Shown piece by piece: positions 1 through 64,000 of a stretch of DNA of 64,000 nucleotides. The DNA is taken from contig JAIQFO010000023.1 of NCBI GenBank assembly GCA_020073215.1, positions 1 through 64,000 on the forward strand, read 5' to 3'. The translations under genes were made by a program, and so were the position numbers. Position 1 is the stretch's first letter; each line of letters starts with the position of its first letter. Source of the stretch: Terriglobia bacterium. GTDB lineage: Bacteria > Acidobacteriota > Terriglobia > Terriglobales > Acidobacteriaceae. The notes under the pieces were generated by a model. It saw nothing but the letters and a program-made list of their open reading frames with translations. It made no database searches and was not told the DNA's origin.

Positions 1-6
1 ACCTCA

Positions 7-129
7 CCACGGAGGCACGGAGACACGGAGGAAGGTCTTGTCTACATGACTCACGGTCGAGTCGTGGGTGCACTGCAAGGGAGCGAGCATGAATTCGCTT
101 TTCTCCGTGTCTCTGTGCCTCCGTGGTGG
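7..129. repeat. Inverted pair of CCACGGAGGCACGG repeats
   Basis: The first 31 bases carry CCACGGAGGCACGGAGACAC and bases 103-129 carry its near-perfect reverse complement, with about 70 bp between them. The two arms could pair over roughly 24 bp with one mismatch. The enclosed ORF at 46-231 is built mostly from repeat sequence and is not believed to be a gene. The unit looks like a dispersed intergenic repeat. What lies left of the window is unknown. Confidence 0.75.
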
Positions 130-254
130 GCGTGGTTCGGACTCATGGAGAATTCGCCGTTGATTAAGGACACTCCCCTCCTAACCACGTACCCGCGTAG
201 TCAACATAACGAAGCGCGAAGTGTTACATGATTCCTACTGTCGCCGCCTAGAAT

Positions 255-288
255 GTTTCAAACATTTGTCCACATTCTTGTTTGAAAC
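255..288. promoter_or_regulatory. Palindromic operator candidate upstream of the MerR gene
   Basis: The arms GTTTCAAAC (255-263) and GTTTGAAAC (280-288) form a perfect 9-bp inverted repeat with a 16-bp spacer, ending 14 bp before the MerR-family ATG at 303. Autoregulation through a promoter palindrome is common for this family, so this is a plausible self-operator. That role is inferred from position and symmetry only. Confidence 0.45.
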
Positions 289-302
289 GGAATGCGCTCG
301 AA

Positions 303-779
303 ATGCAGCAAAAGTTCACATCCAACGAAGTGATCGCCCTGACAGGAATCACCGCCCGTCAGCTGCAATGGTGGGACGAACGGGGCATCGTGGCGCCCGG
401 CCGCCGGGGCCACCGCCGCATCTATACCTGGGACGAACTGGTCACCGTGGCGGTGATCTGCCAACTTCGCCGGCGGGGATTCTCCCTGCAGCGCATGCGC
501 AAGGTGATCGGGTTCCTGCAACAGGAATTCGGCACCACGCTGGCCGCTACGGTCGGCGCGTCATCGGAACAGGAGTATCACCTTCTTACCGACGGCACTC
601 ATCTTTATCTGCGCACCTCGGCGCGGCAGGTCGTGGACCTGCTGAAGAACGCGCGGCAGCCGATGTTCGATATCTGCCTGAGCGACGAAGTCCGCCGGGT
701 TCGGGGGGAGATTCAGTCTCGCAAAAAGTCTGCGGTTTCAGAACGGGTTCGGCCTTTGAGAAGGACGCGCAGAGCGTAA
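303..779 (+). CDS. MerR-family transcriptional regulator
   Basis: The 158-residue product begins MQQKFTSNEV and has the winged helix-turn-helix of MerR regulators at about residues 5-75, with the typical phrases TGITARQLQWWDERGI and GHRRIYTWDEL. The rest is a short variable effector or dimerisation part with no Cys cluster, so a metal sensor is unlikely. I chose the ATG at 303 because the longer ORF starts with TTG at 282, inside the palindrome. No clear Shine-Dalgarno is present, so the message may be leaderless or weakly translated. The basic tail (RVRPLRRTRR) is unusual. The target is unknown. It could regulate itself or the small gene that follows. Confidence 0.8.
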   Translation: MQQKFTSNEVIALTGITARQLQWWDERGIVAPGRRGHRRIYTWDELVTVAVICQLRRRGFSLQRMRKVIGFLQQEFGTTLAATVGASSEQEYHLLTDGTHLYLRTSARQVVDLLKNARQPMFDICLSDEVRRVRGEIQSRKKSAVSERVRPLRRTRRA

Positions 780-822
780 CTCAGTGGGCGTAAGAAGAGC
801 CTAACGGAGGGCGGGGAGGGAC

Positions 823-1089
823 ATGATGATCGGTGAATTGAGCATTATCAACGAGTGGATTCCCGAGCAGATGGAACCCGGCACCGTGTTCGTGTTGGAG
901 AACGCCGGCGAAGTGGGAGAGAAGGAAGACCCTTATTGGGCGGTGCTCTCCTGCCCATCGTGCGGCACGCTGGGCTTGATTACGCGCAAGCAGATGGCGG
1001 GGTTGCTACCCACGATTTGCGGGTCGTCGGTGTGCTCGGCGCAGTTCTTTATTAAGGACGAGGAGATTACGCCACGGAAGCCGTTTTAG
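823..1089 (+). CDS. Small Cys-rich protein, possibly zinc-binding
   Basis: This 88-residue protein starts with MMIGELSIINEW behind a strong GGGAGGG ribosome site. It carries a CPSCG pair at about residues 45-48 and a second pair in ICGSSVC at about 66-72, spaced like a four-Cys zinc ribbon. I do not recognise a named family. It follows the MerR gene by 43 bp on the same strand and may share its transcript. A small structural-zinc or nucleic-acid-binding role is possible but not shown. Confidence 0.6.
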   Translation: MMIGELSIINEWIPEQMEPGTVFVLENAGEVGEKEDPYWAVLSCPSCGTLGLITRKQMAGLLPTICGSSVCSAQFFIKDEEITPRKPF

Positions 1090-1116
1090 GGAGTCTGGTG
1101 GAGAGATGGTAGTGGG

Positions 1117-1218
1117 TTACTTTGAACTTCTCAACGTCTTGGCCAAAAAGACTCCGCCGACAAGCGCGCCAATGGCTATGAGAAGCGTCAGTTCAATCAG
1201 GGCGACGAAAATGGTCAT
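1117..1218 (-). CDS. 33-residue single-span membrane peptide (candidate)
   Basis: This ORF is too short for the supplied track. It reads MTIFVALIELTLLIAIGALV followed by GGVFLAKTLRSSK, which is one hydrophobic helix with a basic C-terminus. It lies 15 bp downstream of hicA on the same strand, so it could be a third cistron of that transcript. There is no convincing Shine-Dalgarno. The clean helix and positive tail argue for a real membrane peptide, but chance cannot be excluded. Confidence 0.4.
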   Translation of the reverse strand: MTIFVALIELTLLIAIGALVGGVFLAKTLRSSK

Positions 1219-1233
1219 ACGCTTATAAGACAC

Positions 1234-1458
1234 TCAGCGACCGCCAAGCAACTCCTCCACCGACAACTCAACATCACGCAGCACCGACCGCAGAAGACCG
1301 GGGCCGATGGTTTCGCCAGAGTGAACCGGCACGGTTGTTACCCTTCCATCCGCATGTTTGAGAAAAACGTGACTGCCTCGAGTTCGTACAACCTCAAATC
1401 CAATCTTTTCAAGCAGCCGCACGAGTTCCTTGCCCTTCAGGCGTGGAAGGCGAGTCAT
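1234..1458 (-). CDS. hicA: HicA family mRNA interferase toxin
   Basis: The 74-residue protein is a HicA toxin with a double-stranded-RNA-binding-like fold. The diagnostic GSHVFLKHADGR (about residues 28-39) contains the catalytic His, preceded by the typical start KGKELVRLLEKIGFEVVRT. Toxins of this family cleave mRNA until bound by HicB. The start overlaps the hicB stop by 4 bp (ATGA), so the two are translationally coupled. The order is antitoxin first, the reverse of the first described hicAB loci but common elsewhere. Confidence 0.9.
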   Translation of the reverse strand: MTRLPRLKGKELVRLLEKIGFEVVRTRGSHVFLKHADGRVTTVPVHSGETIGPGLLRSVLRDVELSVEELLGGR

Positions 1459-1667
1459 ACGGAAATCTGCTGGATACCGACAAGTTCAAGCGAAGGGGCA
1501 GCTTGATTGTCCTCCAAGCAAAGCTGAATCACTTCCCGCACTCGTTTCATAAGAGTGTCCAGGTTCTTCGCCTGGGTGTGGCAACCTCGCAGGGCAGGCA
1601 CGGTCGCGACGTAGTAGTCGTCTTCGTCGCGCTCGATGACAACCGTGAATTTCCTTTGAGTCCTCAT
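1455..1667 (-). CDS. hicB: HicB family antitoxin (short form)
   Basis: This 70-residue protein matches the HicB partial RNase-H-like fold: FTVVIERDEDDYYVATVPAL, then GCHTQAKNLDTLMKRVREVI. It neutralises HicA by direct binding. At 70 residues there is no room for the extra C-terminal DNA-binding domain of longer HicB proteins, so autoregulation, if any, needs another factor. It is the first gene of the pair and overlaps hicA by 4 bp. A repeat hairpin pair lies about 90 bp upstream. Confidence 0.9.
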   Translation of the reverse strand: MRTQRKFTVVIERDEDDYYVATVPALRGCHTQAKNLDTLMKRVREVIQLCLEDNQAAPSLELVGIQQISV

Positions 1668-1752
1668 GTGCGGATTCTAGCATGATGAAGAAAGGCCTCA
1701 GGCGAATCATGATTGCTGTGACCACTGGCAGCAGCCGAACTGCGCTCGGCTT

Positions 1753-1806
1753 GGATGGGCGAGGGTGCCCGTCCCCAAACAAACTTGGACGGGGCGGAGC
1801 CCCGTC
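1753..1806. repeat. Double REP-like hairpin (GACGGGC family)
   Basis: Two GC-rich hairpins stand side by side: GGATGGGC/GCCCGTCC at 1753-1774 and GACGGGGC/GCCCCGTC at 1788-1806. The second has the same GACGGG...CCCGTC core as the palindromes inside uvrC, leuS and atpG. The pair lies between hicB and the end of ribBA. No T-run follows, so a simple terminator is less likely than a dispersed repeat. Confidence 0.65.
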
Positions 1807-1819
1807 ACCACACTGGCAC

Positions 1820-2995
1820 CTACGTTTTCGGAACTGAAAACTTCACTGGAACCTGCTCGACTATCTCGATGTCAAATCCTTCCAGCCCGGCCACTCTTCG
1901 CGGGTGATTGGTCAAGAGGCGAATGCGCTTCAAGCTCAGATCGGAGAGGATCTGCGCTCCCAGTCCAATCTCGCGTTGAATCTTGCGCTCACTTTCGGGC
2001 AGGGACGGCAGGCGGCGTTCGCGGTGAAAGGTTAGACACGACTGCTCCCCGATTCTTTCCGCCGTGAAACCTTTCGACGTCTGGTGCAGGTAAATCAATG
2101 CGCCCCGATTTTCCGCCGCGATCATCTGCAACGAAGCCTCAAGCGTCTGATGGCAGTCGCAGCCGGTGGCGCCGAAAACGTCGCCCAGCAGGCAGTGCGC
2201 GTGCATGCGGACCAGGACCGGCTCGGACGAACCGGCAATGTCGCCGCGGCCAATGTCGCCGCGAATCAGTGCCATGTGCGATCCGCCACCGTCGATTTCA
2301 CTCTCGTAGGCGATCAGGCGGAATTGACCATGCCTGGTTTCGACCATGGCCTCGCCCACACGATGCACGTAGCGCTCATGCTGCATGCGGTAGCGGATCA
2401 ACTCGGCCACCGTGAGCATTTTCATTTCGTGCTGGCGGCAGAACTCGGTCAGGTCGGGCACGCGCGCCATGGTACCGTCGTCTTTCATGATTTCGCAGAT
2501 GATCCCGGCCGGAACCATGCCCGCTAACCGCGCAAGATCCACGGAGGCTTCGGTCTGGCCGGCGCGCACCAGCACTCCTCCCTTGCGGGCTCGCAGCGGG
2601 AACACGTGGCCCGGCCGCGCCAAGTCGGATGGCCGCGTGGCCGGATCGATTGCCGTCCGGATGGTGTGCGATCGGTCATAGGCCGAAATTCCCGTGGTCA
2701 CACCTTCGCGTGCGTCAATCGCCTCGCAAAAAGCGGTGCCGTACTGCGATGTGTTTTCGCTGGTCATAGGCCCGATGCGCAGGTGGTCAAGCCGTTCTTC
2801 GGTCATCGCCAGGCAGACGAGGCCCCGCCCGTGCCTGGCCATGAAGTTAATGGCTTCGGGCGTCACCTTCTCGGCCGCGAGCGTGAGATCGCCTTCGTTC
2901 TCGCGATCCTCGTCGTCGACCACAACGATCATTCGGCCCGCGCGGATCTCCTCGATCGCGGTAGGGACATCGGTAAAGGGTGAGTTGGGAGTCAT
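1820..2995 (-). CDS. ribBA: RibBA: DHBP synthase with a divergent GTP cyclohydrolase II half
   Basis: The 391-residue protein joins two riboflavin enzymes. Residues about 8-205 are 3,4-dihydroxy-2-butanone-4-phosphate synthase with the acidic metal site [14 protein letters not shown] and a His in RPGHVFPL. Residues about 210-390 are GTP cyclohydrolase II-like, with zinc Cys ligands in [16 protein letters not shown]. The usual RQEGRGIGLxxKxxAY motif, which holds a catalytic Tyr in E. coli RibA, is replaced by [13 protein letters not shown]. The fold returns with [10 protein letters not shown] and [14 protein letters not shown]. The second activity may therefore be lost or altered. No FMN riboswitch was seen upstream. 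It begins 6 bp after the DUF4126 gene, probably co-transcribed. Confidence 0.9.
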
Positions 2996-3001
2996 AAGGA
3001 T

Positions 3002-3679
3002 TCAGGCTGCGTTTGCTCCACTCTCCTTCGACGGCGCCAGGCGGTCGTCCACGTCTTTGTCCGCCAAACAAAACAAGTCCTTTAGCGCCCGCGTCATCGC
3101 CCGCACCACCCAGCGCATCACGACCGCGATCAAAAAGAGAAAGGCGGCAACGATGAGGGCAGCTGCAATCGGGTGACGGGTGGCAAGCCAGGTCAGGAAC
3201 ACGGCGAGCGTGTCTTCTCCCGCGCTGAGCGCGATGTTTGAACCCGGTTCGGGCGACGGGGTAACGGCGACGCGCGCCGCCGTCTTGCCTCCATGCGCCG
3301 CCAAGGCAATTGCCCCGCCCGCCAAGGCCGCCAACAACTGCTTTTCCGGTGAAAGCTGGGAGGTTGCGCCGTAGGCGATCAAGGCCGCTACCGGAACTCG
3401 AACGAAGGTGTGCAGGGCATTCCAGAACAAGTCGAACGCGGGAATCTTGTCGGCGAAGAACTCAATGGCAAACAGCGTTCCAGACGCCGCAATGACCCAC
3501 CAATTGGACAGCAGGTGCAGGCCGGAGGGCAGATCGAGCAGGCCGGCATGGGCCAGCAGTCCAAGTGTGGCCACCGTGGCATACAGGTTGAGCCCGGCTG
3601 CGAAGCTGACCGCCACAATCAGCCCTACGAGGTTAGGACCAGCGAGGCCGGAGCCGCCAAACTTCATGCCTGCCAGCAT
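3002..3679 (-). CDS. DUF4126 family membrane protein
   Basis: The product has about 225 residues and several hydrophobic segments, with the DUF4126 signature of Gly/Ala-rich helices: [19 protein letters not shown] near the N-terminus and [20 protein letters not shown] in the middle. The function of the family is unknown. The ORF track starts 8 codons earlier at a TTG. I prefer the ATG at 3679, with a further ATG at 3667 possible. It is immediately upstream of ribBA on the same strand. Confidence 0.75.
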
Positions 3680-3781
3680 ATCCGCACCCGGCCTCCTGGC
3701 CAATACAGCATAAGAAAATGCAGCGCAAAACAGGAAAGGGTCGCCTGCGGCGACCCTCCCATTAAACCCTGTTCCCTGCGG

Positions 3782-4009
3782 TTACAGGGTAGATTCGATT
3801 TCAAAACCCCAAGCTTCCAACAAGGGCTCGGGAATGTACTTGGAATTCTTGTTGCGACGCGCCCATTCCCGCAGCCTTGTGGACCGCAAATACTGGTCAG
3901 GGGAGAGCTTGTACTCGTGCACAACCTGTTCGAATTCGGTGATGGTGGGGGTGACCGGCCCGATGGGCTCGGGCTTACCCCAGTTGGGGTTTCCGCGTCG
4001 CTTAGCCAT
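3782..4009 (-). CDS. Small basic hypothetical protein
   Basis: This 75-residue product starts MAKRRGNPNWGKPEPIGPV and is rich in Arg, Lys and Trp. The sequence EFEQVVHEYKLSPDQYLRST suggests a short helical core. I do not recognise a family. A modest AGAGG ribosome site lies upstream, and codon use is like the neighbours. It may be a small nucleic-acid-associated protein, but nothing in the sequence proves that. Confidence 0.55.
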   Translation of the reverse strand: MAKRRGNPNWGKPEPIGPVTPTITEFEQVVHEYKLSPDQYLRSTRLREWARRNKNSKYIPEPLLEAWGFEIESTL

Positions 4010-4696
4010 GAAAAATATAACCTCTATTAGTTTGATTCCAATAATTGCCGAAGGGATTCACCCGCAAAAAGACAAACCAAATCCACGGATTTCAGCCCCC
4101 TCGGCTCCTATGGAAGCTATTGATAATAATAGGTTTCTCTACGTAAGTCAATAGAAAAATTGGCCCTGGTCGAGCAAATTTGTTATCTCCTTTGTCCACA
4201 GCCACTTGCAGCTAGCGGGCCCCGTGGGGGCAGGGGCAGCCTCCGTGCTCTGGACGAAACCTCTACGCCAGAATGCGAAGAGAAACCGTGTCCCCCGTCG
4301 GATAAGCGGCGTGTCTTGAATTGGCTCTACCAGAATTGCCTTTCGCCGTTTTGATGAAAATCTCAACATCGCGAGCGTAAGAGGCACCCAGACGCCTTTT
4401 CCACGGCATTCTACTGAACCGCGATCTTTCCGCCGATATCACCAGCGAGGCACTCTCTGCGACCAGCGCGCCCTGACCCGGAGGTGACCGCAGTAACCGG
4501 ACGACCGGGCCATTGCGTTGACCATGGAATCTCATAGACTTAGAGTGCGAGTAGGGAGTGTTCCGCTGGCCCGGTTGGGGATTGGTGATCTCTCCCCTGG
4601 GCGAAATGCGCGAAGTCGGCTTCGCGAGACATTCCCCACCATCACCATGGAAGAACCGGGGGCACGCAAGAACCGATCGGAAGGGCGATTCGAAGC
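4010..4696. other. Intergenic region, no gene recognised
   Basis: This 687-bp stretch separates a leftward small gene from a rightward PilZ gene. The left part is AT-rich near the start of the small gene. Short ORFs here (4148-4387 and 4263-4535 minus, 4518-4706 plus) have no recognisable protein features or good ribosome sites. It probably holds promoters for both flanking genes. Confidence 0.5.
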
Positions 4697-5869
4697 ATGG
4701 GCTTGAAGTCTCTACTACTGAGTAAGGACGAAAAGACGGTGCGCGTCCTGCGCCGAGTTCTCAGCGACCTCGAAATTGACGTCGAGCACTGTTCCGGCGT
4801 GGATGAGGCCATCCGTCGCATTACCCGCCAGCGTTTCGAAGCCATCATCGCGGATGGGGCGAATGTGGAGGATGCTGGCAGCGTGTTGCGCGGGGTCAGA
4901 GCCGCTCCCGTCAACAAGCGCGCCCTCACGGTCGTGCTCGTGGAAGCTCCGGTCGGCCTCAAGGGTGGCTTCGAGTTGGGCGCCCATTTTGTTCTCCATA
5001 AACCGCTGGCGGTCGAGCGTGCCAAAGCCAGCTTTCGCGCGGTTCGAGCCATGATGAAGCGGGAGCGGCGGCTGCAACTGCGGGTCGCGGTGCAGATTCC
5101 GGTCGAGTGTTACGGCTGGGGCTCCCGCCGCTACCGAGCCCAGACCATCGATCTCTGCGAAGGGGGCATGGCAATCCAGTTTGCCGAGCGCTTTGCGAAA
5201 GAGAACTCGCTCCGCTTCTCGTTCGAATTGCCGGGCATGACGGCGTCGGACATGGGCCACATCGTGGAAATCCACGGTGACCTGGCGTGGGAAGGCGACC
5301 GCGCTCGGGTCGGCGTCCGCTTCACCGACGCAACCGAAGAGCAGCGCCACACCCTTCGCCGATGGTTGAACGCCCAGCTTCCCGAGCCTGAGCAGGACGA
5401 CCCGCCCGTGAACTGCCGGCTCACCGACCTCAGTCTTGGCGGTTGCTATCTCGCGACCAACTCACCGTTCCCCAGGCGCACGCGCATCATCCTTAAGATC
5501 AGGACCGCCGACCTCGAAATCCGTGCCGGGGGCATCGTGCTGGTCGCGCATCCGGAATTCGGAATGGGAGTAGAGTTCCTCCAATCCACGACCGAGCAAC
5601 GGGATCAGGTTCTCCGCCTGATCACGACTCTGCGCGCTAACGGAGACAAATCTCCCCAGCTTCAGGTCGAACCCGACGGATTGGAAACACCATCGTCCGA
5701 CGCCGGCGTAGCGATGTTCCAATCTTACGAAAACGAACGGTCCGCTGCCGAGGACACACTGGTCGATCTGTTCCGGCAAAAGTTTGAGATGCCGGTCGAC
5801 GCCTTCCTGGAGCAGATGCGGGCCCAGCGTCACGCGGTCGAGACGCAGGCCGCGAAAGTGTCGTCGTAG
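4697..5869 (+). CDS. Receiver domain plus two PilZ domains, predicted c-di-GMP effector
   Basis: This 390-residue protein has a CheY-like receiver at about 1-118: an acidic pair in LLLSKDEKTV, a candidate phospho-acceptor in FEAIIADG, and a KP in FVLHKPL. A first PilZ domain follows (about 120-225) with the RxxxR-like KRERRLQLR and the LCEGGMAIQ loop. A second PilZ-like domain (about 235-320) has LTDLSLGGCYLAT but a weak RxxxR. PilZ domains bind cyclic di-GMP, so the protein probably couples phosphorylation or pseudo-phosphorylation to c-di-GMP in motility or surface regulation. The last 70 residues are a helical tail. A GGAAGGG site precedes the ATG. Confidence 0.8.
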   Translation: MGLKSLLLSKDEKTVRVLRRVLSDLEIDVEHCSGVDEAIRRITRQRFEAIIADGANVEDAGSVLRGVRAAPVNKRALTVVLVEAPVGLKGGFELGAHFVLHKPLAVERAKASFRAVRAMMKRERRLQLRVAVQIPVECYGWGSRRYRAQTIDLCEGGMAIQFAERFAKENSLRFSFELPGMTASDMGHIVEIHGDLAWEGDRARVGVRFTDATEEQRHTLRRWLNAQLPEPEQDDPPVNCRLTDLSLGGCYLATNSPFPRRTRIILKIRTADLEIRAGGIVLVAHPEFGMGVEFLQSTTEQRDQVLRLITTLRANGDKSPQLQVEPDGLETPSSDAGVAMFQSYENERSAAEDTLVDLFRQKFEMPVDAFLEQMRAQRHAVETQAAKVSS

Positions 5870-5943
5870 GGCGGTTTCATAATTGCCTTACGGGCGCGGA
5901 ACCAAGTTCCCAGCCGCGAAGCCGCGTTTGAGTGCAGCCCGTT

Positions 5944-6819
5944 TTACCCTTCGGGAATAAATTCGCTCACCATCCCGCGCTGCAGCAAATACGCTCCCGG
6001 CCCCTGCTGTCCGCGAATCGAACGGCAGAACTCGGCTACAAAGAATCCCGCTTTCACGGCCTCGCGGAACGCCCACCGGGTCGCCTCGCGCCACTCTCGC
6101 GCGACCCCCATGTCAGCCCGCTCGACTTCCAGAATGTCGCCCGGAATTTCGATGCTCAGGCGCTGCCGGGCGAGCGCCTCGGCCAGATCGGCCCGCCCCG
6201 GCCTCCCGCAGGGATCGAAGCGCACCAGCGGAGCCAGCAGCCGCAGGGCATCAAGCGTCTCCGCTCTCGCACTGTTACCCGCCAGCCGATCCCGCACCCG
6301 CCGCGAATTCAATATCCAGCGCACCCACAGCCGGTCGGTTCCGTTCCGATGCAGCATGCTGGAGGTTTCCGGCCCGTAGAAGTCCACCTTGTACGTATCG
6401 GAAACCACGCCCAGCTTGGAAAGGTTGAAGTGCGCATTGCGGCTTTGCAGCGGATCGAAGGTCCACGTCATCTCGTGAACGCCCATGGCCATGGCGCGCT
6501 CGCGCTGCGCCTGCTTCAGCCGCGAGCCCAGATCGAGGTGCCGATAAGCATCGATTACCGCCAGCATGTGCGAGTGGACGGTCGTCTGCCCGTGCTCGCG
6601 GCCGAGAAATCCGAAGGCGAAGCCGATTAGCTTCTCCTGGTCGAAAGCCCCAACGAAGATGTTGCCCGCCGTCTTCAAGGCAATGGCCAGCGTGAGGGGC
6701 AAGGTGTCATCGTCCGCCATCCCCCAGACTACCTTCTCCACCGCCTTCAACTGGCGGAGATCGTCGATGCTTTTGAGGTCGCGGATGACAATCTGTGGCG
6801 CGAGGCTGCGAGACATCAT
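5944..6819 (-). CDS. GNAT superfamily N-acetyltransferase (COG3375-like)
   Basis: The GNAT core lies at about residues 10-160, with VGAFDQEKLIGFAFGF (strand beta4 region) and the acetyl-CoA loop region HLDLGSRLKQAQRERA, followed by EMTWTFDPLQSRNAHFNLSKLG, characteristic of the COG3375 group. The substrate is unknown. I start it at the ATG at 6819 because GAAAGG stands a few bases upstream. The longer ORF in the track adds 39 unlike residues. It is divergent from pepA. Confidence 0.75.
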   Translation of the reverse strand: MMSRSLAPQIVIRDLKSIDDLRQLKAVEKVVWGMADDDTLPLTLAIALKTAGNIFVGAFDQEKLIGFAFGFLGREHGQTTVHSHMLAVIDAYRHLDLGSRLKQAQRERAMAMGVHEMTWTFDPLQSRNAHFNLSKLGVVSDTYKVDFYGPETSSMLHRNGTDRLWVRWILNSRRVRDRLAGNSARAETLDALRLLAPLVRFDPCGRPGRADLAEALARQRLSIEIPGDILEVERADMGVAREWREATRWAFREAVKAGFFVAEFCRSIRGQQGPGAYLLQRGMVSEFIPEG

Positions 6820-7150
6820 GGTTGGCCTTTCGCGCGCATGGAGTTCTGTTCCCAGGGCATGACAGTCTTCGCGCTGAGTCCGGCGCGGAAGAGAATCCAT
6901 CGTGTACAGCACGGCTTGCATCCTTGTCAACAGCATTCACCGCAGGCAGTCCCCGCGACCGAAGGCTCTTCCTCCTTATTCGCCCTAGTCCTTAAACCAA
7001 TGCTGCGCGGGTCGATCGAACCTTGGCTCTTATCCAATCTGTTCCTGCGCGTTCCTCGCGAACTAGCGGCATTCCAAGGCCGCATCCCCTTGCGATTTTC
7101 GCAGCTCAGTTGCGCGTTCCCCCTTCCACCGTGGATACTGATGCGAGCCC
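6820..7150. other. Divergent intergenic region between GNAT gene and pepA
   Basis: These 331 bp lie between two genes reading outward and must contain both promoters. No repeat, terminator or small gene with a good ribosome site was recognised. Confidence 0.5.
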
Positions 7151-8662
7151 ATGAATACAAACCTCTCTTCCTCTGCTCCGTCTCAACTGGAAACCGAATG
7201 CCTGGTCGTGGTAGTGCTCGATCACAACGAAAAAGATCGCAAGGAAAAAGATAAGCCCGCGCCATCGGTCGAATCGACAGACAGCCTCGTAGGCGACGCT
7301 ATCAAGGACGTCATGGCAAGTGGCGAAGTCACCGCAAAGACCTTCGAAACCACGCTGCTGCACCACCCCTCTGGCCTGAAAGCGAAGCGCTTGCTCCTTG
7401 TCGGTGGCGGGAAAGCCAAGACTTTTTCCGCCGCGGAACTGCGCCAGCTCGCGGGCACGGCCGTGCGCACCCTGAAGGGTAAGAACATTCGCAGCTTCGC
7501 TTTTGCCCTACCCGACACCGGGATCGCTGCGCCGGAAGGTGTGCGCGCCATTGTGGAAGGCGCCTTCGTCGGCAACTTCGAACCCGGCTACTACAAGAGC
7601 GATCACATGGAGAGCGACCGGAAGATCGACGCCGTAACCATCGTCGTGCAAGGCGATACCAAGCCGCTCGAAAGCTCCATGCAAGCTGCGCGCATCGTCG
7701 CCGAATCACAGAACTTCATCCGCGACCTGGTCAACGAACCCTCCAATCGCATGACCCCGACCATCCTGGCGGAGCGCGCGAAAAAAATGGCTGCCGAAGT
7801 CGGCTTGAAATGCGAAGCCTACGGCGCCGACAAGATTAAAGAATTAAAGATGGGGGCCTTCTGGGGAGTGGCCCAGGGATCCGACGAACCTCCCGCGCTG
7901 ATCGTATTGCGTTATGACCCCCAGGGCGCGGCAAAGGATGTTCACCTCGGCCTGGTCGGCAAGGGCGTCACTTTCGACACCGGCGGCATCTCCATCAAAC
8001 CCGCCGACGGCATGGAGAAAATGAAGTACGACATGGCCGGAGCCGCCACCATGATCGGCGTGATGCGCGCCATCGCCCTGCTCAAACCGAAAGTCAAAGT
8101 CACGGCCATCGTCTGCGCCACCGAAAACATGCCCTCCGGCAAAGCGCAAAAGCCTGGGGACGTGCAGATCGCCATGTCCGGCAAGTCCATCGAAATCATC
8201 AATACCGACGCCGAAGGACGCCTCATCCTAGCCGACGGCCTCTGCTATGCCCGCCAACTCGGCTGCACCCATTTAGTCGACGCCGCCACCCTGACCGGAG
8301 CTGTCGTCGTAGCCCTTGGCTACGTGAATGCCGGAATCTTCTCGAGCGACGACCAACTGTACGAGCGCTTCGCGAAAGCCAACCAGCAAGCGGGCGAGAA
8401 GATGTGGCGTCTTCCCCTCGACGACGAATACAAAGAGATCATCAAATCAAACATCGCCGACATGGTGAACTCCGGCGGACGCTGGGGCGGAGCCATTTCT
8501 GCCGCCATGTTCCTGAAAGAATTCGCCGAAGACACACCCTGGATCCACCTCGACATCGCCGGTACCGCATGGATGGAGGAGAACAAGTCGTGGATCGCCA
8601 AAGGTCCGTCGGGAATCGCCTTGCGCAGCCTGGTGGAATTCGTGAAAAGCTACGCGGCGTGA
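7151..8662 (+). CDS. pepA: Leucyl aminopeptidase, M17 family
   Basis: The 503-residue protein is a cytosolic M17 aminopeptidase that removes N-terminal residues from peptides, using two metal ions. The C-terminal catalytic domain (about 195-500) shows VGKGVTFDTGGISIKPADGM with the metal-binding Lys and Asp, ENMPSGKAQKPGD, and the family signature NTDAEGRL. The N-terminal macro-like domain spans about 15-170. Length is normal. The stop is only 3 bp from the stop of the converging deacetylase gene, so no terminator fits between them. Confidence 0.95.
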   Translation: MNTNLSSSAPSQLETECLVVVVLDHNEKDRKEKDKPAPSVESTDSLVGDAIKDVMASGEVTAKTFETTLLHHPSGLKAKRLLLVGGGKAKTFSAAELRQLAGTAVRTLKGKNIRSFAFALPDTGIAAPEGVRAIVEGAFVGNFEPGYYKSDHMESDRKIDAVTIVVQGDTKPLESSMQAARIVAESQNFIRDLVNEPSNRMTPTILAERAKKMAAEVGLKCEAYGADKIKELKMGAFWGVAQGSDEPPALIVLRYDPQGAAKDVHLGLVGKGVTFDTGGISIKPADGMEKMKYDMAGAATMIGVMRAIALLKPKVKVTAIVCATENMPSGKAQKPGDVQIAMSGKSIEIINTDAEGRLILADGLCYARQLGCTHLVDAATLTGAVVVALGYVNAGIFSSDDQLYERFAKANQQAGEKMWRLPLDDEYKEIIKSNIADMVNSGGRWGGAISAAMFLKEFAEDTPWIHLDIAGTAWMEENKSWIAKGPSGIALRSLVEFVKSYAA

Positions 8663-8665
8663 TCG

Positions 8666-9742
8666 TCATTCCTCGGAACTATGAGGTAGCAGCCGCTTGC
8701 GCAGTGAACGGTAGAAACCTGAGATGTGGGCCTCGAACTCAAACAAGCTCATGTCGGCGGTGACGTGAACGCGCGGCAGCGCGAACCGATTGATCTCCGC
8801 GCCAAACCCGCCCCCGGCGTTCATGAAGGCGCAGCGGAAGCCAGCTTGCTCCGCTAATTTCAAATCCCGCCCTGTGACGGTAGCAACATTCCCGAAGGGA
8901 TATCCAAAGGCCCACACCGTCTTGCCGAGGGCTTTCTCAAGGACAGTCCGGCTTTCAGAGATCTCCTGCCAAGCCGACTCGTCGGTGGCCCGCGCGAGAA
9001 TAGGGTGCGAGAGCGAATGGGCCCCAACACTCATTCCCGCATCGACTAGTCGCCCCAACCCAGCCCGATCAAGGATAAGAAATCGGGCTGCAAGGGTCGA
9101 ACTTTGGAGGAATCGCAATCGCCAGTTCTCGGAAAGCTGGAGCTGCTCGCGAAGCTGATCCAGAAATCCTCGTCTCGATTGTCGGTTGCACCGCGAAAGG
9201 CGTTCTACCCAGTTCCACCAACAGGAATGTTTCTCGTTTGCCGCAATCGGGCCCATGCTAACGCCCACTTCGGGGAGTCTGAGAGTGATCGGATCGCTGG
9301 CGTCTAGCAGCATCAGGTAGAGTTCCTCATACCAAAGCATGGAGGGTGTCTCATCCGCAGACGCGCCAGTGGCGAAGAAGAGGCAAGTCAGGTCAAGCTC
9401 GTGCAGTACGGGAACCATTTCCGTCAGCGTGTTCCGTAGGGCATCGTCGCAGGTCAGCAAAATCGAACGCGGAGGAAGGGACAGCCCTCCCTCCGACCAA
9501 CGGAGGAACTCTTCTGGGGAGATTACGTTGTAGCGCTTCTTCAGAAGCTGCAGCTGGCGCCGCAATGAACCGGCATGCACCAGGTTGCCATCCAAAGCCA
9601 CATTTCTGACTTCGTAACCTGCCGGGAACACGCCGTGGTACGTCACGACCGCGGGACCAGCCCCTGCCGTGTAGCGCAGATAACCGCTCCGAGACAACAC
9701 GGGAAAGACGATGTGCTTCAGAGTAGGGCTGACGAATCTCAA
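8666..9742 (-). CDS. Polysaccharide deacetylase (NodB homology, CE4)
   Basis: The 358-residue protein has CE4 motifs: LLTCDDAL corresponds to motif 1 (TFDDG, here TCDDA), and HSLSHPIL corresponds to the H-S/T-xxHP metal site. WAFGYPFGN matches the later aromatic motif. Such enzymes remove N- or O-acetyl groups from polysaccharides at the cell surface. There is no obvious signal peptide. The start is TTG preceded by AAGAGG. It follows the CelD-like gene by 60 bp, so the two probably form a surface-polysaccharide operon. Confidence 0.85.
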   Translation of the reverse strand: MRFVSPTLKHIVFPVLSRSGYLRYTAGAGPAVVTYHGVFPAGYEVRNVALDGNLVHAGSLRRQLQLLKKRYNVISPEEFLRWSEGGLSLPPRSILLTCDDALRNTLTEMVPVLHELDLTCLFFATGASADETPSMLWYEELYLMLLDASDPITLRLPEVGVSMGPIAANEKHSCWWNWVERLSRCNRQSRRGFLDQLREQLQLSENWRLRFLQSSTLAARFLILDRAGLGRLVDAGMSVGAHSLSHPILARATDESAWQEISESRTVLEKALGKTVWAFGYPFGNVATVTGRDLKLAEQAGFRCAFMNAGGGFGAEINRFALPRVHVTADMSLFEFEAHISGFYRSLRKRLLPHSSEE

Positions 9743-9802
9743 GATACCTCTTGACCGGTTCCGAGGAATTGTAATGCATTGTTCGCAGGTGTGATTGCTA
9801 GT

Positions 9803-11599
9803 TCATCGTTGATACTCCTTCGATAAGTTGTCCCTTTCACGACGGGATAGAGTCGTGTGCCACAACGTTCTACGGCGCACGAGTGAAAAGCGGTACACGA
9901 AGCCAGCCCTAAGAATCCACCGGAAGGATAACTCATTTCTGGCTGTGCTGAAGAGCCAGACTTGCCTTTGTTGCTTTTGTAGATATGCGGCAGCCAAGCG
10001 AATTGCCATTGCGTAGTCGCCATGGCCCTGTTGCGCCACAGGGGTCCAGCAATCGAATATCATGACAGCGCTAGGATCGCTGGTTTCAAGCCTGAAATCG
10101 ATCTCCGACAAGTGGAACCCGTCATAAACGTCCACCCACAGAAAGTGGGACGGTTGTCTTCCTTGCCTCTGCAAAAAATAACCGGTGGCGCGGCCTTGTC
10201 GCAAACGTTGGGCGCAGCGCGCAAGATATTGCAACGTCTGTTCGTCATCGGCGTTGTTCATGGCGGCAGAAGCAATGTTCTCCCAGCCCAAAGGGCTCAG
10301 GCTCGAGCCTTTGCTTTCTGACATCTTCATTGGCGGGGCTTCAAAAAAGGCAACCTCCTCCTCGGATACGACGCTTCTTTTTGCCCTTGTCAGTGCGTGC
10401 GTCGCGGTCGCAACGATGCCCGTTTTGCCAATTCGGCTTTGTAGGCCCCGGAACAAGTCTCTCCCGCTACGAAGCTGCTTCTCCAAAATTGGAAATCTTC
10501 CAGCAGAAGCCGCGAGCCAATGCCGGCCAACATCTACCAGATGCCGCGTCATGCTCTTTGATAACTGCAGATGGCGGGTCGAGCAAATGGCATTGGAAAA
10601 GCGTTCTTTGTAAGCCTCATCACCTAATCCAAGGTCGAATCTCTTCACCGATGGGTCGGCGCACGCCTCCTCCGTTAAGAGCCGGAGCAGACAGGAGCCG
10701 GGCGACGACTCCTCGTACTGGATATGGAAGGCTGGCAAATACCAAAACCAGCTATCCAAAAACCGGAATCCGTAGTTCCACGCGACCGGCCGGCCGTCGA
10801 CTTCCAACTGGCTGACCTTCAACCAACCGGCGGAACTCAGAAGCCTCCCGAGTTCCATTAGGAAACAACGCCGCTGCGGGCGAATGAGAGGACTCAGGCG
10901 ATTGGTCGCGAGAAATCGTGAAATCTGCGCAGTAAAGATCGATTCCAGGCCGGTCTCTAGTCGTTCTGCACTCAAATGAGCGACGTGGATTGGACCAAGC
11001 TGGCCGAGCTTGTTTAGCCCACGCTTCTCACGTTCTTTCCGCAACACGGATCGGAGGACGGATTGCCGCTGCTCGTTGTTACCCAGAGAAATGACGCCAC
11101 AATCATATGCAGGTCGCCCGTGCAGATGGAACCGGTGAGCCTTAGCAATGGCGGTGATTGCTCGAAGAGTGTGCGACTCCGAAGGGACGTTGGCCAATAC
11201 TAAATGTCGCACGCTCAGCTTATTTATCTCCTCGAGCACAGCCGCTAACACCGCTGCTCGAGTCTCCGGCGCACTTACGATATCGCAGTAATCCGCGGTA
11301 CTGGCCGTCAGGAAAAAGGCTGTATCAGGCACCTCTCGATTGGTCGCCAGGGCAGCCACTCCCCGGAGTTGACCGGACTCATGGACAAGGAAAGTCAACG
11401 GGCGGAGACTGTCCGAGAAAGAGCCGCTTGCAGCCAAAGCCCACTGATGGGTAAAGAAGACCTCCGGGCGCTCCATTCCGAATACCAGGTTGTTCCATTC
11501 AACAGTGATCTCCGGGTCTTCTGGAATCGTCTCCAGAACTGTTACCTTCACGAGGTCCCCATCAAATGAATCTAGCCACCGTCGACGTTCCACCATCAT
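9803..11599 (-). CDS. CelD/BioF2-like acyltransferase fused to a second GNAT-like domain
   Basis: This protein has about 598 residues. Residues about 15-380 match the CelD/BioF2-like acetyltransferase type found in exopolysaccharide clusters, with PEVFFTHQWALAASGSF near the start and VKRFDLGLGDEAYKERFS at the end of the domain. A linker of about 60 residues leads to a C-terminal GNAT-like part (about 430-595), with YAMAIRLAAAYLQKQQRQVW and RWILRAGFVYRFSLVRRR. The first half likely acylates a sugar or lipid carrier at the cytoplasmic face. The track start is TTG; I prefer an ATG six bases in. It is upstream of the deacetylase gene. Confidence 0.7.
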   Translation of the reverse strand: MMVERRRWLDSFDGDLVKVTVLETIPEDPEITVEWNNLVFGMERPEVFFTHQWALAASGSFSDSLRPLTFLVHESGQLRGVAALATNREVPDTAFFLTASTADYCDIVSAPETRAAVLAAVLEEINKLSVRHLVLANVPSESHTLRAITAIAKAHRFHLHGRPAYDCGVISLGNNEQRQSVLRSVLRKEREKRGLNKLGQLGPIHVAHLSAERLETGLESIFTAQISRFLATNRLSPLIRPQRRCFLMELGRLLSSAGWLKVSQLEVDGRPVAWNYGFRFLDSWFWYLPAFHIQYEESSPGSCLLRLLTEEACADPSVKRFDLGLGDEAYKERFSNAICSTRHLQLSKSMTRHLVDVGRHWLAASAGRFPILEKQLRSGRDLFRGLQSRIGKTGIVATATHALTRAKRSVVSEEEVAFFEAPPMKMSESKGSSLSPLGWENIASAAMNNADDEQTLQYLARCAQRLRQGRATGYFLQRQGRQPSHFLWVDVYDGFHLSEIDFRLETSDPSAVMIFDCWTPVAQQGHGDYAMAIRLAAAYLQKQQRQVWLFSTARNELSFRWILRAGFVYRFSLVRRRTLWHTTLSRRERDNLSKEYQR

Positions 11600-11718
11600 A
11601 ATCAAGCTATTTTACCGTGGTTCCATGCGGTAAATGAAAAGGTCATCGAGTCTGGCCGCGGCTACAATGAACTTAGCTGAGCCTGCTCCGGAACGGGCCG
11701 ATCGCTCATCGAATCACC

Positions 11719-13629
11719 GTGGATCTCCCGCAGAAAATCCGTACCCTGCCCACGTCCCCCGGCGTCTACCTCTACAAAAATGCCGAAGGCGAAGTCATCT
11801 ACGTAGGCAAGGCCAAGAATCTGCGCGCGCGCGTCGGGTCCTACTTCCACGAAGGCCGCTGGGAGGACGCGAAAACGGGCACCCTGGTCCGCGAAGCCGT
11901 CGACGTCGACTACATAGTCGTAGCCAATAATAAAGAGGCGCTCGCCCTAGAAAATCACCTGATCAAGCAGAAGAAGCCGCGTTTCAACATCCTGCTGCGC
12001 GACGACAAGACCTATCCCTACGTGAAACTCACCCTGGCCGAGCGCTTCCCCCGCGTGTACGTGACCCGCCGCCTGCGCAAGGACGGCAGCGCCTACTACG
12101 GCCCCTACTTCCCTGCTAACCTCGCCTACCGTATCGTCGACCTGATTCATCGTCATTTCATGGTTCCGTCGTGCAAGGTGGATTTGACCCGCTATCATCC
12201 GCGTCCGTGTTTGCAGTACTACATCAAACGCTGCCTCGGTCCATGTGTAAAAGACCTGACCACGCCTGAGATTTACGGCGAAGCGGTGCGCGACGTGAAG
12301 CTCTTTCTCGAAGGCCGTCAAACCGACCTCGTCAAGTCTCTGCGTGAGCGCATGTCCGAAGCCGCCGAAGCGCAGGAGTTCGAGCGCGCCGCCCGCTATC
12401 GTGACCTGATCTCCACCGTCGAGCAGTTACAGGAGAAGCAGCGCATCGCCGCCGCCGAAGGCGACGACGCCGATGTTTTCGGCTACCACTACGAAAATCA
12501 AATGCTGGCCGTAAATCTGTTCCACATGCGCGGAGGAAAGGTCTTAGACCGCCGCGAATTTTTCTGGGAAGACCTCCCCGAGTTAACGACCCAGTCAGCC
12601 GAGCAAGACGGTGGAGAGACGGGCGCCCTCGCCCGTCCTGCCGACTCCTTCCACCCCGGCGAATTCTTCTCTGCTCTCGTCAAGCAGCTCTATCTTGCCC
12701 AGCCCTATGTCCCGCGCAATATCTACGTTCCTGTAGACTTCGATGATCTCGAAGAACTGGAAGAAGTTCTCGGCGAGCAACTGGCTGGAGAAGGCGGACG
12801 AGCGACGCGCGTCCACATCACCGTCCCCCAGCGCGGAGACAAGCGCGAACTGATCGATCTCGCCGGCACCAACGCCAAGCAGTCTTACGATCAGCGTTTC
12901 CGAGTCCTGAAGCCAAACGCGCGCGCCATTCAGGAAGCCCTCCAGGACGCGCTGGCTCTCCCCGAATTGCCCAAGCGCATCGAGTGCTTCGATATCAGCC
13001 ACATTCAGGGAGCGGAGACCGTAGCCTCTATGGTCGTCTGGGAAGACGGCAGGATGAAGAAATCCGACTACCGGAAGTTCATCATCAAGACCGTCCAACG
13101 CGTGGACGATTTCGCCTCCATGCGCGAGGTGGTCACGCGCCGCTACCAGCGCTTGTGTGAAGAAGGTAAGCAGGAAGGGAAAAAGTCCATGCCCAGCCTG
13201 GTGCTGATCGACGGAGGCCTGGGCCAGCTTCACGCCGCTGCCCAGGCGCTCGAGGCCCTCGAAATCATCAATCAGCCCCTGGCCGCAATCGCCAAGCGCG
13301 AAGAAATCATTTATGTCCACGGACAGGAAGACGACCCCGTTGTGCTCGACCATCATTCTCCCGTCCTGCATCTGGTGCAGATGATCCGCGACGAAGCTCA
13401 TCGCTTCGCCGTCACCTTCCATCGCAAGCGCCGCCAGATTCGCGACCGTGCCACCGAGCTACGAGAAATCCCCGGTGTAGGAGAATCCACCACCCGCCGC
13501 CTGCTCGAACATTTCGGCAGCCTGCAAGCCGTAAAGCAGGCCGACGTAGGTGCGCTCTCGGCAGTCGTAACCAAGTCGCAAGCGGAAGCCATCCTCGAAC
13601 ACTTCCGGAAGGCAGCCCTTAGCTCTTAG
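11719..13629 (+). CDS. uvrC: Excinuclease ABC subunit C
   Basis: UvrC makes both incisions in nucleotide excision repair. The 636-residue protein starts at GTG and has the GIY-YIG nuclease at the N-terminus (GVYLYK, IYVGKAKNLRARV), a UVR motif at about 200-240, the RNase-H-like second nuclease (IECFDISHIQGAETVAS, LVLIDGGLGQLHAA) and tandem HhH near the end (EIPGVGESTTRRLLEHFGS). A GACGGGCG palindrome is inserted in frame at 12618-12637, in the variable linker. The final residues LSS and the stop codon are part of a heptanucleotide array. Confidence 0.97.
   Translation: MDLPQKIRTLPTSPGVYLYKNAEGEVIYVGKAKNLRARVGSYFHEGRWEDAKTGTLVREAVDVDYIVVANNKEALALENHLIKQKKPRFNILLRDDKTYPYVKLTLAERFPRVYVTRRLRKDGSAYYGPYFPANLAYRIVDLIHRHFMVPSCKVDLTRYHPRPCLQYYIKRCLGPCVKDLTTPEIYGEAVRDVKLFLEGRQTDLVKSLRERMSEAAEAQEFERAARYRDLISTVEQLQEKQRIAAAEGDDADVFGYHYENQMLAVNLFHMRGGKVLDRREFFWEDLPELTTQSAEQDGGETGALARPADSFHPGEFFSALVKQLYLAQPYVPRNIYVPVDFDDLEELEEVLGEQLAGEGGRATRVHITVPQRGDKRELIDLAGTNAKQSYDQRFRVLKPNARAIQEALQDALALPELPKRIECFDISHIQGAETVASMVVWEDGRMKKSDYRKFIIKTVQRVDDFASMREVVTRRYQRLCEEGKQEGKKSMPSLVLIDGGLGQLHAAAQALEALEIINQPLAAIAKREEIIYVHGQEDDPVVLDHHSPVLHLVQMIRDEAHRFAVTFHRKRRQIRDRATELREIPGVGESTTRRLLEHFGSLQAVKQADVGALSAVVTKSQAEAILEHFRKAALSS
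12618..12637. repeat. In-frame REP-like palindrome inside uvrC
   Basis: GACGGGCG and CGCCCGTC pair around a 4-base loop. The DNA encodes GETGALARP, a sequence not typical of UvrC, in the linker between the UVR motif and the second nuclease domain. The core is shared with the palindromes in leuS, atpG and intergenic sites in this window. Confidence 0.7.
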
Positions 13630-13643
13630 CTGTTAGCTCTCAG
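13617..13643. repeat. Heptanucleotide array across the uvrC stop codon
   Basis: The bases read as seven-base units: CTTAGCT, CTTAGCT, GTTAGCT, CTCAGTC. The array starts within the last codons of uvrC, contains its TAG stop and continues into the gap. It resembles the arrays between the atp genes. Confidence 0.65.
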
Positions 13644-13656
13644 TCCCACCAATTTT

Positions 13657-13688
13657 GTCATCCTGAGCGCAGCGAAGGACCTGCTTTT
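13657..13688. repeat. Dispersed repeat GTCATCCTGAGCG, copy 1
   Basis: GTCATCCTGAGCGCAGCGAA followed by GGACCTGCTTTT lies between uvrC and the FmdB-type gene. An inverted copy is present at 34078-34112. It looks like a dispersed intergenic repeat that can form a weak hairpin. Confidence 0.65.
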
Positions 13689-13814
13689 GGCCGCGTCTCG
13701 AGTGTGCCCGCCTTCCGTTTCTTGGAAGGCTGGCTTCGCTCCCGGACAAGCGACCGGCAATAGCGCTACAATTGCAATCGTAGCTCGTGATTGCGATTCG
13801 AGCGGGAGGTCCCC

Positions 13815-13976
13815 ATGCCCGTGTACGACTACGTCTGCAAAGATTGTCACAAGACCTTCGAAGCCATTCTCACCCTGAAAGAACACGAAATTGACGTGAA
13901 ATGCCCCAAGTGCGGCAGTAAGAACGTGGAGCAAGAGGTGACCGCGTTTTATGCCGTGACCGGGAAGAAGAGTTAA
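13815..13976 (+). CDS. FmdB-family zinc ribbon protein
   Basis: The 53-residue protein starts MPVYDYVCKDCHKTFE and has a second pair CPKCGSKNV, giving the CxxC...CxxC zinc ribbon typical of the FmdB/CxxC regulatory protein family. These small proteins are often called regulators, but their role is poorly known. The ORF track begins 8 codons early. The ATG at 13815 is right because GGGAGGT lies 5-11 bp before it. Confidence 0.8.
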   Translation: MPVYDYVCKDCHKTFEAILTLKEHEIDVKCPKCGSKNVEQEVTAFYAVTGKKS

Positions 13977-14081
13977 GCGACCCTCTAGCAGAAGAATTTG
14001 GCTGGGAACAGCTAAGCAGAGCCGCGCGGCGAAGTCGGCGAGCGAAGTGCGTCCCGTGGCAACCCGCCGCGTCCAAGCCCG

Positions 14082-14253
14082 AGCCCTACCGCCCATCCAA
14101 TAGCCGGGTGTCCCATCCTTGCGCGTTCTTTGCGCAAGGGTGGGATTTGAGAGTCGCCGGCAGCCCCACCCTTCCCTTTTGAACGGCGGAATTTGTGGTC
14201 TGTCAGACGCCTGAGATTTTCATCGATTCAAGCCCTACCGCCCATCCAATAGC
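14082..14253. repeat. Hairpin element flanked by a 23-bp direct repeat
   Basis: AGCCCTACCGCCCATCCAAT-AGC occurs at 14082-14104 and again at 14231-14253. The second copy is the very 3' end of the YVTN gene, including its stop, so the gene end is duplicated around about 126 bp of inserted DNA. The insert holds a GCCGGGTG foot, formed with the end of the first copy, and a strong hairpin (TCCCATCCTTGCGC/GCGCAAGGGTGGGA, 14111-14145). It may double as a terminator for the two converging genes. Confidence 0.7.
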
Positions 14254-15443
14254 TTCGTGGCCCGGAACGATTTCACCACGATCTGATTCGGTTGCATCCC
14301 GACCGGGATGATGGTTAACAAGGAATATTCTGATGGCTCGAATTTCTTTTTGGGCTGGCGTTTTTGAATCACGACCAGGTCTCCGGAACCGGAGTCGAGC
14401 ACCAGCAGATAGTTCTGACTCTGCGAGAGCGCCAGCGCGTCGGGATGCGTCCCAACCGGCAGATACGCGATGATCTTGCCCTGGTCAATATCATAGACCG
14501 CGATATCATTCGATCCGAAGTTAGAAATATACAAGCGCGAGTTGTCGAGCGATACCACGCCGCGGGTGGGCTGGCTGCCGATCAGATAGCTGCCCGAAAC
14601 TTCGTTGGCCGCAGTTTCGATGATGGAGATGCTGCCGGCATCGAAGTTGAACGCAATCAGTTCTCCGCCATCCGGTTTCAATGCCAGACTGACCGGAGAT
14701 TTCCCAACATCCAGGAGCGTGAGCAGTTTGTCGTTCTGGGTTTCATTTCTCTGGGGTTCATTCTTCCGGGGTTCATGCTTAAGAGCGATGGCGGCGACCT
14801 GTCCTGATCCCGAACACGAGATGAACGCCTTGCTCGAATCGGGCAGGATGGCGATGTCTTCGGGATGAATGCAGACATTGATGGCGGAGCGCACGGCCAT
14901 GCGCGCGGTGTCGATGATGGAGACGGTGTTGTCGGCGCGATTGGTGACAACCACGGTCGATCCGTCCGGCGAGACGCGGGCCAACCCGGGGTTGCCGCCG
15001 ACCCGGAGCGTAGCCGCAATGGTACGGCGCTCGAGATCGAGCACGGAGACGTTGCCGGAGCCGGAATTAGCGACGTAGCCGCGGCGGCCATCGGGAGAAA
15101 CGTCGATCAAGTACGGACGCCCGTAGACGCCGATGGTAGCGACGACTTTATTCTGCTCCGCGTCGATCACGCTGACATTCGAAGAGCCGGTGTTCACGAC
15201 GTACACTTCGTTGCGCTTGGGATTGGCCGCGACTCCGGTGGGTTCGGTGCCGACTTGCAGGGTTCGTACCGGCCGAAAGCTGCGCAGGTCGATCACCGTG
15301 ACCGTGTTGCTCTTGCCATTCGTTATGTAAGCGTACTCACGGTAGAGCGGGCCATAGGCGGGGAGAGTGCGCTGGTGGAAGTAGTACCAGCCGGCGGCCA
15401 GGACGAGCGGGACGAGGACCGCGATTAGCAGGAATTTTCTCAA
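14235..15443 (-). CDS. Membrane-anchored YVTN-type beta-propeller protein
   Basis: This 402-residue protein has an N-terminal membrane anchor or signal (FLLIAVLVPLVLAAGWYYF) and then about seven blades of the YVTN/YncE type, with repeats such as VYVVNTGSSNVSVIDAEQNK and GYVANSGSGNVSVLDLERR. Such propellers sit outside the membrane and mediate binding. The ligand is unknown. The start appears to be TTG. A 15-bp period tandem repeat in the DNA (about 14735-14780) encodes the odd basic stretch KHEPRKNEPQRNETQND between blades. Confidence 0.8.
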   Translation of the reverse strand: MRKFLLIAVLVPLVLAAGWYYFHQRTLPAYGPLYREYAYITNGKSNTVTVIDLRSFRPVRTLQVGTEPTGVAANPKRNEVYVVNTGSSNVSVIDAEQNKVVATIGVYGRPYLIDVSPDGRRGYVANSGSGNVSVLDLERRTIAATLRVGGNPGLARVSPDGSTVVVTNRADNTVSIIDTARMAVRSAINVCIHPEDIAILPDSSKAFISCSGSGQVAAIALKHEPRKNEPQRNETQNDKLLTLLDVGKSPVSLALKPDGGELIAFNFDAGSISIIETAANEVSGSYLIGSQPTRGVVSLDNSRLYISNFGSNDIAVYDIDQGKIIAYLPVGTHPDALALSQSQNYLLVLDSGSGDLVVIQKRQPKKKFEPSEYSLLTIIPVGMQPNQIVVKSFRATKLLDGR

Positions 15444-15504
15444 GGACGAGTTGGCCTCGCTGAAGGCAAGAGATTAACAGATGCAGCCGAGGTTCGGTCC
15501 GGCA

Positions 15505-16569
15505 TCAATCGGCAGAAGTAGTCGCTTCAGCACGAACGCGATTCGATGCGGGAATACTCCTCCCCAGCACCGCCGCGATCTGCCGGACCTGCGCCATCAG
15601 CGCGTCGAACTGATCGGGATAGAGCGACTGCATCCCATCCGACAACGCGCGGTCGGGATCGTGGTGGACTTCGACGATCAGGCCATCGGCTCCCACGGCG
15701 ACGGCGGCGCGGGAGAGTGGCGTAACCTTGTTGCGCTTCCCGGTGCCATGGCTGGGATCGACGATGATGGGCAGATGGCTCAAGCGCTGGACGGCGGGCA
15801 CAACGCTGAGATCGAGCGTGTTGCGGGTGTGATCGGCGAAGGTGCGCACTCCTCGCTCGCACAGGACTACGTTGTAGTTGCCCTCGCTCATGATGTACTC
15901 GGCGGCCATGAGAAATTCTTCGAGCGTCGCCGAGATGCCGCGCTTCAGCAGGACAGGCTTGCGGGCGCGTCCAGCGCGCTTGAGCAGAGAGAAGTTCTGC
16001 ATGTTGCGAGCGCCGATCTGGATGACATCGGCGTACTGATCGACCAGTTCGAGCGATTCGTAATCCACGGCTTCGGTCACGACGAGCAGGCCGAAGCGAT
16101 CGCGGACCTCGGCCATGATCTTCAGACCCTCTTCGCCCATTCCCTGAAAAGAGTAGGGAGAGGTGCGGGGTTTGTAGGCTCCGCCGCGGAAGAACTGAGC
16201 TCCGGCACGGGCGACGCACTCGGCGACTTTGAACGCCTGGTCGCGGTTCTCGATGGCGCAAGGGCCGGCGACGATGGCCAGGCCGGGGCCTCCGATGGTG
16301 ACGGGCGAATCGGGAAACTTGATCACCGTGTTGTCGGGCTTGGTGTCGCGGCTGACCAACTTGTAGGGCTTGCTGACGCGGATGACTTCCTGCACGCCGG
16401 GCATTTCTTCGAGCGTGCCGGATTCGACCTCGCCCTGGTTGCCGGTGATGCCAATGGCGGTGCGTTGCGCGCCGGGCATGGAGTGGGCGCGGTATCCGAG
16501 CGCTTCGATTTTCTGGCAAACGGCGCGGACCTGCTCTTCGGTGGCCTGCGCTTGCATGACGACCAGCAT
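15505..16569 (-). CDS. aroF: DAHP synthase, AroF type with N-terminal ferredoxin-like domain
   Basis: The 354-residue enzyme condenses phosphoenolpyruvate and erythrose-4-phosphate in the first step of aromatic amino acid synthesis. Residues 1-70 form the ferredoxin-like regulatory domain known from the Thermotoga enzyme ([20 protein letters not shown]). The TIM barrel follows, with [34 protein letters not shown] and [11 protein letters not shown], all family motifs. A GGAG site precedes the ATG. Confidence 0.95.
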
Positions 16570-16648
16570 GGGGAATACTCCAAAACTTTAAGTTTAGCGG
16601 GTGGCGGAGAACGGGGCAAATGGCGTACGGCCGCGGTAGTGGATCAGG

Positions 16649-19594
16649 TTACTGCAGCTTCGAGTACTCCGCCTTGGCTTCTTTCAGGATTGGGATGTTG
16701 ACATCGGCGTCTTTCCAGAGGGCGAAGAAGTCCTGGTAGGCAGTGCGGCTTTTCTGTGCATCACTCTGGAGCGCATAAGCGCGGCCCAGCCCCAAATGCG
16801 CGAGAGACATGAGCGGGTCGGACGGAGCGCTGCCGCGGAGCGCGAGAATCTTCTGAAACTCCTGGGCCGCTTCACTGCCGTGACCGGTCTTCAGATAGGC
16901 AAGTCCGCGGATATACAAGACCGCACTGTTGGCCTTGTCGTAAGCGTTCGCCGGCTTCAGCAGTTCGATCGCCTTGGTCGCATCGCCGCTGCTGAGCGTC
17001 GCGGCCGCCCGCACCTGGGGAACGAAAACGGCTTGTACCAGGACGTCGTCGGGGCGGCTCTTGGCGACTTCTTCCGCCAAGTCGAGCGCTTTCTTGTTCT
17101 CTCCCGCGAAGGCTAAGACATTCCCCGCTGAGAGCTTTTGGTTGTAATCTTGAAAAATCCCCAGGGACGCATTGGCGGATTCAATCGCCTCTTTGCGATT
17201 CCCGGCCAGTGCCTGTACCCACGCGCGCTCCGACACCGCGCCCGCCTCCGCACTCTTGACCTGGACTCTCTGACCGACCTGGCGGGCCTTCTCATAGAAG
17301 TCTTCGGCCTGACGAAGCTGGCCATGGGAGGCCGCGATATCACCATGGCGAAAGAAGACGGCCCACTCCAGGTCCGGCTGCGCTTTGCTGAGAGATTCTT
17401 CGCTCTCCATGGTGGCGAGATCGCCCTGGGCCAGTGCGATGGTGGCTAAGGTGTCGTGCAGGGACAGGAATTCGGGGTGAAGCTGCAGTCCCTGTTTAGC
17501 AACGGCCTTGGCTTCCTCCAGCCGGTTAAGTCCCATGTACGCGCTCGCCGAATTCAAATAGCCGCGCGATTCATCGGGGGCCACGCGAATGCCCTCTCTG
17601 GCGTTCTCTAGCGCCTTGTCAAAATCGCCCAGTTGCAGATCGGGGACGGAGAGATTGATGTAGGGGGTTACGTCTCGAGGATAAGTCTGCTTGTACAGTT
17701 CGTAGGAAGCGTTGCCCTTCTCCAACTGGCCACTGTCGGCATAGTAGTGGGAGGTGATGTAAAGTCTCTCTCGCTCGCTGGCACGGTCCTTGAGCTCGAA
17801 GGCTTTTTTGCGACATTCCTCAGACGCGTTCAGCTGTCCGTAGTTGCCATACACCACGCCCAGCCGGGCATAGGCCATAGCGAAGTTGGGATCCAACTCG
17901 AGAGCCCGCTTGTAGAAGGGGATGGATGCCAAGTCATCCCCCGCGGCGTGCTTCTCATCGCCCAAGGTGAACGCCTTCAGCGCCTCCAGCGACGACGTGG
18001 TCGCTTCCTCGAGCGGCTTGTCAAACCTCTGGATGGATGCCAGAGACTCGCCGAGTTTTTCGCGTAATTGAGAAGTGGATTGATCGAGGGCCTTCAACAC
18101 CTGCTCTTTGCTGTCCGCCCGGGCCTGCACCTCGGCAAGCGTGTCGCCGGATGCGACATTGACGGCATCGAGCGTCACCACGTACTGGCTCCCCATGCCG
18201 GCAATTGATCCGACAAGCAACGCTTTCACCCCCGTGCGTTGCGCGATTTCGCGCCCGATGCCGGGAGTGATGCGCTCCTCCGGCGACTTGCCCATCAAAG
18301 TCAACGTGTGGCGCGCCCGTTCGTCCGAGACCACATTCAAGAACGGTGACTGCTGCAGGTCGACGGCCAGCGCTTTCTTGAGCGTCCCGTCGAAAACCGC
18401 ATCGCCGGTGGAATTGACAAAATCCGCGAGCAGAATGGAGTCCTTCTCCGTAATGGCATGAGCGCGGGACGAACGGAAGTAGAGTGCGCCGGCCACGACC
18501 GCGAGTAAGATCCCGGTCACGGGAGCGAGAATCTTCCAAAGCGGGCGGCGCGGGACTTCCACTGCAACCGAGCCGCTGGCTTGGGGGGCAGGCACGCCGG
18601 CGGAGCTGGTTCGTTCGCGGGGCCGCAGGTGGGATCCGGAACTCATCCCGGAACCAGAGGCTGCGGGGACGGCTGGGCTCGAAGCGGGCGCCGGTTCGAC
18701 CTCGCTCTGTACCGCTGCCCGTCCCGAATCCGAGTCCCGTTTCAGTCGCTGCAGGTCGGCGCGCAGGTCCCCGGCGTGCTGGTAGCGCAGGTTGCGATCT
18801 TTCTCCAGCGCCTTATTCACGATGCGCTCAAGTTCGAGCGGGAGATCGGGATTCAGGCGCACTGGGGCCGCGGGAGCTTTGTGCAGAATGGAATCGAACA
18901 AAGCGGCCGAAGTCTCCCCTCGGAATGGGAGCGCGCCGGTCGCCATCTCATAGAGGACCGCGCCGAACGAGAACAGATCGGTGCGGCCGTCGATGTCCTT
19001 TCCCAGGGCCTGCTCGGGCGACATGTAGGCAACTGTTCCCAGGGCCATACCTGGGCTCGTCAGGTGCTGATCGTCCACCCCCACGGTAGCCTCTCCCGGG
19101 GCTGCGTCCGTGCGACCGGCCATTGGGGTCAGCTTGGCCAACCCGAAGTCGAGGATCTTGGCGTGGCCGCGCTTGGTCACAAACAGATTCGCTGGCTTGA
19201 TGTCGCGGTGCACAATGCCTTCCGCATGGGCCGCATCAAGCGCGTCGGCGATTTCGATGGCCAGCGACAGAAGGGTTTCGATCTCGATCGGGCGCCCGGC
19301 GATTCGATGCTTGAGCGTCATGCCGTCAAGGAATTCCATGGCAATGAATGGATGCCCCTCGTGCTCGCCGATGTCGTGGATGGTGCAGATGTTGGGATGA
19401 TTCAGGGCTGAGGCAGCCTGCGCCTCGCGCTGGAAGCGGCTCAGGGCTTGCGGATCGCGGGCTACTTCCTCGGGCAGGAACTTAAGGGCAATGAAACGCC
19501 GAAGGCGCGTGTCTTCGGCCTTGTACACCACGCCCATTCCACCCCCACCCAGCTTTTCGATAATGCGGTAGTGCGAAATGGTCTGACCGATCAT
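16649..19594 (-). CDS. Transmembrane Ser/Thr protein kinase with TPR repeats
   Basis: This 981-residue protein has a Hanks-type kinase at about 9-275: glycine loop [13 protein letters not shown], the Lys of ALKFLPEEV, catalytic [17 protein letters not shown] and the [11 protein letters not shown] activation segment. A Pro/Ser-rich linker leads to one membrane helix at about 354-372 ([19 protein letters not shown]). The outside part starts with a TolB/FlgO-like alpha-beta domain ([19 protein letters not shown]) and continues with many TPRs to the end. The architecture is common in Acidobacteriota. Substrates are unknown. A decayed response regulator lies just upstream. Confidence 0.93.
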
Positions 19595-19706
19595 CGGACG
19601 ATGTGGCTTTCGGGTCGCTTCATCTTACGGACGCGACCTCCACTAGTCAACGAATGGCGTCTCTCGCTCAAGCGTGTCGAAACCGGAGCCGCTCTCCGAC
19701 TGTCGA

Positions 19707-20105
19707 CTAGCGTAGGGTGCGCCGTTCCGCCTCTGGCGCCTCGGCATCCAGAATTTGCCTAACCTTGGCCACCAACTCCGATACCGAGAAGGGCTTAGCC
19801 GGGAGCCACAGTCCCGGAGCAAGCACCTCATCGTGCACGATCGCGTCGCTGGTATAGCGGGAAACGTACAGAACTCCGGTACGGGGGGTATCCGTGTCAC
19901 TTGCTCGGCGAGGCGAGGGCCGTTCATCCCGAACAGGATCACATCCGTAGCCAGCAGTTGGATGTCCGGGTGATGGGCGCGGCCTGGGGCGAGACCTTCC
20001 TCCGGCCCGGCGGCGGGCAAGACTTTGATGACCGTGGTTCGCCCGCACTGTGGAAGAAGGACGAAAGGAGCAGCACCGCCTCTTTGATCGGCCCTCGATC
20101 CGGGC
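19707..20105 (-). pseudogene. Degraded CheY-like response regulator
   Basis: Two reading frames carry pieces of one receiver domain. The upstream frame has VLPAAGPEEGLAPGRAHHPD then QLLATDVILFGMNGPRLAEQ, around the phospho-acceptor. The other frame has TGVLYVSRYTSDAIVHDEVL and the terminal WLPAKPFSVSELVAKVRQIL. The switch falls near a run of six C/G at about 19885-19890, a likely indel. The first strand and helix (the usual VEDE part) are also unrecognisable, so a sequencing error alone does not explain it. It lies upstream of the kinase gene on the same strand. Confidence 0.65.
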
Positions 20106-20135
20106 ATCGCGGAGCACGGACCACGCTCCGGCGCT

Positions 20136-20164
20136 TTGCGATATATTGTGTTATATATATATCC
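20136..20164 (+). promoter_or_regulatory. AT-rich promoter/operator of the chromate operon
   Basis: A striking GATATATTGTGTTATATATA stretch, with GATATAT and ATATATC as inverted ends (20140-20163), sits just before the first chr gene in otherwise GC-rich DNA. TTGCGA followed by TATATC-like boxes could be -35 and -10. The gene start at 20173 has no Shine-Dalgarno, so the transcript may be leaderless. Regulation by a ChrB-like factor is inferred. Confidence 0.45.
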
Positions 20165-20172
20165 TATTGGCA

Positions 20173-21105
20173 ATGACTGTACCTGAATCGATGACGACCC
20201 CTCCGTGGCTGCTTCTGGTTTTTAGTCTGCCCACCAAGGGCGCCAGTCAACGAGTTGAGGTTTGGCGGAAGCTCCGGCGTTATGGAACGTTGGCCCTTCG
20301 CAGTTCGGGCTACGTATTGCCCAACACTCCGGTGAACCAGGAACGCATGGAGTGGCTGGCCGCGGCCATTCGCACCTACCAGGGGCAGGCATCGGTGGTG
20401 CGGGTACAGGATTTTGATGATTTACCGGCAGAGCATTTGAAGAGGCAATTCATCGAAGCCAGGTCCAGTGACTACCAGAAGCTGTTGCACGAGGCGAAGA
20501 GGCTTCAGGCTCTTTCTCCCGCGCGAAGACCGAGCGGACGCCTGAACCGGATTCGGCGCCGTTTCCTCGAGCTTCAGGATATCGACTTCTTCGAGAATCC
20601 ACTGCGAACCAAGCTTGAGAATTTCCTGGCTGAGGCTGACGAACCGGACAGGGCAAGGCCGGCGCGAAAAGGCAAACGAAACTCCGCGGAGTTCCTCAAC
20701 CGTTTATGGATGACGCGATCTCGTCCGGGCATTGATCGGGTTTCTTCGGCCTGGTTGATCCGGCGTTTCGTTGACCGGAAGGCGCGCTTCGTCTTCGGCG
20801 CTGAACCTGGGGAAAATCCTGAGGCCATTCCTTTCGACATGTTTTGCCCGCAAGGCTTCGGTCACCGTGGAGAGGACTGCACCTTCGAAACCTTGTGCAA
20901 GCAGTTCTCGATCCGGGACAGGAGGGTGAAACGTATCGCCCAGATGATTCACGACGCCGATCTCGGGGACGAAAAGTTTGGACGGCCTGAAGGGCTGGGG
21001 TTGGATCGAGTGCTGAACGGCTGGGCGAAAGAAGACTTGCCCGACGAAGAACTCCTGCAGCGAGGGATGGATCTGATCGAGGGACTGTATCACTCCGGGG
21101 TATGA
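20173..21105 (+). CDS. chrB: Chromate resistance protein ChrB (full length)
   Basis: The 310-residue protein has the ChrB N-terminal domain (about 10-175: WLLLVFSLPTKGASQRVEVW and the typical RSSGYVLPNT) and the C-terminal ChrB domain (about 180-310: GIDRVSSAWLIRRFVDRKA, FDMFCPQGFGHRGEDCTFE, MIHDADLGDEKFGRPE). ChrB proteins are reported as chromate-responsive regulators or helpers of the ChrA pump. The ATG at 20173 is used because the track ORF begins far upstream through the promoter. It opens a six-gene operon ending with chrA. Confidence 0.85.
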   Translation: MTVPESMTTPPWLLLVFSLPTKGASQRVEVWRKLRRYGTLALRSSGYVLPNTPVNQERMEWLAAAIRTYQGQASVVRVQDFDDLPAEHLKRQFIEARSSDYQKLLHEAKRLQALSPARRPSGRLNRIRRRFLELQDIDFFENPLRTKLENFLAEADEPDRARPARKGKRNSAEFLNRLWMTRSRPGIDRVSSAWLIRRFVDRKARFVFGAEPGENPEAIPFDMFCPQGFGHRGEDCTFETLCKQFSIRDRRVKRIAQMIHDADLGDEKFGRPEGLGLDRVLNGWAKEDLPDEELLQRGMDLIEGLYHSGV

Positions 21106-21118
21106 AAGGGAGGTCGCG

Positions 21119-21556
21119 ATGAAGTGGATTACGCGGCGCAATGTCAAGGTGGACCGGGTCGCTTGTCCGTGGCTGATCCGCCGCTTTGTCGACCAGGATG
21201 CACGATTCCTGTTCGTGGAGGAAGCGCAACTGCTGGAGTCGGCGCGTTGCGAGGGCGCGATTCCGTTTGATGCGCCTCGCATCCCTGAAATCAAGCTCAA
21301 CCACAGAGGCGAACGCTGCACCTTCGAGGCGATTCTCGAAGATTATCAACTGCGCGATCCTGCCCTCGCCCAGTTGGCATTGATCGTGCGTGCCGCGGAT
21401 GTGAAAGGACAGGAGCACGCGGCAGGGGAAGGGCTTGGATTGCGGGCCGTGGCCAATGGGTTCTCGGCCATGGGTCTGTCGGACGAGGACCGTCTGGCGC
21501 GGCAATTCCCTGTCTACGACGCGCTCTACGAATACGTGCGAACGCAGGGAAAGTAA
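21119..21556 (+). CDS. Stand-alone ChrB C-terminal domain protein
   Basis: This 145-residue protein corresponds to only the C-terminal half of ChrB: KVDRVACPWLIRRFVDQDAR, then FDAPRIPEIKLNHRGERCTF and LIVRAADVKGQEHAAGEGLG. It follows the full-length chrB by 13 bp behind GGGAGGT and looks like an ancient duplication of that domain. The conserved Cys in VACPWLIRR is replaced by Ser in the upstream protein (VSSAWLIRR), so the two may not do the same job. Confidence 0.8.
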   Translation: MKWITRRNVKVDRVACPWLIRRFVDQDARFLFVEEAQLLESARCEGAIPFDAPRIPEIKLNHRGERCTFEAILEDYQLRDPALAQLALIVRAADVKGQEHAAGEGLGLRAVANGFSAMGLSDEDRLARQFPVYDALYEYVRTQGK

Positions 21557-21559
21557 ACC

Positions 21560-22843
21560 ATGCACCATTGCCGAGACCGGTTTCTGATTTACGCTGCGGC
21601 GCTACTGCGCGCGCTCGGGGTGGGGCTGCTCGGGGTGTTGTTGGGCATCGTTCTGTTCCGCGCGGGAGCGTCGTCGCTGCAAATAGGCTTCGTGATTGCC
21701 GCAGGAATTGCCGGCGGAGCAGCAGCAACTTCTGCGGTCAGTTTCTACGGAGACAGGTTCGGAAGACGGCGCACCCTGATCTTCCTTTCCTCGTTGGCGG
21801 CCCTCGGCGGAATTGGCCTCGCGCTTACGCCGCGATTCTCGCTGCTGCTGGCGATTGCGTTTGTCGGAATGCTGAACGGAACGGGGACCGATCGCGGCGC
21901 AGCCTTTGCGGTGGAGCAGGCCATCTTGCCGGGACTGGTATCCGATGCGCACCGGACCTGGGCGCTCTCCTGGTACAACGTCATTCTCGATAGCGGGAGC
22001 GCGGTGGGCGCGCTGGCTGCCGGATTGCCTTTTCTTCTGCAGCGCTGGCTGGCGCTCAACCTGGCAGCGTCCTTTGCGGGCATTTTCTTTGGATACGCCG
22101 CCGTCAACCTGCTCAGCGGAATCTTGTACTTGTTCCTGTCAACGGACGTCGAAGTCGCGTGGTCCACGAGGCAGCGGCCGTTGCATCTCATTTCTGCGCA
22201 GACCGTTTCTCCCCAGACCAGGAGCATCGTTCAGAAGCTGACCGCCCTCTTCTCGCTCGACAGCCTGGGTGGTGGGTTCCTCACCGACGCGCTGGTTTCC
22301 TATTGGTTCTTTCGCCGTTTTGGTATTCCCGAGCATAGTCTGGGTATTCTTTTTTTTGCTCTTCACCTGCTGAATGCAGGCTCTCATCTTGGGGCCGCGT
22401 GGCTGGCGAAAAAGATCGGCCTGCTCAATACCATGGTGTTTACGCATCTGCCGTCCAGTGTTTTCCTGCTTGCGGTGCCGCTCGCGCGATCGTCCAAGGT
22501 TGCGGTTGCGCTCCTGGTAATGCGGGAAGCTTTGGCGGAAATGGACGTGCCCACGCGCCAGTCCTATGTGGCCGCGGTCGTCCGTCCGGAAGAGCGCACC
22601 TTTGCCACCGGGATTACCAATCTGGCTAGAAATGTTTGCTGGGCAATCGGTTCTTCCCTGGCGGGAGTGTCCATGCAGAGCCTGGCTTTCTCGGCGCCCT
22701 TGATTGCCGGAGGAGGTCTCAAGATCGGCTATGACTTTCTTCTTTACCGTGCCTTCCGGCACCTCAAGCCGCCAGAGGAGCAGAGATTCACCGGAGAACA
22801 GGTTGCGACCCGCAATATTGGTCCGGTAGCGCCGAGCGGTTGA
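21560..22843 (+). CDS. MFS transporter of the chromate operon
   Basis: This 427-residue protein has about 12 hydrophobic segments and the MFS loop motif in YGDRFGRRRTLIF between helices 2 and 3. A second helix-rich half begins at about 225. It starts 3 bp after the small ChrB gene. An export role for chromate or an organic conjugate is inferred only from the operon. The substrate cannot be read from the sequence. Confidence 0.8.
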   Translation: MHHCRDRFLIYAAALLRALGVGLLGVLLGIVLFRAGASSLQIGFVIAAGIAGGAAATSAVSFYGDRFGRRRTLIFLSSLAALGGIGLALTPRFSLLLAIAFVGMLNGTGTDRGAAFAVEQAILPGLVSDAHRTWALSWYNVILDSGSAVGALAAGLPFLLQRWLALNLAASFAGIFFGYAAVNLLSGILYLFLSTDVEVAWSTRQRPLHLISAQTVSPQTRSIVQKLTALFSLDSLGGGFLTDALVSYWFFRRFGIPEHSLGILFFALHLLNAGSHLGAAWLAKKIGLLNTMVFTHLPSSVFLLAVPLARSSKVAVALLVMREALAEMDVPTRQSYVAAVVRPEERTFATGITNLARNVCWAIGSSLAGVSMQSLAFSAPLIAGGGLKIGYDFLLYRAFRHLKPPEEQRFTGEQVATRNIGPVAPSG

Positions 22844-22937
22844 ATCCCCTTAGGAAGGAAAACGGAGGAGTTATGACAACGCGGTGTTTGATCATTTTCT
22901 TCACGGGTAACCAGTCCATTCGCGAAAGGAACAGGAT

Positions 22938-23765
22938 ATGTGCACAGTAAAGATTGCTGTTCTTGCTGCCGTGCTGGTCGGGTTAGCAGCCCTCGTGGCT
23001 TGCAACGATAAGGACACGGACGAGCGGCAAACCACGCCCTCCAAAGTTCTGGCTGGGCAGCAAACCACAACTCAGAAACCCGCCGAGAAACCCGATGCCG
23101 ACGAAGAGGAAGAGGGTGAAGAAGGTCCGGCGACTCCCGCTGCGGTGGCCGCTGAAAAGCCTGCTCCCCGGCAACCCTCCGGTAAGCAGTTCCTCTATGA
23201 CTTCGATGGCGATGCTTCCGCACAACTGCCCGCTAAATTCCATGCTGCCCGCACCGGATCGGGCGCTGAAAGCAAATGGGCGGTGCTGGCCGACCCCACC
23301 GCTCCTTCAAAGCCCAATATTGTTGCCCAGACTTCAGCCGACCAAACCGATTACCGCTTCCCCCTGCTGATCGCCGACGAGGGATCTTTTCAGGACTTGG
23401 AGGTGAGCGTTAGGTTCAAGGCAGTCACTGGAAGCGTTGACCGGGCAGCAGGATTGGTTTTCCGCCTCAAAGACCCGAACAACTATTACGTCGTTCGTGC
23501 CAACGCTTTGGAGAACAATTACCGCCTCTATCGCTTGGTCAACGGCAGGCGGAGCCAGTTTGCGGGAGCCAACCTCAATGTCACCTCGGGAGAATGGCAC
23601 GAACTTCGGGTGGAGGCCGCGGGCAACAGGATCACTTGTTACTACGACGGCGCCAAGAAAATCGAGGCTACAGACAACACGTTCAAGGATGCAGGAAAAG
23701 TTGGCTTGTGGACCAAGGCCGATTCAGTCACATATTTTGACGACTTGAAGGTCACGGCGAAGTGA
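22938..23765 (+). CDS. Lipoprotein with LamG/DUF1080-like beta-sandwich domain
   Basis: The signal sequence MCTVKIAVLAAVLVGLAALV ends in a lipobox with Cys22, so the mature protein is lipid-anchored. A low-complexity acidic and Pro/Ala linker (about 25-75) follows, with DADEEEEGEEGP. The rest (about 80-275) is a concanavalin-like sandwich: LYDFDGDASAQLP, DLEVSVRFKAVTGSVDRAAG, NYYVVRANALENNYRLYRLV and SGEWHELRVEAAGNRITCYY. Similar domains bind carbohydrates. Its place in a chromate operon is unexpected. AGGAACAGGAT precedes the ATG. Confidence 0.75.
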   Translation: MCTVKIAVLAAVLVGLAALVACNDKDTDERQTTPSKVLAGQQTTTQKPAEKPDADEEEEGEEGPATPAAVAAEKPAPRQPSGKQFLYDFDGDASAQLPAKFHAARTGSGAESKWAVLADPTAPSKPNIVAQTSADQTDYRFPLLIADEGSFQDLEVSVRFKAVTGSVDRAAGLVFRLKDPNNYYVVRANALENNYRLYRLVNGRRSQFAGANLNVTSGEWHELRVEAAGNRITCYYDGAKKIEATDNTFKDAGKVGLWTKADSVTYFDDLKVTAK

Positions 23766-23893
23766 CGGAGTAAATGGATCAAGGGAATCCGAATGCACTG
23801 CAAATTACCAATGTTCGGTCTGATCGCAGCTCCCGCGATTTCGTCCCATAAGCGGAGAGCTGCCCCATGCCACCTCGCCAATTGGAGGAGTCA

Positions 23894-24826
23894 ATGAAGA
23901 TTACAAAGCTGTCATCGACCTGGAGAAGCACTTTAGCCGCGGTAATCATGCTTGTCGTCTCCCTAGCAGCAAACTCTCCGGCCCAGGCCACGGGAAACCA
24001 GAAGGTGGCAGGGGAATGGAAAACCGTCGAAGATGTCTTCGGATTTCCAGGAGCCAACCTGCCTGGAGGAGTGATCCGTTTCAACATGCCGCGCAAGGAC
24101 CTTCATGTAACCTTGGCCGGCACCGAAATCAAGCCCGGTCTTGCCCTCGGCGCGTGGGCAGCCTTCCACCATGTCGGCGCCAACGATGCGATGGTGATGG
24201 GCGATCTCGTCCTCACCGAAGACGAAGTCGCTCCGGTGGTGAAGGCCCTGCTGGATGGAGGAGTCGAAGTCACCGCCATCCACAACCATCTCATCGGCGA
24301 ATCGCCGAAGCTGATCTACCTTCACATGGGCGGGCATGGTGACCCGGTAAAGATGGCCCAGACGATCAAGCATGCGGTTGGGCTAACCAAATCACCCCTC
24401 CCCACGGGCGGCAGCGCAAAAGAAACCGCGGATATTGGATTCGACGTGGCCGCGGTCGAGAAGATCATGGGTCGCCAAGGTAACGTGAGCGGCGGAGTGC
24501 TGCACTTCAACGCGCCACGCGCGGAGAAGCTCACCGAGGAAGGCATGGATACACCGCCCTCGATGGGGGCGGGCACCGCCATCAATTTCCAGCCCACCGG
24601 AAATGGGCGCGCGGCCATAGCTGGGGATTTCGCATTGACGGGGAAAGAAGTTGGTCCCGTTATGAAGGTTCTGCATGACAACGGTGTTCAAACGGTTGCT
24701 CTACACAGCCATGCGCTCGATGACGTACCCAGGCTCTTCTATATGCACTTCTGGGCGAACGACGACGCCCTGAAGCTGGCGAGGGTTCTGCGCGGCGCAC
24801 TCGACCAGACGAACTCGGAAAAATGA
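23894..24826 (+). CDS. Secreted DUF1259 protein
   Basis: This 310-residue protein has a signal peptide (STLAAVIMLVVSLAANSPAQA) and two copies of the DUF1259 fold: DVFGFPGANLPGGVIRFNMP with HNHLIGESPKLIYLHMGGHG, then KIMGRQGNVSGGVLHFNAP with LHSHALDDVPRLFYMHFWAN. The His-rich HNH and HSH pairs suggest metal binding. The family's function is unknown. The start is set at the ATG behind GGAGGAG. It overlaps chrA by 4 bp (ATGA), strong evidence of coupled expression. Confidence 0.8.
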   Translation: MKITKLSSTWRSTLAAVIMLVVSLAANSPAQATGNQKVAGEWKTVEDVFGFPGANLPGGVIRFNMPRKDLHVTLAGTEIKPGLALGAWAAFHHVGANDAMVMGDLVLTEDEVAPVVKALLDGGVEVTAIHNHLIGESPKLIYLHMGGHGDPVKMAQTIKHAVGLTKSPLPTGGSAKETADIGFDVAAVEKIMGRQGNVSGGVLHFNAPRAEKLTEEGMDTPPSMGAGTAINFQPTGNGRAAIAGDFALTGKEVGPVMKVLHDNGVQTVALHSHALDDVPRLFYMHFWANDDALKLARVLRGALDQTNSEK

Positions 24827-25977
24827 CACCGGAAACCACCTCGATATCACCCGAGCCGTCGAGGGTGTCATTCCCTCGATTCGTCGGATATTTCCTGTGG
24901 CTCGGGACCGTGGGCTTCGGCGGACCGATTGCCCTTGCCGGACACATGCAGCAGGATCTGGTGGACAGTCATGGCTGGGTCCGCAAGGAAGACTACCTCG
25001 AGGGTCTGGCGCTGGCGCAACTGGCGCCGGGCCCGCTCGCCGCCCAGCTTGCGATTTATCTCGGATACATTCGCGCAGGAGTCCTCGGAGCTACCGCCGT
25101 GGGTGTGGCGTTCATTCTGCCTTCTTTCCTGATGGTGCTGGGACTCTCGGCAGCCTATGTTCGCTTCGGAGGGCTGCCATGGATGCAGGGAATGTTTTAC
25201 GGAATCGGCGCGGCCGTGATCGGGATCATCGCCCGATCTGCGTTTAAGCTGACCCGACTCACCCTCGGAAGAGACAAGTTGCTGTGGGGAACATTCGCCG
25301 TTCTGGGGATCTCCACCGCATGGACTTCAAAAGAAATCATCTGGCTCTTTTTGTTGGGCGGGGTTGTGAACGTTGTGGCCAAAGCCTTGCCGGGTCGTCA
25401 GTATGCTCGTGTTGCCGCCTCCTCCCTGATTCCAGTCCTAACCGCCGGGACGAACAGCACGCTGCTGCAAATTTTTCTGTACTTCGCCAAGGCGGGAATG
25501 TTCGTGTTCGGAAGCGGACTCGCCGTAGTACCGTTCTTATACAGCGGCACGGTACAAGGGCATCATTGGCTGACCGACCAGCAGTTCGTTGATGCGGTCG
25601 CCGTGGCGATGATCACGCCCGGGCCTGTGGTCATCACCGTCGCCTTTATCGGCTACCTGGCCGCTGGAGTAGCGGGGGCGACGGCAGCCGCGCTGGGAAT
25701 ATTCTTGCCTGTCTATCTTGTAGTTCTGCTCCTGGCGCCGTCGTACAAACGCTGGGCGAAAAACCCTCAGTTGAATGCGTTCGTGCGCGGAGTGACTGCG
25801 GCCGCCACCGGCGCGATTGCCGGCGCTGTCGTTGTTCTCGCGCGCCGCTCGCTGTACGATCTGCCTACCTTCTTGATTTGTGCTGTCAGTCTTGCCGTAC
25901 TGTTCCGGTGGAAGGTTCCTGAGCCGGCTCTCATTGCCTGCGCAGCGGTCGCAGGGCTTGTTCTCCGGCATGGCTAG
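24823..25977 (+). CDS. chrA: Chromate transporter ChrA
   Basis: This 384-residue CHR-family membrane protein has two homologous halves. The family motifs are clear: FGGPIALAGHMQQDLVD and LAQLAPGPLAAQLAIYLGY in the first half, FGSGLAVVPFLYSG and AMITPGPVVITVAFIGYLAA in the second. ChrA expels chromate driven by the proton gradient. It is the last gene of the operon and overlaps the DUF1259 gene by 4 bp. Confidence 0.93.
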   Translation: MTPETTSISPEPSRVSFPRFVGYFLWLGTVGFGGPIALAGHMQQDLVDSHGWVRKEDYLEGLALAQLAPGPLAAQLAIYLGYIRAGVLGATAVGVAFILPSFLMVLGLSAAYVRFGGLPWMQGMFYGIGAAVIGIIARSAFKLTRLTLGRDKLLWGTFAVLGISTAWTSKEIIWLFLLGGVVNVVAKALPGRQYARVAASSLIPVLTAGTNSTLLQIFLYFAKAGMFVFGSGLAVVPFLYSGTVQGHHWLTDQQFVDAVAVAMITPGPVVITVAFIGYLAAGVAGATAAALGIFLPVYLVVLLLAPSYKRWAKNPQLNAFVRGVTAAATGAIAGAVVVLARRSLYDLPTFLICAVSLAVLFRWKVPEPALIACAAVAGLVLRHG

Positions 25978-26022
25978 AACAGCTTGCGGAAAAAGTCGGT
26001 GTTGTACTTGATTTTGGGTGGA

Positions 26023-26091
26023 GCAGCGGTTTACCGCTGCAGTAAGTGCATGGTTTTGAATCCGGCTTTAGCCGCTGAGGGCACGGCCCTC
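26023..26091. repeat. Hairpin repeat pair between chrA and leuS
   Basis: GCAGCGGTTTACCGCTGC (26023-26040) is a near-perfect palindrome, and GAGGGC/GCCCTC at 26077-26091 forms a second stem. They stand about 45 bp after chrA. No T-run follows. They could end the chr transcript through Rho or be another dispersed repeat family. Confidence 0.5.
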
Positions 26092-26257
26092 GCTCACAGA
26101 CGATTTTTTCCCGCAATGTGGAACCCGTTTCGAGGCGGAGTTAGGGGAAAGCCCCCTCCAACTAGGTTCACGCCAGTCCGCACCACCCCACACACGCCGG
26201 ACACCCGCTTGGGCGTTGTAAAATCGTGGATTACTCATTACCGGACTACCCTTATCT

Positions 26258-28867
26258 ATGCCACAGGAAGACAAACCGATCCCCACCGCGCGCCCCGAGC
26301 GTATCGATGAGCGCTACGATGCGCAGCGCATTGAACAGAAGTGGACTGAACGCTGGCAGAGCGATCCGTCGCTGTATGCCGCCGAGGCGCACTCGACCAA
26401 GCCGAAGTTCTACGTGTTGGAGATGCTTCCCTACCCGTCCGGCGCGCTGCACATGGGACACGTGCGCAATTACTCCATCGGCGACGCGCTGGCTCGCTAC
26501 ATGTGGATGAACGGCTATAACGTGCTCCATCCCATGGGCTGGGATTCTTTCGGATTGCCGGCCGAGAATGCCGCGATCAAGAACAACACTCCGCCTCGCA
26601 AATGGACTCTTGCCAATATCGCCGCCATGAAGGTCCAGATGAAGCGCCTGGGGTTCGCGTATGACTGGTCGCGCGAAGTTACGACCTGTCTGCCGGAGTA
26701 CTACCGCTGGAACCAGTGGTTCTTCCTGAAGCTTTACGAGTTGGGACTCGCTTATCGCAAGAATAGCAAAGTGAACTGGTGTCCGGTGTGCTGCACGGTG
26801 CTGGCCAACGAACAGGTTGTAAATGGGATGTGCTGGCGGCATGAGGACACTCCGGTTGAACAGCGTGAACTGGAGCAGTGGTTTTTGCGGATCACGAAAT
26901 ACGCCGACGAGCTACTGCGCGATCTGGAAAAACTGCCGGGGTGGCCGGAAAAAGTCCGCATCATGCAGCAGAACTGGATCGGGCGCAGTGAAGGCACGCT
27001 GGTGGATTTCGATCTGGGTGGAACCGTGGGCCCGGCGGGTTCGACGATCACCGTGTTCACCACGCGCGTGGATACGATCTATGGCGCGACCTCGGTGCAG
27101 TTGGCGCCGGAGCATCCGATTGTGGCGGATATCGCCGCCCGCAATCCCGATTTGCGGGGCAAAGTCGACCAACTGATCGCCGAACAACGCCGGGCGAAAG
27201 AAGCGGGCGACATCGGCGCCATCGAAAAGCACGGCATCTTCACCGGACGGTATGCCAAGAATCCGTACAACGGAGAAGCGTTGCCGGTGTGGGTGGCGAA
27301 CTACATCCTGATGGACTACGGCACCGGCGCCATCATGAGCGTTCCGGCGCACGATGAGCGTGATTATGAATTCGCCCAGAAGTACAAGCTGGAGATCCGG
27401 CTGGTCATTCTGCCGCAATCGAGCGATCCGGAAGAAACCATGGTGGAACCCCCGCTGCCCTTTACGACCAAAGACGGAATCGTGGTGAATTCGGGCGAGT
27501 TCAACGGGCTGAGCTGCGAGGACGCAATGAAGAAGATGTCGGCGCGCGCCGAAGAAAAAGGCTTTGGCAAGGCGACCGTCACCTTCCGAATCAAAGATTG
27601 GGGCATCTCGCGGCAACGTTACTGGGGCACGCCCATTCCCATCGTGTACTGCGAGAAAGACGGCGTCGTGCCGGTCGCGGAAAAGGATCTGCCCGTGATT
27701 TTGCCCGACAATGTGCCCATCACGCTGGCCGGCGGATCGCCTTTAGCGAGCGTGCCGGAGTTTCTGAACACCACCTGTCCGAAATGTGGCGGCCCGGCGC
27801 GGCGCGAGACCGACACCATGGATACGTTCGTCGATTCGTCGTGGTACTTCTACCGCTACGCCGACGCGCGGAATGACAAGGCGCCGTTCGACAGCGAAAA
27901 GATCGCGTACTGGTTCGGAAAGGATGGCATTGATCAGTACATTGGCGGCGTCGAACATGCCATTCTCCACCTTATTTATTCGCGCTTCTGGACCAAGTTC
28001 ATGCGTGACATGGGCCTGGTGAAAAACGACGAGCCGGTTGCGCGCTTATTCACCCAAGGGATGGTGATCAAAGACGGCGCCAAAATGTCGAAGAATCTGG
28101 GAAACGTAGTGTCGCCGGATGAAATGGTGGCGCGCTACGGGGCCGATGCAGCCCGCCTGTACAGCTTGTTCGCGGCGCCTCCCGATCGCGACCTTGACTG
28201 GCAGGATTCAGGGATTGAAGGCATTCAGCGGTTCCTCGGGCGCGTGTACCGGTTCTATCTGCGGAATCCCCCTGTAGAGACGCGGCTCGCCGCGTCTCCG
28301 GCGGCGGAGACTACAAGGCAGGCGGAGACGGGCCAAGCCCCGTCTCTACAGCCGTTATCGCCCCCAGCGCGCGCCCTCCAGCGCAAACTGCACCAGACCA
28401 TCCAGCGCGTGAGCCACGACTTCCAGGGCCGGTGGCACTTCAACACTTGCATCGCGGCCATCATGGGACTGGTGAATGAGATGTATGCAGCCGAGGATGC
28501 CATTGCTGCCGGGCAGGTCCCCGCATCGCTGATCGCCAACGTGCAGCGCAACATCGCACTGCTGCTGGCCCCGATGGCGCCTTATCTGGCGCATGAATTG
28601 TGGGAGATGGCTGGCGAGACGTGCAATCTGCTGAAGGCTCCCTGGCCGAAATTTGACCCGGCGCTGGCGGCGGAAGAGGAGATCGAGATTCCCGTGCAGG
28701 TCAATGGCAAGCTGCGGAGCGTGGTGGTTGTGCCGGCGAGTGCGACCGAGGACCAAATCAAGCAGGCCGCGCTGGCGAACGAAAAAGTAAAAGGGGCGAT
28801 CGCTGGCAAGCAGGTGGTAAAGGTGATCGTCGTGCCGAAAAAACTCGTGAATATCGTTGTCCGATAG
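26258..28867 (+). CDS. leuS: Leucyl-tRNA synthetase
   Basis: The 869-residue class I synthetase charges tRNA-Leu. It has the HIGH region [17 protein letters not shown], the CP1 editing domain ([19 protein letters not shown]), the KMSKS loop [12 protein letters not shown] and the C-terminal anticodon and tRNA-binding parts ([20 protein letters not shown]). At about residues 672-698, between the catalytic core and the anticodon domain, an 80-bp palindromic repeat is inserted in frame and encodes [20 protein letters not shown]. The rest looks normal. Confidence 0.97.
28272..28351. repeat. 80-bp in-frame double-REP element inside leuS
   Basis: The element begins CTGTAGAGACG and ends with the exact complement CGTCTCTACAG. 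Inside are two hairpins, GACGCGGC/GCCGCGTC and GACGGG/CCCGTC, facing each other, as in BIME-type REP pairs. The reading frame stays open throughout. The same CTGTAGAGACG end is seen at 38426. Confidence 0.8.
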
Positions 28868-29036
28868 ACATGACCGCTGTTCTGGCAAACAGACCTATCC
28901 CGCCCTGGCAAAGGAGTATGTACCTGACGCGTACGAGGTCAATCTCCTGACTTAGTTCGCTGTGGCTTGTTGTAACTATTTACAAGCCATCGGGGTGCGC
29001 TTACATTGGACAGTCCGGCCTCACGGAGAAGTGTCT

Positions 29037-29954
29037 ATGATCCCCTCGATCAAACATCGCCTTGCGTCGCTGCTGTTCTTGGCTTTGGCGGTCACCAGTG
29101 CCCTGGCACAAGAAAAGGTTACGGCGGATGACATACTCCAGCGTCACCTGGATTCGATTGGAACCTCGACAGTCCGGACCGCCGCCAAGACCCGCGTGGT
29201 AGAAGCGAAGGCCTCGTACCGGGTGCTATTGGGTGGCACCCCGGTGCAATACGATGGCAAAGCCGTCATGGTGTCTGGTGGTAACAAGCTGCACATGCTG
29301 CTGAAGATCAATGCTCCGCAATACACGGGCGAGCGGTTCATCCGAGACGGTGACAAGACCAGCGTCGAGGCGACCTATGCCAATAAGACTCGATCGGAGT
29401 TGGGAACGCTGTTGCAAGCGGACGACACTCCGATTCGCGAGGGTCTGATCGGCGGAGTTCTTAACACGGCTTGGCCTCTGTTCGATTTGGGCTCTCACAA
29501 AGGGAAGATCCAATACCAGGGCTTGAAGAGAATCGACGGGACCGACTTGCACGTAGTCCGGTATCAGCCCGGTAAAAACACTGGGTTCGAGATTACGTTG
29601 TATTTCGACCCGCAAACGCTTCGTCACGTACGAACTGTTTATCTGGAAGACCGAGCAACGGGAATCACGACAAGTCCCTTCAGAGACACCGTCGCACCGC
29701 CTTCAAGAAGAAATCCGGAGCGACTGAACGGTCCCGACGCAAGGAGTGCCAGGTTGGGGCCGACATGGTGGAGAATCGAAGAGCAATTCGGCAACTTCAT
29801 GACTATCGATGGGTTGACGCTGCCCACGCATTACGATCTACGCTTCCAACGGCAACTGCCCAGTAGGTCGATCCAGACGATCGAATGGGATGTCACAACC
29901 ACCCGCGTGCTGAGCAACGTTTCGGTTGACTCTCGCAACTTCCAGATCCACTGA
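29037..29954 (+). CDS. Secreted protein of unknown function, paralogue A
   Basis: This 305-residue protein has a signal peptide (LASLLFLALAVTSALAQ), then TADDILQRHLDSIGTSTVRT and a beta-rich body with RVLLGGTPVQYDGKAVMVSG. The general pattern resembles periplasmic outer-membrane-lipoprotein-sorting-like folds, but I cannot name the family. The start at 29037 follows a GGAG. The next gene encodes a close relative, and both end in SVD[SA]RNFQIH. A spacer of about 35 residues differs between the two. Confidence 0.7.
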   Translation: MIPSIKHRLASLLFLALAVTSALAQEKVTADDILQRHLDSIGTSTVRTAAKTRVVEAKASYRVLLGGTPVQYDGKAVMVSGGNKLHMLLKINAPQYTGERFIRDGDKTSVEATYANKTRSELGTLLQADDTPIREGLIGGVLNTAWPLFDLGSHKGKIQYQGLKRIDGTDLHVVRYQPGKNTGFEITLYFDPQTLRHVRTVYLEDRATGITTSPFRDTVAPPSRRNPERLNGPDARSARLGPTWWRIEEQFGNFMTIDGLTLPTHYDLRFQRQLPSRSIQTIEWDVTTTRVLSNVSVDSRNFQIH

Positions 29955-30102
29955 ATGCGGCTGAATATAGACTGCCGCAATTGACCCGCGTTACTACGCC
30001 CCCTATCTGGCCGTTCTGGTCAGTTCTTAATTTTCATTTACACGCACGTGCGGCGCGAGTACATTGCAGTGTTCGGCCGGTGTCCGGCAGGAAGGAGTGG
30101 AC

Positions 30103-30975
30103 ATGCTCAACCAAATTAAGCCGCGGGCTGCAGTAATCCTGTTCTTATTCTTTGGAGCCAGCATTGCATGCGCTAAAGAGAACCCCACGGCGGACGAAAT
30201 ACTCCAACGACATCTGGACTCCATTGGGCCGGCATCGATCCGAGTTGCAGCCAAGTCGCGCGTCGTGGAAGGGACCGCGTCGTATCGGGTTTTGGTAGGT
30301 GGTTCGGGACGCATCGATGGCAAAGCGGTGCTTGTTTCAGAAGGACGAAGACTTCATATGCTCCTGAAGATTAACGCGCAGTACACCGGGGAGCAGTTCA
30401 TTTGTGACGGCGACAAAACCAGTGTGGCGGGCACTTACCTGGACAAATCTCGCTCAGAGTTCGGCGAGTTTCTACGCTCCGAAGATGTCCCACTTCGCGA
30501 GGGTCTGCTGGGCGGCGAACTGTCGACCGCATGGCCCCTCCTTGACCTGGCTTCCCGCAAAGGAAAGCTCCGCTACCAGGGATTGAAAACGGTGGATGGC
30601 GTCGATCTTTACGCAGTTACCTACCAGCCGAAGAAGAACACTGACCTGGAGATTACGCTTCTGTTTGAACCACAAACGTTTCATCACGTCGGCACTATTT
30701 ATGCGGTCAGTGTGCACGCGGGGCTCGGCATGTCTGACTCAGGCGAAGGAGCTTCTGAAATAGAAAGCGCACGACAGAACCAGACGCGATACCGAATCGA
30801 AGAAAAGTTTGGCGACTTCAAGACCGCGGACGGATTAACTCTCCCTAACCACTACGATCTCCGCTTCCAGCAGGAGCTCCAGAATGGTTTCACAAAACAG
30901 GTAGAGTGGGAGGTCAATGTCACTCGCGTCTTAAACAACATTTCGGTTGACGCAAGGAATTTCCAGATTCACTAG
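30103..30975 (+). CDS. Secreted protein of unknown function, paralogue B
   Basis: The 290-residue product has a signal sequence (AAVILFLFFGASIACA) with a Cys at the cleavage region that could be a lipid anchor. It shares TADEILQRHLDSIGPASIRV, GDKTSVAGTYLDKSRSEFGE and NHYDLRFQQEL with the preceding protein along its whole length. AAGGAG stands 5 bp before the ATG. The upstream regions of both genes share a TACATTG-CAGT element, so the duplication probably included the promoter. Confidence 0.7.
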   Translation: MLNQIKPRAAVILFLFFGASIACAKENPTADEILQRHLDSIGPASIRVAAKSRVVEGTASYRVLVGGSGRIDGKAVLVSEGRRLHMLLKINAQYTGEQFICDGDKTSVAGTYLDKSRSEFGEFLRSEDVPLREGLLGGELSTAWPLLDLASRKGKLRYQGLKTVDGVDLYAVTYQPKKNTDLEITLLFEPQTFHHVGTIYAVSVHAGLGMSDSGEGASEIESARQNQTRYRIEEKFGDFKTADGLTLPNHYDLRFQQELQNGFTKQVEWEVNVTRVLNNISVDARNFQIH

Positions 30976-31063
30976 ATCCCCCGAAGAGATGAGGCTCGGA
31001 AGCCAGTAGCGGTCTTCCCTGCTCCAGCTTTACACTAGCGCATCGAATCTGAGACACTCATCC

Positions 31064-32629
31064 GTGGAAACCCAATCCATCGTAGTCCTCGACTTCGGAG
31101 CGCAATATTCGCAGCTGATTGCGCGCCGCATCCGTGAACAGAAAATCTTTTCGGTGGTGCTGCCGTTCAACGCCAGCCTGGAAGAAATTCGCAGCTATTC
31201 TCCTGTGGGGATCATTCTGTCGGGCGGCCCGTCGTCCGTATACGACAAAGGCGCGCCCCATGCCGACAAGAGCGTCTTCGAACTTGGCATTCCCGTGCTC
31301 GGCATCTGTTATGGATTGCAGTTCATGGTCTATGCGCTTGGGGGAAAAGTGCGCCCGGCCGCGAAACGCGAGTATGGCCACGCCAAAGTGGAGATTCAGG
31401 AATCGGACTCGCAACTTTTTCAGGGCCTGCCTCATCTGCTCGCGGTCTGGATGTCGCATGGCGACTCGGCTGAAGAATTGCCTCCAGGGTTCCGGCTGAC
31501 GGCGAAAACTCCCAATGCGGTTGCGGCAATCGAAAATGCTGAGAGAAAGATGTGGGCGGTGCAGTTTCATCCCGAGGTGCACCACACGCCGCTCGGCAAG
31601 GACATTCTGCGCAACTTCGCGTTGAACATCTGTGGAGCGAAACCATCCTGGACGCCGCAACATTTTATCGATGCGACCGTGGCCCAGGTGAAACAGCAGG
31701 TCGGCAAGGGACGCGCGATCTGTGCTCTTTCCGGCGGAGTGGATTCTTCGGTCGCGGCGGTACTGGTGGATCGCGCGATGCGGGATGGGTCGGATAAATC
31801 GCGCCTGACCTGCGTCTTCGTCAACAACGGCGTGCTGCGCAAAAACGAATTCGAGAAAGTTCAGAAAAATCTGCGCGACCATCTCGGTCTGCACGTGGTT
31901 GCGGTCGATGCCACCGATCGCTTCATGAAGAAACTGGCGGGAGTGAGCGATCCGGAGAAGAAGCGCAAGATCATCGGCAAAGAGTTCATTGCTGTCTTCG
32001 ACCAGGAAGCACGCCGCATTAAAAAGAAGGAAGGCAACGTTAAGTGGCTGGTGCAGGGGACCCTCTATCCCGACGTCATCGAATCCCGCTCCGTGCGCGG
32101 GCCGTCAGAGGTCATCAAGTCGCATCACAACGTAGGCGGACTGCCCGCGAAGATGAAGCTCAAGCTGATCGAGCCGCTCAAAGACCTCTTCAAAGATGAA
32201 GTCCGCCGCATAGGCCGCGATCTCGGCATGCCCGAAGACATTCTGCAGCGCCAGCCTTTCCCCGGACCGGGACTGGCCGTTAGGATTTTGGGCGAAGTAA
32301 CAAAAGACCGCGCCGATCTGCTGCGCGAGTGCGATGAGATTGTGGTGGGCGAGATCAAGAAAGCTGGGCTGTATCAGAAAATCTGGCAGTCGTTCGCCGT
32401 GCTCCTGCCGGTGATGTCGGTAGGAGTGATGGGGGATCAGAGGACTTACGCTTACACCTGCGCTGTCCGCGCCGTGCATTCCGAAGACGGCATGACGGCT
32501 GACTGGGTTCCGCTGCCGTACGAGGTGCTCAAAACCATTTCTAATCGGATTGTGAATGAAGTCCGCGGGGTGAACCGGGTGGTGTATGACATTACTTCGA
32601 AGCCTCCGGGGACGATTGAGTGGGAATGA
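31064..32629 (+). CDS. guaA: GMP synthase (glutamine-hydrolysing)
   Basis: The 521-residue enzyme converts XMP to GMP using ATP and glutamine. The amidotransferase domain has the catalytic Cys in GICYGLQFM and the His-Glu in QFHPEVHHT. The ATP-pyrophosphatase domain has [14 protein letters not shown]. The C-terminal dimerisation domain ends with [16 protein letters not shown], as usual. The start codon is GTG. Confidence 0.97.
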
Positions 32630-32650
32630 AGAGGCGGGTCGCAGGTGTCA

Positions 32651-33208
32651 ATGGAATCACACGAGGTCGTAACTGACATCGCTATGGGGTTATCCGCTCT
32701 TGATGCCGCGGGAAGCAGATTCCGCGAGTTTCAGCCCGGAGTGGGACTGTTTGGCGAACCCCAACTCGTTAAGCAGATCGCGGCTTATCTCAATACTTTA
32801 ACGACGTACGGGGGACTTGTGCGGACAAAGAGATGTCCCGACTTACTAGTCCCCAACGAATGGGCAATTGAGGCCAAAATCGCAAGGCCGTTCGAAGACA
32901 ACGGCAAAGAAGCGGAGAACTGGTCGGTAAATCTCCTGCACCCTTATCGAGGCAATACAAGCTCAATCGGTGACTGCTACAAGCTCCTAGGTTTGACTAC
33001 GCCTGAGCGAAAAGCGGTGCTCGTCGTGGGATACGAGCACGCGCCTGCGAAAATCGACCTCACTCCGCTCGTGAAATCTTTTGAGGCCATCGCAACGTGC
33101 GTCGCAGACATGAGACTTGGCCCAAGAATCGAAAAGTGTTGTGAGGGACTGATTCATCCTGTTCATCAGACCGCCCGATTGTTCGCTTGGGAGGTACTGC
33201 CGACGTGA
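32651..33208 (+). CDS. Hypothetical protein with a PD-(D/E)XK-like motif
   Basis: This protein has about 185 residues and no recognised family. CPDLLVPNEWAIEAKIARPF reads as PD, nine residues, then EAK, the layout of a PD-(D/E)XK nuclease active site. The rest alternates helices and strands and ends in LFAWEVLPT. It follows guaA by about 20 bp. A GTG two codons upstream is an alternative start. Codon use is less GC-biased than guaA, suggesting an acquired gene. Nuclease function is a hypothesis. Confidence 0.55.
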   Translation: MESHEVVTDIAMGLSALDAAGSRFREFQPGVGLFGEPQLVKQIAAYLNTLTTYGGLVRTKRCPDLLVPNEWAIEAKIARPFEDNGKEAENWSVNLLHPYRGNTSSIGDCYKLLGLTTPERKAVLVVGYEHAPAKIDLTPLVKSFEAIATCVADMRLGPRIEKCCEGLIHPVHQTARLFAWEVLPT

Positions 33209-33220
33209 ACAGGAAACGAA

Positions 33221-33261
33221 GCCGGGTGTCCCACTCATCGCGCACGCTGCGATGAGTGGGA
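33221..33261. repeat. GCCGGGTG-foot hairpin, copy 2
   Basis: GCCGGGTG at 33221-33228 is followed by TCCCACTCATCGC and GCGATGAGTGGGA, a 13-bp perfect stem around a short loop. It has the same foot but different stem bases from the hairpin at 14103-14145. It may end transcription of the guaA side and of the converging vapC. Confidence 0.7.
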
Positions 33262-33273
33262 TTCCACCGCATT

Positions 33274-33669
33274 TCACGCATGTACCACCTGCAGCCCCAA
33301 CGCCCTCTCGAACGGCTCGAAGTCCCGATCCCGATGGAGAAGTTGATTCCTGGTACGCAAACAGAATGTTGCGATCCAACAGTCCATGGTTTTTCGAACC
33401 GTGTAACCGCGCTGGCGCAGCGTGCGGTAATTCGCCGCAGCTGCGATCGCGTTTTCAGCCCCTCCCGTCGGAAATATTTCGAATGTCAGCAGTTGATCGC
33501 GTATCTGTTGAAACTCACGAGGTTCCCGGATGCCCTGTAGCACTTCGCAGAGGATCATGTCGGTGAGACCCAGTCGCTGGAGCGGCATTTCGTGGTAAAG
33601 CCACAACGTTTCCGCATTCAGAATGCCCCCGAGGTAGTCAATCCAAACCGTCGTGTCCACAATCACCAT
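33274..33669 (-). CDS. vapC: VapC-type PIN-domain toxin
   Basis: The 131-residue protein is a PIN-domain ribonuclease with the acidic Mg-binding set: the Asp in MVIVDTTVWIDYL, a Glu in DMILCEVLQGIRE, an Asp in KTMDCWIATFC and the terminal HRDRDFEPF. It begins 5 bp after vapB. The ORF track extends 18 codons into vapB, which I do not accept. Confidence 0.88.
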   Translation of the reverse strand: MVIVDTTVWIDYLGGILNAETLWLYHEMPLQRLGLTDMILCEVLQGIREPREFQQIRDQLLTFEIFPTGGAENAIAAAANYRTLRQRGYTVRKTMDCWIATFCLRTRNQLLHRDRDFEPFERALGLQVVHA

Positions 33670-33674
33670 TCGAG

Positions 33675-33878
33675 TCACTCGGTGTTGCGGCCGCGACGAG
33701 ACTCCTCGAGATTTCCTTCCCATTTCACTTTGCCTCGAAACCGCCTCATACCAACCTGTGAGCGCGTCTGGATGAGCAAACGAAGGGCGGTCTCCACTGT
33801 GGCCTTCTTCGTATCAGCCCCACCGGCTCGCATGGCTTGCCGCATCAAGCTGTCGTCAATGTCAATATTGGTCCGCAT
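33675..33878 (-). CDS. vapB: VapB-type ribbon-helix-helix antitoxin
   Basis: The 67-residue protein begins MRTNIDIDDSLMRQAMRAGG, the typical ribbon-helix-helix start of VapB antitoxins, followed by TKKATVETALRLLI. The C-terminal part, RRFRGKVKWEGNLEE, should wrap the toxin. A GGAGGA site stands upstream. It is the first gene of the pair. Confidence 0.88.
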   Translation of the reverse strand: MRTNIDIDDSLMRQAMRAGGADTKKATVETALRLLIQTRSQVGMRRFRGKVKWEGNLEESRRGRNTE

Positions 33879-33892
33879 GCGCCATCCTCCGA

Positions 33893-33925
33893 ATGTGTAA
33901 TATTCTCACATTTATGTGTATGACG
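33893..33925 (-). promoter_or_regulatory. vapBC promoter and operator candidate
   Basis: An AT-rich patch upstream of vapB contains CACATTTATGTG (33907-33918), a palindrome suited to a ribbon-helix-helix repressor, and a TATTAC box nearer the gene. Autorepression by the VapBC complex is normal for this family. The exact site is inferred. Confidence 0.45.
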
Positions 33926-33966
33926 CAAACGGCCCGGTGTCCGGGTTCGCGATTCGCCTGTCGGTC

Positions 33967-34004
33967 GCCGGGTGCTCCACATCTCGCGGTTTTCGAGACG
34001 TGGG
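33967..34004. repeat. GCCGGGTG-foot hairpin, copy 3
   Basis: GCCGGGTG (33967-33974) precedes CCACATCTCG and CGAGACGTGG, a 10-bp stem with one mismatch-like pair and a 7-base loop, followed by GCTTTTC. It shares the foot and layout of copies 1 and 2. Confidence 0.6.
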
Positions 34005-34077
34005 CTTTTCGGGGCAGGTTCGCGGAAGTTTGGCGTTGCGAGATGGCTTCGCCGCTGTCTCCTCCTGCATTGACCAG

Positions 34078-34112
34078 AAAGCAGGTCCTTCAGCTTTCGC
34101 TCAGGATGACAA
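34078..34112. repeat. Dispersed repeat GTCATCCTGAGCG, inverted copy 2
   Basis: AAAGCAGGTCCTTCAGCTTT then CGCTCAGGATGACAA is the reverse complement of the repeat at 13657-13688, with a few changes in the middle. It lies just downstream of the BNR-repeat gene. Confidence 0.65.
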
Positions 34113-34148
34113 GGTAGATTCACAGATCAATGGATTGGGAAGTTTCTA

Positions 34149-35441
34149 CTAGCGTCCGCTCGCGTGCCAGATCGATCCCGGCGACTGATAGTTCATCCCT
34201 TCGCCCCAAACCACGTGGGTGTCGCCGTGGCTGTCGATGGCGAGCGAGAAATAGTCGCCGAAGGGAAAGCGGAATCCTTCCTTACTGATGTACCTATACC
34301 CTGGCACGTAGCCTGAAACCCGAATCTCTTCTCCCCAGGTGGCTCCGCCGTTGCTCGAACTGCGGTAGTAAGTGTTCCAATACGGAGAGGTAGCAGAAGA
34401 GCCGCGCGAATCCATCCACGCGATGCGGACATCGCCCGGGTTCCCGGCCACAATCGCCGGAAATGCATGTTCCACTCCCGCCCCGGCGTCGGAGACGCTG
34501 ATGCGCGGCAGCCAGTCTTCGCCGCCATCGGTCGAGGACGAGAAATAAATTTGCTGCGGCCCCAGGGGCGTGCTGCCCGCGCTCCAAAGCGCATAAAGAG
34601 TTCCGGCGGCATCCGAGGTTAGAGCGATCTGCGCGCCGAGATAAGCCTCACCACATTCCTCGTCCTTGCAGCCCGGCGCTGCCGCGGAAACATCAAGCAG
34701 GGTAGTGCTCCACTCCTTACCCGCATCCGCCGACTTCGCAATATATAGATTCACCGAGCCGCGAGCGCCTCCCGCCTTGGAGTACGAAGCCCAGGCCAGA
34801 TACACGTCGCCCGCGGAACCGACCGTGGCCGCGCCCAGCAACGACCACCCCGGGCGGCTTTCCGTATTGACACGCGCCGGTACAAAGTTGCGCCCGCCAT
34901 CCGCCGAGGCCGCCACCCACACCTCTTCTTCATGATTGAAGGCCACGTAGACGTTCGGGCCGCGCACCGCCAGCGCCGGTTTATCCAGTTCCACATCGCT
35001 GCGGACCGCCATCGTGAACGCCCACGTCGCGCCGGAGTCGACCGACCTGGCGAGCATCACCGCTCGTTTCCCGTTCTGCAGCCAGGCCGCGTACACGGTG
35101 TGCCGGTCGGCCGGGTCCACGGCAATCTGGGCGTCAAACTGGCCCGATCCCGATTCGAGCATCACGTGCGGCGTCTGCCACGTCCTGCCATTGTCGTTGC
35201 TCGCGACCAGCAGTAGAGTCGGGATGCGGCACCCCTTGCAATTGGGCACGCGCCCGTAGTGCGGGTAAAGAACGTAGATTCGTCCCGAACCGTCGGCCGC
35301 CACGGCCGGCTCCCACTGGTCGCCGGTGGTGAGGCCGATCCGCTTCTGTCCGGAAAACTGCGGCGGCGTCGCCCAAGCCATGCTAGCCAGCGCGCACAGT
35401 ACGACCACGAATTTCAAACCGGCGGAGCGCATGGTGACCAT
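34149..35441 (-). CDS. Secreted BNR-repeat (sialidase-fold) protein
   Basis: The 430-residue protein has a signal peptide (FVVVLCALASMAWA) and at least six Asp-box motifs, including SNDNGRTW, SVDSGATW, SADGGRNF, STDGGEDW and SSNGGATW, which mark a six-bladed sialidase-type propeller. Catalytic Arg-triad residues could not be assigned, so enzyme activity is uncertain. It could equally be a binding protein. An alternative ATG lies three codons in. Confidence 0.78.
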   Translation of the reverse strand: MVTMRSAGLKFVVVLCALASMAWATPPQFSGQKRIGLTTGDQWEPAVAADGSGRIYVLYPHYGRVPNCKGCRIPTLLLVASNDNGRTWQTPHVMLESGSGQFDAQIAVDPADRHTVYAAWLQNGKRAVMLARSVDSGATWAFTMAVRSDVELDKPALAVRGPNVYVAFNHEEEVWVAASADGGRNFVPARVNTESRPGWSLLGAATVGSAGDVYLAWASYSKAGGARGSVNLYIAKSADAGKEWSTTLLDVSAAAPGCKDEECGEAYLGAQIALTSDAAGTLYALWSAGSTPLGPQQIYFSSSTDGGEDWLPRISVSDAGAGVEHAFPAIVAGNPGDVRIAWMDSRGSSATSPYWNTYYRSSSNGGATWGEEIRVSGYVPGYRYISKEGFRFPFGDYFSLAIDSHGDTHVVWGEGMNYQSPGSIWHASGR

Positions 35442-35553
35442 CGCAAACAGCTATCGCAAGCAAGTAAGGGTGGAGGGAAGAAACTGTACCCTTGATCTTG
35501 AACTTTATCCCGAAGCCAGTCGCCGGTCAACCAGGACTGCCCTAGCGCGTCCT

Positions 35554-36297
35554 TTAGGCGGCGGTCAGCAGGATGGGCGGGCCGGAAGTAACTACCAGGG
35601 TATGTTCAAAATGGGCGGAGAGCGCGTGATCGGCCGTCCGCACTGTCCAAGTATCTTTGTCCGTAAACACACGCCCCGAGCCAGTGGAGATGATCGGTTC
35701 TACGGTGATTACCAGACCCTCGTTCATGACCTGGCGCGCCTGCGAGTCGGGATAGTTCGGGATATGCGGTAGCTCGTGGATCGCCCGTCCGATGCCGTGT
35801 CCGCCAAGTTCGCGGACCACCGCGAACCCCGACCTGCGCACCTCGCGTTCCACCATCTTTCCGATTTCGAATACGCGGAATCCGGCGCGGGCCACCAGCA
35901 TCGCCTTGTGAAAGGCGCGCTCCGCGCAGGCCATTAACTCTTCGGCCTGTAAGCTGACGCGGCCAACTGGCACGGTGATGGCAGCGTCGGCCATGTATCC
36001 GTCTTTCTCCACCGTCACGTCAAGTTTCACCAGATCGCCTTCCGCAAGATTGCGCTCTCCTGGAATTCCGTGGACAGCTTCATCGTTCAGGCTGATGCAA
36101 CTGGCTCCCGGAAAGTGGTACACCATCGACGGACCGGAGTGGGCGCCGTTCTCCTGCATGACGCGCGCGCCGATTTCATCCAGGTATCGAGTCGTGACGC
36201 CGGGGTAAACTTCAGCCTTCATCGCATCGAGCACCATGCGGACGACGTGGCCCGCCGCTTTCAACGAAACGAGTTCCTGCTCATCTTGGATGCTCAA
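35554..36297 (-). CDS. map: Methionine aminopeptidase, type I
   Basis: The 247-residue metalloprotease removes the initiator Met from new proteins. The five metal ligands can be traced: Asp in VKLDVTVEKDGYMADAAIT (two), His in GHGIGRAIHELPHIPNY, Glu in ITVEPIIS and Glu in HFEHTLVVT. The substrate His is in AVHGIPGERN. Length is normal for type I without an N-terminal extension. Confidence 0.95.
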   Translation of the reverse strand: MSIQDEQELVSLKAAGHVVRMVLDAMKAEVYPGVTTRYLDEIGARVMQENGAHSGPSMVYHFPGASCISLNDEAVHGIPGERNLAEGDLVKLDVTVEKDGYMADAAITVPVGRVSLQAEELMACAERAFHKAMLVARAGFRVFEIGKMVEREVRRSGFAVVRELGGHGIGRAIHELPHIPNYPDSQARQVMNEGLVITVEPIISTGSGRVFTDKDTWTVRTADHALSAHFEHTLVVTSGPPILLTAA

Positions 36298-36450
36298 GTC
36301 TTGGCTCCCCTCAGGGCGGGATCACGAATTAAAGGCTATCGCACAAAAGCGTGTTTGGGATAGCAGGCCGGGTTGCTGAACGCACCTCACAGCACTAGAA
36401 TGTCCCGCGCGAGATCAGTCCGAGAGTTTGCTTCTCAATCAGGAGGGGTC

Positions 36451-36912
36451 ATGAAAGCAAAAAGGATGCTGTTGACTCTGGCGCTGTGCGTGGTTGCAGG
36501 GACCCTGTGCTTCGCCAGCACACAGATGGGCACCTGGAAGCTAAACGAAGCCAAATCGAAACTCGCCCCGGGGGCGGCGAAAAACCACACCGTAGTTTAC
36601 GAGGCCGCTGGTGACAACGTAAAAGTCACAGTTGACGGCACGGGCAGCGACGGCAAGCCCACGCACAACGAGTGGACGGGAAAGTTCGACGGGAAGGACT
36701 ACCCCGTTACCGGCGACCCCAGTTCCGACGCACGGTCCTACAAGATGGTGGATGAACGTACGTTGGAGTTAACAGTTAAGAAAGACGGCAAGGTGGCTAC
36801 CACCGGTCGAATCACGGTGTCCGCCGACGGCAAGAGTCGAACCGTCAGCACCAGCGGAACCGATTCAAAGGGTAAAAAGGTCAAAAGCACCGCGGTGTAC
36901 GACCGGCAGTAG
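36451..36912 (+). CDS. Small secreted beta-rich protein
   Basis: The 153-residue protein has a signal peptide (LLTLALCVVAGTLCFA) and then TWKLNEAKSKLAPGAAKNHT, a lipocalin-like strand pattern with many Lys and Gly. It ends in KGKKVKSTAVYDRQ. I cannot assign a function. The start follows CAGGAGGGGTC, an excellent ribosome site, so the longer track ORF is rejected. Confidence 0.7.
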   Translation: MKAKRMLLTLALCVVAGTLCFASTQMGTWKLNEAKSKLAPGAAKNHTVVYEAAGDNVKVTVDGTGSDGKPTHNEWTGKFDGKDYPVTGDPSSDARSYKMVDERTLELTVKKDGKVATTGRITVSADGKSRTVSTSGTDSKGKKVKSTAVYDRQ

Positions 36913-37079
36913 CAGCATTTTCCCCAGGGCTGGCAGTAACCAATGCCCTTCCGCGACTGTTCTACACGGCAGGGACTCCAGACTCCAGCCCTCGTTCTTG
37001 ATCCGCCGCGAAGGCTTACCCGGCGCATCCACGGAGAGTACTGTCTTCTCGAAACCGTGAGCGTCGTCCGCAGACGCGG

Positions 37080-37520
37080 TCACGACCCCGTGAGCTTCGC
37101 GCGTATTTCTTCCGGCAGGCGCTCGCGAATCTCCGCCGGCAGCCGGTCATGTACGTGTCGCGCGCCCAACTTGGCCGCATCCACCACCGCCATGGGCGCC
37201 GGAGTTGCCACGGCCACGCCCAGCCAGATCAGCGCCGACAGCCCAAAGCCCGCAAGCGCGCCCACCTCCAGCCAGACGGCGTGGCGCGGCCCAAAATACC
37301 GGATCAGGGCAAAGGCCAGCAGAAACACCACCGCCGATGCCGATGCCAGCACAATCAGAGAAATATCGATAATGCGGTGCAGTTTCTGGCGACTGCGGCA
37401 GTACTCGCAATCGGCGAAATGCAGTTCGTAGTCCCCACGCATCTCCGGAGCCAGGCCGGAAATATCGTAGCGCCATCCCGCAAGGATTTTCCCTACGATC
37501 GGTTCCACACATTCGGTCAT
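37080..37520 (-). CDS. Two-span membrane protein with HxxxCxxC motif
   Basis: The 146-residue protein carries HFADCEYC near residues 34-41, a zinc-finger-like motif similar to those of anti-sigma factors. Two membrane helices follow (about 50-72 and 82-105). The soluble tail has RLPAEIRERLPEEIRAKL, an amphipathic helix. It lies 24 bp downstream of the WalJ-type gene and is probably in its transcript. The function is unknown. Confidence 0.6.
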   Translation of the reverse strand: MTECVEPIVGKILAGWRYDISGLAPEMRGDYELHFADCEYCRSRQKLHRIIDISLIVLASASAVVFLLAFALIRYFGPRHAVWLEVGALAGFGLSALIWLGVAVATPAPMAVVDAAKLGARHVHDRLPAEIRERLPEEIRAKLTGS

Positions 37521-37544
37521 AAAAGGCTAAACCGGCATCAGAGG

Positions 37545-38348
37545 CTACAACCGGATCGCTTCCAGAACTTCCGTCTGGGACGCCAGCAGCACATGATTGT
37601 GCCACAGGCCCTGACGGCCGCCGAGCGCCTGTTCCGCCGCCGCCCGCGCGATTTCGGGATGGTTATTCTGTTCCGACAAATGGGCCAAAACCACGTATTC
37701 CGCTCCCCCATCATAATCGTTGGAGAAGAATTCGGCGAGAGCGTCATTCGACAAATGCCCCACCCGGCTCATCACCCGCTGCTTCACCGCCCACGGATAT
37801 GGCCCGGAGCGCAGCATCTCCACATCATGATTCGATTCCATCACCAGCACACTGCAGCCCCGCAGATGGTCGCGCACGCTGGCCGGCATGTAGCCAAGAT
37901 CGGTGGTAAACCCAACCTTGACGCCTTCCGCGCGAAATGTGAAGCCCACCGGATCGACGGCGTCGTGGGGAATGGTAAAGGGCATCACCTCGATGTCGCC
38001 CACGCGAAAGCCCCGGCCGGCGGAGAAATGCTCGGATTTCGGCAGTTCCGGAATCGCGCCCTGTTGGTCGCGCACCGCCCGGCTCCAGGCATGGTGGGTC
38101 GGTGCGGTCAGGAAGACAGGCACCTTCAGCTTTGTGGCCAGCCGCTGCAGGCCGGCAACATGGTCGGAGTGTTCGTGCGTGATCAGGATCGCGGAAATTT
38201 CCTCGGCGCGCTCACCCAGCGCCCGCAACCGCCTCGAAGTTTCGCGGCCCGACAGCCCGGCATCCACCAGAATGCGCGTCGAACTGCTAGCCACCAGCGC
38301 GCAGTTCCCACGGCTGCCGCTCGCCAGTACCGAAACCGACACTGCCAT
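37545..38348 (-). CDS. MBL-fold hydrolase, WalJ/YycJ type
   Basis: The 267-residue protein starts with VSVLASGSRGNCALVASSST, the hallmark of the YycJ/WalJ group, and has the metallo-beta-lactamase motif THEHSDHV at about 57-64, with later metal residues in FTTDLGYMP and ESNHDVEML. Relatives act as DNA-linked exonucleases or phosphodiesterases coordinating replication and division. The specific substrate is inferred from the family. A single REP hairpin lies upstream. Confidence 0.85.
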   Translation of the reverse strand: MAVSVSVLASGSRGNCALVASSSTRILVDAGLSGRETSRRLRALGERAEEISAILITHEHSDHVAGLQRLATKLKVPVFLTAPTHHAWSRAVRDQQGAIPELPKSEHFSAGRGFRVGDIEVMPFTIPHDAVDPVGFTFRAEGVKVGFTTDLGYMPASVRDHLRGCSVLVMESNHDVEMLRSGPYPWAVKQRVMSRVGHLSNDALAEFFSNDYDGGAEYVVLAHLSEQNNHPEIARAAAEQALGGRQGLWHNHVLLASQTEVLEAIRL

Positions 38349-38425
38349 TCTCGTAGCTTACCCCCACCGGCTGTGGAAACGGGAACAGTTTTTCAGAGGC
38401 CGGTACCTTTGGGGAGACCGCCCAT

Positions 38426-38455
38426 CTGTAGAGACGGGGCTTGCCCCCTCTCCCA
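38426..38455. repeat. Single REP-like unit with CTGTAGAGACG end
   Basis: CTGTAGAGACGGGGCTTGCC repeats the exact left end of the leuS element and continues into a GGGGC/GCCCC hairpin. The right end is not a matching inverted copy, so this looks like a half or decayed element. It lies between the WalJ-type gene and the small membrane gene. Confidence 0.6.
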
Positions 38456-38519
38456 CTGCGAGTGACCGGGGTTGCGGGCAACGACGCGGCGAGACGTGTC
38501 GCTGCGAGAATGCAGGTAC

Positions 38520-38897
38520 TCACTTCCCCGCGAACAGGTTATCCACCACACCGCGTCCGATCGAGCCCCCGTACGCGCCTGCAATTCCCGGCAGAAAGGC
38601 CAGAAACGATTCGTAGATCTGCGCCCGCTCCGGCTTTTCCGAAAGAAAGAAATAGGCCAGCCATTCCACCACCGGCACGAACACTCCAACGAGGACGACC
38701 CAGCGCCACGGTCTTCGCGGGCTCAGAATTCCAAGTAGGATGTTCGCCGCCAGCACCACCATCGCCGTCAGCAGCAAATCGCCCACTTTGATATCTAACC
38801 ACCCCGCGGACGCCCCCAACATTGCCGCTAGCAAGTAATAAAAGCGGTCGCCGCTCGATTTTTCTTTCGGGAGAGTTCCGCTCGAGGCTGTCGTCAT
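38520..38897 (-). CDS. Small membrane protein, unknown
   Basis: The 125-residue protein has about four hydrophobic segments, including YYLLAAMLGASAGWLDIKVG and WVVLVGVFVPVVEWLAYFFL. No family was recognised. I start it at the ATG preceded by CAGGGAAT rather than at the track start 22 codons upstream, which would overlap the preceding dehydrogenase gene. It follows that gene by 13 bp and is likely co-transcribed. Confidence 0.55.
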   Translation of the reverse strand: MTTASSGTLPKEKSSGDRFYYLLAAMLGASAGWLDIKVGDLLLTAMVVLAANILLGILSPRRPWRWVVLVGVFVPVVEWLAYFFLSEKPERAQIYESFLAFLPGIAGAYGGSIGRGVVDNLFAGK

Positions 38898-38910
38898 ATT
38901 CCCTGTATTT

Positions 38911-39762
38911 TTACGAATACGTGTAAAACCCGCGTCCGCTCTTGCGTCCCAGCCAGCCCGCATCCACCATCTTGATCAGCAGCGGACAAGGCCGGTACTT
39001 CGGATCGCCCAGCCCCTCCTGCATCACCCGCATGATGTCCAGACACACGTCGAGCCCGATAAAATCCGCCAGCGTCAGCGGCCCCATCGGATGCGCCATG
39101 CCCAGCTTGAACACTTCATCCACCGCCTCAGCCGTCGCCACGCCCTCCATCACCGCGTACATCGCCTCATTCAGCAGCGGCATCAGCACCCGGTTCGACA
39201 CGAATCCCGGAGCGTCATTCACCTCCACCGGCGTCTTCTCCAATTTCACGGCCAGCTCGCGCACCGTCTCAAACGTTGTTTCGGATGTCGCCAGGCCCCG
39301 AATCACTTCGACCAGTTTCATGACCGGCACCGGATTAAAGAAGTGCATCCCGATGACTTTGTCGGCGCGCCCGGTCAGCGCCCCAATTTTGGTGATCGAG
39401 ATCGAGGACGTGTTCGAAGCCAAAATCACTCCCGGCCTCATCATGCGATCGAGGTCGCGGAAAATCTCGGACTTGACCTCAAACCTTTCCGTCGCCGCCT
39501 CGATCACCAGATCGCAATCCGCAAGCTTCGCCCGATCGACTACGGCCATGATTCGCCCCAGCGTGGACACCTTGTCATCCGCCGTGATCTTGTTCTTGGC
39601 CACTTCGCGATCGAGGTTCTTCGCAATCGTCCCGAGGCCGCGATCCAGAAATCGCTGCTCCACATCGCAGAGCGCCACGTTGAACCCGCACCGCGCCAAG
39701 ACGTGGGCAATCCCGTTGCCCATCGTGCCTGCCCCGATCACTCCTACGCGCTGAATGGCCAT
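38911..39762 (-). CDS. hbd: 3-hydroxybutyryl-CoA dehydrogenase
   Basis: The 283-residue NAD-dependent enzyme interconverts 3-hydroxyacyl-CoA and 3-ketoacyl-CoA. It has the Rossmann start [20 protein letters not shown], the [14 protein letters not shown] segment, the catalytic His in [17 protein letters not shown], and the C-terminal [12 protein letters not shown] and [12 protein letters not shown] helices. Substrate chain length is not readable, so a fatty-acid or phenylacetate pathway role is also possible. Confidence 0.9.
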
Positions 39763-39919
39763 GATTGCGTCGCTCCCAATTGCCTGCGTAAAGAAGGAAA
39801 CTGGAAAGTGTAGCAGAGTGGACTGAGCGAGCCGGGGCGCAAAGAAAAAGGCTGCTGCGAGCCCGCGTGGGCCGCAGCAGCCTGTTGAGAGTTACAACCG
39901 ACTTCAAACCGGCAGCGGT

Positions 39920-41632
39920 CTACTGATCTTTGGGGCCGGTATAGCTTTGAGACGAAATTGCTGTCCCCCAATTACCGAAGTTGTCGTAGTCGCCAGCCGT
40001 CCACATCAGCGGGCTACCAGGGTTTGCGTTATCCGGTGCAACCGCCGAATAGTCTCCCCAACGGAACTGACTGTAGAAACCGGAGCCTGCGGCGATATAG
40101 TATCCAGCCCCGTTCATCACATTGTCGCCATAGCTCACTCGACGACCGGTGACGGCCATCCCCGGATAACTGTTGTTGTCGGAGTACGTGTATGTCATGG
40201 TGACGTTATTTTCCGTGTCTGGCGACAAAGTTGCGAAGTAAGACGATCCACTCGCGCCCTGGCCACCGCAGAAGAAGCAGTCTTCGGAGCGTTCGTCCCC
40301 GCCCGTGATGTTGCCATTCACGTCAAGTTTGGGGTGGTAGTCGAACCAGATGGCGTGGGCTCCCGCCACTGCGGGCACTCCCGTATCAAAGCTCCCCCAC
40401 AGGTCTCCGGCATGGTAGTACATCGAGCCTGTGATTCGAACATCGATGGTCTCGATGGAGTTCGCGCCCCCCGGTTGGTTCGCGGCCGGTGGGTAATAGT
40501 ACGTGTGCGCCGTAGGAACAGCGAGTCCCGTGAAAGTGGGTCCAGGGCCGCCTGTAGTGAAAGCCGCCGAATTGTTTACCGACCACAAACCCAAACTGCC
40601 GCAACCCGCACCGCAGTTCCAGAGAATGTTGAAGGTGTGGGCCAAGTAGGTAGCGGCGGGCCGATCCCCTTGCGCGACCGGATTCGAAGGCTGCAGGGTG
40701 TCAACCAGGGTACCCCCAAAGTTGAAGCCGGATTCCCACCAATAGGGCATCCCTGTACCCGCATAGGGTTGATCCTTGGGAATCGTAAACAGGTAGTTGT
40801 TGATAAACCCGCCGTTGCAGTTGTTGCCAAACTGGTTGATGCCGATGTAGATCGCACCCTTCGTGCCATTCTTTCCCCAGTTGTTCGTGTCGTGGCCGAG
40901 AGTCGGATAATCGGGACACTCGCCGGTGCCGCCAACCTGCCACTTAAAGATATGCCATGTGGGGTTCGAGATGGGATTGTTGGTTGCGCTAACCGCAAGC
41001 ATCAGCTGCCCGACGTTGTTGGAACTGAAACTGCTTTCCGTCAGCATCACGAAGACGTAGCGGCCGTTTTTCCAGTCGTAAAAACCGCGCGGGTCGGTCG
41101 TGTAGGTACCGGCAGGGAGCCCAAAGAACGTGTCGGCGCTCTTGGGATAGCCGCTCTGAAGCACGCCCGTCTTCGAGTAGATCGCAATGTAGGTATTGAC
41201 GAACTGCACGACGTAGGTCGGTCCGACGGCAATCGCCATGTCCGAGGGCGTGCAGCAAACCTCGCTCTGCGCGAAAAAGGCATGCGTCGAATGAAGAAAC
41301 GTGGATCCGCCAGTCGGCGCGGGACCCGCGTTGTTCAACATGCCGTAGCCCCCGGTTCCGCTCCCCGCCAACTGGGCAGCCTGACGCTTCATTTCCGCGT
41401 ACTGGGCGTCGGTTCTGCCATCCCGCGGGCGTAACATCTGGGTGTGGGGGGTGATCTGGGACGCCGTCGCCTGTGGAATGGCGCCCATGTTCACCTCTCT
41501 GACTTGGGTCCCGAAGTTCGCGGCTCCGCCTCGCGTGCCGGCGGGCATGGAGCTAATTTCCTGGGCCGGCGCCAGCGAAAGTAAAGTCACGGTACACAGA
41601 ACCAACACCGCTACAAATACAAACCTCTTCAT
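39920..41632 (-). CDS. Large secreted protein, unknown function
   Basis: This 570-residue protein has a signal peptide (FVFVAVLVLCTVTLLSLAPA) and a long Gly, Asn and aromatic-rich body that looks all-beta, with paired Cys in EVCCTPSDMAIAVGPTYVVQ and CFFCGGQ. The phrase SDMAIAVGPTYVVQFVNTYI recalls propeller-like secreted proteins of this phylum. A GGAGGG site stands 6 bp before the ATG. Enzyme residues were not recognised. Confidence 0.65.
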   Translation of the reverse strand: MKRFVFVAVLVLCTVTLLSLAPAQEISSMPAGTRGGAANFGTQVREVNMGAIPQATASQITPHTQMLRPRDGRTDAQYAEMKRQAAQLAGSGTGGYGMLNNAGPAPTGGSTFLHSTHAFFAQSEVCCTPSDMAIAVGPTYVVQFVNTYIAIYSKTGVLQSGYPKSADTFFGLPAGTYTTDPRGFYDWKNGRYVFVMLTESSFSSNNVGQLMLAVSATNNPISNPTWHIFKWQVGGTGECPDYPTLGHDTNNWGKNGTKGAIYIGINQFGNNCNGGFINNYLFTIPKDQPYAGTGMPYWWESGFNFGGTLVDTLQPSNPVAQGDRPAATYLAHTFNILWNCGAGCGSLGLWSVNNSAAFTTGGPGPTFTGLAVPTAHTYYYPPAANQPGGANSIETIDVRITGSMYYHAGDLWGSFDTGVPAVAGAHAIWFDYHPKLDVNGNITGGDERSEDCFFCGGQGASGSSYFATLSPDTENNVTMTYTYSDNNSYPGMAVTGRRVSYGDNVMNGAGYYIAAGSGFYSQFRWGDYSAVAPDNANPGSPLMWTAGDYDNFGNWGTAISSQSYTGPKDQ

Positions 41633-42172
41633 AAGTTACCCTCCAAAAACCTCGTGTTCTGGGTTGAAGTTAACTCCGCACAATGCGGAGGTCCTGGCTT
41701 TGCATTCGTTGAGACACACAAGGTTCCCATTGGGTTCGACAAAACCTGTTATTCAAATTGTTGCGAACGGTTTTCTCCCACAACAGTCCCTTGCCTCTTG
41801 AGGAAGCCTGACTACGGATGATTAGGCGGGGGAAGAGCCTGACCGTACAGCCCACACTAGCGTCACTCATTATGGCTAGTTTGCGATTGCTGTCAAGAAA
41901 AATCGCGCGGCCGACCCAACTTCTTTACTGCCTCAATCATGCAGATATAGTGCAATCTCTTTCAAAATCGTTTCTAGAAATCGGCCGGCAGGACGGCCGG
42001 AACCCTGGTTGAGGATCCAATGCCTGCGGGGAGGGGTCACTGCAACCGGAGCGTGAGGGGTTGGATCTATGCGCGCGCTCCAACGCATAACCGGACGAGG
42101 TCAAGGGGCAACCCTGAGGAGAGGTGCCGCGCGCGAACATGCAGGCTTCAGCTGCTGAGCGCCGCGCCTCTG
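41633..42172. other. Intergenic region between atpC and a secreted protein gene
   Basis: This stretch of about 540 bp holds the promoter side of the large secreted gene and the downstream side of the atp operon. No T-tailed terminator or small gene was recognised. The ORFs in the track here have no protein features. Confidence 0.5.
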
Positions 42173-42577
42173 TTACTTTTCTTTCGCCACATTCAGCCGC
42201 GTTTCCGCGCGCTGCAGAGCGTCTTCCGCGCGGGTGTAATCGACCTGAGGATCGTTGCTCTTCAGGCGCTCCTCGGCCCGGTCTCTGGCTTTCTGCGCGC
42301 GCTCCACGTCAATTTCCTGTGGATGCTCGGCGGCTTCCGCTAGAATCGTCACCTTGTCGGGCAGCACTTCCGCAAAACCCCAGGCCACTGATAGCGTGTG
42401 CGTCTCTCCGCTCGCCCGGTAAGTAATCGCGCCCACACCAAGCTCCGTAATCAACGGAGCGTGACCGGGAAGAATCCCCAGATACCCGCTCGACCCTGGG
42501 ATTTGCGCTTCTTCCGCCGCTTCCTTCACCACCAGCTTGGCGGGAGTAACGATTTCGAGTTGGAAAGTATTATCCAC
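42173..42577 (-). CDS. atpC: ATP synthase F1 epsilon subunit
   Basis: The 134-residue subunit has the N-terminal beta-barrel typical of epsilon (FQLEIVTPAKLVVKEAAEEA, GSSGYLGILPGHAPLITELG) and the C-terminal helical hairpin (ERAQKARDRAEERL). It belongs to the central stalk and regulates rotation. The start is GTG, directly against a heptanucleotide array. It is the last gene of the atp cluster. Confidence 0.93.
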   Translation of the reverse strand: MDNTFQLEIVTPAKLVVKEAAEEAQIPGSSGYLGILPGHAPLITELGVGAITYRASGETHTLSVAWGFAEVLPDKVTILAEAAEHPQEIDVERAQKARDRAEERLKSNDPQVDYTRAEDALQRAETRLNVAKEK

Positions 42578-42578
42578 A

Positions 42579-42665
42579 GTTCTCAGTTCCCGGTTCTCAG
42601 TTCTCAGTCCGCATGCGCCGGCTACCGATGCTGGCTAAGTGCTAATTGCTAAGTGCTAACTGCTG
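42579..42665. repeat. Heptanucleotide arrays between atpD and atpC
   Basis: One side (42579-42609) repeats TCTCAGT-like units and the other (42633-42665) repeats GCTAAGT and GCTAATT units, with about 20 bp of other sequence between. The right array ends three bases before the atpD stop. The left array touches the atpC start and forms its leader. Confidence 0.7.
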
Positions 42666-42668
42666 ATC

Positions 42669-44120
<1,452 letters not shown>

Positions 44121-44129
44121 TCAAAACCA

Positions 44130-44235
44130 GCAATTAGCACTTAGCACTTAGCACTTAGCACTTAGCTTGCCGACTTAGCGCTCACTTCGAAATCTTTAGA
44201 TGTTCCAAATGCTAATTGCTAAGTGCTAAGTGCTG
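44130..44235. repeat. Inverted heptanucleotide arrays between atpG and atpD
   Basis: Four or more copies of TTAGCAC-type units (44130-44167) face the complementary AGTGCTA-type units (44209-44235). The arms can pair over about 25 bp, giving a long hairpin in the mRNA. The right array ends two bases before the atpG stop codon. Confidence 0.8.
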
Positions 44236-44237
44236 TT

Positions 44238-45356
44238 TTACTGCGCTGCCGCTCCGCTTACGATCTCGATAATTTCTTTCGTGATCTTGGCCTGGCGCGC
44301 GCGATTCATGACCAGCGTGAGCGAATCGATCATGTCGCTGGCATTGTTGGTGGCCGCATCCATGGCCGTCATGCGCGCGGCGTGCTCGGCGGCTACGGAC
44401 TCCAGCAGCGCATGAAAAATCTGGATGCCGAGATACTTCGGCAGAATACCCTCGAAAAGGCGCTCGGGCCGCTGCTCGTAGATGTAATCGACGGGCGACG
44501 CCCCGAATTTGGCGGCGGCCTCATCGACGGCGCTGGTGTCAATTGGACGCAGCCCGACGTGGGCCGTCTTCGCCGCTTCGATTCGTCGCTTGCGTTCTTC
44601 TTCCGAAGCCTCTTCCGCCATGCGGACATCGACTTCACCGATCTCCTTGATGGGCAGCAGGCGCTCGGCAACCAGGCGTTGCGCGATCACCGACTTGAAT
44701 TCGTTGAACAGTATGTAGACGCCGTCAATCTCGTTGCGGGCATAGCGGGCAACCACGCTCTCGCTGAGGGTGGCGGCGAAATTGTGTTCGACCTTGCCGA
44801 GAACTCCAACATATTCACCGACGATCTGCACGCGACCGGCGCGGGGCGGAGTCGCTTCTTCCCCGGCCGGGACGGGCGAGGCGCCCGTCTCGCCGCCAGC
44901 GGAGACGCTGGTTGTTCCGTCTGGCGAAGATGCCTTCTGCGACGCCATCGGGTAGCGGCGGCGCATGAAGTCGCGGCCCTTGCGTCCGATGCATTCGACG
45001 TCGATATTCTGTTCCGGTTTTGACTCGATGAATTTCGAAACCATCTTCAGGATATTGGTGTTGAACGCCCCCGCCAGGCCCTTGTCTCCGGTGACGACAA
45101 TAAGCAGGATCGTGTTTTCCGGGCGTTCGGCGAGCAGCGGATGACGCGGCTCTCCGGTAACCGGGTCGTAGATATCGGCGCGCGACACCAGCGACTTGAG
45201 AACGTTGGTGAGCATCTGCGAATAGGGCCGCGCGGCCAAGGCGCCCTCTTGGGCGCGGCGCAACTTCGCCGCCGAGACGGTCTTCATGGCCTTGGTGATC
45301 TGCCGCGTGTTGACCACGCTGCGGATACGGCGCCGGATATCGAGAACGTTTGCCAT
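44238..45356 (-). CDS. atpG: ATP synthase gamma subunit with in-frame repeat insertion
   Basis: The 372-residue central-stalk subunit is about 80 residues longer than usual. The ends are normal: MANVLDIRRRIRSVVNTRQI at the start and DMIDSLTLVMNRARQAKITK near the end. After IGRKGRDFMRRRYPMAS an extra stretch, ETGASPVPAGEEATPPRAGR, is encoded by a REP-like palindrome. A second longer segment, EASEEERKRRIEAAKTAHVG, precedes the C-terminal helix. The insertions lie in the globular part, away from the rotor coil. Confidence 0.95.
   Translation of the reverse strand: MANVLDIRRRIRSVVNTRQITKAMKTVSAAKLRRAQEGALAARPYSQMLTNVLKSLVSRADIYDPVTGEPRHPLLAERPENTILLIVVTGDKGLAGAFNTNILKMVSKFIESKPEQNIDVECIGRKGRDFMRRRYPMASQKASSPDGTTSVSAGGETGASPVPAGEEATPPRAGRVQIVGEYVGVLGKVEHNFAATLSESVVARYARNEIDGVYILFNEFKSVIAQRLVAERLLPIKEIGEVDVRMAEEASEEERKRRIEAAKTAHVGLRPIDTSAVDEAAAKFGASPVDYIYEQRPERLFEGILPKYLGIQIFHALLESVAAEHAARMTAMDAATNNASDMIDSLTLVMNRARQAKITKEIIEIVSGAAAQ
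44871..44911. repeat. In-frame REP-like element inside atpG
   Basis: GACGGGCGAGGCGCCCGTC is an almost perfect palindrome, followed by TCGCCGCCAGCGGAGACG, which mirrors the middle of the leuS element. The reading frame is kept. Confidence 0.75.
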
Positions 45357-45360
45357 AAAT

Positions 45361-45430
45361 CAGTCGCCAGTTGCCAGTAACCAGTTGCCAGTCTTGGAAT
45401 TTCCGGGTACGGGGTACTGAGTACTGGGTA

Positions 45431-45433
<3 letters not shown>
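45361..45433. repeat. Heptanucleotide arrays between atpA and atpG
   Basis: Five CAGTTGC-like units (45361-45395) are followed, after 10 bp, by GGTACGG, GGTACTG, AGTACTG and GGTACTA. The last unit contains the stop codon of atpA on the minus strand. Confidence 0.75.
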
Positions 45434-47064
<1,631 letters not shown>

Positions 47065-47067
<3 letters not shown>

Positions 47068-47607
47068 GCTCACCAACTGCTCCCGAATCTTTTCCAACTG
47101 CCCTTTTACGGAACCGTCGTAGATGGTGCTGCCTACCTGCACGACTGCTCCGCCTAGTAGGGAAGCATCTTGTTCATATCTGGCTCGGACTTTTTTCCCG
47201 GTCAATCTTGCGATCTCGGCTTCCAACATCTGCTTTTCCGGGTCGCCCAGCAGCCGAGCGGTGCTGACCTGCGCTTCCGCGAAGCCCTGGCGTTCGTTCA
47301 ATTCCTGTTCCACCTGTTTCAGGATTTCGCTGAACAGCGGCAGCCTCCGGTTATCGGTGAGTACGGCAACAAAATTTCTCACCTGTCGTGTAGTGCCCAG
47401 GCGCGCGGTGATGGCGTCCAAAACGGCGCGCTTGCGGTCTCCGGGAATGGAAGGGTTTTCGAGCACGCGGCGGAGCTGATCGCTTTCCTGCAGCAGGGCG
47501 TCGACACTGTGCAACTCCTGCAGGGCGCGCGCGGCATCCAGCTGGTTTCTTGCCGTCATGACCACGTCGGCGAAGGCGCGGGCGTAGGTGCCGACGACGG
47601 AAGCCAT
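47065..47607 (-). CDS. atpH: ATP synthase delta subunit
   Basis: The 180-residue stator subunit starts MASVVGTYARAFADVVMTAR, followed by the helical bundle and the C-terminal phrase VRARYEQDASLLGGAVVQVG, both typical. It attaches the peripheral stalk to F1. It begins 2 bp from the end of the upstream b-type gene. Confidence 0.93.
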
Positions 47608-47609
47608 GG

Positions 47610-48437
47610 CTAGCGGCCGTCCTTTCCGCCGTCATCGTCTTTATGCGAGGCGGGTTTATGCGAGGCGGGCGAAGCCAGCTTCGCGGCGAAGGTGCGGACC
47701 AGAACCTGGTCGGTATTGGAATCGACGTTGATCTGCTTGCGGGCGAGAGCGATGGCCAGCCCGGCGGTGTGCGTGGTCAATTCCCGGCGCGCTTGTTTGG
47801 CGGCGGTGGCGATTTCCTGCTCGGCGGCGGCCACCACCTTGCGAATATCTTCTTCCGCAGCTTGCTTGATGCGAACATCCTCGGCGTCGCCTTCTTTCTC
47901 GGCCGCGGCTTGCATGTGCCCGATTTCCACATCCAGCTGGCGGAGACGATTCTCGATGTCCGCCAAGCGGCGATTCGCATCCTGGCTGGCGGCGCGCGCT
48001 TCTTCTAAAGCCCGCTCGATGGACGCGCTCCGGTTGCGCATCACGCCGGGCACGAACTTGCGCACGGCCCAGAACACGATGACGGCGATGATGGCGAAGT
48101 TCAGAGAGACTAGCAGGAGATGTGTCCTGTGCACGCTCAGACCCGTTTTACGGGACAGCCAACGAATGGGCGCGGCATGCTTCAGATCCGCGTGTTCTTC
48201 CTCTTCGGCCCCGGTAGCTTCTCGGGTCTCTTCTTTCTTAGCGGGTTCTGCGGCGGTTGGTTGCGCAGGCTGGGCGGAAGGCTCGGCGGCAGGTTGTTGC
48301 TGCGCGTTGGCGAAGCTTTGCGACGCACCCGCCGACAAGAATGCTAACAGCGCCAGCACCAGCAACGCACGGATGACAAACGAGACCGCCCCTTCCCACA
48401 CCCGCTGTCTCCACACTATCTCTTGCCGCACTTTCAT
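47610..48437 (-). CDS. atpF: ATP synthase b-type subunit with extended, exported-looking N-terminus
   Basis: The 275-residue protein has an extra N-terminal hydrophobic segment (VIRALLVLALLAFLSAGASQ), then an Ala/Pro/Glu-rich stretch, then the usual b-subunit helix (LLLVSLNFAIIAVIVFWAV) and a long coiled coil. Ordinary b subunits are about 160 residues. The start overlaps the upstream gene by 4 bp (ATGA), so the extension is real. A 15-bp tandem repeat near the 3' end encodes ASHKPASHK. Confidence 0.85.
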   Translation of the reverse strand: MKVRQEIVWRQRVWEGAVSFVIRALLVLALLAFLSAGASQSFANAQQQPAAEPSAQPAQPTAAEPAKKEETREATGAEEEEHADLKHAAPIRWLSRKTGLSVHRTHLLLVSLNFAIIAVIVFWAVRKFVPGVMRNRSASIERALEEARAASQDANRRLADIENRLRQLDVEIGHMQAAAEKEGDAEDVRIKQAAEEDIRKVVAAAEQEIATAAKQARRELTTHTAGLAIALARKQINVDSNTDQVLVRTFAAKLASPASHKPASHKDDDGGKDGR

Positions 48438-48904
48438 TGGCCACCCGCCTGACTCGGCGATACCACGGGGCGTAACACCGTGCGCACGATGTCGCTGGCG
48501 AGCCGGGCTGCGTCCCCTTGCAGCTTCGCCATGGCTTGCTGCATATCCGCTTCCATGCCGGCGCGCGCCTGCTTAACTTGTTCCTGGGCCCGGGCGCGGG
48601 CTTGATTCACGGCTTGGCTGCGGGACTGAGTGGCCTGCTGGCGGCGGGCTTCCTGGTTCTTGAAAATTTTCTGCCGGGCTTCCCGCAGGCGTTGTTCATA
48701 ATCGGAGGTGCGGGCCTCGGCGGCGGCGATATCGGCGCGCGCTTTTTCCATGGCCCCCTGGGTCCGGCTGCGCCGCTCGGCCAGCACCGCGCTCAGCGGC
48801 CGATGGACCAGGAAAGTGTAGAAGACGTAAAGCGTCCCCAGCAGGATGACCGTGGGCACCGCTCCAAGCAGTAATCCGCCTAGTTGTTGGAGTGTCTGTT
48901 CCAT
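48434..48904 (-). CDS. atpF: ATP synthase b/b' subunit
   Basis: The 156-residue stator subunit has one membrane helix near the start (LLLGAVPTVILLGTLYVFYTF) and a long charged coiled coil. It is the first gene of the cluster. Genes for the a and c subunits are not in the window upstream, so the operon is split. CAGGA stands just before the ATG, preceded by a 12-bp tandem repeat. Confidence 0.9.
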   Translation of the reverse strand: MEQTLQQLGGLLLGAVPTVILLGTLYVFYTFLVHRPLSAVLAERRSRTQGAMEKARADIAAAEARTSDYEQRLREARQKIFKNQEARRQQATQSRSQAVNQARARAQEQVKQARAGMEADMQQAMAKLQGDAARLASDIVRTVLRPVVSPSQAGGQ

Positions 48905-48910
48905 TTCCTG

Positions 48911-48958
48911 ATGATCGAAACGATGATCGAAACGACGATCGAACCGACGATCGAGTCC
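48911..48958. repeat. 12-bp tandem repeat in the atp operon leader
   Basis: Four units read ATGATCGAAACG, ATGATCGAAACG, ACGATCGAACCG and ACGATCGAGTCC, ending 6 bp upstream of the first atp start codon on the minus strand. Each unit contains GATCGA. The block forms the immediate leader of the operon mRNA. Confidence 0.8.
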
Positions 48959-49133
48959 TTGCTGATTCTACTGGCTGTTTCTGCCTTGAAGAAGAGCCGC
49001 TCTTGAAACTCATAAACCTACACCGTGCCGAGGGAAGTGTCAATGATCAGAGCACGCCGGGGGCCTATTTTTCCAAATTGGGACTATGAAAAGTGGAAAG
49101 TTGACCCTTGACTTTCGATCCGGAGGGTCTACG

Positions 49134-49256
49134 ATGGAAGTATCACCTCCGATCCCAGTCCGGATCGAATGGGCCGATAGCCAAGGAAACGTCACCGCTT
49201 CTTGGCTGGCGGCCCATTTTAACTTTCCGCCTTCGGTCCCCGAAAAAAGCGGTTGA
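49134..49256 (+). CDS. 40-residue small protein (candidate)
   Basis: The ORF, absent from the track, reads MEVSPPIPVRIEWADSQGNV, then TASWLAAHFNFPPSVPEKSG. GGAGGG stands 7 bp before the ATG. A T-tailed terminator follows about 130 bp downstream on the same strand, consistent with a small transcription unit. No family is recognised. Confidence 0.35.
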   Translation: MEVSPPIPVRIEWADSQGNVTASWLAAHFNFPPSVPEKSG

Positions 49257-49384
49257 AAAATGTGACGACAAGTTGACACCGGTGTGACAACTCGCGGTCC
49301 GGGGAGGGCGAGAATGAGGATGATGTATCCGGGAATCTTCATAACCCGGGGGGAACTCGAAACGGAACTCGTAACGCCCTAAGC

Positions 49385-49436
49385 GGTCTGGCAGGGTGCG
49401 ACCCTCTCCACCCAGCCAGACCCTTTTTACTTTTTG
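49385..49436 (+). terminator. Rho-independent terminator
   Basis: GGTCTGGC and GCCAGACC form an 8-bp stem enclosing a second small stem (AGGGT/ACCCT), followed by CTTTTTACTTTTT. It points rightward, so it would end transcripts from about 49.1-49.4 kb before reaching the convergent receiver gene. Confidence 0.8.
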
Positions 49437-49538
49437 CGGCAGGAAGTCGTTTGGCGGTTAGCGCGGTTCCACGGCTCCTCTACCCGGAAGAAGCGCGCTC
49501 AACGGACACAGGAGACACGGTCGGCCGCCTCTTTACCC

Positions 49539-49943
49539 CTATACCTCCACGGGCTGGAGCAGGGCGGCGATTCGCTCGAGAATCAACTGCATGCTCAGGT
49601 TGGAGTCGATGGCGGCGTCCACCTCGTGATGGTGGGTGCCGGCATGCATGACCAAAACCTTCGTTCCCTCGTGGGCCTTCTTGACCATGTAAGGGAGGTG
49701 ATGGCGATCGTCTCTGGACAAGGTAGCGCCCAGGATGACGAGGTCAAAAGCATCGCGGCGCAGTTCTTCCTGCACGGCCTGCCGGTTGAGGGCCGTTGTC
49801 ACGCAGTGTCCGGCCTTGCGCATTTCGGCGACCTGGGCGGTGAGCGTGGCTTCGTCCGACTCGCTATAGAGAATCTTGATCGTCGATTGGCGAGCGGATT
49901 GGGGAACGGATGGCTGAGCGGATTTCTGAGCAGTCGCGGGCAA
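49539..49943 (-). CDS. Degenerate receiver (pseudo-receiver) protein
   Basis: The 134-residue protein follows the CheY pattern: IKILYSESDEATLTAQVAEM, then FDLVILGATLSRDD and GTKVLVMHAG. The position of the phospho-acceptor Asp is Gly (VILGA), and the conserved Lys near the end is not found. It cannot be phosphorylated in the usual way and may act as a constitutive partner or ligand sensor. The first 20 residues are a disordered extension. Confidence 0.7.
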   Translation of the reverse strand: MPATAQKSAQPSVPQSARQSTIKILYSESDEATLTAQVAEMRKAGHCVTTALNRQAVQEELRRDAFDLVILGATLSRDDRHHLPYMVKKAHEGTKVLVMHAGTHHHEVDAAIDSNLSMQLILERIAALLQPVEV

Positions 49944-50065
49944 GGGCCCTCCTGGAACTCCACCTCGAGCTTAGCAATTGGAGAGGAGCCTTCCGAGATC
50001 ACGGAAGATCAGGGCCAGCCGGGTTAACTACGCCGTGGGGTAGCCCAAACCCGGTTCCTTCGAAT

Positions 50066-51109
50066 TCAGTCGCCCCGCCCGCAAGCGGCGCATACCCGGG
50101 GCAGAGCCAATAGGCCTTTCAGTTCAACCCTGGGTGCAAGGTATTCGTCGCGAATCGGTTCTTCTTTCATCAGGTCGGTGCTCAAATACTTCTTGTTGTC
50201 GTCGGGAAATACCGTCACCACTACCGCATCCCCCAACATTTCCTGCACCTTGACCGCCGCCAGAAAATTACACCCGGACGAAATTCCGACTCCCAGACCC
50301 AGCCTCGATGCCAGTTTCTGCGCCATCAGGATCGAATCCCCGTCCGCCACCGCCAGGATGCCATCCAGGGCCGCCAGTTCCATGATCGCAGGAATAAATT
50401 CGTCCGAGATCCCCTGAATGCGATGTTTGCCGACCTTGCGCCCCAGGGAGAGCGTTGGGGACTCCGCCGGCTCGACAGGATGAATCCTGATTTTGGCATT
50501 CTTGCGCCGCAGATACCGCCCCACTCCCATCACCGTGCCCCCCGTGCCAACCCCGGCGACAAACGCGTCGGGCACGCGCCCGGCGTCTTCCAGTTGCTGC
50601 CAGATCTCCGGCCCGGTCGTGGTTTCGTGCGCTTCCACGTTGGCATCATTCGAAAACTGGCAGGGTAGGAACACATCTCGACGGCTGGCCGCGAATTCCT
50701 CCGCCAGGCGGATGCTGCCCAGAAATCCTCCCTGCTCGCGGCTGACCGGCACGATTTCGGCCCCATAGCTCGTGATCAGGTCCTTGCGCTCGCGACTCAT
50801 CCAGTCCGGCATGAAGATCTTGACGGAGTGACCCAGAGCGCGGCCAATGGCGGCAAATGCGATTCCCGTGTTGCCGCTGGTGGCCTCGGCGATCGTATCG
50901 CCCGGATGGAGCTGCCCGCTTCGATACGCCTCCCTCAGAATATGCAGCGCCATCCGGTCCTTGATGCTGCCCGTCAGGTTCAGCTGCTCGGATTTGGCAT
51001 AGATCACACGTTGCCGGCCGCGGAATTCGAACGAGATCTCCAGCAGTGGCGTATTGCCCACCATCTGGGAGAGCCCGGAGAGCCGGGCGCCGTTGGAAGT
51101 ATCAGACAT
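50066..51109 (-). CDS. PLP-dependent cysteine synthase family protein
   Basis: The 347-residue fold-type II PLP enzyme has the cofactor Lys in [16 protein letters not shown], the phosphate loop in [15 protein letters not shown], the substrate loop [13 protein letters not shown] and the [11 protein letters not shown] segment. It probably makes cysteine from O-acetylserine and sulfide, but a cystathionine beta-synthase-like activity is possible. The tail ends [10 protein letters not shown], with a Cys pair unusual for CysK. Confidence 0.85.
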
Positions 51110-51253
51110 TAGGTTGAAATGATTTCTGCTCCACTTTCAATCACCCGAGAGCTCCGCCTGCGCCCGCCCCGAAGTTGACAGCTTTGAAACTTTTCCCTTG
51201 GAGTTCAACGCTCCAGGCATAGGTTCGGTTGAAGCATGTTGCAGAATTAAGAA

Positions 51254-51276
51254 TGGCGGAGAGAGTGGGATTCGAA
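51254..51276 (-). other. tRNA-Ser 3'-end fragment, attachment-site candidate (left)
   Basis: Read on the minus strand, the bases are TTCGAATCCCACTCTCTCCG then CCA: T loop, 3' T stem, acceptor strand, discriminator and CCA of a tRNA-Ser. The 5' part of the T stem and the rest of the tRNA are missing. The same sequence recurs in the same orientation at 60240. tRNA 3' ends are classic integration sites. Confidence 0.7.
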
Positions 51277-51776
51277 CTGCTCGCCGCTCCTATTTATTTT
51301 CTCATGGGTGCCTCAGAATGGGTGCCCCAAATCCTGCAGCCGTGATCCAGCGCTCAGTTGCCAACTTCGCCCAATCAGTATTAGAAGACTCCACCGTCAA
51401 TGTTTGGCAAGTCCCATAAATGCTGGTGGCGAAGCGGGGCTGGGCAATTACCGGTGTGCGCAAGATGCACTCGATGGTGCGATGAGAAGACGAGTGACGT
51501 GCGTGAAGCCATCACTACACACCAGTGCAACGGGTTGTTCAGAATATGCAGCAACTTGCAACCTCGGGAGCGCGGCACTCGCGTATCAGGCCGCGTGGCG
51601 GAGCATTTGGCTCACCTGAACTCGGCTGCATGAGAGCGAAAACTCTTGACATTGCTCCGTGCCGGCATCAGAATGCCTCGCAGTTTGCCGGTCGCCGGCT
51701 TTGCTAACCTTAGCGCCTCTCCCAGCCGCCGACCCCCAAGGGGTTAATCACAAATCTGCGTCTAAGGAGGAAGTAG
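51277..51776. other. Gene-free region at the left end of the island
   Basis: About 500 bp without a credible gene follow the tRNA fragment. The short ORFs at 51308-51707 have no protein character. Base composition is lower in GC than the housekeeping genes to the left. Confidence 0.5.
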
Positions 51777-52196
51777 ATGAATCGGATTAAGAACTTCCTG
51801 CTGTGTCTCGTGCTGCTGGCCCTGGTGGGGATCCTGCACCACGAGTGGTTGCTAATGTCCGGTTCCTCCGTCGTCGCGAGTCCGGCGTTTGCGGCCACCC
51901 TGAGCAACGGGTCCGGCCAGACCTGCAACGGGATAGGAACTTGGCACTTCGTCAACAACCAGACCACCGGCGTCGTGGGCCCGCTCTTTGCGGACTTCAG
52001 TTGTGGGAGCTTTGGACCGGTGGACCCAACCAGTACACTAAACAAAGTCAACCAATACTTCGTCACGACTAACGGCGCCTGCACGCTGTTGAGTGCACAG
52101 ACGCCGGGCGTGCCCGGGAAGCTCGTGCTGTCCGACTTCAGCTGTATCCCGGGGCCCACTCCAACGCCGACGCCCACCCCAACGCCGACATCGTAG
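51777..52196 (+). CDS. Small secreted protein with Pro-Thr tail
   Basis: The 139-residue protein has a signal peptide (FLLCLVLLALVGILHHEWLL), a compact domain with paired Cys (GQTCNGIGTWHFVNNQTTG and LFADFSCGSFGPVDP), and ends in a PTPTPTPTPTPTS tail. The tail is made by a GACGCCCACCCCAACGCC-type DNA repeat. AAGGAGG precedes the ATG. The function is unknown. Confidence 0.7.
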   Translation: MNRIKNFLLCLVLLALVGILHHEWLLMSGSSVVASPAFAATLSNGSGQTCNGIGTWHFVNNQTTGVVGPLFADFSCGSFGPVDPTSTLNKVNQYFVTTNGACTLLSAQTPGVPGKLVLSDFSCIPGPTPTPTPTPTPTS

Positions 52197-52361
52197 GAAG
52201 TGTCAAGCGTGACGCAAATATGACGGCGTTCGTAGGGGCGTGTTGAGCTCGACTGACTACGAGTGAGGTCGTTACCATGACCAGCACCGCGCTTGGCCTA
52301 GACCGAAACTCGACGCTGGCATTCGCGGCTGAACCGACGCTCTGAACAATCTGGGGTTTTG

Positions 52362-52397
52362 GCAGGAGAGTTTCCTTCCTCTCCTGCTTTTTCTTTT
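52362..52397 (+). terminator. Rho-independent terminator
   Basis: GCAGGAGAG and CTCTCCTGC form a 9-bp stem with an 8-base loop, followed by TTTTTCTTTTT. It ends the transcript of the Pro-Thr-tailed protein. Confidence 0.85.
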
Positions 52398-52441
52398 TCA
52401 CGAGCATGCTAGTTTAGGAGTGCGGACGACAATCGGAATCT

Positions 52442-54106
52442 CTAATGAGAAATTTGCAGAACTGTGAAATTGGGACTGCGATACACCACTGGGAAGCGAC
52501 TTTTGAAGAATTCCGCATTTTCGTGGAACTCTTTGACCTTGTCTTGTTCAATGAGTACGTAGTCTACGCGGTACTGTCCTAGAAGATCGATAGCCCGATC
52601 TGAACCTCGAAACATCTCAATCACATCGTGCTCGCGAACACCGTAGTCGAGCCCATGAGTCCAGAGCCAACCTCGGTATCCCATCACGATGCGTCGTCCG
52701 GCCAGACACGAAACCGGACCATTGTGCTTATCCGATGTCAGAAAGATAGCATCGGCCCTGATGTGATCTTTTACAAACTGCGCCAGCGCGATGTCTTCCG
52801 AGGAAAACATTCGCCAGCTCAGGTGTGCCTCTCTCCAGACCGCCACGCTTCCGGTTGCGATCATGGTCGCGACCAAGATCAACGACAGCAAAAGTCCCAG
52901 GAGGCGCGATCTGCGGATAAAAACGTCGAGCATGAGGCCGGTCAAAATACAGCTCATCAAAAACCACCAGAACATCAGCTTAAGATTGTCGTAATCATGT
53001 GGCTGAAAGACCACGAGATTCGAGAGCACGAACAGGCCAACAAATGCAAGATAGAACGTCTTCACCTTCGGTTTTGCGAACCAGTACGCTAGCGCAAAAA
53101 CAAAAATATGGGGGCTCATGTTCTTAAGCCAAAACCACCACAACGAGTCGCTCCCCGTCATCCATCCGAGCTGAGGGCGGAGAAAATGCCCGGCACGACC
53201 AGGCAAGATCCATAACACCTGAGGCAGGGCAATCATAATCATTGGAAGAGAAAACAAGCTCCATGCTCTTACCGTGTCGCTCCAGTCATTACCCTCCACA
53301 AACAATTTAATAAGGAATAAGAATCCGGCAACGATCGTGAGCGCCACAAACGTGTGGAAGTGAACCAATGGCAAGCACGAGAGGAGAACTCCAGCGTAGA
53401 ACAGACTTTTTCGATTGGAGGTCTTCCAGTAGATCCACAACAGCATGATTGCGAGAGTTCCGATGCAGAAGCCGAAATCGGCAGCCCTTTGCGGTAAGAA
53501 AAGGTCGCTAACGAAATTTGAAAAGCGCAGGTTGTGCTCAGCAAGATGGGAATAATCATTACGCAGGACAGTCAACGGCAATGACCCTTTCACCGCACTA
53601 CGGTAATCGCTCCACAGATAGAACATTCCCACGATGCTGCCGTTGAACAGAACCAAAAAGACTGGGGAAACCGAACCCATCGCGCTGGCGCCCGCACTGC
53701 GGGCAAGAAGGTATAGCGCGACGATAAATCCCAGTATGCTCAGCAGGGAAGGCAGAATCAGGCTTGCTTGAAGACTTATGCCGCGCCGAACTAACAATGC
53801 ACTGATCAGATCCGGAACAAAGGGATAAGAAAGCCTGCTTCCTGGAAAGATCGGGTTCTCCCTGACCGCGGCCGGTCCTCGCTGAGCAAAGTTGGAAATC
53901 ATGGAAAGGTGCCATGCCAGGTCTCCCCACGTGCTACCTCCCGAATACAAGCCATCCGCCTTCTGCGCCAGCATGTGTGTCGAGAGCAATTGAAAAAAAA
54001 GAAACGCGAAAAATACCACCAGAAACAATATGGGGAACGCCTCGCGTAGGGTGCTACGTTTTAGCAATAGGCCCTCCGGTTCACTTACCAGTGCCATTCG
54101 CCGCAT
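52442..54106 (-). CDS. Polytopic membrane protein, GT-C-like
   Basis: The 554-residue protein has about 11-13 membrane helices and a C-terminal soluble part of about 110 residues (EDIALAQFVKDHIRADAIFL, RIVMGYRGWLWTHGLDYGV). This pattern fits membrane glycosyltransferases of the GT-C fold or related flippase-associated proteins. The first outer loop has NPIFPGSRLSYPFVPDLISA. It overlaps the upstream gene by 26 bp (9 bp if the ATG at 54097 is used). GC is lower than in the housekeeping genes. Confidence 0.65.
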   Translation of the reverse strand: MRRMALVSEPEGLLLKRSTLREAFPILFLVVFFAFLFFQLLSTHMLAQKADGLYSGGSTWGDLAWHLSMISNFAQRGPAAVRENPIFPGSRLSYPFVPDLISALLVRRGISLQASLILPSLLSILGFIVALYLLARSAGASAMGSVSPVFLVLFNGSIVGMFYLWSDYRSAVKGSLPLTVLRNDYSHLAEHNLRFSNFVSDLFLPQRAADFGFCIGTLAIMLLWIYWKTSNRKSLFYAGVLLSCLPLVHFHTFVALTIVAGFLFLIKLFVEGNDWSDTVRAWSLFSLPMIMIALPQVLWILPGRAGHFLRPQLGWMTGSDSLWWFWLKNMSPHIFVFALAYWFAKPKVKTFYLAFVGLFVLSNLVVFQPHDYDNLKLMFWWFLMSCILTGLMLDVFIRRSRLLGLLLSLILVATMIATGSVAVWREAHLSWRMFSSEDIALAQFVKDHIRADAIFLTSDKHNGPVSCLAGRRIVMGYRGWLWTHGLDYGVREHDVIEMFRGSDRAIDLLGQYRVDYVLIEQDKVKEFHENAEFFKSRFPVVYRSPNFTVLQISH

Positions 54107-55736
54107 ATAGAACGAGTTGCACCCCGGGTCTCATGGGATACGTGCCGATCAGTCGATAGTGGTCGGCGAGCAAGAGTCGAAGCTCTGGGAGTTGGCGAAC
54201 CGATGCGATCACCATTGAGGCATTCGTCGCGAGAGGCTTTCCGAAGTAGGCTGTATTTTTGTAATTGCGCAAATACCATGGTAAGGGCCAATACTCAGGT
54301 GCCATTATCGCAACGCTTGTATTGTTTCCCGCCCCATTAAGGTCGGCGAAGCGTTCGACCTGTTGCACGAGATCGAGGAATCCTCTTTGTGTCTGAACAT
54401 AGGGGTAGACATAATGGTCGTCGTCATAATGGTAAAAGTTCAACTGCGCGGACTGATATAACGTAAATAGTAAAGTCCCCGCAATGACACTGACTGGGAC
54501 CAACCTTCGCCACATCTTCCCGGACACGGGAAACGTAGCATTCCATAGTTGCTCTGCCGCATATCCAGCAGCCAGGGACATCGGAAGAAGTGCATTCTCC
54601 AGGATCCAAGGCGTCTTATAGGGCAATAGGGAATAGGCAAAAAGAAGCGTGAAACTCCATAGCCCGGCAAACAGCGCGAAACGGTTTCGTCGATGAAAAA
54701 GCGCGAGTGCGGTTCCGCACGTCGCCGAGAAAAGGATGACCGGTTCTTCTCGAAGCAGCCAGTTTAGATAGGCGTACCAAGGTGCCCTATGCTGAGACAT
54801 TCCGGTCCGAAACCAGTAGCTGTAGGTCCTCACTGCAGCTCGAATGCCCTCGGATGTATCGCTCAGGAACGAAGAGAAGAACAGAAACGTACAAGCCGCA
54901 AAGAGCGCGACCGAACCAGATAGAAGGAGAACGATGCGCTGCCATCCGCCAAACTCGCTGGCAGATAGTTTGGTGGGACTTGGGACTAGAAGCACCGTTA
55001 ACAGAGCCGCGATGGCGATCGCCGCCAGCGAAATCGGAGCCGTTTCCTTGGTTGAGAACATCAGCGCAGCCGCAATCGAGCCGAGCAGAAGTGGCCTAGG
55101 GCGCCGCGTATCATAAAATTGCACGCCGCATGCGACCAGCCACAGGGTAAAGAATCCCAGCAACGTCTCGTGAATGAAATCGCGAGAGAGGTATACCATT
55201 CCAGGCGAGAACGCGAGAAGCCCTGCCGCAAATAGAACGCCGACTTGTCCAAGTCGGTCACGGAATCGGAATACCAGGCCAACTATGCCCAGACCAAAAA
55301 GCGCTGGCACTAGCCTGATTGCCGATGTGGTTGGTCCCTCAACATTGAACAAGAGGTTGTTCATACTGGAACTGATCAGCGCGAAGTAGTAAAGAGTCGG
55401 ACCGTGATAATTGGCGGCATTGTAGCGATAAATCCCTTCGCGGAATAGACCCAGGAGAAAAAAGCCATTGACCGCCTCGTCATGGTGCAGCGGTTTCAGC
55501 GCTAGTTGCGACAGGCGGAGAAAGGCGGCGATCGCCAAGACGGTGGCCGTGGCAACCACGCGCAGCATTCGGGGCGAGTGCGCAGAGGATCCGTTCGTCC
55601 GCAGCCCACTGAGTTTCGGACGGCCGAGCGAAATCAAGGCGGCGCCGGTGATCAGGATGGCTGAAGAAAGCCGTGACTTCCGCCAGATCGATGCAAGAGT
55701 TGGAAAAACAAAACCATCCGTTCGAGCGATCGACAT
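54081..55736 (-). CDS. PMT-like membrane glycosyltransferase, TIGR03663/Agl23-like
   Basis: The 551-residue protein has about 11 membrane helices and the outer-loop motif PLHHDEAVNGFFLLGLF near residue 85, the acidic motif of GT39-like and Agl23-type proteins. YRYNAANYHGPTLYYFALIS supports that family. It probably handles a lipid-linked sugar at the membrane. It overlaps the next gene, which has a similar topology, and the two are likely partners. Confidence 0.75.
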   Translation of the reverse strand: MSIARTDGFVFPTLASIWRKSRLSSAILITGAALISLGRPKLSGLRTNGSSAHSPRMLRVVATATVLAIAAFLRLSQLALKPLHHDEAVNGFFLLGLFREGIYRYNAANYHGPTLYYFALISSSMNNLLFNVEGPTTSAIRLVPALFGLGIVGLVFRFRDRLGQVGVLFAAGLLAFSPGMVYLSRDFIHETLLGFFTLWLVACGVQFYDTRRPRPLLLGSIAAALMFSTKETAPISLAAIAIAALLTVLLVPSPTKLSASEFGGWQRIVLLLSGSVALFAACTFLFFSSFLSDTSEGIRAAVRTYSYWFRTGMSQHRAPWYAYLNWLLREEPVILFSATCGTALALFHRRNRFALFAGLWSFTLLFAYSLLPYKTPWILENALLPMSLAAGYAAEQLWNATFPVSGKMWRRLVPVSVIAGTLLFTLYQSAQLNFYHYDDDHYVYPYVQTQRGFLDLVQQVERFADLNGAGNNTSVAIMAPEYWPLPWYLRNYKNTAYFGKPLATNASMVIASVRQLPELRLLLADHYRLIGTYPMRPGVQLVLYAANGTGK

Positions 55737-56134
55737 AGCCCCCTATTATGCGCGAAAATCACAAATCCCACGCTACAGTAGGGTGGCACTCATCGTGTCA
55801 AGATGAATGTACTTGCAGCAGTTGCAAAAGCTTGCAATGTGGCTTCCTCTCCAGACCAGCAGGCGGTAGCCGGCACCCTGGGGCTCCAGAGTATAGGACG
55901 TTCGATTTGTGCCTAAGCCGGATCCGCGCAGAAAGCTCGGCGGACAGAGACAGAAATCGAAGCAATGCCCTATCTAGCATCCGCTCACTGAAGTCTTGAC
56001 TTCGGGCACAAGCAGCGGTAGAGTCTTGCGGCGTGGGTGCGTGTCTCGCTTGCACGCAGATGTGCCATCTCCCCCTTTCATTCATTGTCGTCAGGTCTGA
56101 TCTAGAGCAACCAGTCCGCTCAAAGAGGTTCCAC
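55737..56134. other. Divergent intergenic region in the island
   Basis: These 398 bp separate the leftward membrane-protein pair from the rightward oxidase gene and should hold both promoters. No repeat or small gene was recognised. The upstream part of the track ORF at 56033 is not part of the oxidase. Confidence 0.5.
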
Positions 56135-58255
56135 ATGAGTCGCCACACGTCTAAGAACTGTATTTGTGCGCTTTTGTGCCTTTCGATAATTCTCGTTTGC
56201 GACGCACGATCGATGGCACAGACAAACGTCCATGGGCAGTGGAGAACTCTGCCTTATCTCATGCCCATCAATCCCGTGCACGCCGCGCTTCTCGCCAATG
56301 GCCAAGTGCTGGTGGTGGCGGGATCGGGAAACTGCCCCCCTTCGCAAGCAGGTTGTCCGTCGGGTCCGCCCTATGGTCCGTCGAATAACTCCGGGGCGTT
56401 GCTGTGGGATCCGAACAGCGGAACCATCACTCAGTTTTCATTGTCCTGGGACATGTTCTGCAATGGCATGGTGCTTTTGCAGGATGGACGCGCCCTGATC
56501 GACAGCGGCACAATCCAGTATGACCCCTTCCACGGGGAGCTTAGCGTCGCCGCCTTCGATCCGGCCACAAACCTTTTCAGCAACCTTCAAAACATGGCGC
56601 ACGGCCGCTGGTATCCCACCGTGTTGACACTGGGGGACGGGCGTGTGATGGCATTTTCCGGCCTGAACGAGACCGGATCCACCAACACTGCCGTGGAGTT
56701 CTACACCATCGGCTCAGGCTGGAGCCAGCAGTACCCCGCATCCTGGACACCGGACCTTTACCCACGCCTGCACCTTTTGCCTAATGGCAAGGTGTTCTAC
56801 TCTGGAGCCCAAACCACCTCTAAGATGTTCGATCCAGCGACCACGACGTGGAATACGAACGTCGCTAACACAAACTACAGTGGAACGCGAACCTACGGCA
56901 CATCGGTATTGCTCCCGTTGACGCTGGCCAGCAACTACGATCCGAAAGTGATCATCATGGGCGGCCACAGTCCGGCGACCAATACCAGCGAGATCATCGA
57001 TATGGGCGCGCCCACGCCGGCGTGGCAGTACGGGCCCAATATGAGCGAGGCGCGCATTGAGATGAATGCGGTGATTTTGCCGGATGGCAGTGTGCTGGCC
57101 GTAGGCGGTTCGGTAAATGACGAAGACACAAGTACCGCCAGCTTGAACGCGGACCTGCTGGGACCTGACCCGAACAATCCCGGCAACTATATCTTTTCGT
57201 CCGCGGGGGCGAACGCTTATGCTCGTTTGTACCACTCGGTGGCTCTGCTGCTTCCGGATGCGACGGTGTGGCTTGCGGGCGGCAATCCTCAGCGTGGCAC
57301 CTACGCGCAGCAGATGGAGATTTATCAACCGCCCTACCTATTCAACTCCACCGGAGCGCTGGCGTATCGGCCCTCAATCACCAGCGCGCCAAGTTCCATT
57401 TCCTACGGGAATACATTCCCGGTGCAAACCCCGGATGCCGCGACCATCACCCGTGTCGTTCTCGTGCGTAACGGAACCGTGACCCATGCCTTCGGCATGG
57501 ACCAGCGCGAGGTGGAGTTGTCCTTCACGGCACAGAGTGGATCTCTAACCGTTACGGCCCCGCCAAACGGCAACATCGCTCCTCCCGGCTACTACATGCT
57601 GTTTCTCTTGAACAGCTCGGGAGTACCCTCAGTGGCGACGTTTGTGCAGGTGGTTTCGCAGCCAGACTTCTCAGTAACCGCCACTCCCTCTTCCCAGACA
57701 GTGCCTCCGGGAACCGGCACGAGCTATACCGTGACGGTGACACCCTACAACGGATTTAATGGAACCGTGACTTTCAACGTATCGGGCTTGCCTTCCGGTG
57801 CGACTGCGACTTTTAATCCGAGTTCCGTTACGGGTTCTGGATCCTCCACCATGTCTGTGAACACGTCGAGTTCGACGCCGGCGGGTAGTTATCCGCTGAC
57901 GATCACGGCAACCAGCGGCAACCTCACGCACACCACGCAAGTTACCCTGGTCGTGGCGGATTTCTCGATCTCTGCATCTCCAAGCAGTCAGACTGTCAAT
58001 CGAGGTTCGAAGACGACTTACACAGTATCGGTGACGGCCCTGGGACCGTTCTCTGCTGCTGTTAATTTCAGCGTAAGCGGATTACCCGCTCGTACCAACT
58101 CCTCGTTCACGCCGGCCTCGGTCACGGGGTCCGGCAACTCAACACTAACGATATCAACCAAGCCGAGAACCCCGACTGGGACCTATCCCCTGACAATCAA
58201 GGCGACCGGTGCAGGTCTCACACATTCGACGACTGTGAACCTGGTAGTTAAGTGA
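56135..58255 (+). CDS. Glyoxal/galactose oxidase-like copper-radical protein with two Ig-like repeats
   Basis: The 706-residue protein has a signal peptide (ALLCLSIILVCDARSMA) and a Kelch-like propeller with the features of copper-radical oxidases: Cys in WDMFCNGMVLLQDGR, Tyr in HGRWYPTVL, the Tyr-His pair in ARLYHSVALLLPD and a His in THAFGMDQREVEL. DUF1929-like sandwich residues follow, then two Ig-like repeats each starting DFS[VI][TS]A[TS]PS. These enzymes oxidise aldehydes or alcohols to produce H2O2. The ATG at 56135 follows AGAGG. Confidence 0.82.
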   Translation: MSRHTSKNCICALLCLSIILVCDARSMAQTNVHGQWRTLPYLMPINPVHAALLANGQVLVVAGSGNCPPSQAGCPSGPPYGPSNNSGALLWDPNSGTITQFSLSWDMFCNGMVLLQDGRALIDSGTIQYDPFHGELSVAAFDPATNLFSNLQNMAHGRWYPTVLTLGDGRVMAFSGLNETGSTNTAVEFYTIGSGWSQQYPASWTPDLYPRLHLLPNGKVFYSGAQTTSKMFDPATTTWNTNVANTNYSGTRTYGTSVLLPLTLASNYDPKVIIMGGHSPATNTSEIIDMGAPTPAWQYGPNMSEARIEMNAVILPDGSVLAVGGSVNDEDTSTASLNADLLGPDPNNPGNYIFSSAGANAYARLYHSVALLLPDATVWLAGGNPQRGTYAQQMEIYQPPYLFNSTGALAYRPSITSAPSSISYGNTFPVQTPDAATITRVVLVRNGTVTHAFGMDQREVELSFTAQSGSLTVTAPPNGNIAPPGYYMLFLLNSSGVPSVATFVQVVSQPDFSVTATPSSQTVPPGTGTSYTVTVTPYNGFNGTVTFNVSGLPSGATATFNPSSVTGSGSSTMSVNTSSSTPAGSYPLTITATSGNLTHTTQVTLVVADFSISASPSSQTVNRGSKTTYTVSVTALGPFSAAVNFSVSGLPARTNSSFTPASVTGSGNSTLTISTKPRTPTGTYPLTIKATGAGLTHSTTVNLVVK

Positions 58256-58288
58256 TGGCAGAAGTTCTAGTTCCAAGGGAGAGCCACT

Positions 58289-58762
58289 ATGACCAGTAAA
58301 GTCTTCTCGTCCCGCATTTTGCTGCTCTCGTTGCTGTGGTTGCTGGTGACGACAGGAACTTCCCTATGCTCCGCCCGGCCGGCCGACGGTCAGAGCAAGC
58401 CGCCCAGTTCGGCGCCGCCGGCAGCGACTGATTTCACAGGCACATGGTCGGGCACTTTCTTTTCGAAACATGCGAATGTTGCGCCCTTCACCATGACGGT
58501 GGTCATTAATGCCGATTCGCACGGACACCTTGTCGGCGCCTCCACCCTCAGTTCCGACTGCCTGAAAAATGTCCGCCTTGAAGTTACCGTCAAAGGTGCC
58601 CAGATCACGCTTGCGGGCAGCGATAACGAAGGGGACAACATCATGGTCCGCGGTATTGTCGACGGCGCGGGCACAATGCTGAAGGCGAACTACATTCTTA
58701 ACGGTAGTGCCTCCGGAAGATGCGAAACCGATGACGGAACCGGCAACCTGGCGAAACGCTAA
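58289..58762 (+). CDS. Small secreted protein, unknown
   Basis: The 157-residue protein has a signal peptide (ILLLSLLWLLVTTGTSLCSA), a Pro/Ser linker, and a beta domain starting DFTGTWSGTFFSKHANVAPF and ending NYILNGSASGRCETDDGTG. GGGAGAG precedes the ATG. It follows the oxidase by 33 bp and may be co-expressed. It has one Cys pair and no known catalytic motif. Confidence 0.65.
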   Translation: MTSKVFSSRILLLSLLWLLVTTGTSLCSARPADGQSKPPSSAPPAATDFTGTWSGTFFSKHANVAPFTMTVVINADSHGHLVGASTLSSDCLKNVRLEVTVKGAQITLAGSDNEGDNIMVRGIVDGAGTMLKANYILNGSASGRCETDDGTGNLAKR

Positions 58763-58905
58763 GGCCAGCCTCGGCATCAATCGGCAGTGGGACCGCGAGC
58801 ATATCTCGCTACCGGAGGGGCGTCCCGTTCCTGCCTCTGGGGCGTTTCCCAATTGCGTCACATTGATCTAACCTATCGCACATTATTTTCCAACACGGAG
58901 TTCAC

Positions 58906-60051
58906 GTGATCACTTCTCGTAGAGGCTTCCTTCGGTTGCTGGGCGCCGGTACTACCGCTGGGATCGCGATGCCCTGGCCCATCATGGCTGCGTCCCGTGC
59001 AATCGCGTTCGAACCACCCGCCCAGGATGATGGCTTCATCCGCTTGAACAACAATGAAAATGCTTACGGCCCTTCGCCAAAGGTGGAGGAGGTCATAAGG
59101 TCTTCAAGCGCCGGCGCGAACCGCTATCCCTTTAGGGAATACCGATGGTTGCGAGAGAAGATTGCGGGCGTGAACCACGTGAAGCCGGAGCAGGTGCTGC
59201 TGGGCTGCGGATCGACCGAGATCCTGCGCATGGCCGCTTTCGCGTTTCTCGGCCGTGGCAAACAGTTGATTCAGGCTTCCCCCACCTTCGAAGCCATCGA
59301 ACACTACGCGCGTTCGGCTGAGTCTGAAGTCGTGTCGGTGCGCCTGACCCCGGCATTTGCCCACGACCTTGATGGCATGCTGGCCCATGCCAGTGCTTCA
59401 AACACGCTGGTCTACATCTGCAATCCCAATAATCCTACGGCGTCCCTGACTCCCCGGAAAGACATAGAGAGCTTCATACGTAAGCTTCCCGGGTCAACGT
59501 TTGTCATCATCGACGAGGCCTATCACCATTACGCGGGCCAGTCGGGCATGTATGCCTCGTTCATTGATCGGCCACTCGATGATGAAAGGGTGATCGTGAC
59601 TCGGACGTTCTCCAAGGTCTATGGCCTTGCGGGCTTAAGGCTGGGTTACGCGGTGGCTTCGCCGAAAGTAATTTTGCAGATGCAGAAATTCGCGACCGAA
59701 GCCAGCATCAATGCGATCGTGACACAAGCGGCCGCAGCCGCACTGGACGATGTCGATGCAACCGCTGATTTCATCCAGCGCAATACCAACGACCGCCAGG
59801 AATTTTTCAATCAGGCGATGGCGCGCGCGGTCAAACCCATCGATTCGCACGCCAATTTCGTGATGATGAATACCTTCCACCCGGCGGAGGAGGTGATCGA
59901 GCACTTCCGTAAGAACAACATCTTGATCGGACGTCATTTCCCGGCGCTCGACACACACGTTCGTATTTCTTTGGGCCGCCCAGAAGAAATGAGCGCATTC
60001 TGGCGCGCGTGGGATACCCTGCCCTACCCGAAACACTCCATGCAGCACTGA
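58906..60051 (+). CDS. Tat-exported HisC-like aminotransferase
   Basis: The 381-residue fold-type I PLP enzyme resembles histidinol-phosphate aminotransferase: IRLNNNENAYGPSPKVEEVI, NPNNPTASLTPRKDIE, DEAYHHYAG and the cofactor Lys in TRTFSKVYGLAGLRLGYAV. The N-terminus MITSRRGFLRLLGAGTTAGI is a twin-arginine signal, so the protein is probably exported folded. The GTG start with GGAG 6 bp before supports inclusion of the signal. No other his genes are nearby, so a role outside histidine synthesis is likely. Confidence 0.82.
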   Translation: MITSRRGFLRLLGAGTTAGIAMPWPIMAASRAIAFEPPAQDDGFIRLNNNENAYGPSPKVEEVIRSSSAGANRYPFREYRWLREKIAGVNHVKPEQVLLGCGSTEILRMAAFAFLGRGKQLIQASPTFEAIEHYARSAESEVVSVRLTPAFAHDLDGMLAHASASNTLVYICNPNNPTASLTPRKDIESFIRKLPGSTFVIIDEAYHHYAGQSGMYASFIDRPLDDERVIVTRTFSKVYGLAGLRLGYAVASPKVILQMQKFATEASINAIVTQAAAAALDDVDATADFIQRNTNDRQEFFNQAMARAVKPIDSHANFVMMNTFHPAEEVIEHFRKNNILIGRHFPALDTHVRISLGRPEEMSAFWRAWDTLPYPKHSMQH

Positions 60052-60239
60052 GCGGAAGCAATCGCGAAACCCGTTACAAGCTGTTACATCCCGTGAATGC
60101 CAGAAAGAAAAGACCCCTCGTTCCAATGTTGGCGCGCACCAGGGGTTTCGGAACGATTACTTGGTGTTGCCGGGCGCCAGCACATCGACCATTGCGTCCG
60201 TTGCGGTGCCGCTGCCCACGGGTGAGGAGCATGAAAATC

Positions 60240-60260
60240 TGGCGGAGAGAGTGGGATTCG
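60240..60260 (-). other. tRNA-Ser 3'-end fragment, attachment-site candidate (right)
   Basis: CGAATCCCACTCTCTCCGCC-A on the minus strand is identical to 21 bases of the fragment at 51254, in direct orientation. It marks the change to AT-rich, gene-poor DNA on its right. No complete tRNA is attached. Confidence 0.7.
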
Positions 60261-61121
60261 CACACTAAGCGATATTGATAACACGTAACTTACTGAATTG
60301 TAAATGGGCACAAAGGGCACAAAGAGCACGATGTGCAGATCGGCAGCACAAATTAGCACAATCTTCTGTAGTGAGTTTGTTTAAACACACGGACAGGGGG
60401 CGCGGCAGGCGCGAGAGCAAACCATTTGCAGTAGAAAGTCCCCCTCGGGGTGTACACAAAAGCGGGCAAAAACTACACTAATGTAGTAGGAACGATTCAC
60501 CGTGTCTTGTGGACAGTGTTTAAACGATGTAATTGGTCACAAAAAAGATGGGGATCGAGTGTACACAAAACTCGAAAAAAGTGGGGCTACTGTAATAGAC
60601 GGGATTTTCGCCATGCTAGAGGTCATCGACCGGCCCGACTCATGATCCTATGCCATCCCTGACTCCCCAGCGAGGCGATTGTGGGGGGACTTTCTAGAGC
60701 AAATGGCAAGCAGCACGGCTGGGCGGGGGAATGCCACCAAAGTTTTTGGCAACCGGGGAGGAAGAGCGAAGAAGGGTAAGTTGTTGAAACTCCCCGCATA
60801 CGGCGCAAGCGCACAGAAAACCCACAAAAGCCCATATATCCGTTAGTGTAACGATTATAGGTAATTCATCACAAGGGGGTGTGATGATAATCACATTCCT
60901 ATTTAAACGATGTGTTGGACCGCCGTTGGCATTCTGCCTACTGGGAACGCTGGCTTGCAAATAAGACTCATGCACAATCGACAGTACCTCAAACATCTAT
61001 TCCAGCTCTTTGTTCTCTGTCTTGAGAACATACTACTAAGATTGAAACTGCGTTTGGCAAAGAGAACAGTAAAGGTCAATCCGCATAACTTTCGCTGGTA
61101 TGTGGACCCACGCCATGAGTA
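60261..61121. other. AT-rich gene-free region with short repeated motifs
   Basis: About 860 bp have no credible gene. Repeated words include GTGTACACAAAA (60450, 60559) and TTTAAACGATGT (60519, 60902), plus a GTTTAAAC at 60379 and a perfect hairpin TCATCACA/TGTGATGA at 60866-60887. Such symmetrical AT-rich words suit protein binding, for example a replication or recombination site of a mobile element. This is unproven. Confidence 0.5.
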
Positions 61122-61496
61122 ATGAACGTGCCTTATAAACTCACGAAACCCTGCGCCCATCCTGGTTGCTCTGCTCTAGTTGACAGTCGCTATTGTCCTG
61201 AGCATCAAAGCGAATTGAGAAAGAGACAGGATGCAGGCAGACCCACAGCCAGCCAGCGAGGATACGATAGCAAGTGGCAAATCTACACAGCAGACTACCT
61301 TAAACAGCATCCTTATTGTATCGACCCTTACCGCAAGCATGACATCCGAGTCCCTAGTCAAGTAGTCGATCACAAGGTACCTCATAAGGGAGACCTAAGA
61401 CTCTTCTGGGATAGAAGGAATCACCAACCTCTCTGCTTGTCTTGCCACAATTACAAGACAGCTACCGAAGATGGCGGCTTTGGTCGTAAGTCATAA
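61122..61496 (+). CDS. Phage-type HNH endonuclease
   Basis: The 124-residue protein has a zinc knuckle (CAHPGCSALVDSRYCPEH), the phrase RPTASQRGYDSKWQIYTADY typical of phage HNH proteins, and the catalytic core VVDHKVPHKGDLRLFWDRRN, then LCLSCHNYKTATEDGG. In phages these nucleases act next to the terminase in DNA packaging. GC is low, like the flanking DNA. There is no terminase nearby, so it is probably a relic or mobile nuclease. Confidence 0.85.
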   Translation: MNVPYKLTKPCAHPGCSALVDSRYCPEHQSELRKRQDAGRPTASQRGYDSKWQIYTADYLKQHPYCIDPYRKHDIRVPSQVVDHKVPHKGDLRLFWDRRNHQPLCLSCHNYKTATEDGGFGRKS

Positions 61497-62031
61497 GCAA
61501 TAAAAGACATAGGCAGGGGCACCTCAAATCTCTAGCATCCTTGCTACTAGACCGCACGCGAAGTAAGGCGAGAGCGACAGGCCGAAATCTTATGAAAAAA
61601 TCGCCCATAAAACTTTATGAGTTTTCGATATGGAAAGTCCCAATGGCATCTTTTAACCTGAAGTCTCTGTCAGAGCTCATCCAGACAACTGATGACTGAC
61701 GGCCGATTAGTTGGCTGAAGGCCGAGATTTCGTTTCAAATCATATGACATCAACCACTTGCCGAGAAAACAAAGCCCGCACGGAGGTGCCTGAGGAATGC
61801 TGCGAGAATGGCGGCCTCGGCGCATTCGATGACGATTGCAGGGACACGTTTATGACACGGTCCCCAGTGCTTGTTCGGTTCCACCGTTCGACCACTGAAA
61901 ACTGGCATGAAAGCAAAACCCAGCTCACAAATCGAAACCCGTTATCAATGAGCGCTATGGGGATTTCACAACAGCTATCTGACCCGAAGGCGTACGCTGG
62001 AAACGCCTGATCTCGTCGAGGAGGTTTACGA
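61497..62031. other. Intergenic region with repeat copy
   Basis: This stretch of about 535 bp holds one copy of the CAATGAGTG repeat (61936-61967) and an AAAACT/AGTTTT hairpin near 61605-61625. The ORF at 61711-62010 spans the repeat and has no protein features. Confidence 0.5.
61936..61967 (+). repeat. CAATGAGTG-type repeat, copy 1
   Basis: AAACCCGTTATCAATGAGCG then CTATGGGGATTTC. Two further copies follow at 62551 and 63779, one after each of the next two main genes. Confidence 0.6.
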
Positions 62032-62535
62032 ATGAGACGATTGGCGATCGGTGTCACCATTCTTCTCTGCACTGTGGTGCAGATCTGCGCGTCGCAACCG
62101 AACCCGGCGACGCCGAGCACGCCGAAGTCGGTGCTGGAAGCATACATCGCGGCATGGAATCGCCGTGACTTCGCAGCCTTCGACAAGCTTCTTACTGCGG
62201 ACGCGATCCACGAAGACGTGGGCTCAGGCGTTCATGCCAAAGGCCGCGCCGAGATTAAGGAATGGTTGCGCACCTGCCTTCGATCCGAGCCGGATTTCAA
62301 GTGGCAGTTAACCAACGTATTCCAATCCGGGTCCTACGTCGCCGCAGAGTGGACGTGGACGGCTACGCACACCGGAGACAGCCCCATCGGGCCGGTTGTA
62401 GGCATGCACATATCGCAACGTGGCGCCACCATCGCAATCATCGAAAACGGCCGCATCAAGCGAATTACCGATTACTCCGATGAGGCGAGCAGCTACCCAA
62501 AGCCAGTCTCCAAGCCGGCGCCAGCGGGAAATTGA
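62032..62535 (+). CDS. Secreted NTF2/SnoaL-like protein
   Basis: The 167-residue protein has a signal peptide (LAIGVTILLCTVVQICAS) and an NTF2-like cone fold: SVLEAYIAAWNRRDFAAFDK, then AIHEDVGSGVHAKGRAEIKE and WTWTATHTGD. Family members include isomerases and many ligand-binding proteins, so the function is open. GAGGAGG precedes the ATG. Confidence 0.8.
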   Translation: MRRLAIGVTILLCTVVQICASQPNPATPSTPKSVLEAYIAAWNRRDFAAFDKLLTADAIHEDVGSGVHAKGRAEIKEWLRTCLRSEPDFKWQLTNVFQSGSYVAAEWTWTATHTGDSPIGPVVGMHISQRGATIAIIENGRIKRITDYSDEASSYPKPVSKPAPAGN

Positions 62536-62541
62536 CGCGTT

Positions 62542-62588
62542 AACACTCAGAACCCGGTCAATGAGTGTTATGGGGATTTTTCGCCAAC
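62542..62588 (+). repeat. CAATGAGTG-type repeat, copy 2, with hairpin
   Basis: AACACTCA (62542-62549) and TGAGTGTT (62562-62569) form a perfect stem. The conserved block continues TATGGGGATTTTTCGCCAAC. It lies 7 bp after the NTF2-like gene and may act as its terminator. Confidence 0.65.
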
Positions 62589-62634
62589 AATGCGCGGATA
62601 CCATCTTTCCGGTTCGCAACTTCATTGTCTACCG

Positions 62635-62772
62635 TCAGTTTTTCTTCTTCCGGTTGCCTCCGAGGCTCTTTGCGGGAAGCTCACGCAGCGCACCAAATCC
62701 TTCTTCTTGGGATCGTGAGCAAGGAATCATGTCACTGTTGAATTTTGCTACAGGATGCGCCACCTGTACCAT
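62635..62772 (-). CDS. 45-residue ORF, doubtful
   Basis: An ORF not in the track encodes a 45-residue peptide ending GALRELPAKSLGGNRKKKN. It has no good ribosome site and no family I can name. It may be a small protein or the relic of a larger one. It is listed because the gap between the neighbouring genes otherwise holds nothing on this strand. Confidence 0.22.
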   Translation of the reverse strand: MVQVAHPVAKFNSDMIPCSRSQEEGFGALRELPAKSLGGNRKKKN

Positions 62773-62859
62773 AAACGATACGAAAGGACGCTACCGAGAA
62801 AGGCGGCGAGTGATAGAGTGACTGTAATTAGTGCCCCGAATCGGTGAGGGGGTGTTGTC

Positions 62860-63390
62860 ATGAAAGCTGATAAGCACGAGTTAGCTCACTCCTACGAGCA
62901 CTCCAAGAGAACTTCGGGGTTCAGTTCGGCGTCCTTCTTGCAATCTCTGACCACTGCGTTGGTCCTAGGTATGATGGCTGCGCTCCTGGGAATGGCCGCG
63001 GGCGCTGCGTTGTACTTTCGCCACGCCGCGTGGTACATCAGCGCGGGGGCCGGACCTCTGGTGGACACGCTAGTGGTCATTTCCTTGGTGACGATTGCGC
63101 TCGAACAGGCCCGCAAGCGATCCATTCGGCGAACCGTGGAACTCGCCTTTCTGAACCACCACGTTCGCAATGCCCTTACCCAGGTGATGATGGCTTCGAA
63201 CCTCACTGATGCCGCCAAACAGGACCGCTTCATCCGGGAGGCAGTCAACCGCATTTCGGAGGCTTTGGTCCGAGTCGCGAACAGTGCGGACCTAAGTGGG
63301 ATCTCTCTCGAAGAGGATCTCATGGGCGCAGAACTGATCCATGAAGCGGAAGAGCGAGGAAAACAAGTGGGCCTGACAAGGGCCGGGTAG
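62860..63390 (+). CDS. Membrane protein with isolated histidine-kinase-like DHp helix
   Basis: The 176-residue protein has two hydrophobic segments (about 29-52 and 58-80), then AFLNHHVRNALTQVMMASNL, which looks like the phospho-acceptor H-box of a sensor kinase, and a second helix DRFIREAVNRISEALVRVA. No ATP-binding domain follows. It could be a phosphotransfer or dimer-forming decoy, or a truncated kinase. GAGGGGG precedes the ATG. Confidence 0.65.
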   Translation: MKADKHELAHSYEHSKRTSGFSSASFLQSLTTALVLGMMAALLGMAAGAALYFRHAAWYISAGAGPLVDTLVVISLVTIALEQARKRSIRRTVELAFLNHHVRNALTQVMMASNLTDAAKQDRFIREAVNRISEALVRVANSADLSGISLEEDLMGAELIHEAEERGKQVGLTRAG

Positions 63391-63398
63391 CCTGACTT

Positions 63399-63548
63399 TT
63401 AGGCTTTAGGCGTTTTCTTTTTTTCGGCATCATTTTCAGGGCGTGTCGTCTCTTGGGCAGTTGATAGGCGGTCAACCTGTTCAAGTAGTTTCTCAAATTC
63501 GGCGGCGCGTCGTTCCATTTCTATTTCTTGCTCTTCTAGGTGAGTCAT
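63399..63548 (-). CDS. 49-residue charged coiled-coil protein
   Basis: An ORF missing from the track encodes MTHLEEQEIEMERRAAEFEK, then LLEQVDRLSTAQETTRPEND and a Lys-rich end. Heptad spacing of Leu and Ile suggests a short coiled coil. GAGAGGGGGG stands about 7 bp before the ATG, a very strong ribosome site. It converges with the DHp-like gene, and the two stop codons are 8 bp apart. Confidence 0.6.
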   Translation of the reverse strand: MTHLEEQEIEMERRAAEFEKLLEQVDRLSTAQETTRPENDAEKKKTPKA

Positions 63549-63897
63549 AACACGACCCCCCTCTCATAGCTGTGAAGTCTGGTGGAGAGGTTGTCATCCG
63601 TTTCCCACAAAAACTGGGTGCGATCCTGCCCCCGCTGGCCGAGAATGTCCATGGAGCCAGTCTGAAGCGGTATGAATTGATCTGAGGAATAGCGAAGCAG
63701 GGGCCCCGGGGATCGCGGTCGAACTGCCTCGCTGCCACATTCGAAAGCAGGCGATTACGTGTATTGAAGATTTAGCCCGATCCGGGTCAATGAGTGAAAT
63801 CGGGATTTTTCGCCAACCGACGAATTATGCCTATTTGCCATCAAGAACAAAGCACGATGCTCATTCGGACCAACCGGTTCGAGATTTGCAACACTCG
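63549..63897. other. Intergenic region before the right window edge
   Basis: These 349 bp contain the third CAATGAGTG repeat at 63779-63817. The track ORF at 63493-63738 on the minus strand is not believed. Confidence 0.5.
63776..63817 (+). repeat. CAATGAGTG-type repeat, copy 3, with terminator-like hairpin
   Basis: CCCGAT (63776-63781) and ATCGGG (63799-63804) form a stem around CCGGGTCAATGAGTGAA, followed by ATTTTTCGCCAAC. The conserved part matches copies 1 and 2. Confidence 0.65.
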
Positions 63898-64000
63898 CTA
63901 CGGTGTGAAGACCCACGCCGCGCCCGTATAGGAGTTATCGCCAGGCCCTCCGGTCAAAGCCGTGTTCCCATCTGCGCTGATAGACACAGAGTATCCTCGA
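63898..64000 (-). CDS. C-terminus of an FG-GAP/propeller-like repeat protein (partial)
   Basis: The reading frame runs in from the right window edge and ends at a TAG (63898-63900). It encodes GYSVSISADGNTALTGGPGD then NSYTGAAWVFTP, the final repeat of secreted proteins whose units read SxDGNTAxxGGPxDN...GAAWVF. No start is in the window, so the ORF track missed it. The rest lies beyond position 64000. Confidence 0.7.
   Translation of the reverse strand, partial: RGYSVSISADGNTALTGGPGDNSYTGAAWVFTP

Follow-up and report, generated by a model that had tools for sequence, protein, structure and literature searches.

The atpG-atpD gap and its predicted fold

The window, which is the whole stretch of 64,000 nt analyzed here, carries an atp cluster on its minus strand. 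The cluster reads from 48.9 kb to 42.2 kb, in the order of two ATP synthase b/b' subunits (Pfam ATP-synt_B), atpH, atpA, atpG, atpD and atpC. Judged from protein similarity, the host belongs to the Acidobacteriota (Terriglobales) and is not a cyanobacterium, because its nearest AtpG relatives come from Acidobacteriaceae/Terriglobia MAGs (identity up to 91%). The features at the junction of the gamma and beta genes, in the direction of transcription, are as follows:

44238-45356, minus strand: atpG, gamma subunit (gene call and relatives)
44207-44234, minus strand: 5' arm of the predicted atpG-atpD hairpin in the mRNA, AGCACTTAGCACTTAGCAATTAGCATTT, YAG type (TRF, lag-7 detection, inverted repeat and fold)
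44167-44206, minus strand: loop between the arms, about 40 nt, with nothing in common with other copies (loop comparison)
44129-44166, minus strand: 3' arm of the predicted hairpin in the mRNA, GCTAAGTGCTAAGTGCTAAGTGCTAAGTGCTAATTGCT, CTR type (TRF, lag-7 detection, inverted repeat and fold)
44115-44128, minus strand: GGTTTTGAGGTCTT, upstream of the atpD start, containing the Shine-Dalgarno-like core GAGG (sequence, relatives and fold)
42669-44114, minus strand: atpD, beta subunit (gene call)

The gap between the two genes (44115-44237, 123 nt) holds two inverted arrays of a 7-nt unit, detected both by TRF and by lag-7 self-matching. On the plus strand these are AGCAATTAGCACTTAGCACTTAGCACTTAGCACTTAGC at 44129-44166 (period 7, 5.4 copies) and AAATGCTAATTGCTAAGTGCTAAGTGCT at 44207-44234. 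Because both genes are encoded on the minus strand, the mRNA carries the reverse complement of these units, reading AAC, AGCACTTAGCACTTAGCAATTAGCATTT, a 40-nt loop, GCTAAGTGCTAAGTGCTAAGTGCTAAGTGCTAATTGCT, GGTTTTGAGGTCTT and then ATG. The two arms are complementary at 96% over 24 nt, 93% over 28 nt and 84% over 38 nt, confirming the original prediction of complementary heptamer arrays in this gap. The mRNA stem of about 25 bp proposed between the gamma and beta genes also found its counterpart: the gap alone, in mRNA sense, is predicted to fold at -48.3 kcal/mol (z -5.2), with a stem of ~27 bp before the loop region. A plus-strand fold of 201 nt gave z = -3.65. In the predicted hairpin the GAGG before the atpD start stays unpaired, and the GGTTTTGAGGTCTT region that contains it is nearly alike in several relatives (L068, L071, L082, L099).

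No terminator was called in the atp gaps, and no promoter in that between atpG and atpD. An Rfam search returned generic hairpin models only, far under their cut-offs, and a known structured RNA family was rejected for want of any match at gathering score. An assembly artefact was rejected as well, because independent MAGs representing many species have the same paired-array architecture.

Each of the four atp gaps of 70-125 nt in this genome contains inverted paired arrays, with heptamers that differ among the gaps; the other three are:

46975-47066, minus strand: paired arrays in the atpH-atpA gap, AGCTGTC and AGCTGAC families, arms matched, z -3.5 (lag-7 detection, inverted repeat and fold)
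45361-45432, minus strand: paired arrays in the atpA-atpG gap, an AGTACCC arm and an ACTGGCA arm, z -1.6 (lag-7 detection and fold)
42577-42664, minus strand: paired arrays in the atpD-atpC gap, a TTAGCAC arm and an ACTGAGA arm, z +0.3 (lag-7 detection and fold)

In the atpA-atpG and atpD-atpC gaps each arm belongs to a different heptamer family, and the two have the unit in common only in part; the sense-RNA folds of these two gaps were no better than those of shuffled sequences. Two arrays occurred in 4/4 atp gaps of 60-150 nt, as compared with 17/300 codirectional gaps of that size in the genome sample (those four included). The atp operon is rich in paired arrays, though it is also where they were discovered. 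Two unrelated sites of this genome (C93:42634-42664, in the window, and C10:80251-80281) share an identical 32-nt stretch that includes the array GCTAAGTGCTAATTGCTAAGTGCTAACTGCT, hinting that arms may be dispersed as units.

Period-7 arrays across the genome

We searched a sample of 2.18 Mb, taken in stretches and amounting to 39% of the 5.62-Mb genome, with detection thresholds set by eye and with genes called by an improvised hexamer model whose starts are approximate. The sample held 124 intergenic arrays in total, an absolute density biased slightly upward by two contigs (C88 and C100) picked for their TTAGCAC arrays. At the middle threshold, 78 period-7 arrays were intergenic and 7 were coding. 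Periods of 4, 5, 6, 9, 10, 11 and 13 gave 0-4 intergenic arrays each and period 8 gave 16, while the signal at period 14 is a harmonic of period 7. A Markov-2 simulation of intergenic DNA yielded no period-7 array where 15 were observed (first 715 kb), excluding a chance origin.

In gaps of up to 300 nt the arrays lie nearer to gene edges than under random placement. Among those within 15 nt of an edge, 51 adjoin the 3' end of a gene and 29 the 5' end. This edge bias, along with the excess of intergenic over coding arrays, bears out the expectation that placement is non-random genome-wide. Array density was 0.41 per kb in codirectional gaps, 0.27 in convergent and 0.18 in divergent ones. The flanking genes are functionally mixed (etfB-etfA, tldD, plsX, mreC, scpB, nuoH, rpoN, alaS, and those for G6PD and squalene-hopene cyclase, among others). 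Where an array abuts a gene start, a Shine-Dalgarno-like motif was found in 0/14 cases, versus 34% elsewhere, in a small sample with approximate starts.

Thirty-two gaps of the sample contain two neighboring arrays, and in every pair with both types assignable (26/26) a YAG-type array is on the left and a CTR-type array on the right. The YAG-type units include CAGTTCT, CAGTACC, TAGCACT, CAGCTGT and CAGGTCT, and an AT-rich family (ATTTGTA/CAAATTA) behaves in the same way. Single arrays follow this polarity too, YAG being nearer to the left gene at 19:7 and CTR nearer to the right gene at 18:4 (Fisher p = 1.8e-4). Complementarity between the arms of a pair averaged 18.1, versus 6.7 (sd 0.9) with partners permuted and a maximum of 11.1 in 10,000 permutations. 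Pattern searches of the whole genome with two heptamer families returned 43 and 63 matches, versus none for the reversed control, and matches close together on opposite strands were again in the order plus then minus. We saw no signal of a mirrored order of unit variants between the two arms, and rejected arm-by-arm templating on these grounds. A mobile element with a conserved interior was rejected in turn, the loops being unrelated save in two copies of one family.

Matched arms and unit turnover in related genomes

The set of related atp loci comprised 218 distinct gaps of 45-350 nt, drawn from MAG assemblies with one genome per species. A period-7 array occurs in 152/218 of them, and each of the other periods tested (4-11) in at most 10. 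The mean self-match of these gaps was 0.41 at lag 7 versus ~0.25 at lags not divisible by 7. Among gaps with at least two arrays (n = 96), the arm match was 11.8 within species, as opposed to 5.0 (sd 0.3) across species, and this within-species matching held for every atp gap taken separately. Units were at most one base apart in 67% of array pairs within one gap and in 27% between different gaps of one species; the figure was 13% when one gap was compared between species, and 8% in all remaining comparisons. Two sister rows, L077 and L079, have AGCTNCT-type and AGCACTT-type arms in the same gap, each internally matched.

The heptamer family has little phylogenetic signal on the AtpG tree (12 changes versus a shuffled mean of 14.7 at atpG-atpD, p = 0.03; p = 0.08-0.34 at the other atp gaps). 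On the same tree, the presence of any heptamer array does show phylogenetic signal for the atpG-atpD and atpA-atpG gaps. Related gaps with two arrays had a median fold z of -4.8 (88% below -2), compared with -1.0 (27% below -2) for gaps without arrays; DNA of either strand folds about equally well, and therefore none of these results is specific to RNA. In about a quarter of the related species the atpG-atpD gap is shorter than 45 nt, too short for paired arrays.

Two side observations concern these loci. The 292-nt atpG-atpD gap of L082 contains the whole heptamer hairpin, ~95 bp, in three tandem copies with small differences. L072, L075, L080, L073, L091, L109, L129 and others have different palindromes in their atp gaps, for example CCCAGCGCTTCAGCGCTGGG with CCCCGGAGGGGCG, or GGGCGCGGCTTCAGCCGCGCC, which look like separate repeat families of Acidobacteria.

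Comparison with known repeat systems

Bacterial heptamer arrays have been described for decades and, to our knowledge, without a known function. The earlier descriptions mostly concern single units and direct repeats. In the literature that we searched, with most subscription papers outside its scope, there was no description of matched inverted heptamer pairs, nor of such heptamer arrays in Acidobacteriota.

The cyanobacterial STRRs are 7-bp intergenic repeats; for some, located between hupS and hupL and close to hoxW, hairpins were described and a part in translational coupling or the stability of transcripts was suggested (PMC2670836). The arrays reported here resemble them in being tandem 7-nt units in intergenic DNA, dispersed in many copies per genome (124 intergenic arrays in 2.18 Mb). 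In Nostoc PCC 7120, the hupS-asr0689 repeats (CAGTTGT-type, then CTGAC-type downstream; listed as 'no hairpin') follow the same YAG-then-CTR grammar and order as the Acidobacteriota pairs (PMC2408588). However, STRR reports treat each repeat singly, whereas the arrays reported here belong to many unit families and commonly form matched inverted pairs, and the host belongs to a different phylum (Acidobacteriota, Terriglobales). In a small cyanobacterial sample made up of plasmid DNA of Anabaena variabilis (NC_007410, 250 kb) and Nostoc azollae (NC_014249, 50 kb), we detected 9 arrays and no pair; a DNA similarity search in plasmids gave short, chance-level matches only.

A second comparison is with the TAACTGA direct repeats of Beggiatoaceae, Cyanobacteria and Bacteroidetes, which share the heptamer period, the intergenic position, the scarcity of ribosome-binding sites (most sets have none) and the mixed functions of neighboring genes (PMC4679880). 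These repeats show 7-nt indels between strains, and often end directly before a start codon in the CTG orientation, a placement shared by the arrays here (PMC4679880). Nevertheless, they consist of one unit in direct repeats, with a single inverted set in 170 and no predicted structure (PMC4679880), while the units described here are many (TTAGCAC, CAGTTCT, CAGTACC and others) and often stand in inverted matched pairs.

REPs are palindromes of conserved sequence, 20-40 bp long and mostly with a GTAG or CGTC tag (PMC3733652). The likeness to REP/BIME elements lies in short intergenic palindromes present in many copies, favoring gene 3' ends and transcribed gaps and forming generic mRNA hairpins, here predicted ones; the difference is that the present elements are free to vary in sequence, have heptamer arrays as arms, and differ in units and loops between copies. 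MITEs likewise have inverted repeats around a short interior in intergenic DNA, but by loop comparison the copies here have no interior in common, save two copies of one family. Finally, the GC-rich stem followed by a T run that marks an intrinsic terminator was called in none of the atp gaps.

A proposed sequence-flexible hairpin element and its alternatives

These data show that, across a whole order, heptamer arrays often occur as inverted matched pairs of fixed polarity, with arms that stay matched despite the change of unit between species. We favor, with a confidence that is about evenly balanced, the reading that the atpG-atpD feature belongs, as a single copy, to a REP-like class of intergenic hairpin elements that occur genome-wide, are independent of the neighboring genes and are built from STRR-type heptamers. 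Such an element has two inverted 7-nt arrays set close to the genes on either side, with YAGxyNY at the left and the reverse complement of that unit at the right. In gaps within an operon, the arms would fold as an mRNA hairpin, which at atpG-atpD would leave the next Shine-Dalgarno-like sequence free. Like REP/BIME elements, the hairpin may impede 3'-to-5' decay in a generic way and space translation units apart; we infer both folding in vivo and these effects on decay or translation. The arrays would lengthen and shorten by 7-nt slippage and whole pairs seem to be exchanged, so that part of the pattern may be a mutational product tolerated in gaps. The hairpin is probably a generic mRNA structure, partly molded by slippage and turnover.

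Matched arms, fixed polarity and the joint change of both arms are as expected from selection for pairing or from copying of one arm to the other. The unmirrored unit order and the mismatched families in two atp gaps count against strict selection for a perfect stem, and the unrelated loops against a mobile element with a body, and it is therefore the REP-like, sequence-flexible element that we prefer. Counted against this preference itself are the unmirrored order, the mismatched arms of atpA-atpG and atpD-atpC, neither with a significant sense fold, the occurrence of arrays in divergent gaps and as singles, and the very short atpG-atpD gap in about a quarter of the relatives.

An alternative that we take seriously, short of preferring it, is that the arrays are mutational products without function, with 7-nt slippage making the arrays, template switching or recombination making the inverted copies, and gaps tolerating both. 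Coding regions would purge such arrays because 7 nt shifts the frame, in keeping with their near absence from coding DNA. A turnover of heptamer families so fast that little phylogenetic signal remains, the other palindromes or empty gaps at the same position in some relatives, and the tandem triplication in L082 all fit this view; polymerase slippage with a 7-nt footprint was proposed by Mrazek et al. 2007, as cited in PMC4679880. Yet the fixed YAG/CTR polarity, the position at gene edges and the matched arms around unrelated loops demand more than slippage, and recent template switching should leave the unit order mirrored, which was not found.

It is improbable, in our view, that an RNA- or DNA-binding protein reads the 7-nt-spaced units at gene ends, with pairing being secondary, along the lines of the protein-binding role that MacGregor suggested for TAACTGA repeats (PMC4679880). 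The polarity relative to gene edges, obeyed even by single arrays (Fisher p = 1.8e-4), and the lack of Shine-Dalgarno-like motifs at array-abutted genes (0/14 versus 34%), matching that of ribosome-binding sites at most TAACTGA sets, speak for it; against it, this one genome has many heptamer families, and its relatives have others, with only the YAG/CTR core in common.

The original prediction had linked the hairpin to the 1:3 ratio of gamma to beta, a role that the location between the two genes and the strong predicted fold (z -5.2) would suit. We now consider this very unlikely, because the hairpins are general: a like architecture occurs in the atpH-atpA, atpA-atpG and atpD-atpC gaps, at etfB-etfA, whose products are needed at 1:1, and at unrelated, ordinary genes, and also in gaps between convergent or divergent genes, where there is no intercistronic mRNA; many relatives, moreover, have no array at this site. 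That the atpG-atpD gap holds a transcription terminator or attenuator is hardly credible, since the TTTT after the stem is a T run of just 4 nt, none of the atp gaps had a terminator-like call, and a stop here would reduce beta, the subunit required in excess.

A further claim, which we put forward as doubtful, is that the arrays form a distinct class of Acidobacteriota element in which the 7-nt step, the YAG/CTR polarity at gene edges and the pairing of the arms are conserved and the sequence is not, the two arms being replaced jointly across short evolutionary distances. If true, it would imply either a dedicated copying of heptamers from arm to arm or a selection for pairing that is independent of sequence. 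With paired arrays, the puzzle of the single repeats becomes a set of testable questions (why the period is 7, how the arms stay matched, and whether the mRNA is affected by the hairpin), for which the orthologous atp loci assembled here are ready material.

Other arrays in the window and the phylum

A single heptamer array, AGCCCTTAGCTCTTAGCTGTTAGCT, at 13614-13638 of the window overlaps the 3' end of a gene at 11719-13629 (UvrC-like by sequence), and therefore provides its final codons and TAG stop. A single-unit search across the phylum found AACTGAG arrays in only 4/149 genomes, because units vary from species to species. Stretches sampled from other families of the phylum also contain period-7 arrays, some in inverted pairs. 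In genomes G067, G107 and G185 (loci L243, L244, L247 and L252) several of the arrays stand in inverted pairs, and the units include GGGTTCC, AAAGGCA and AAACCCG.
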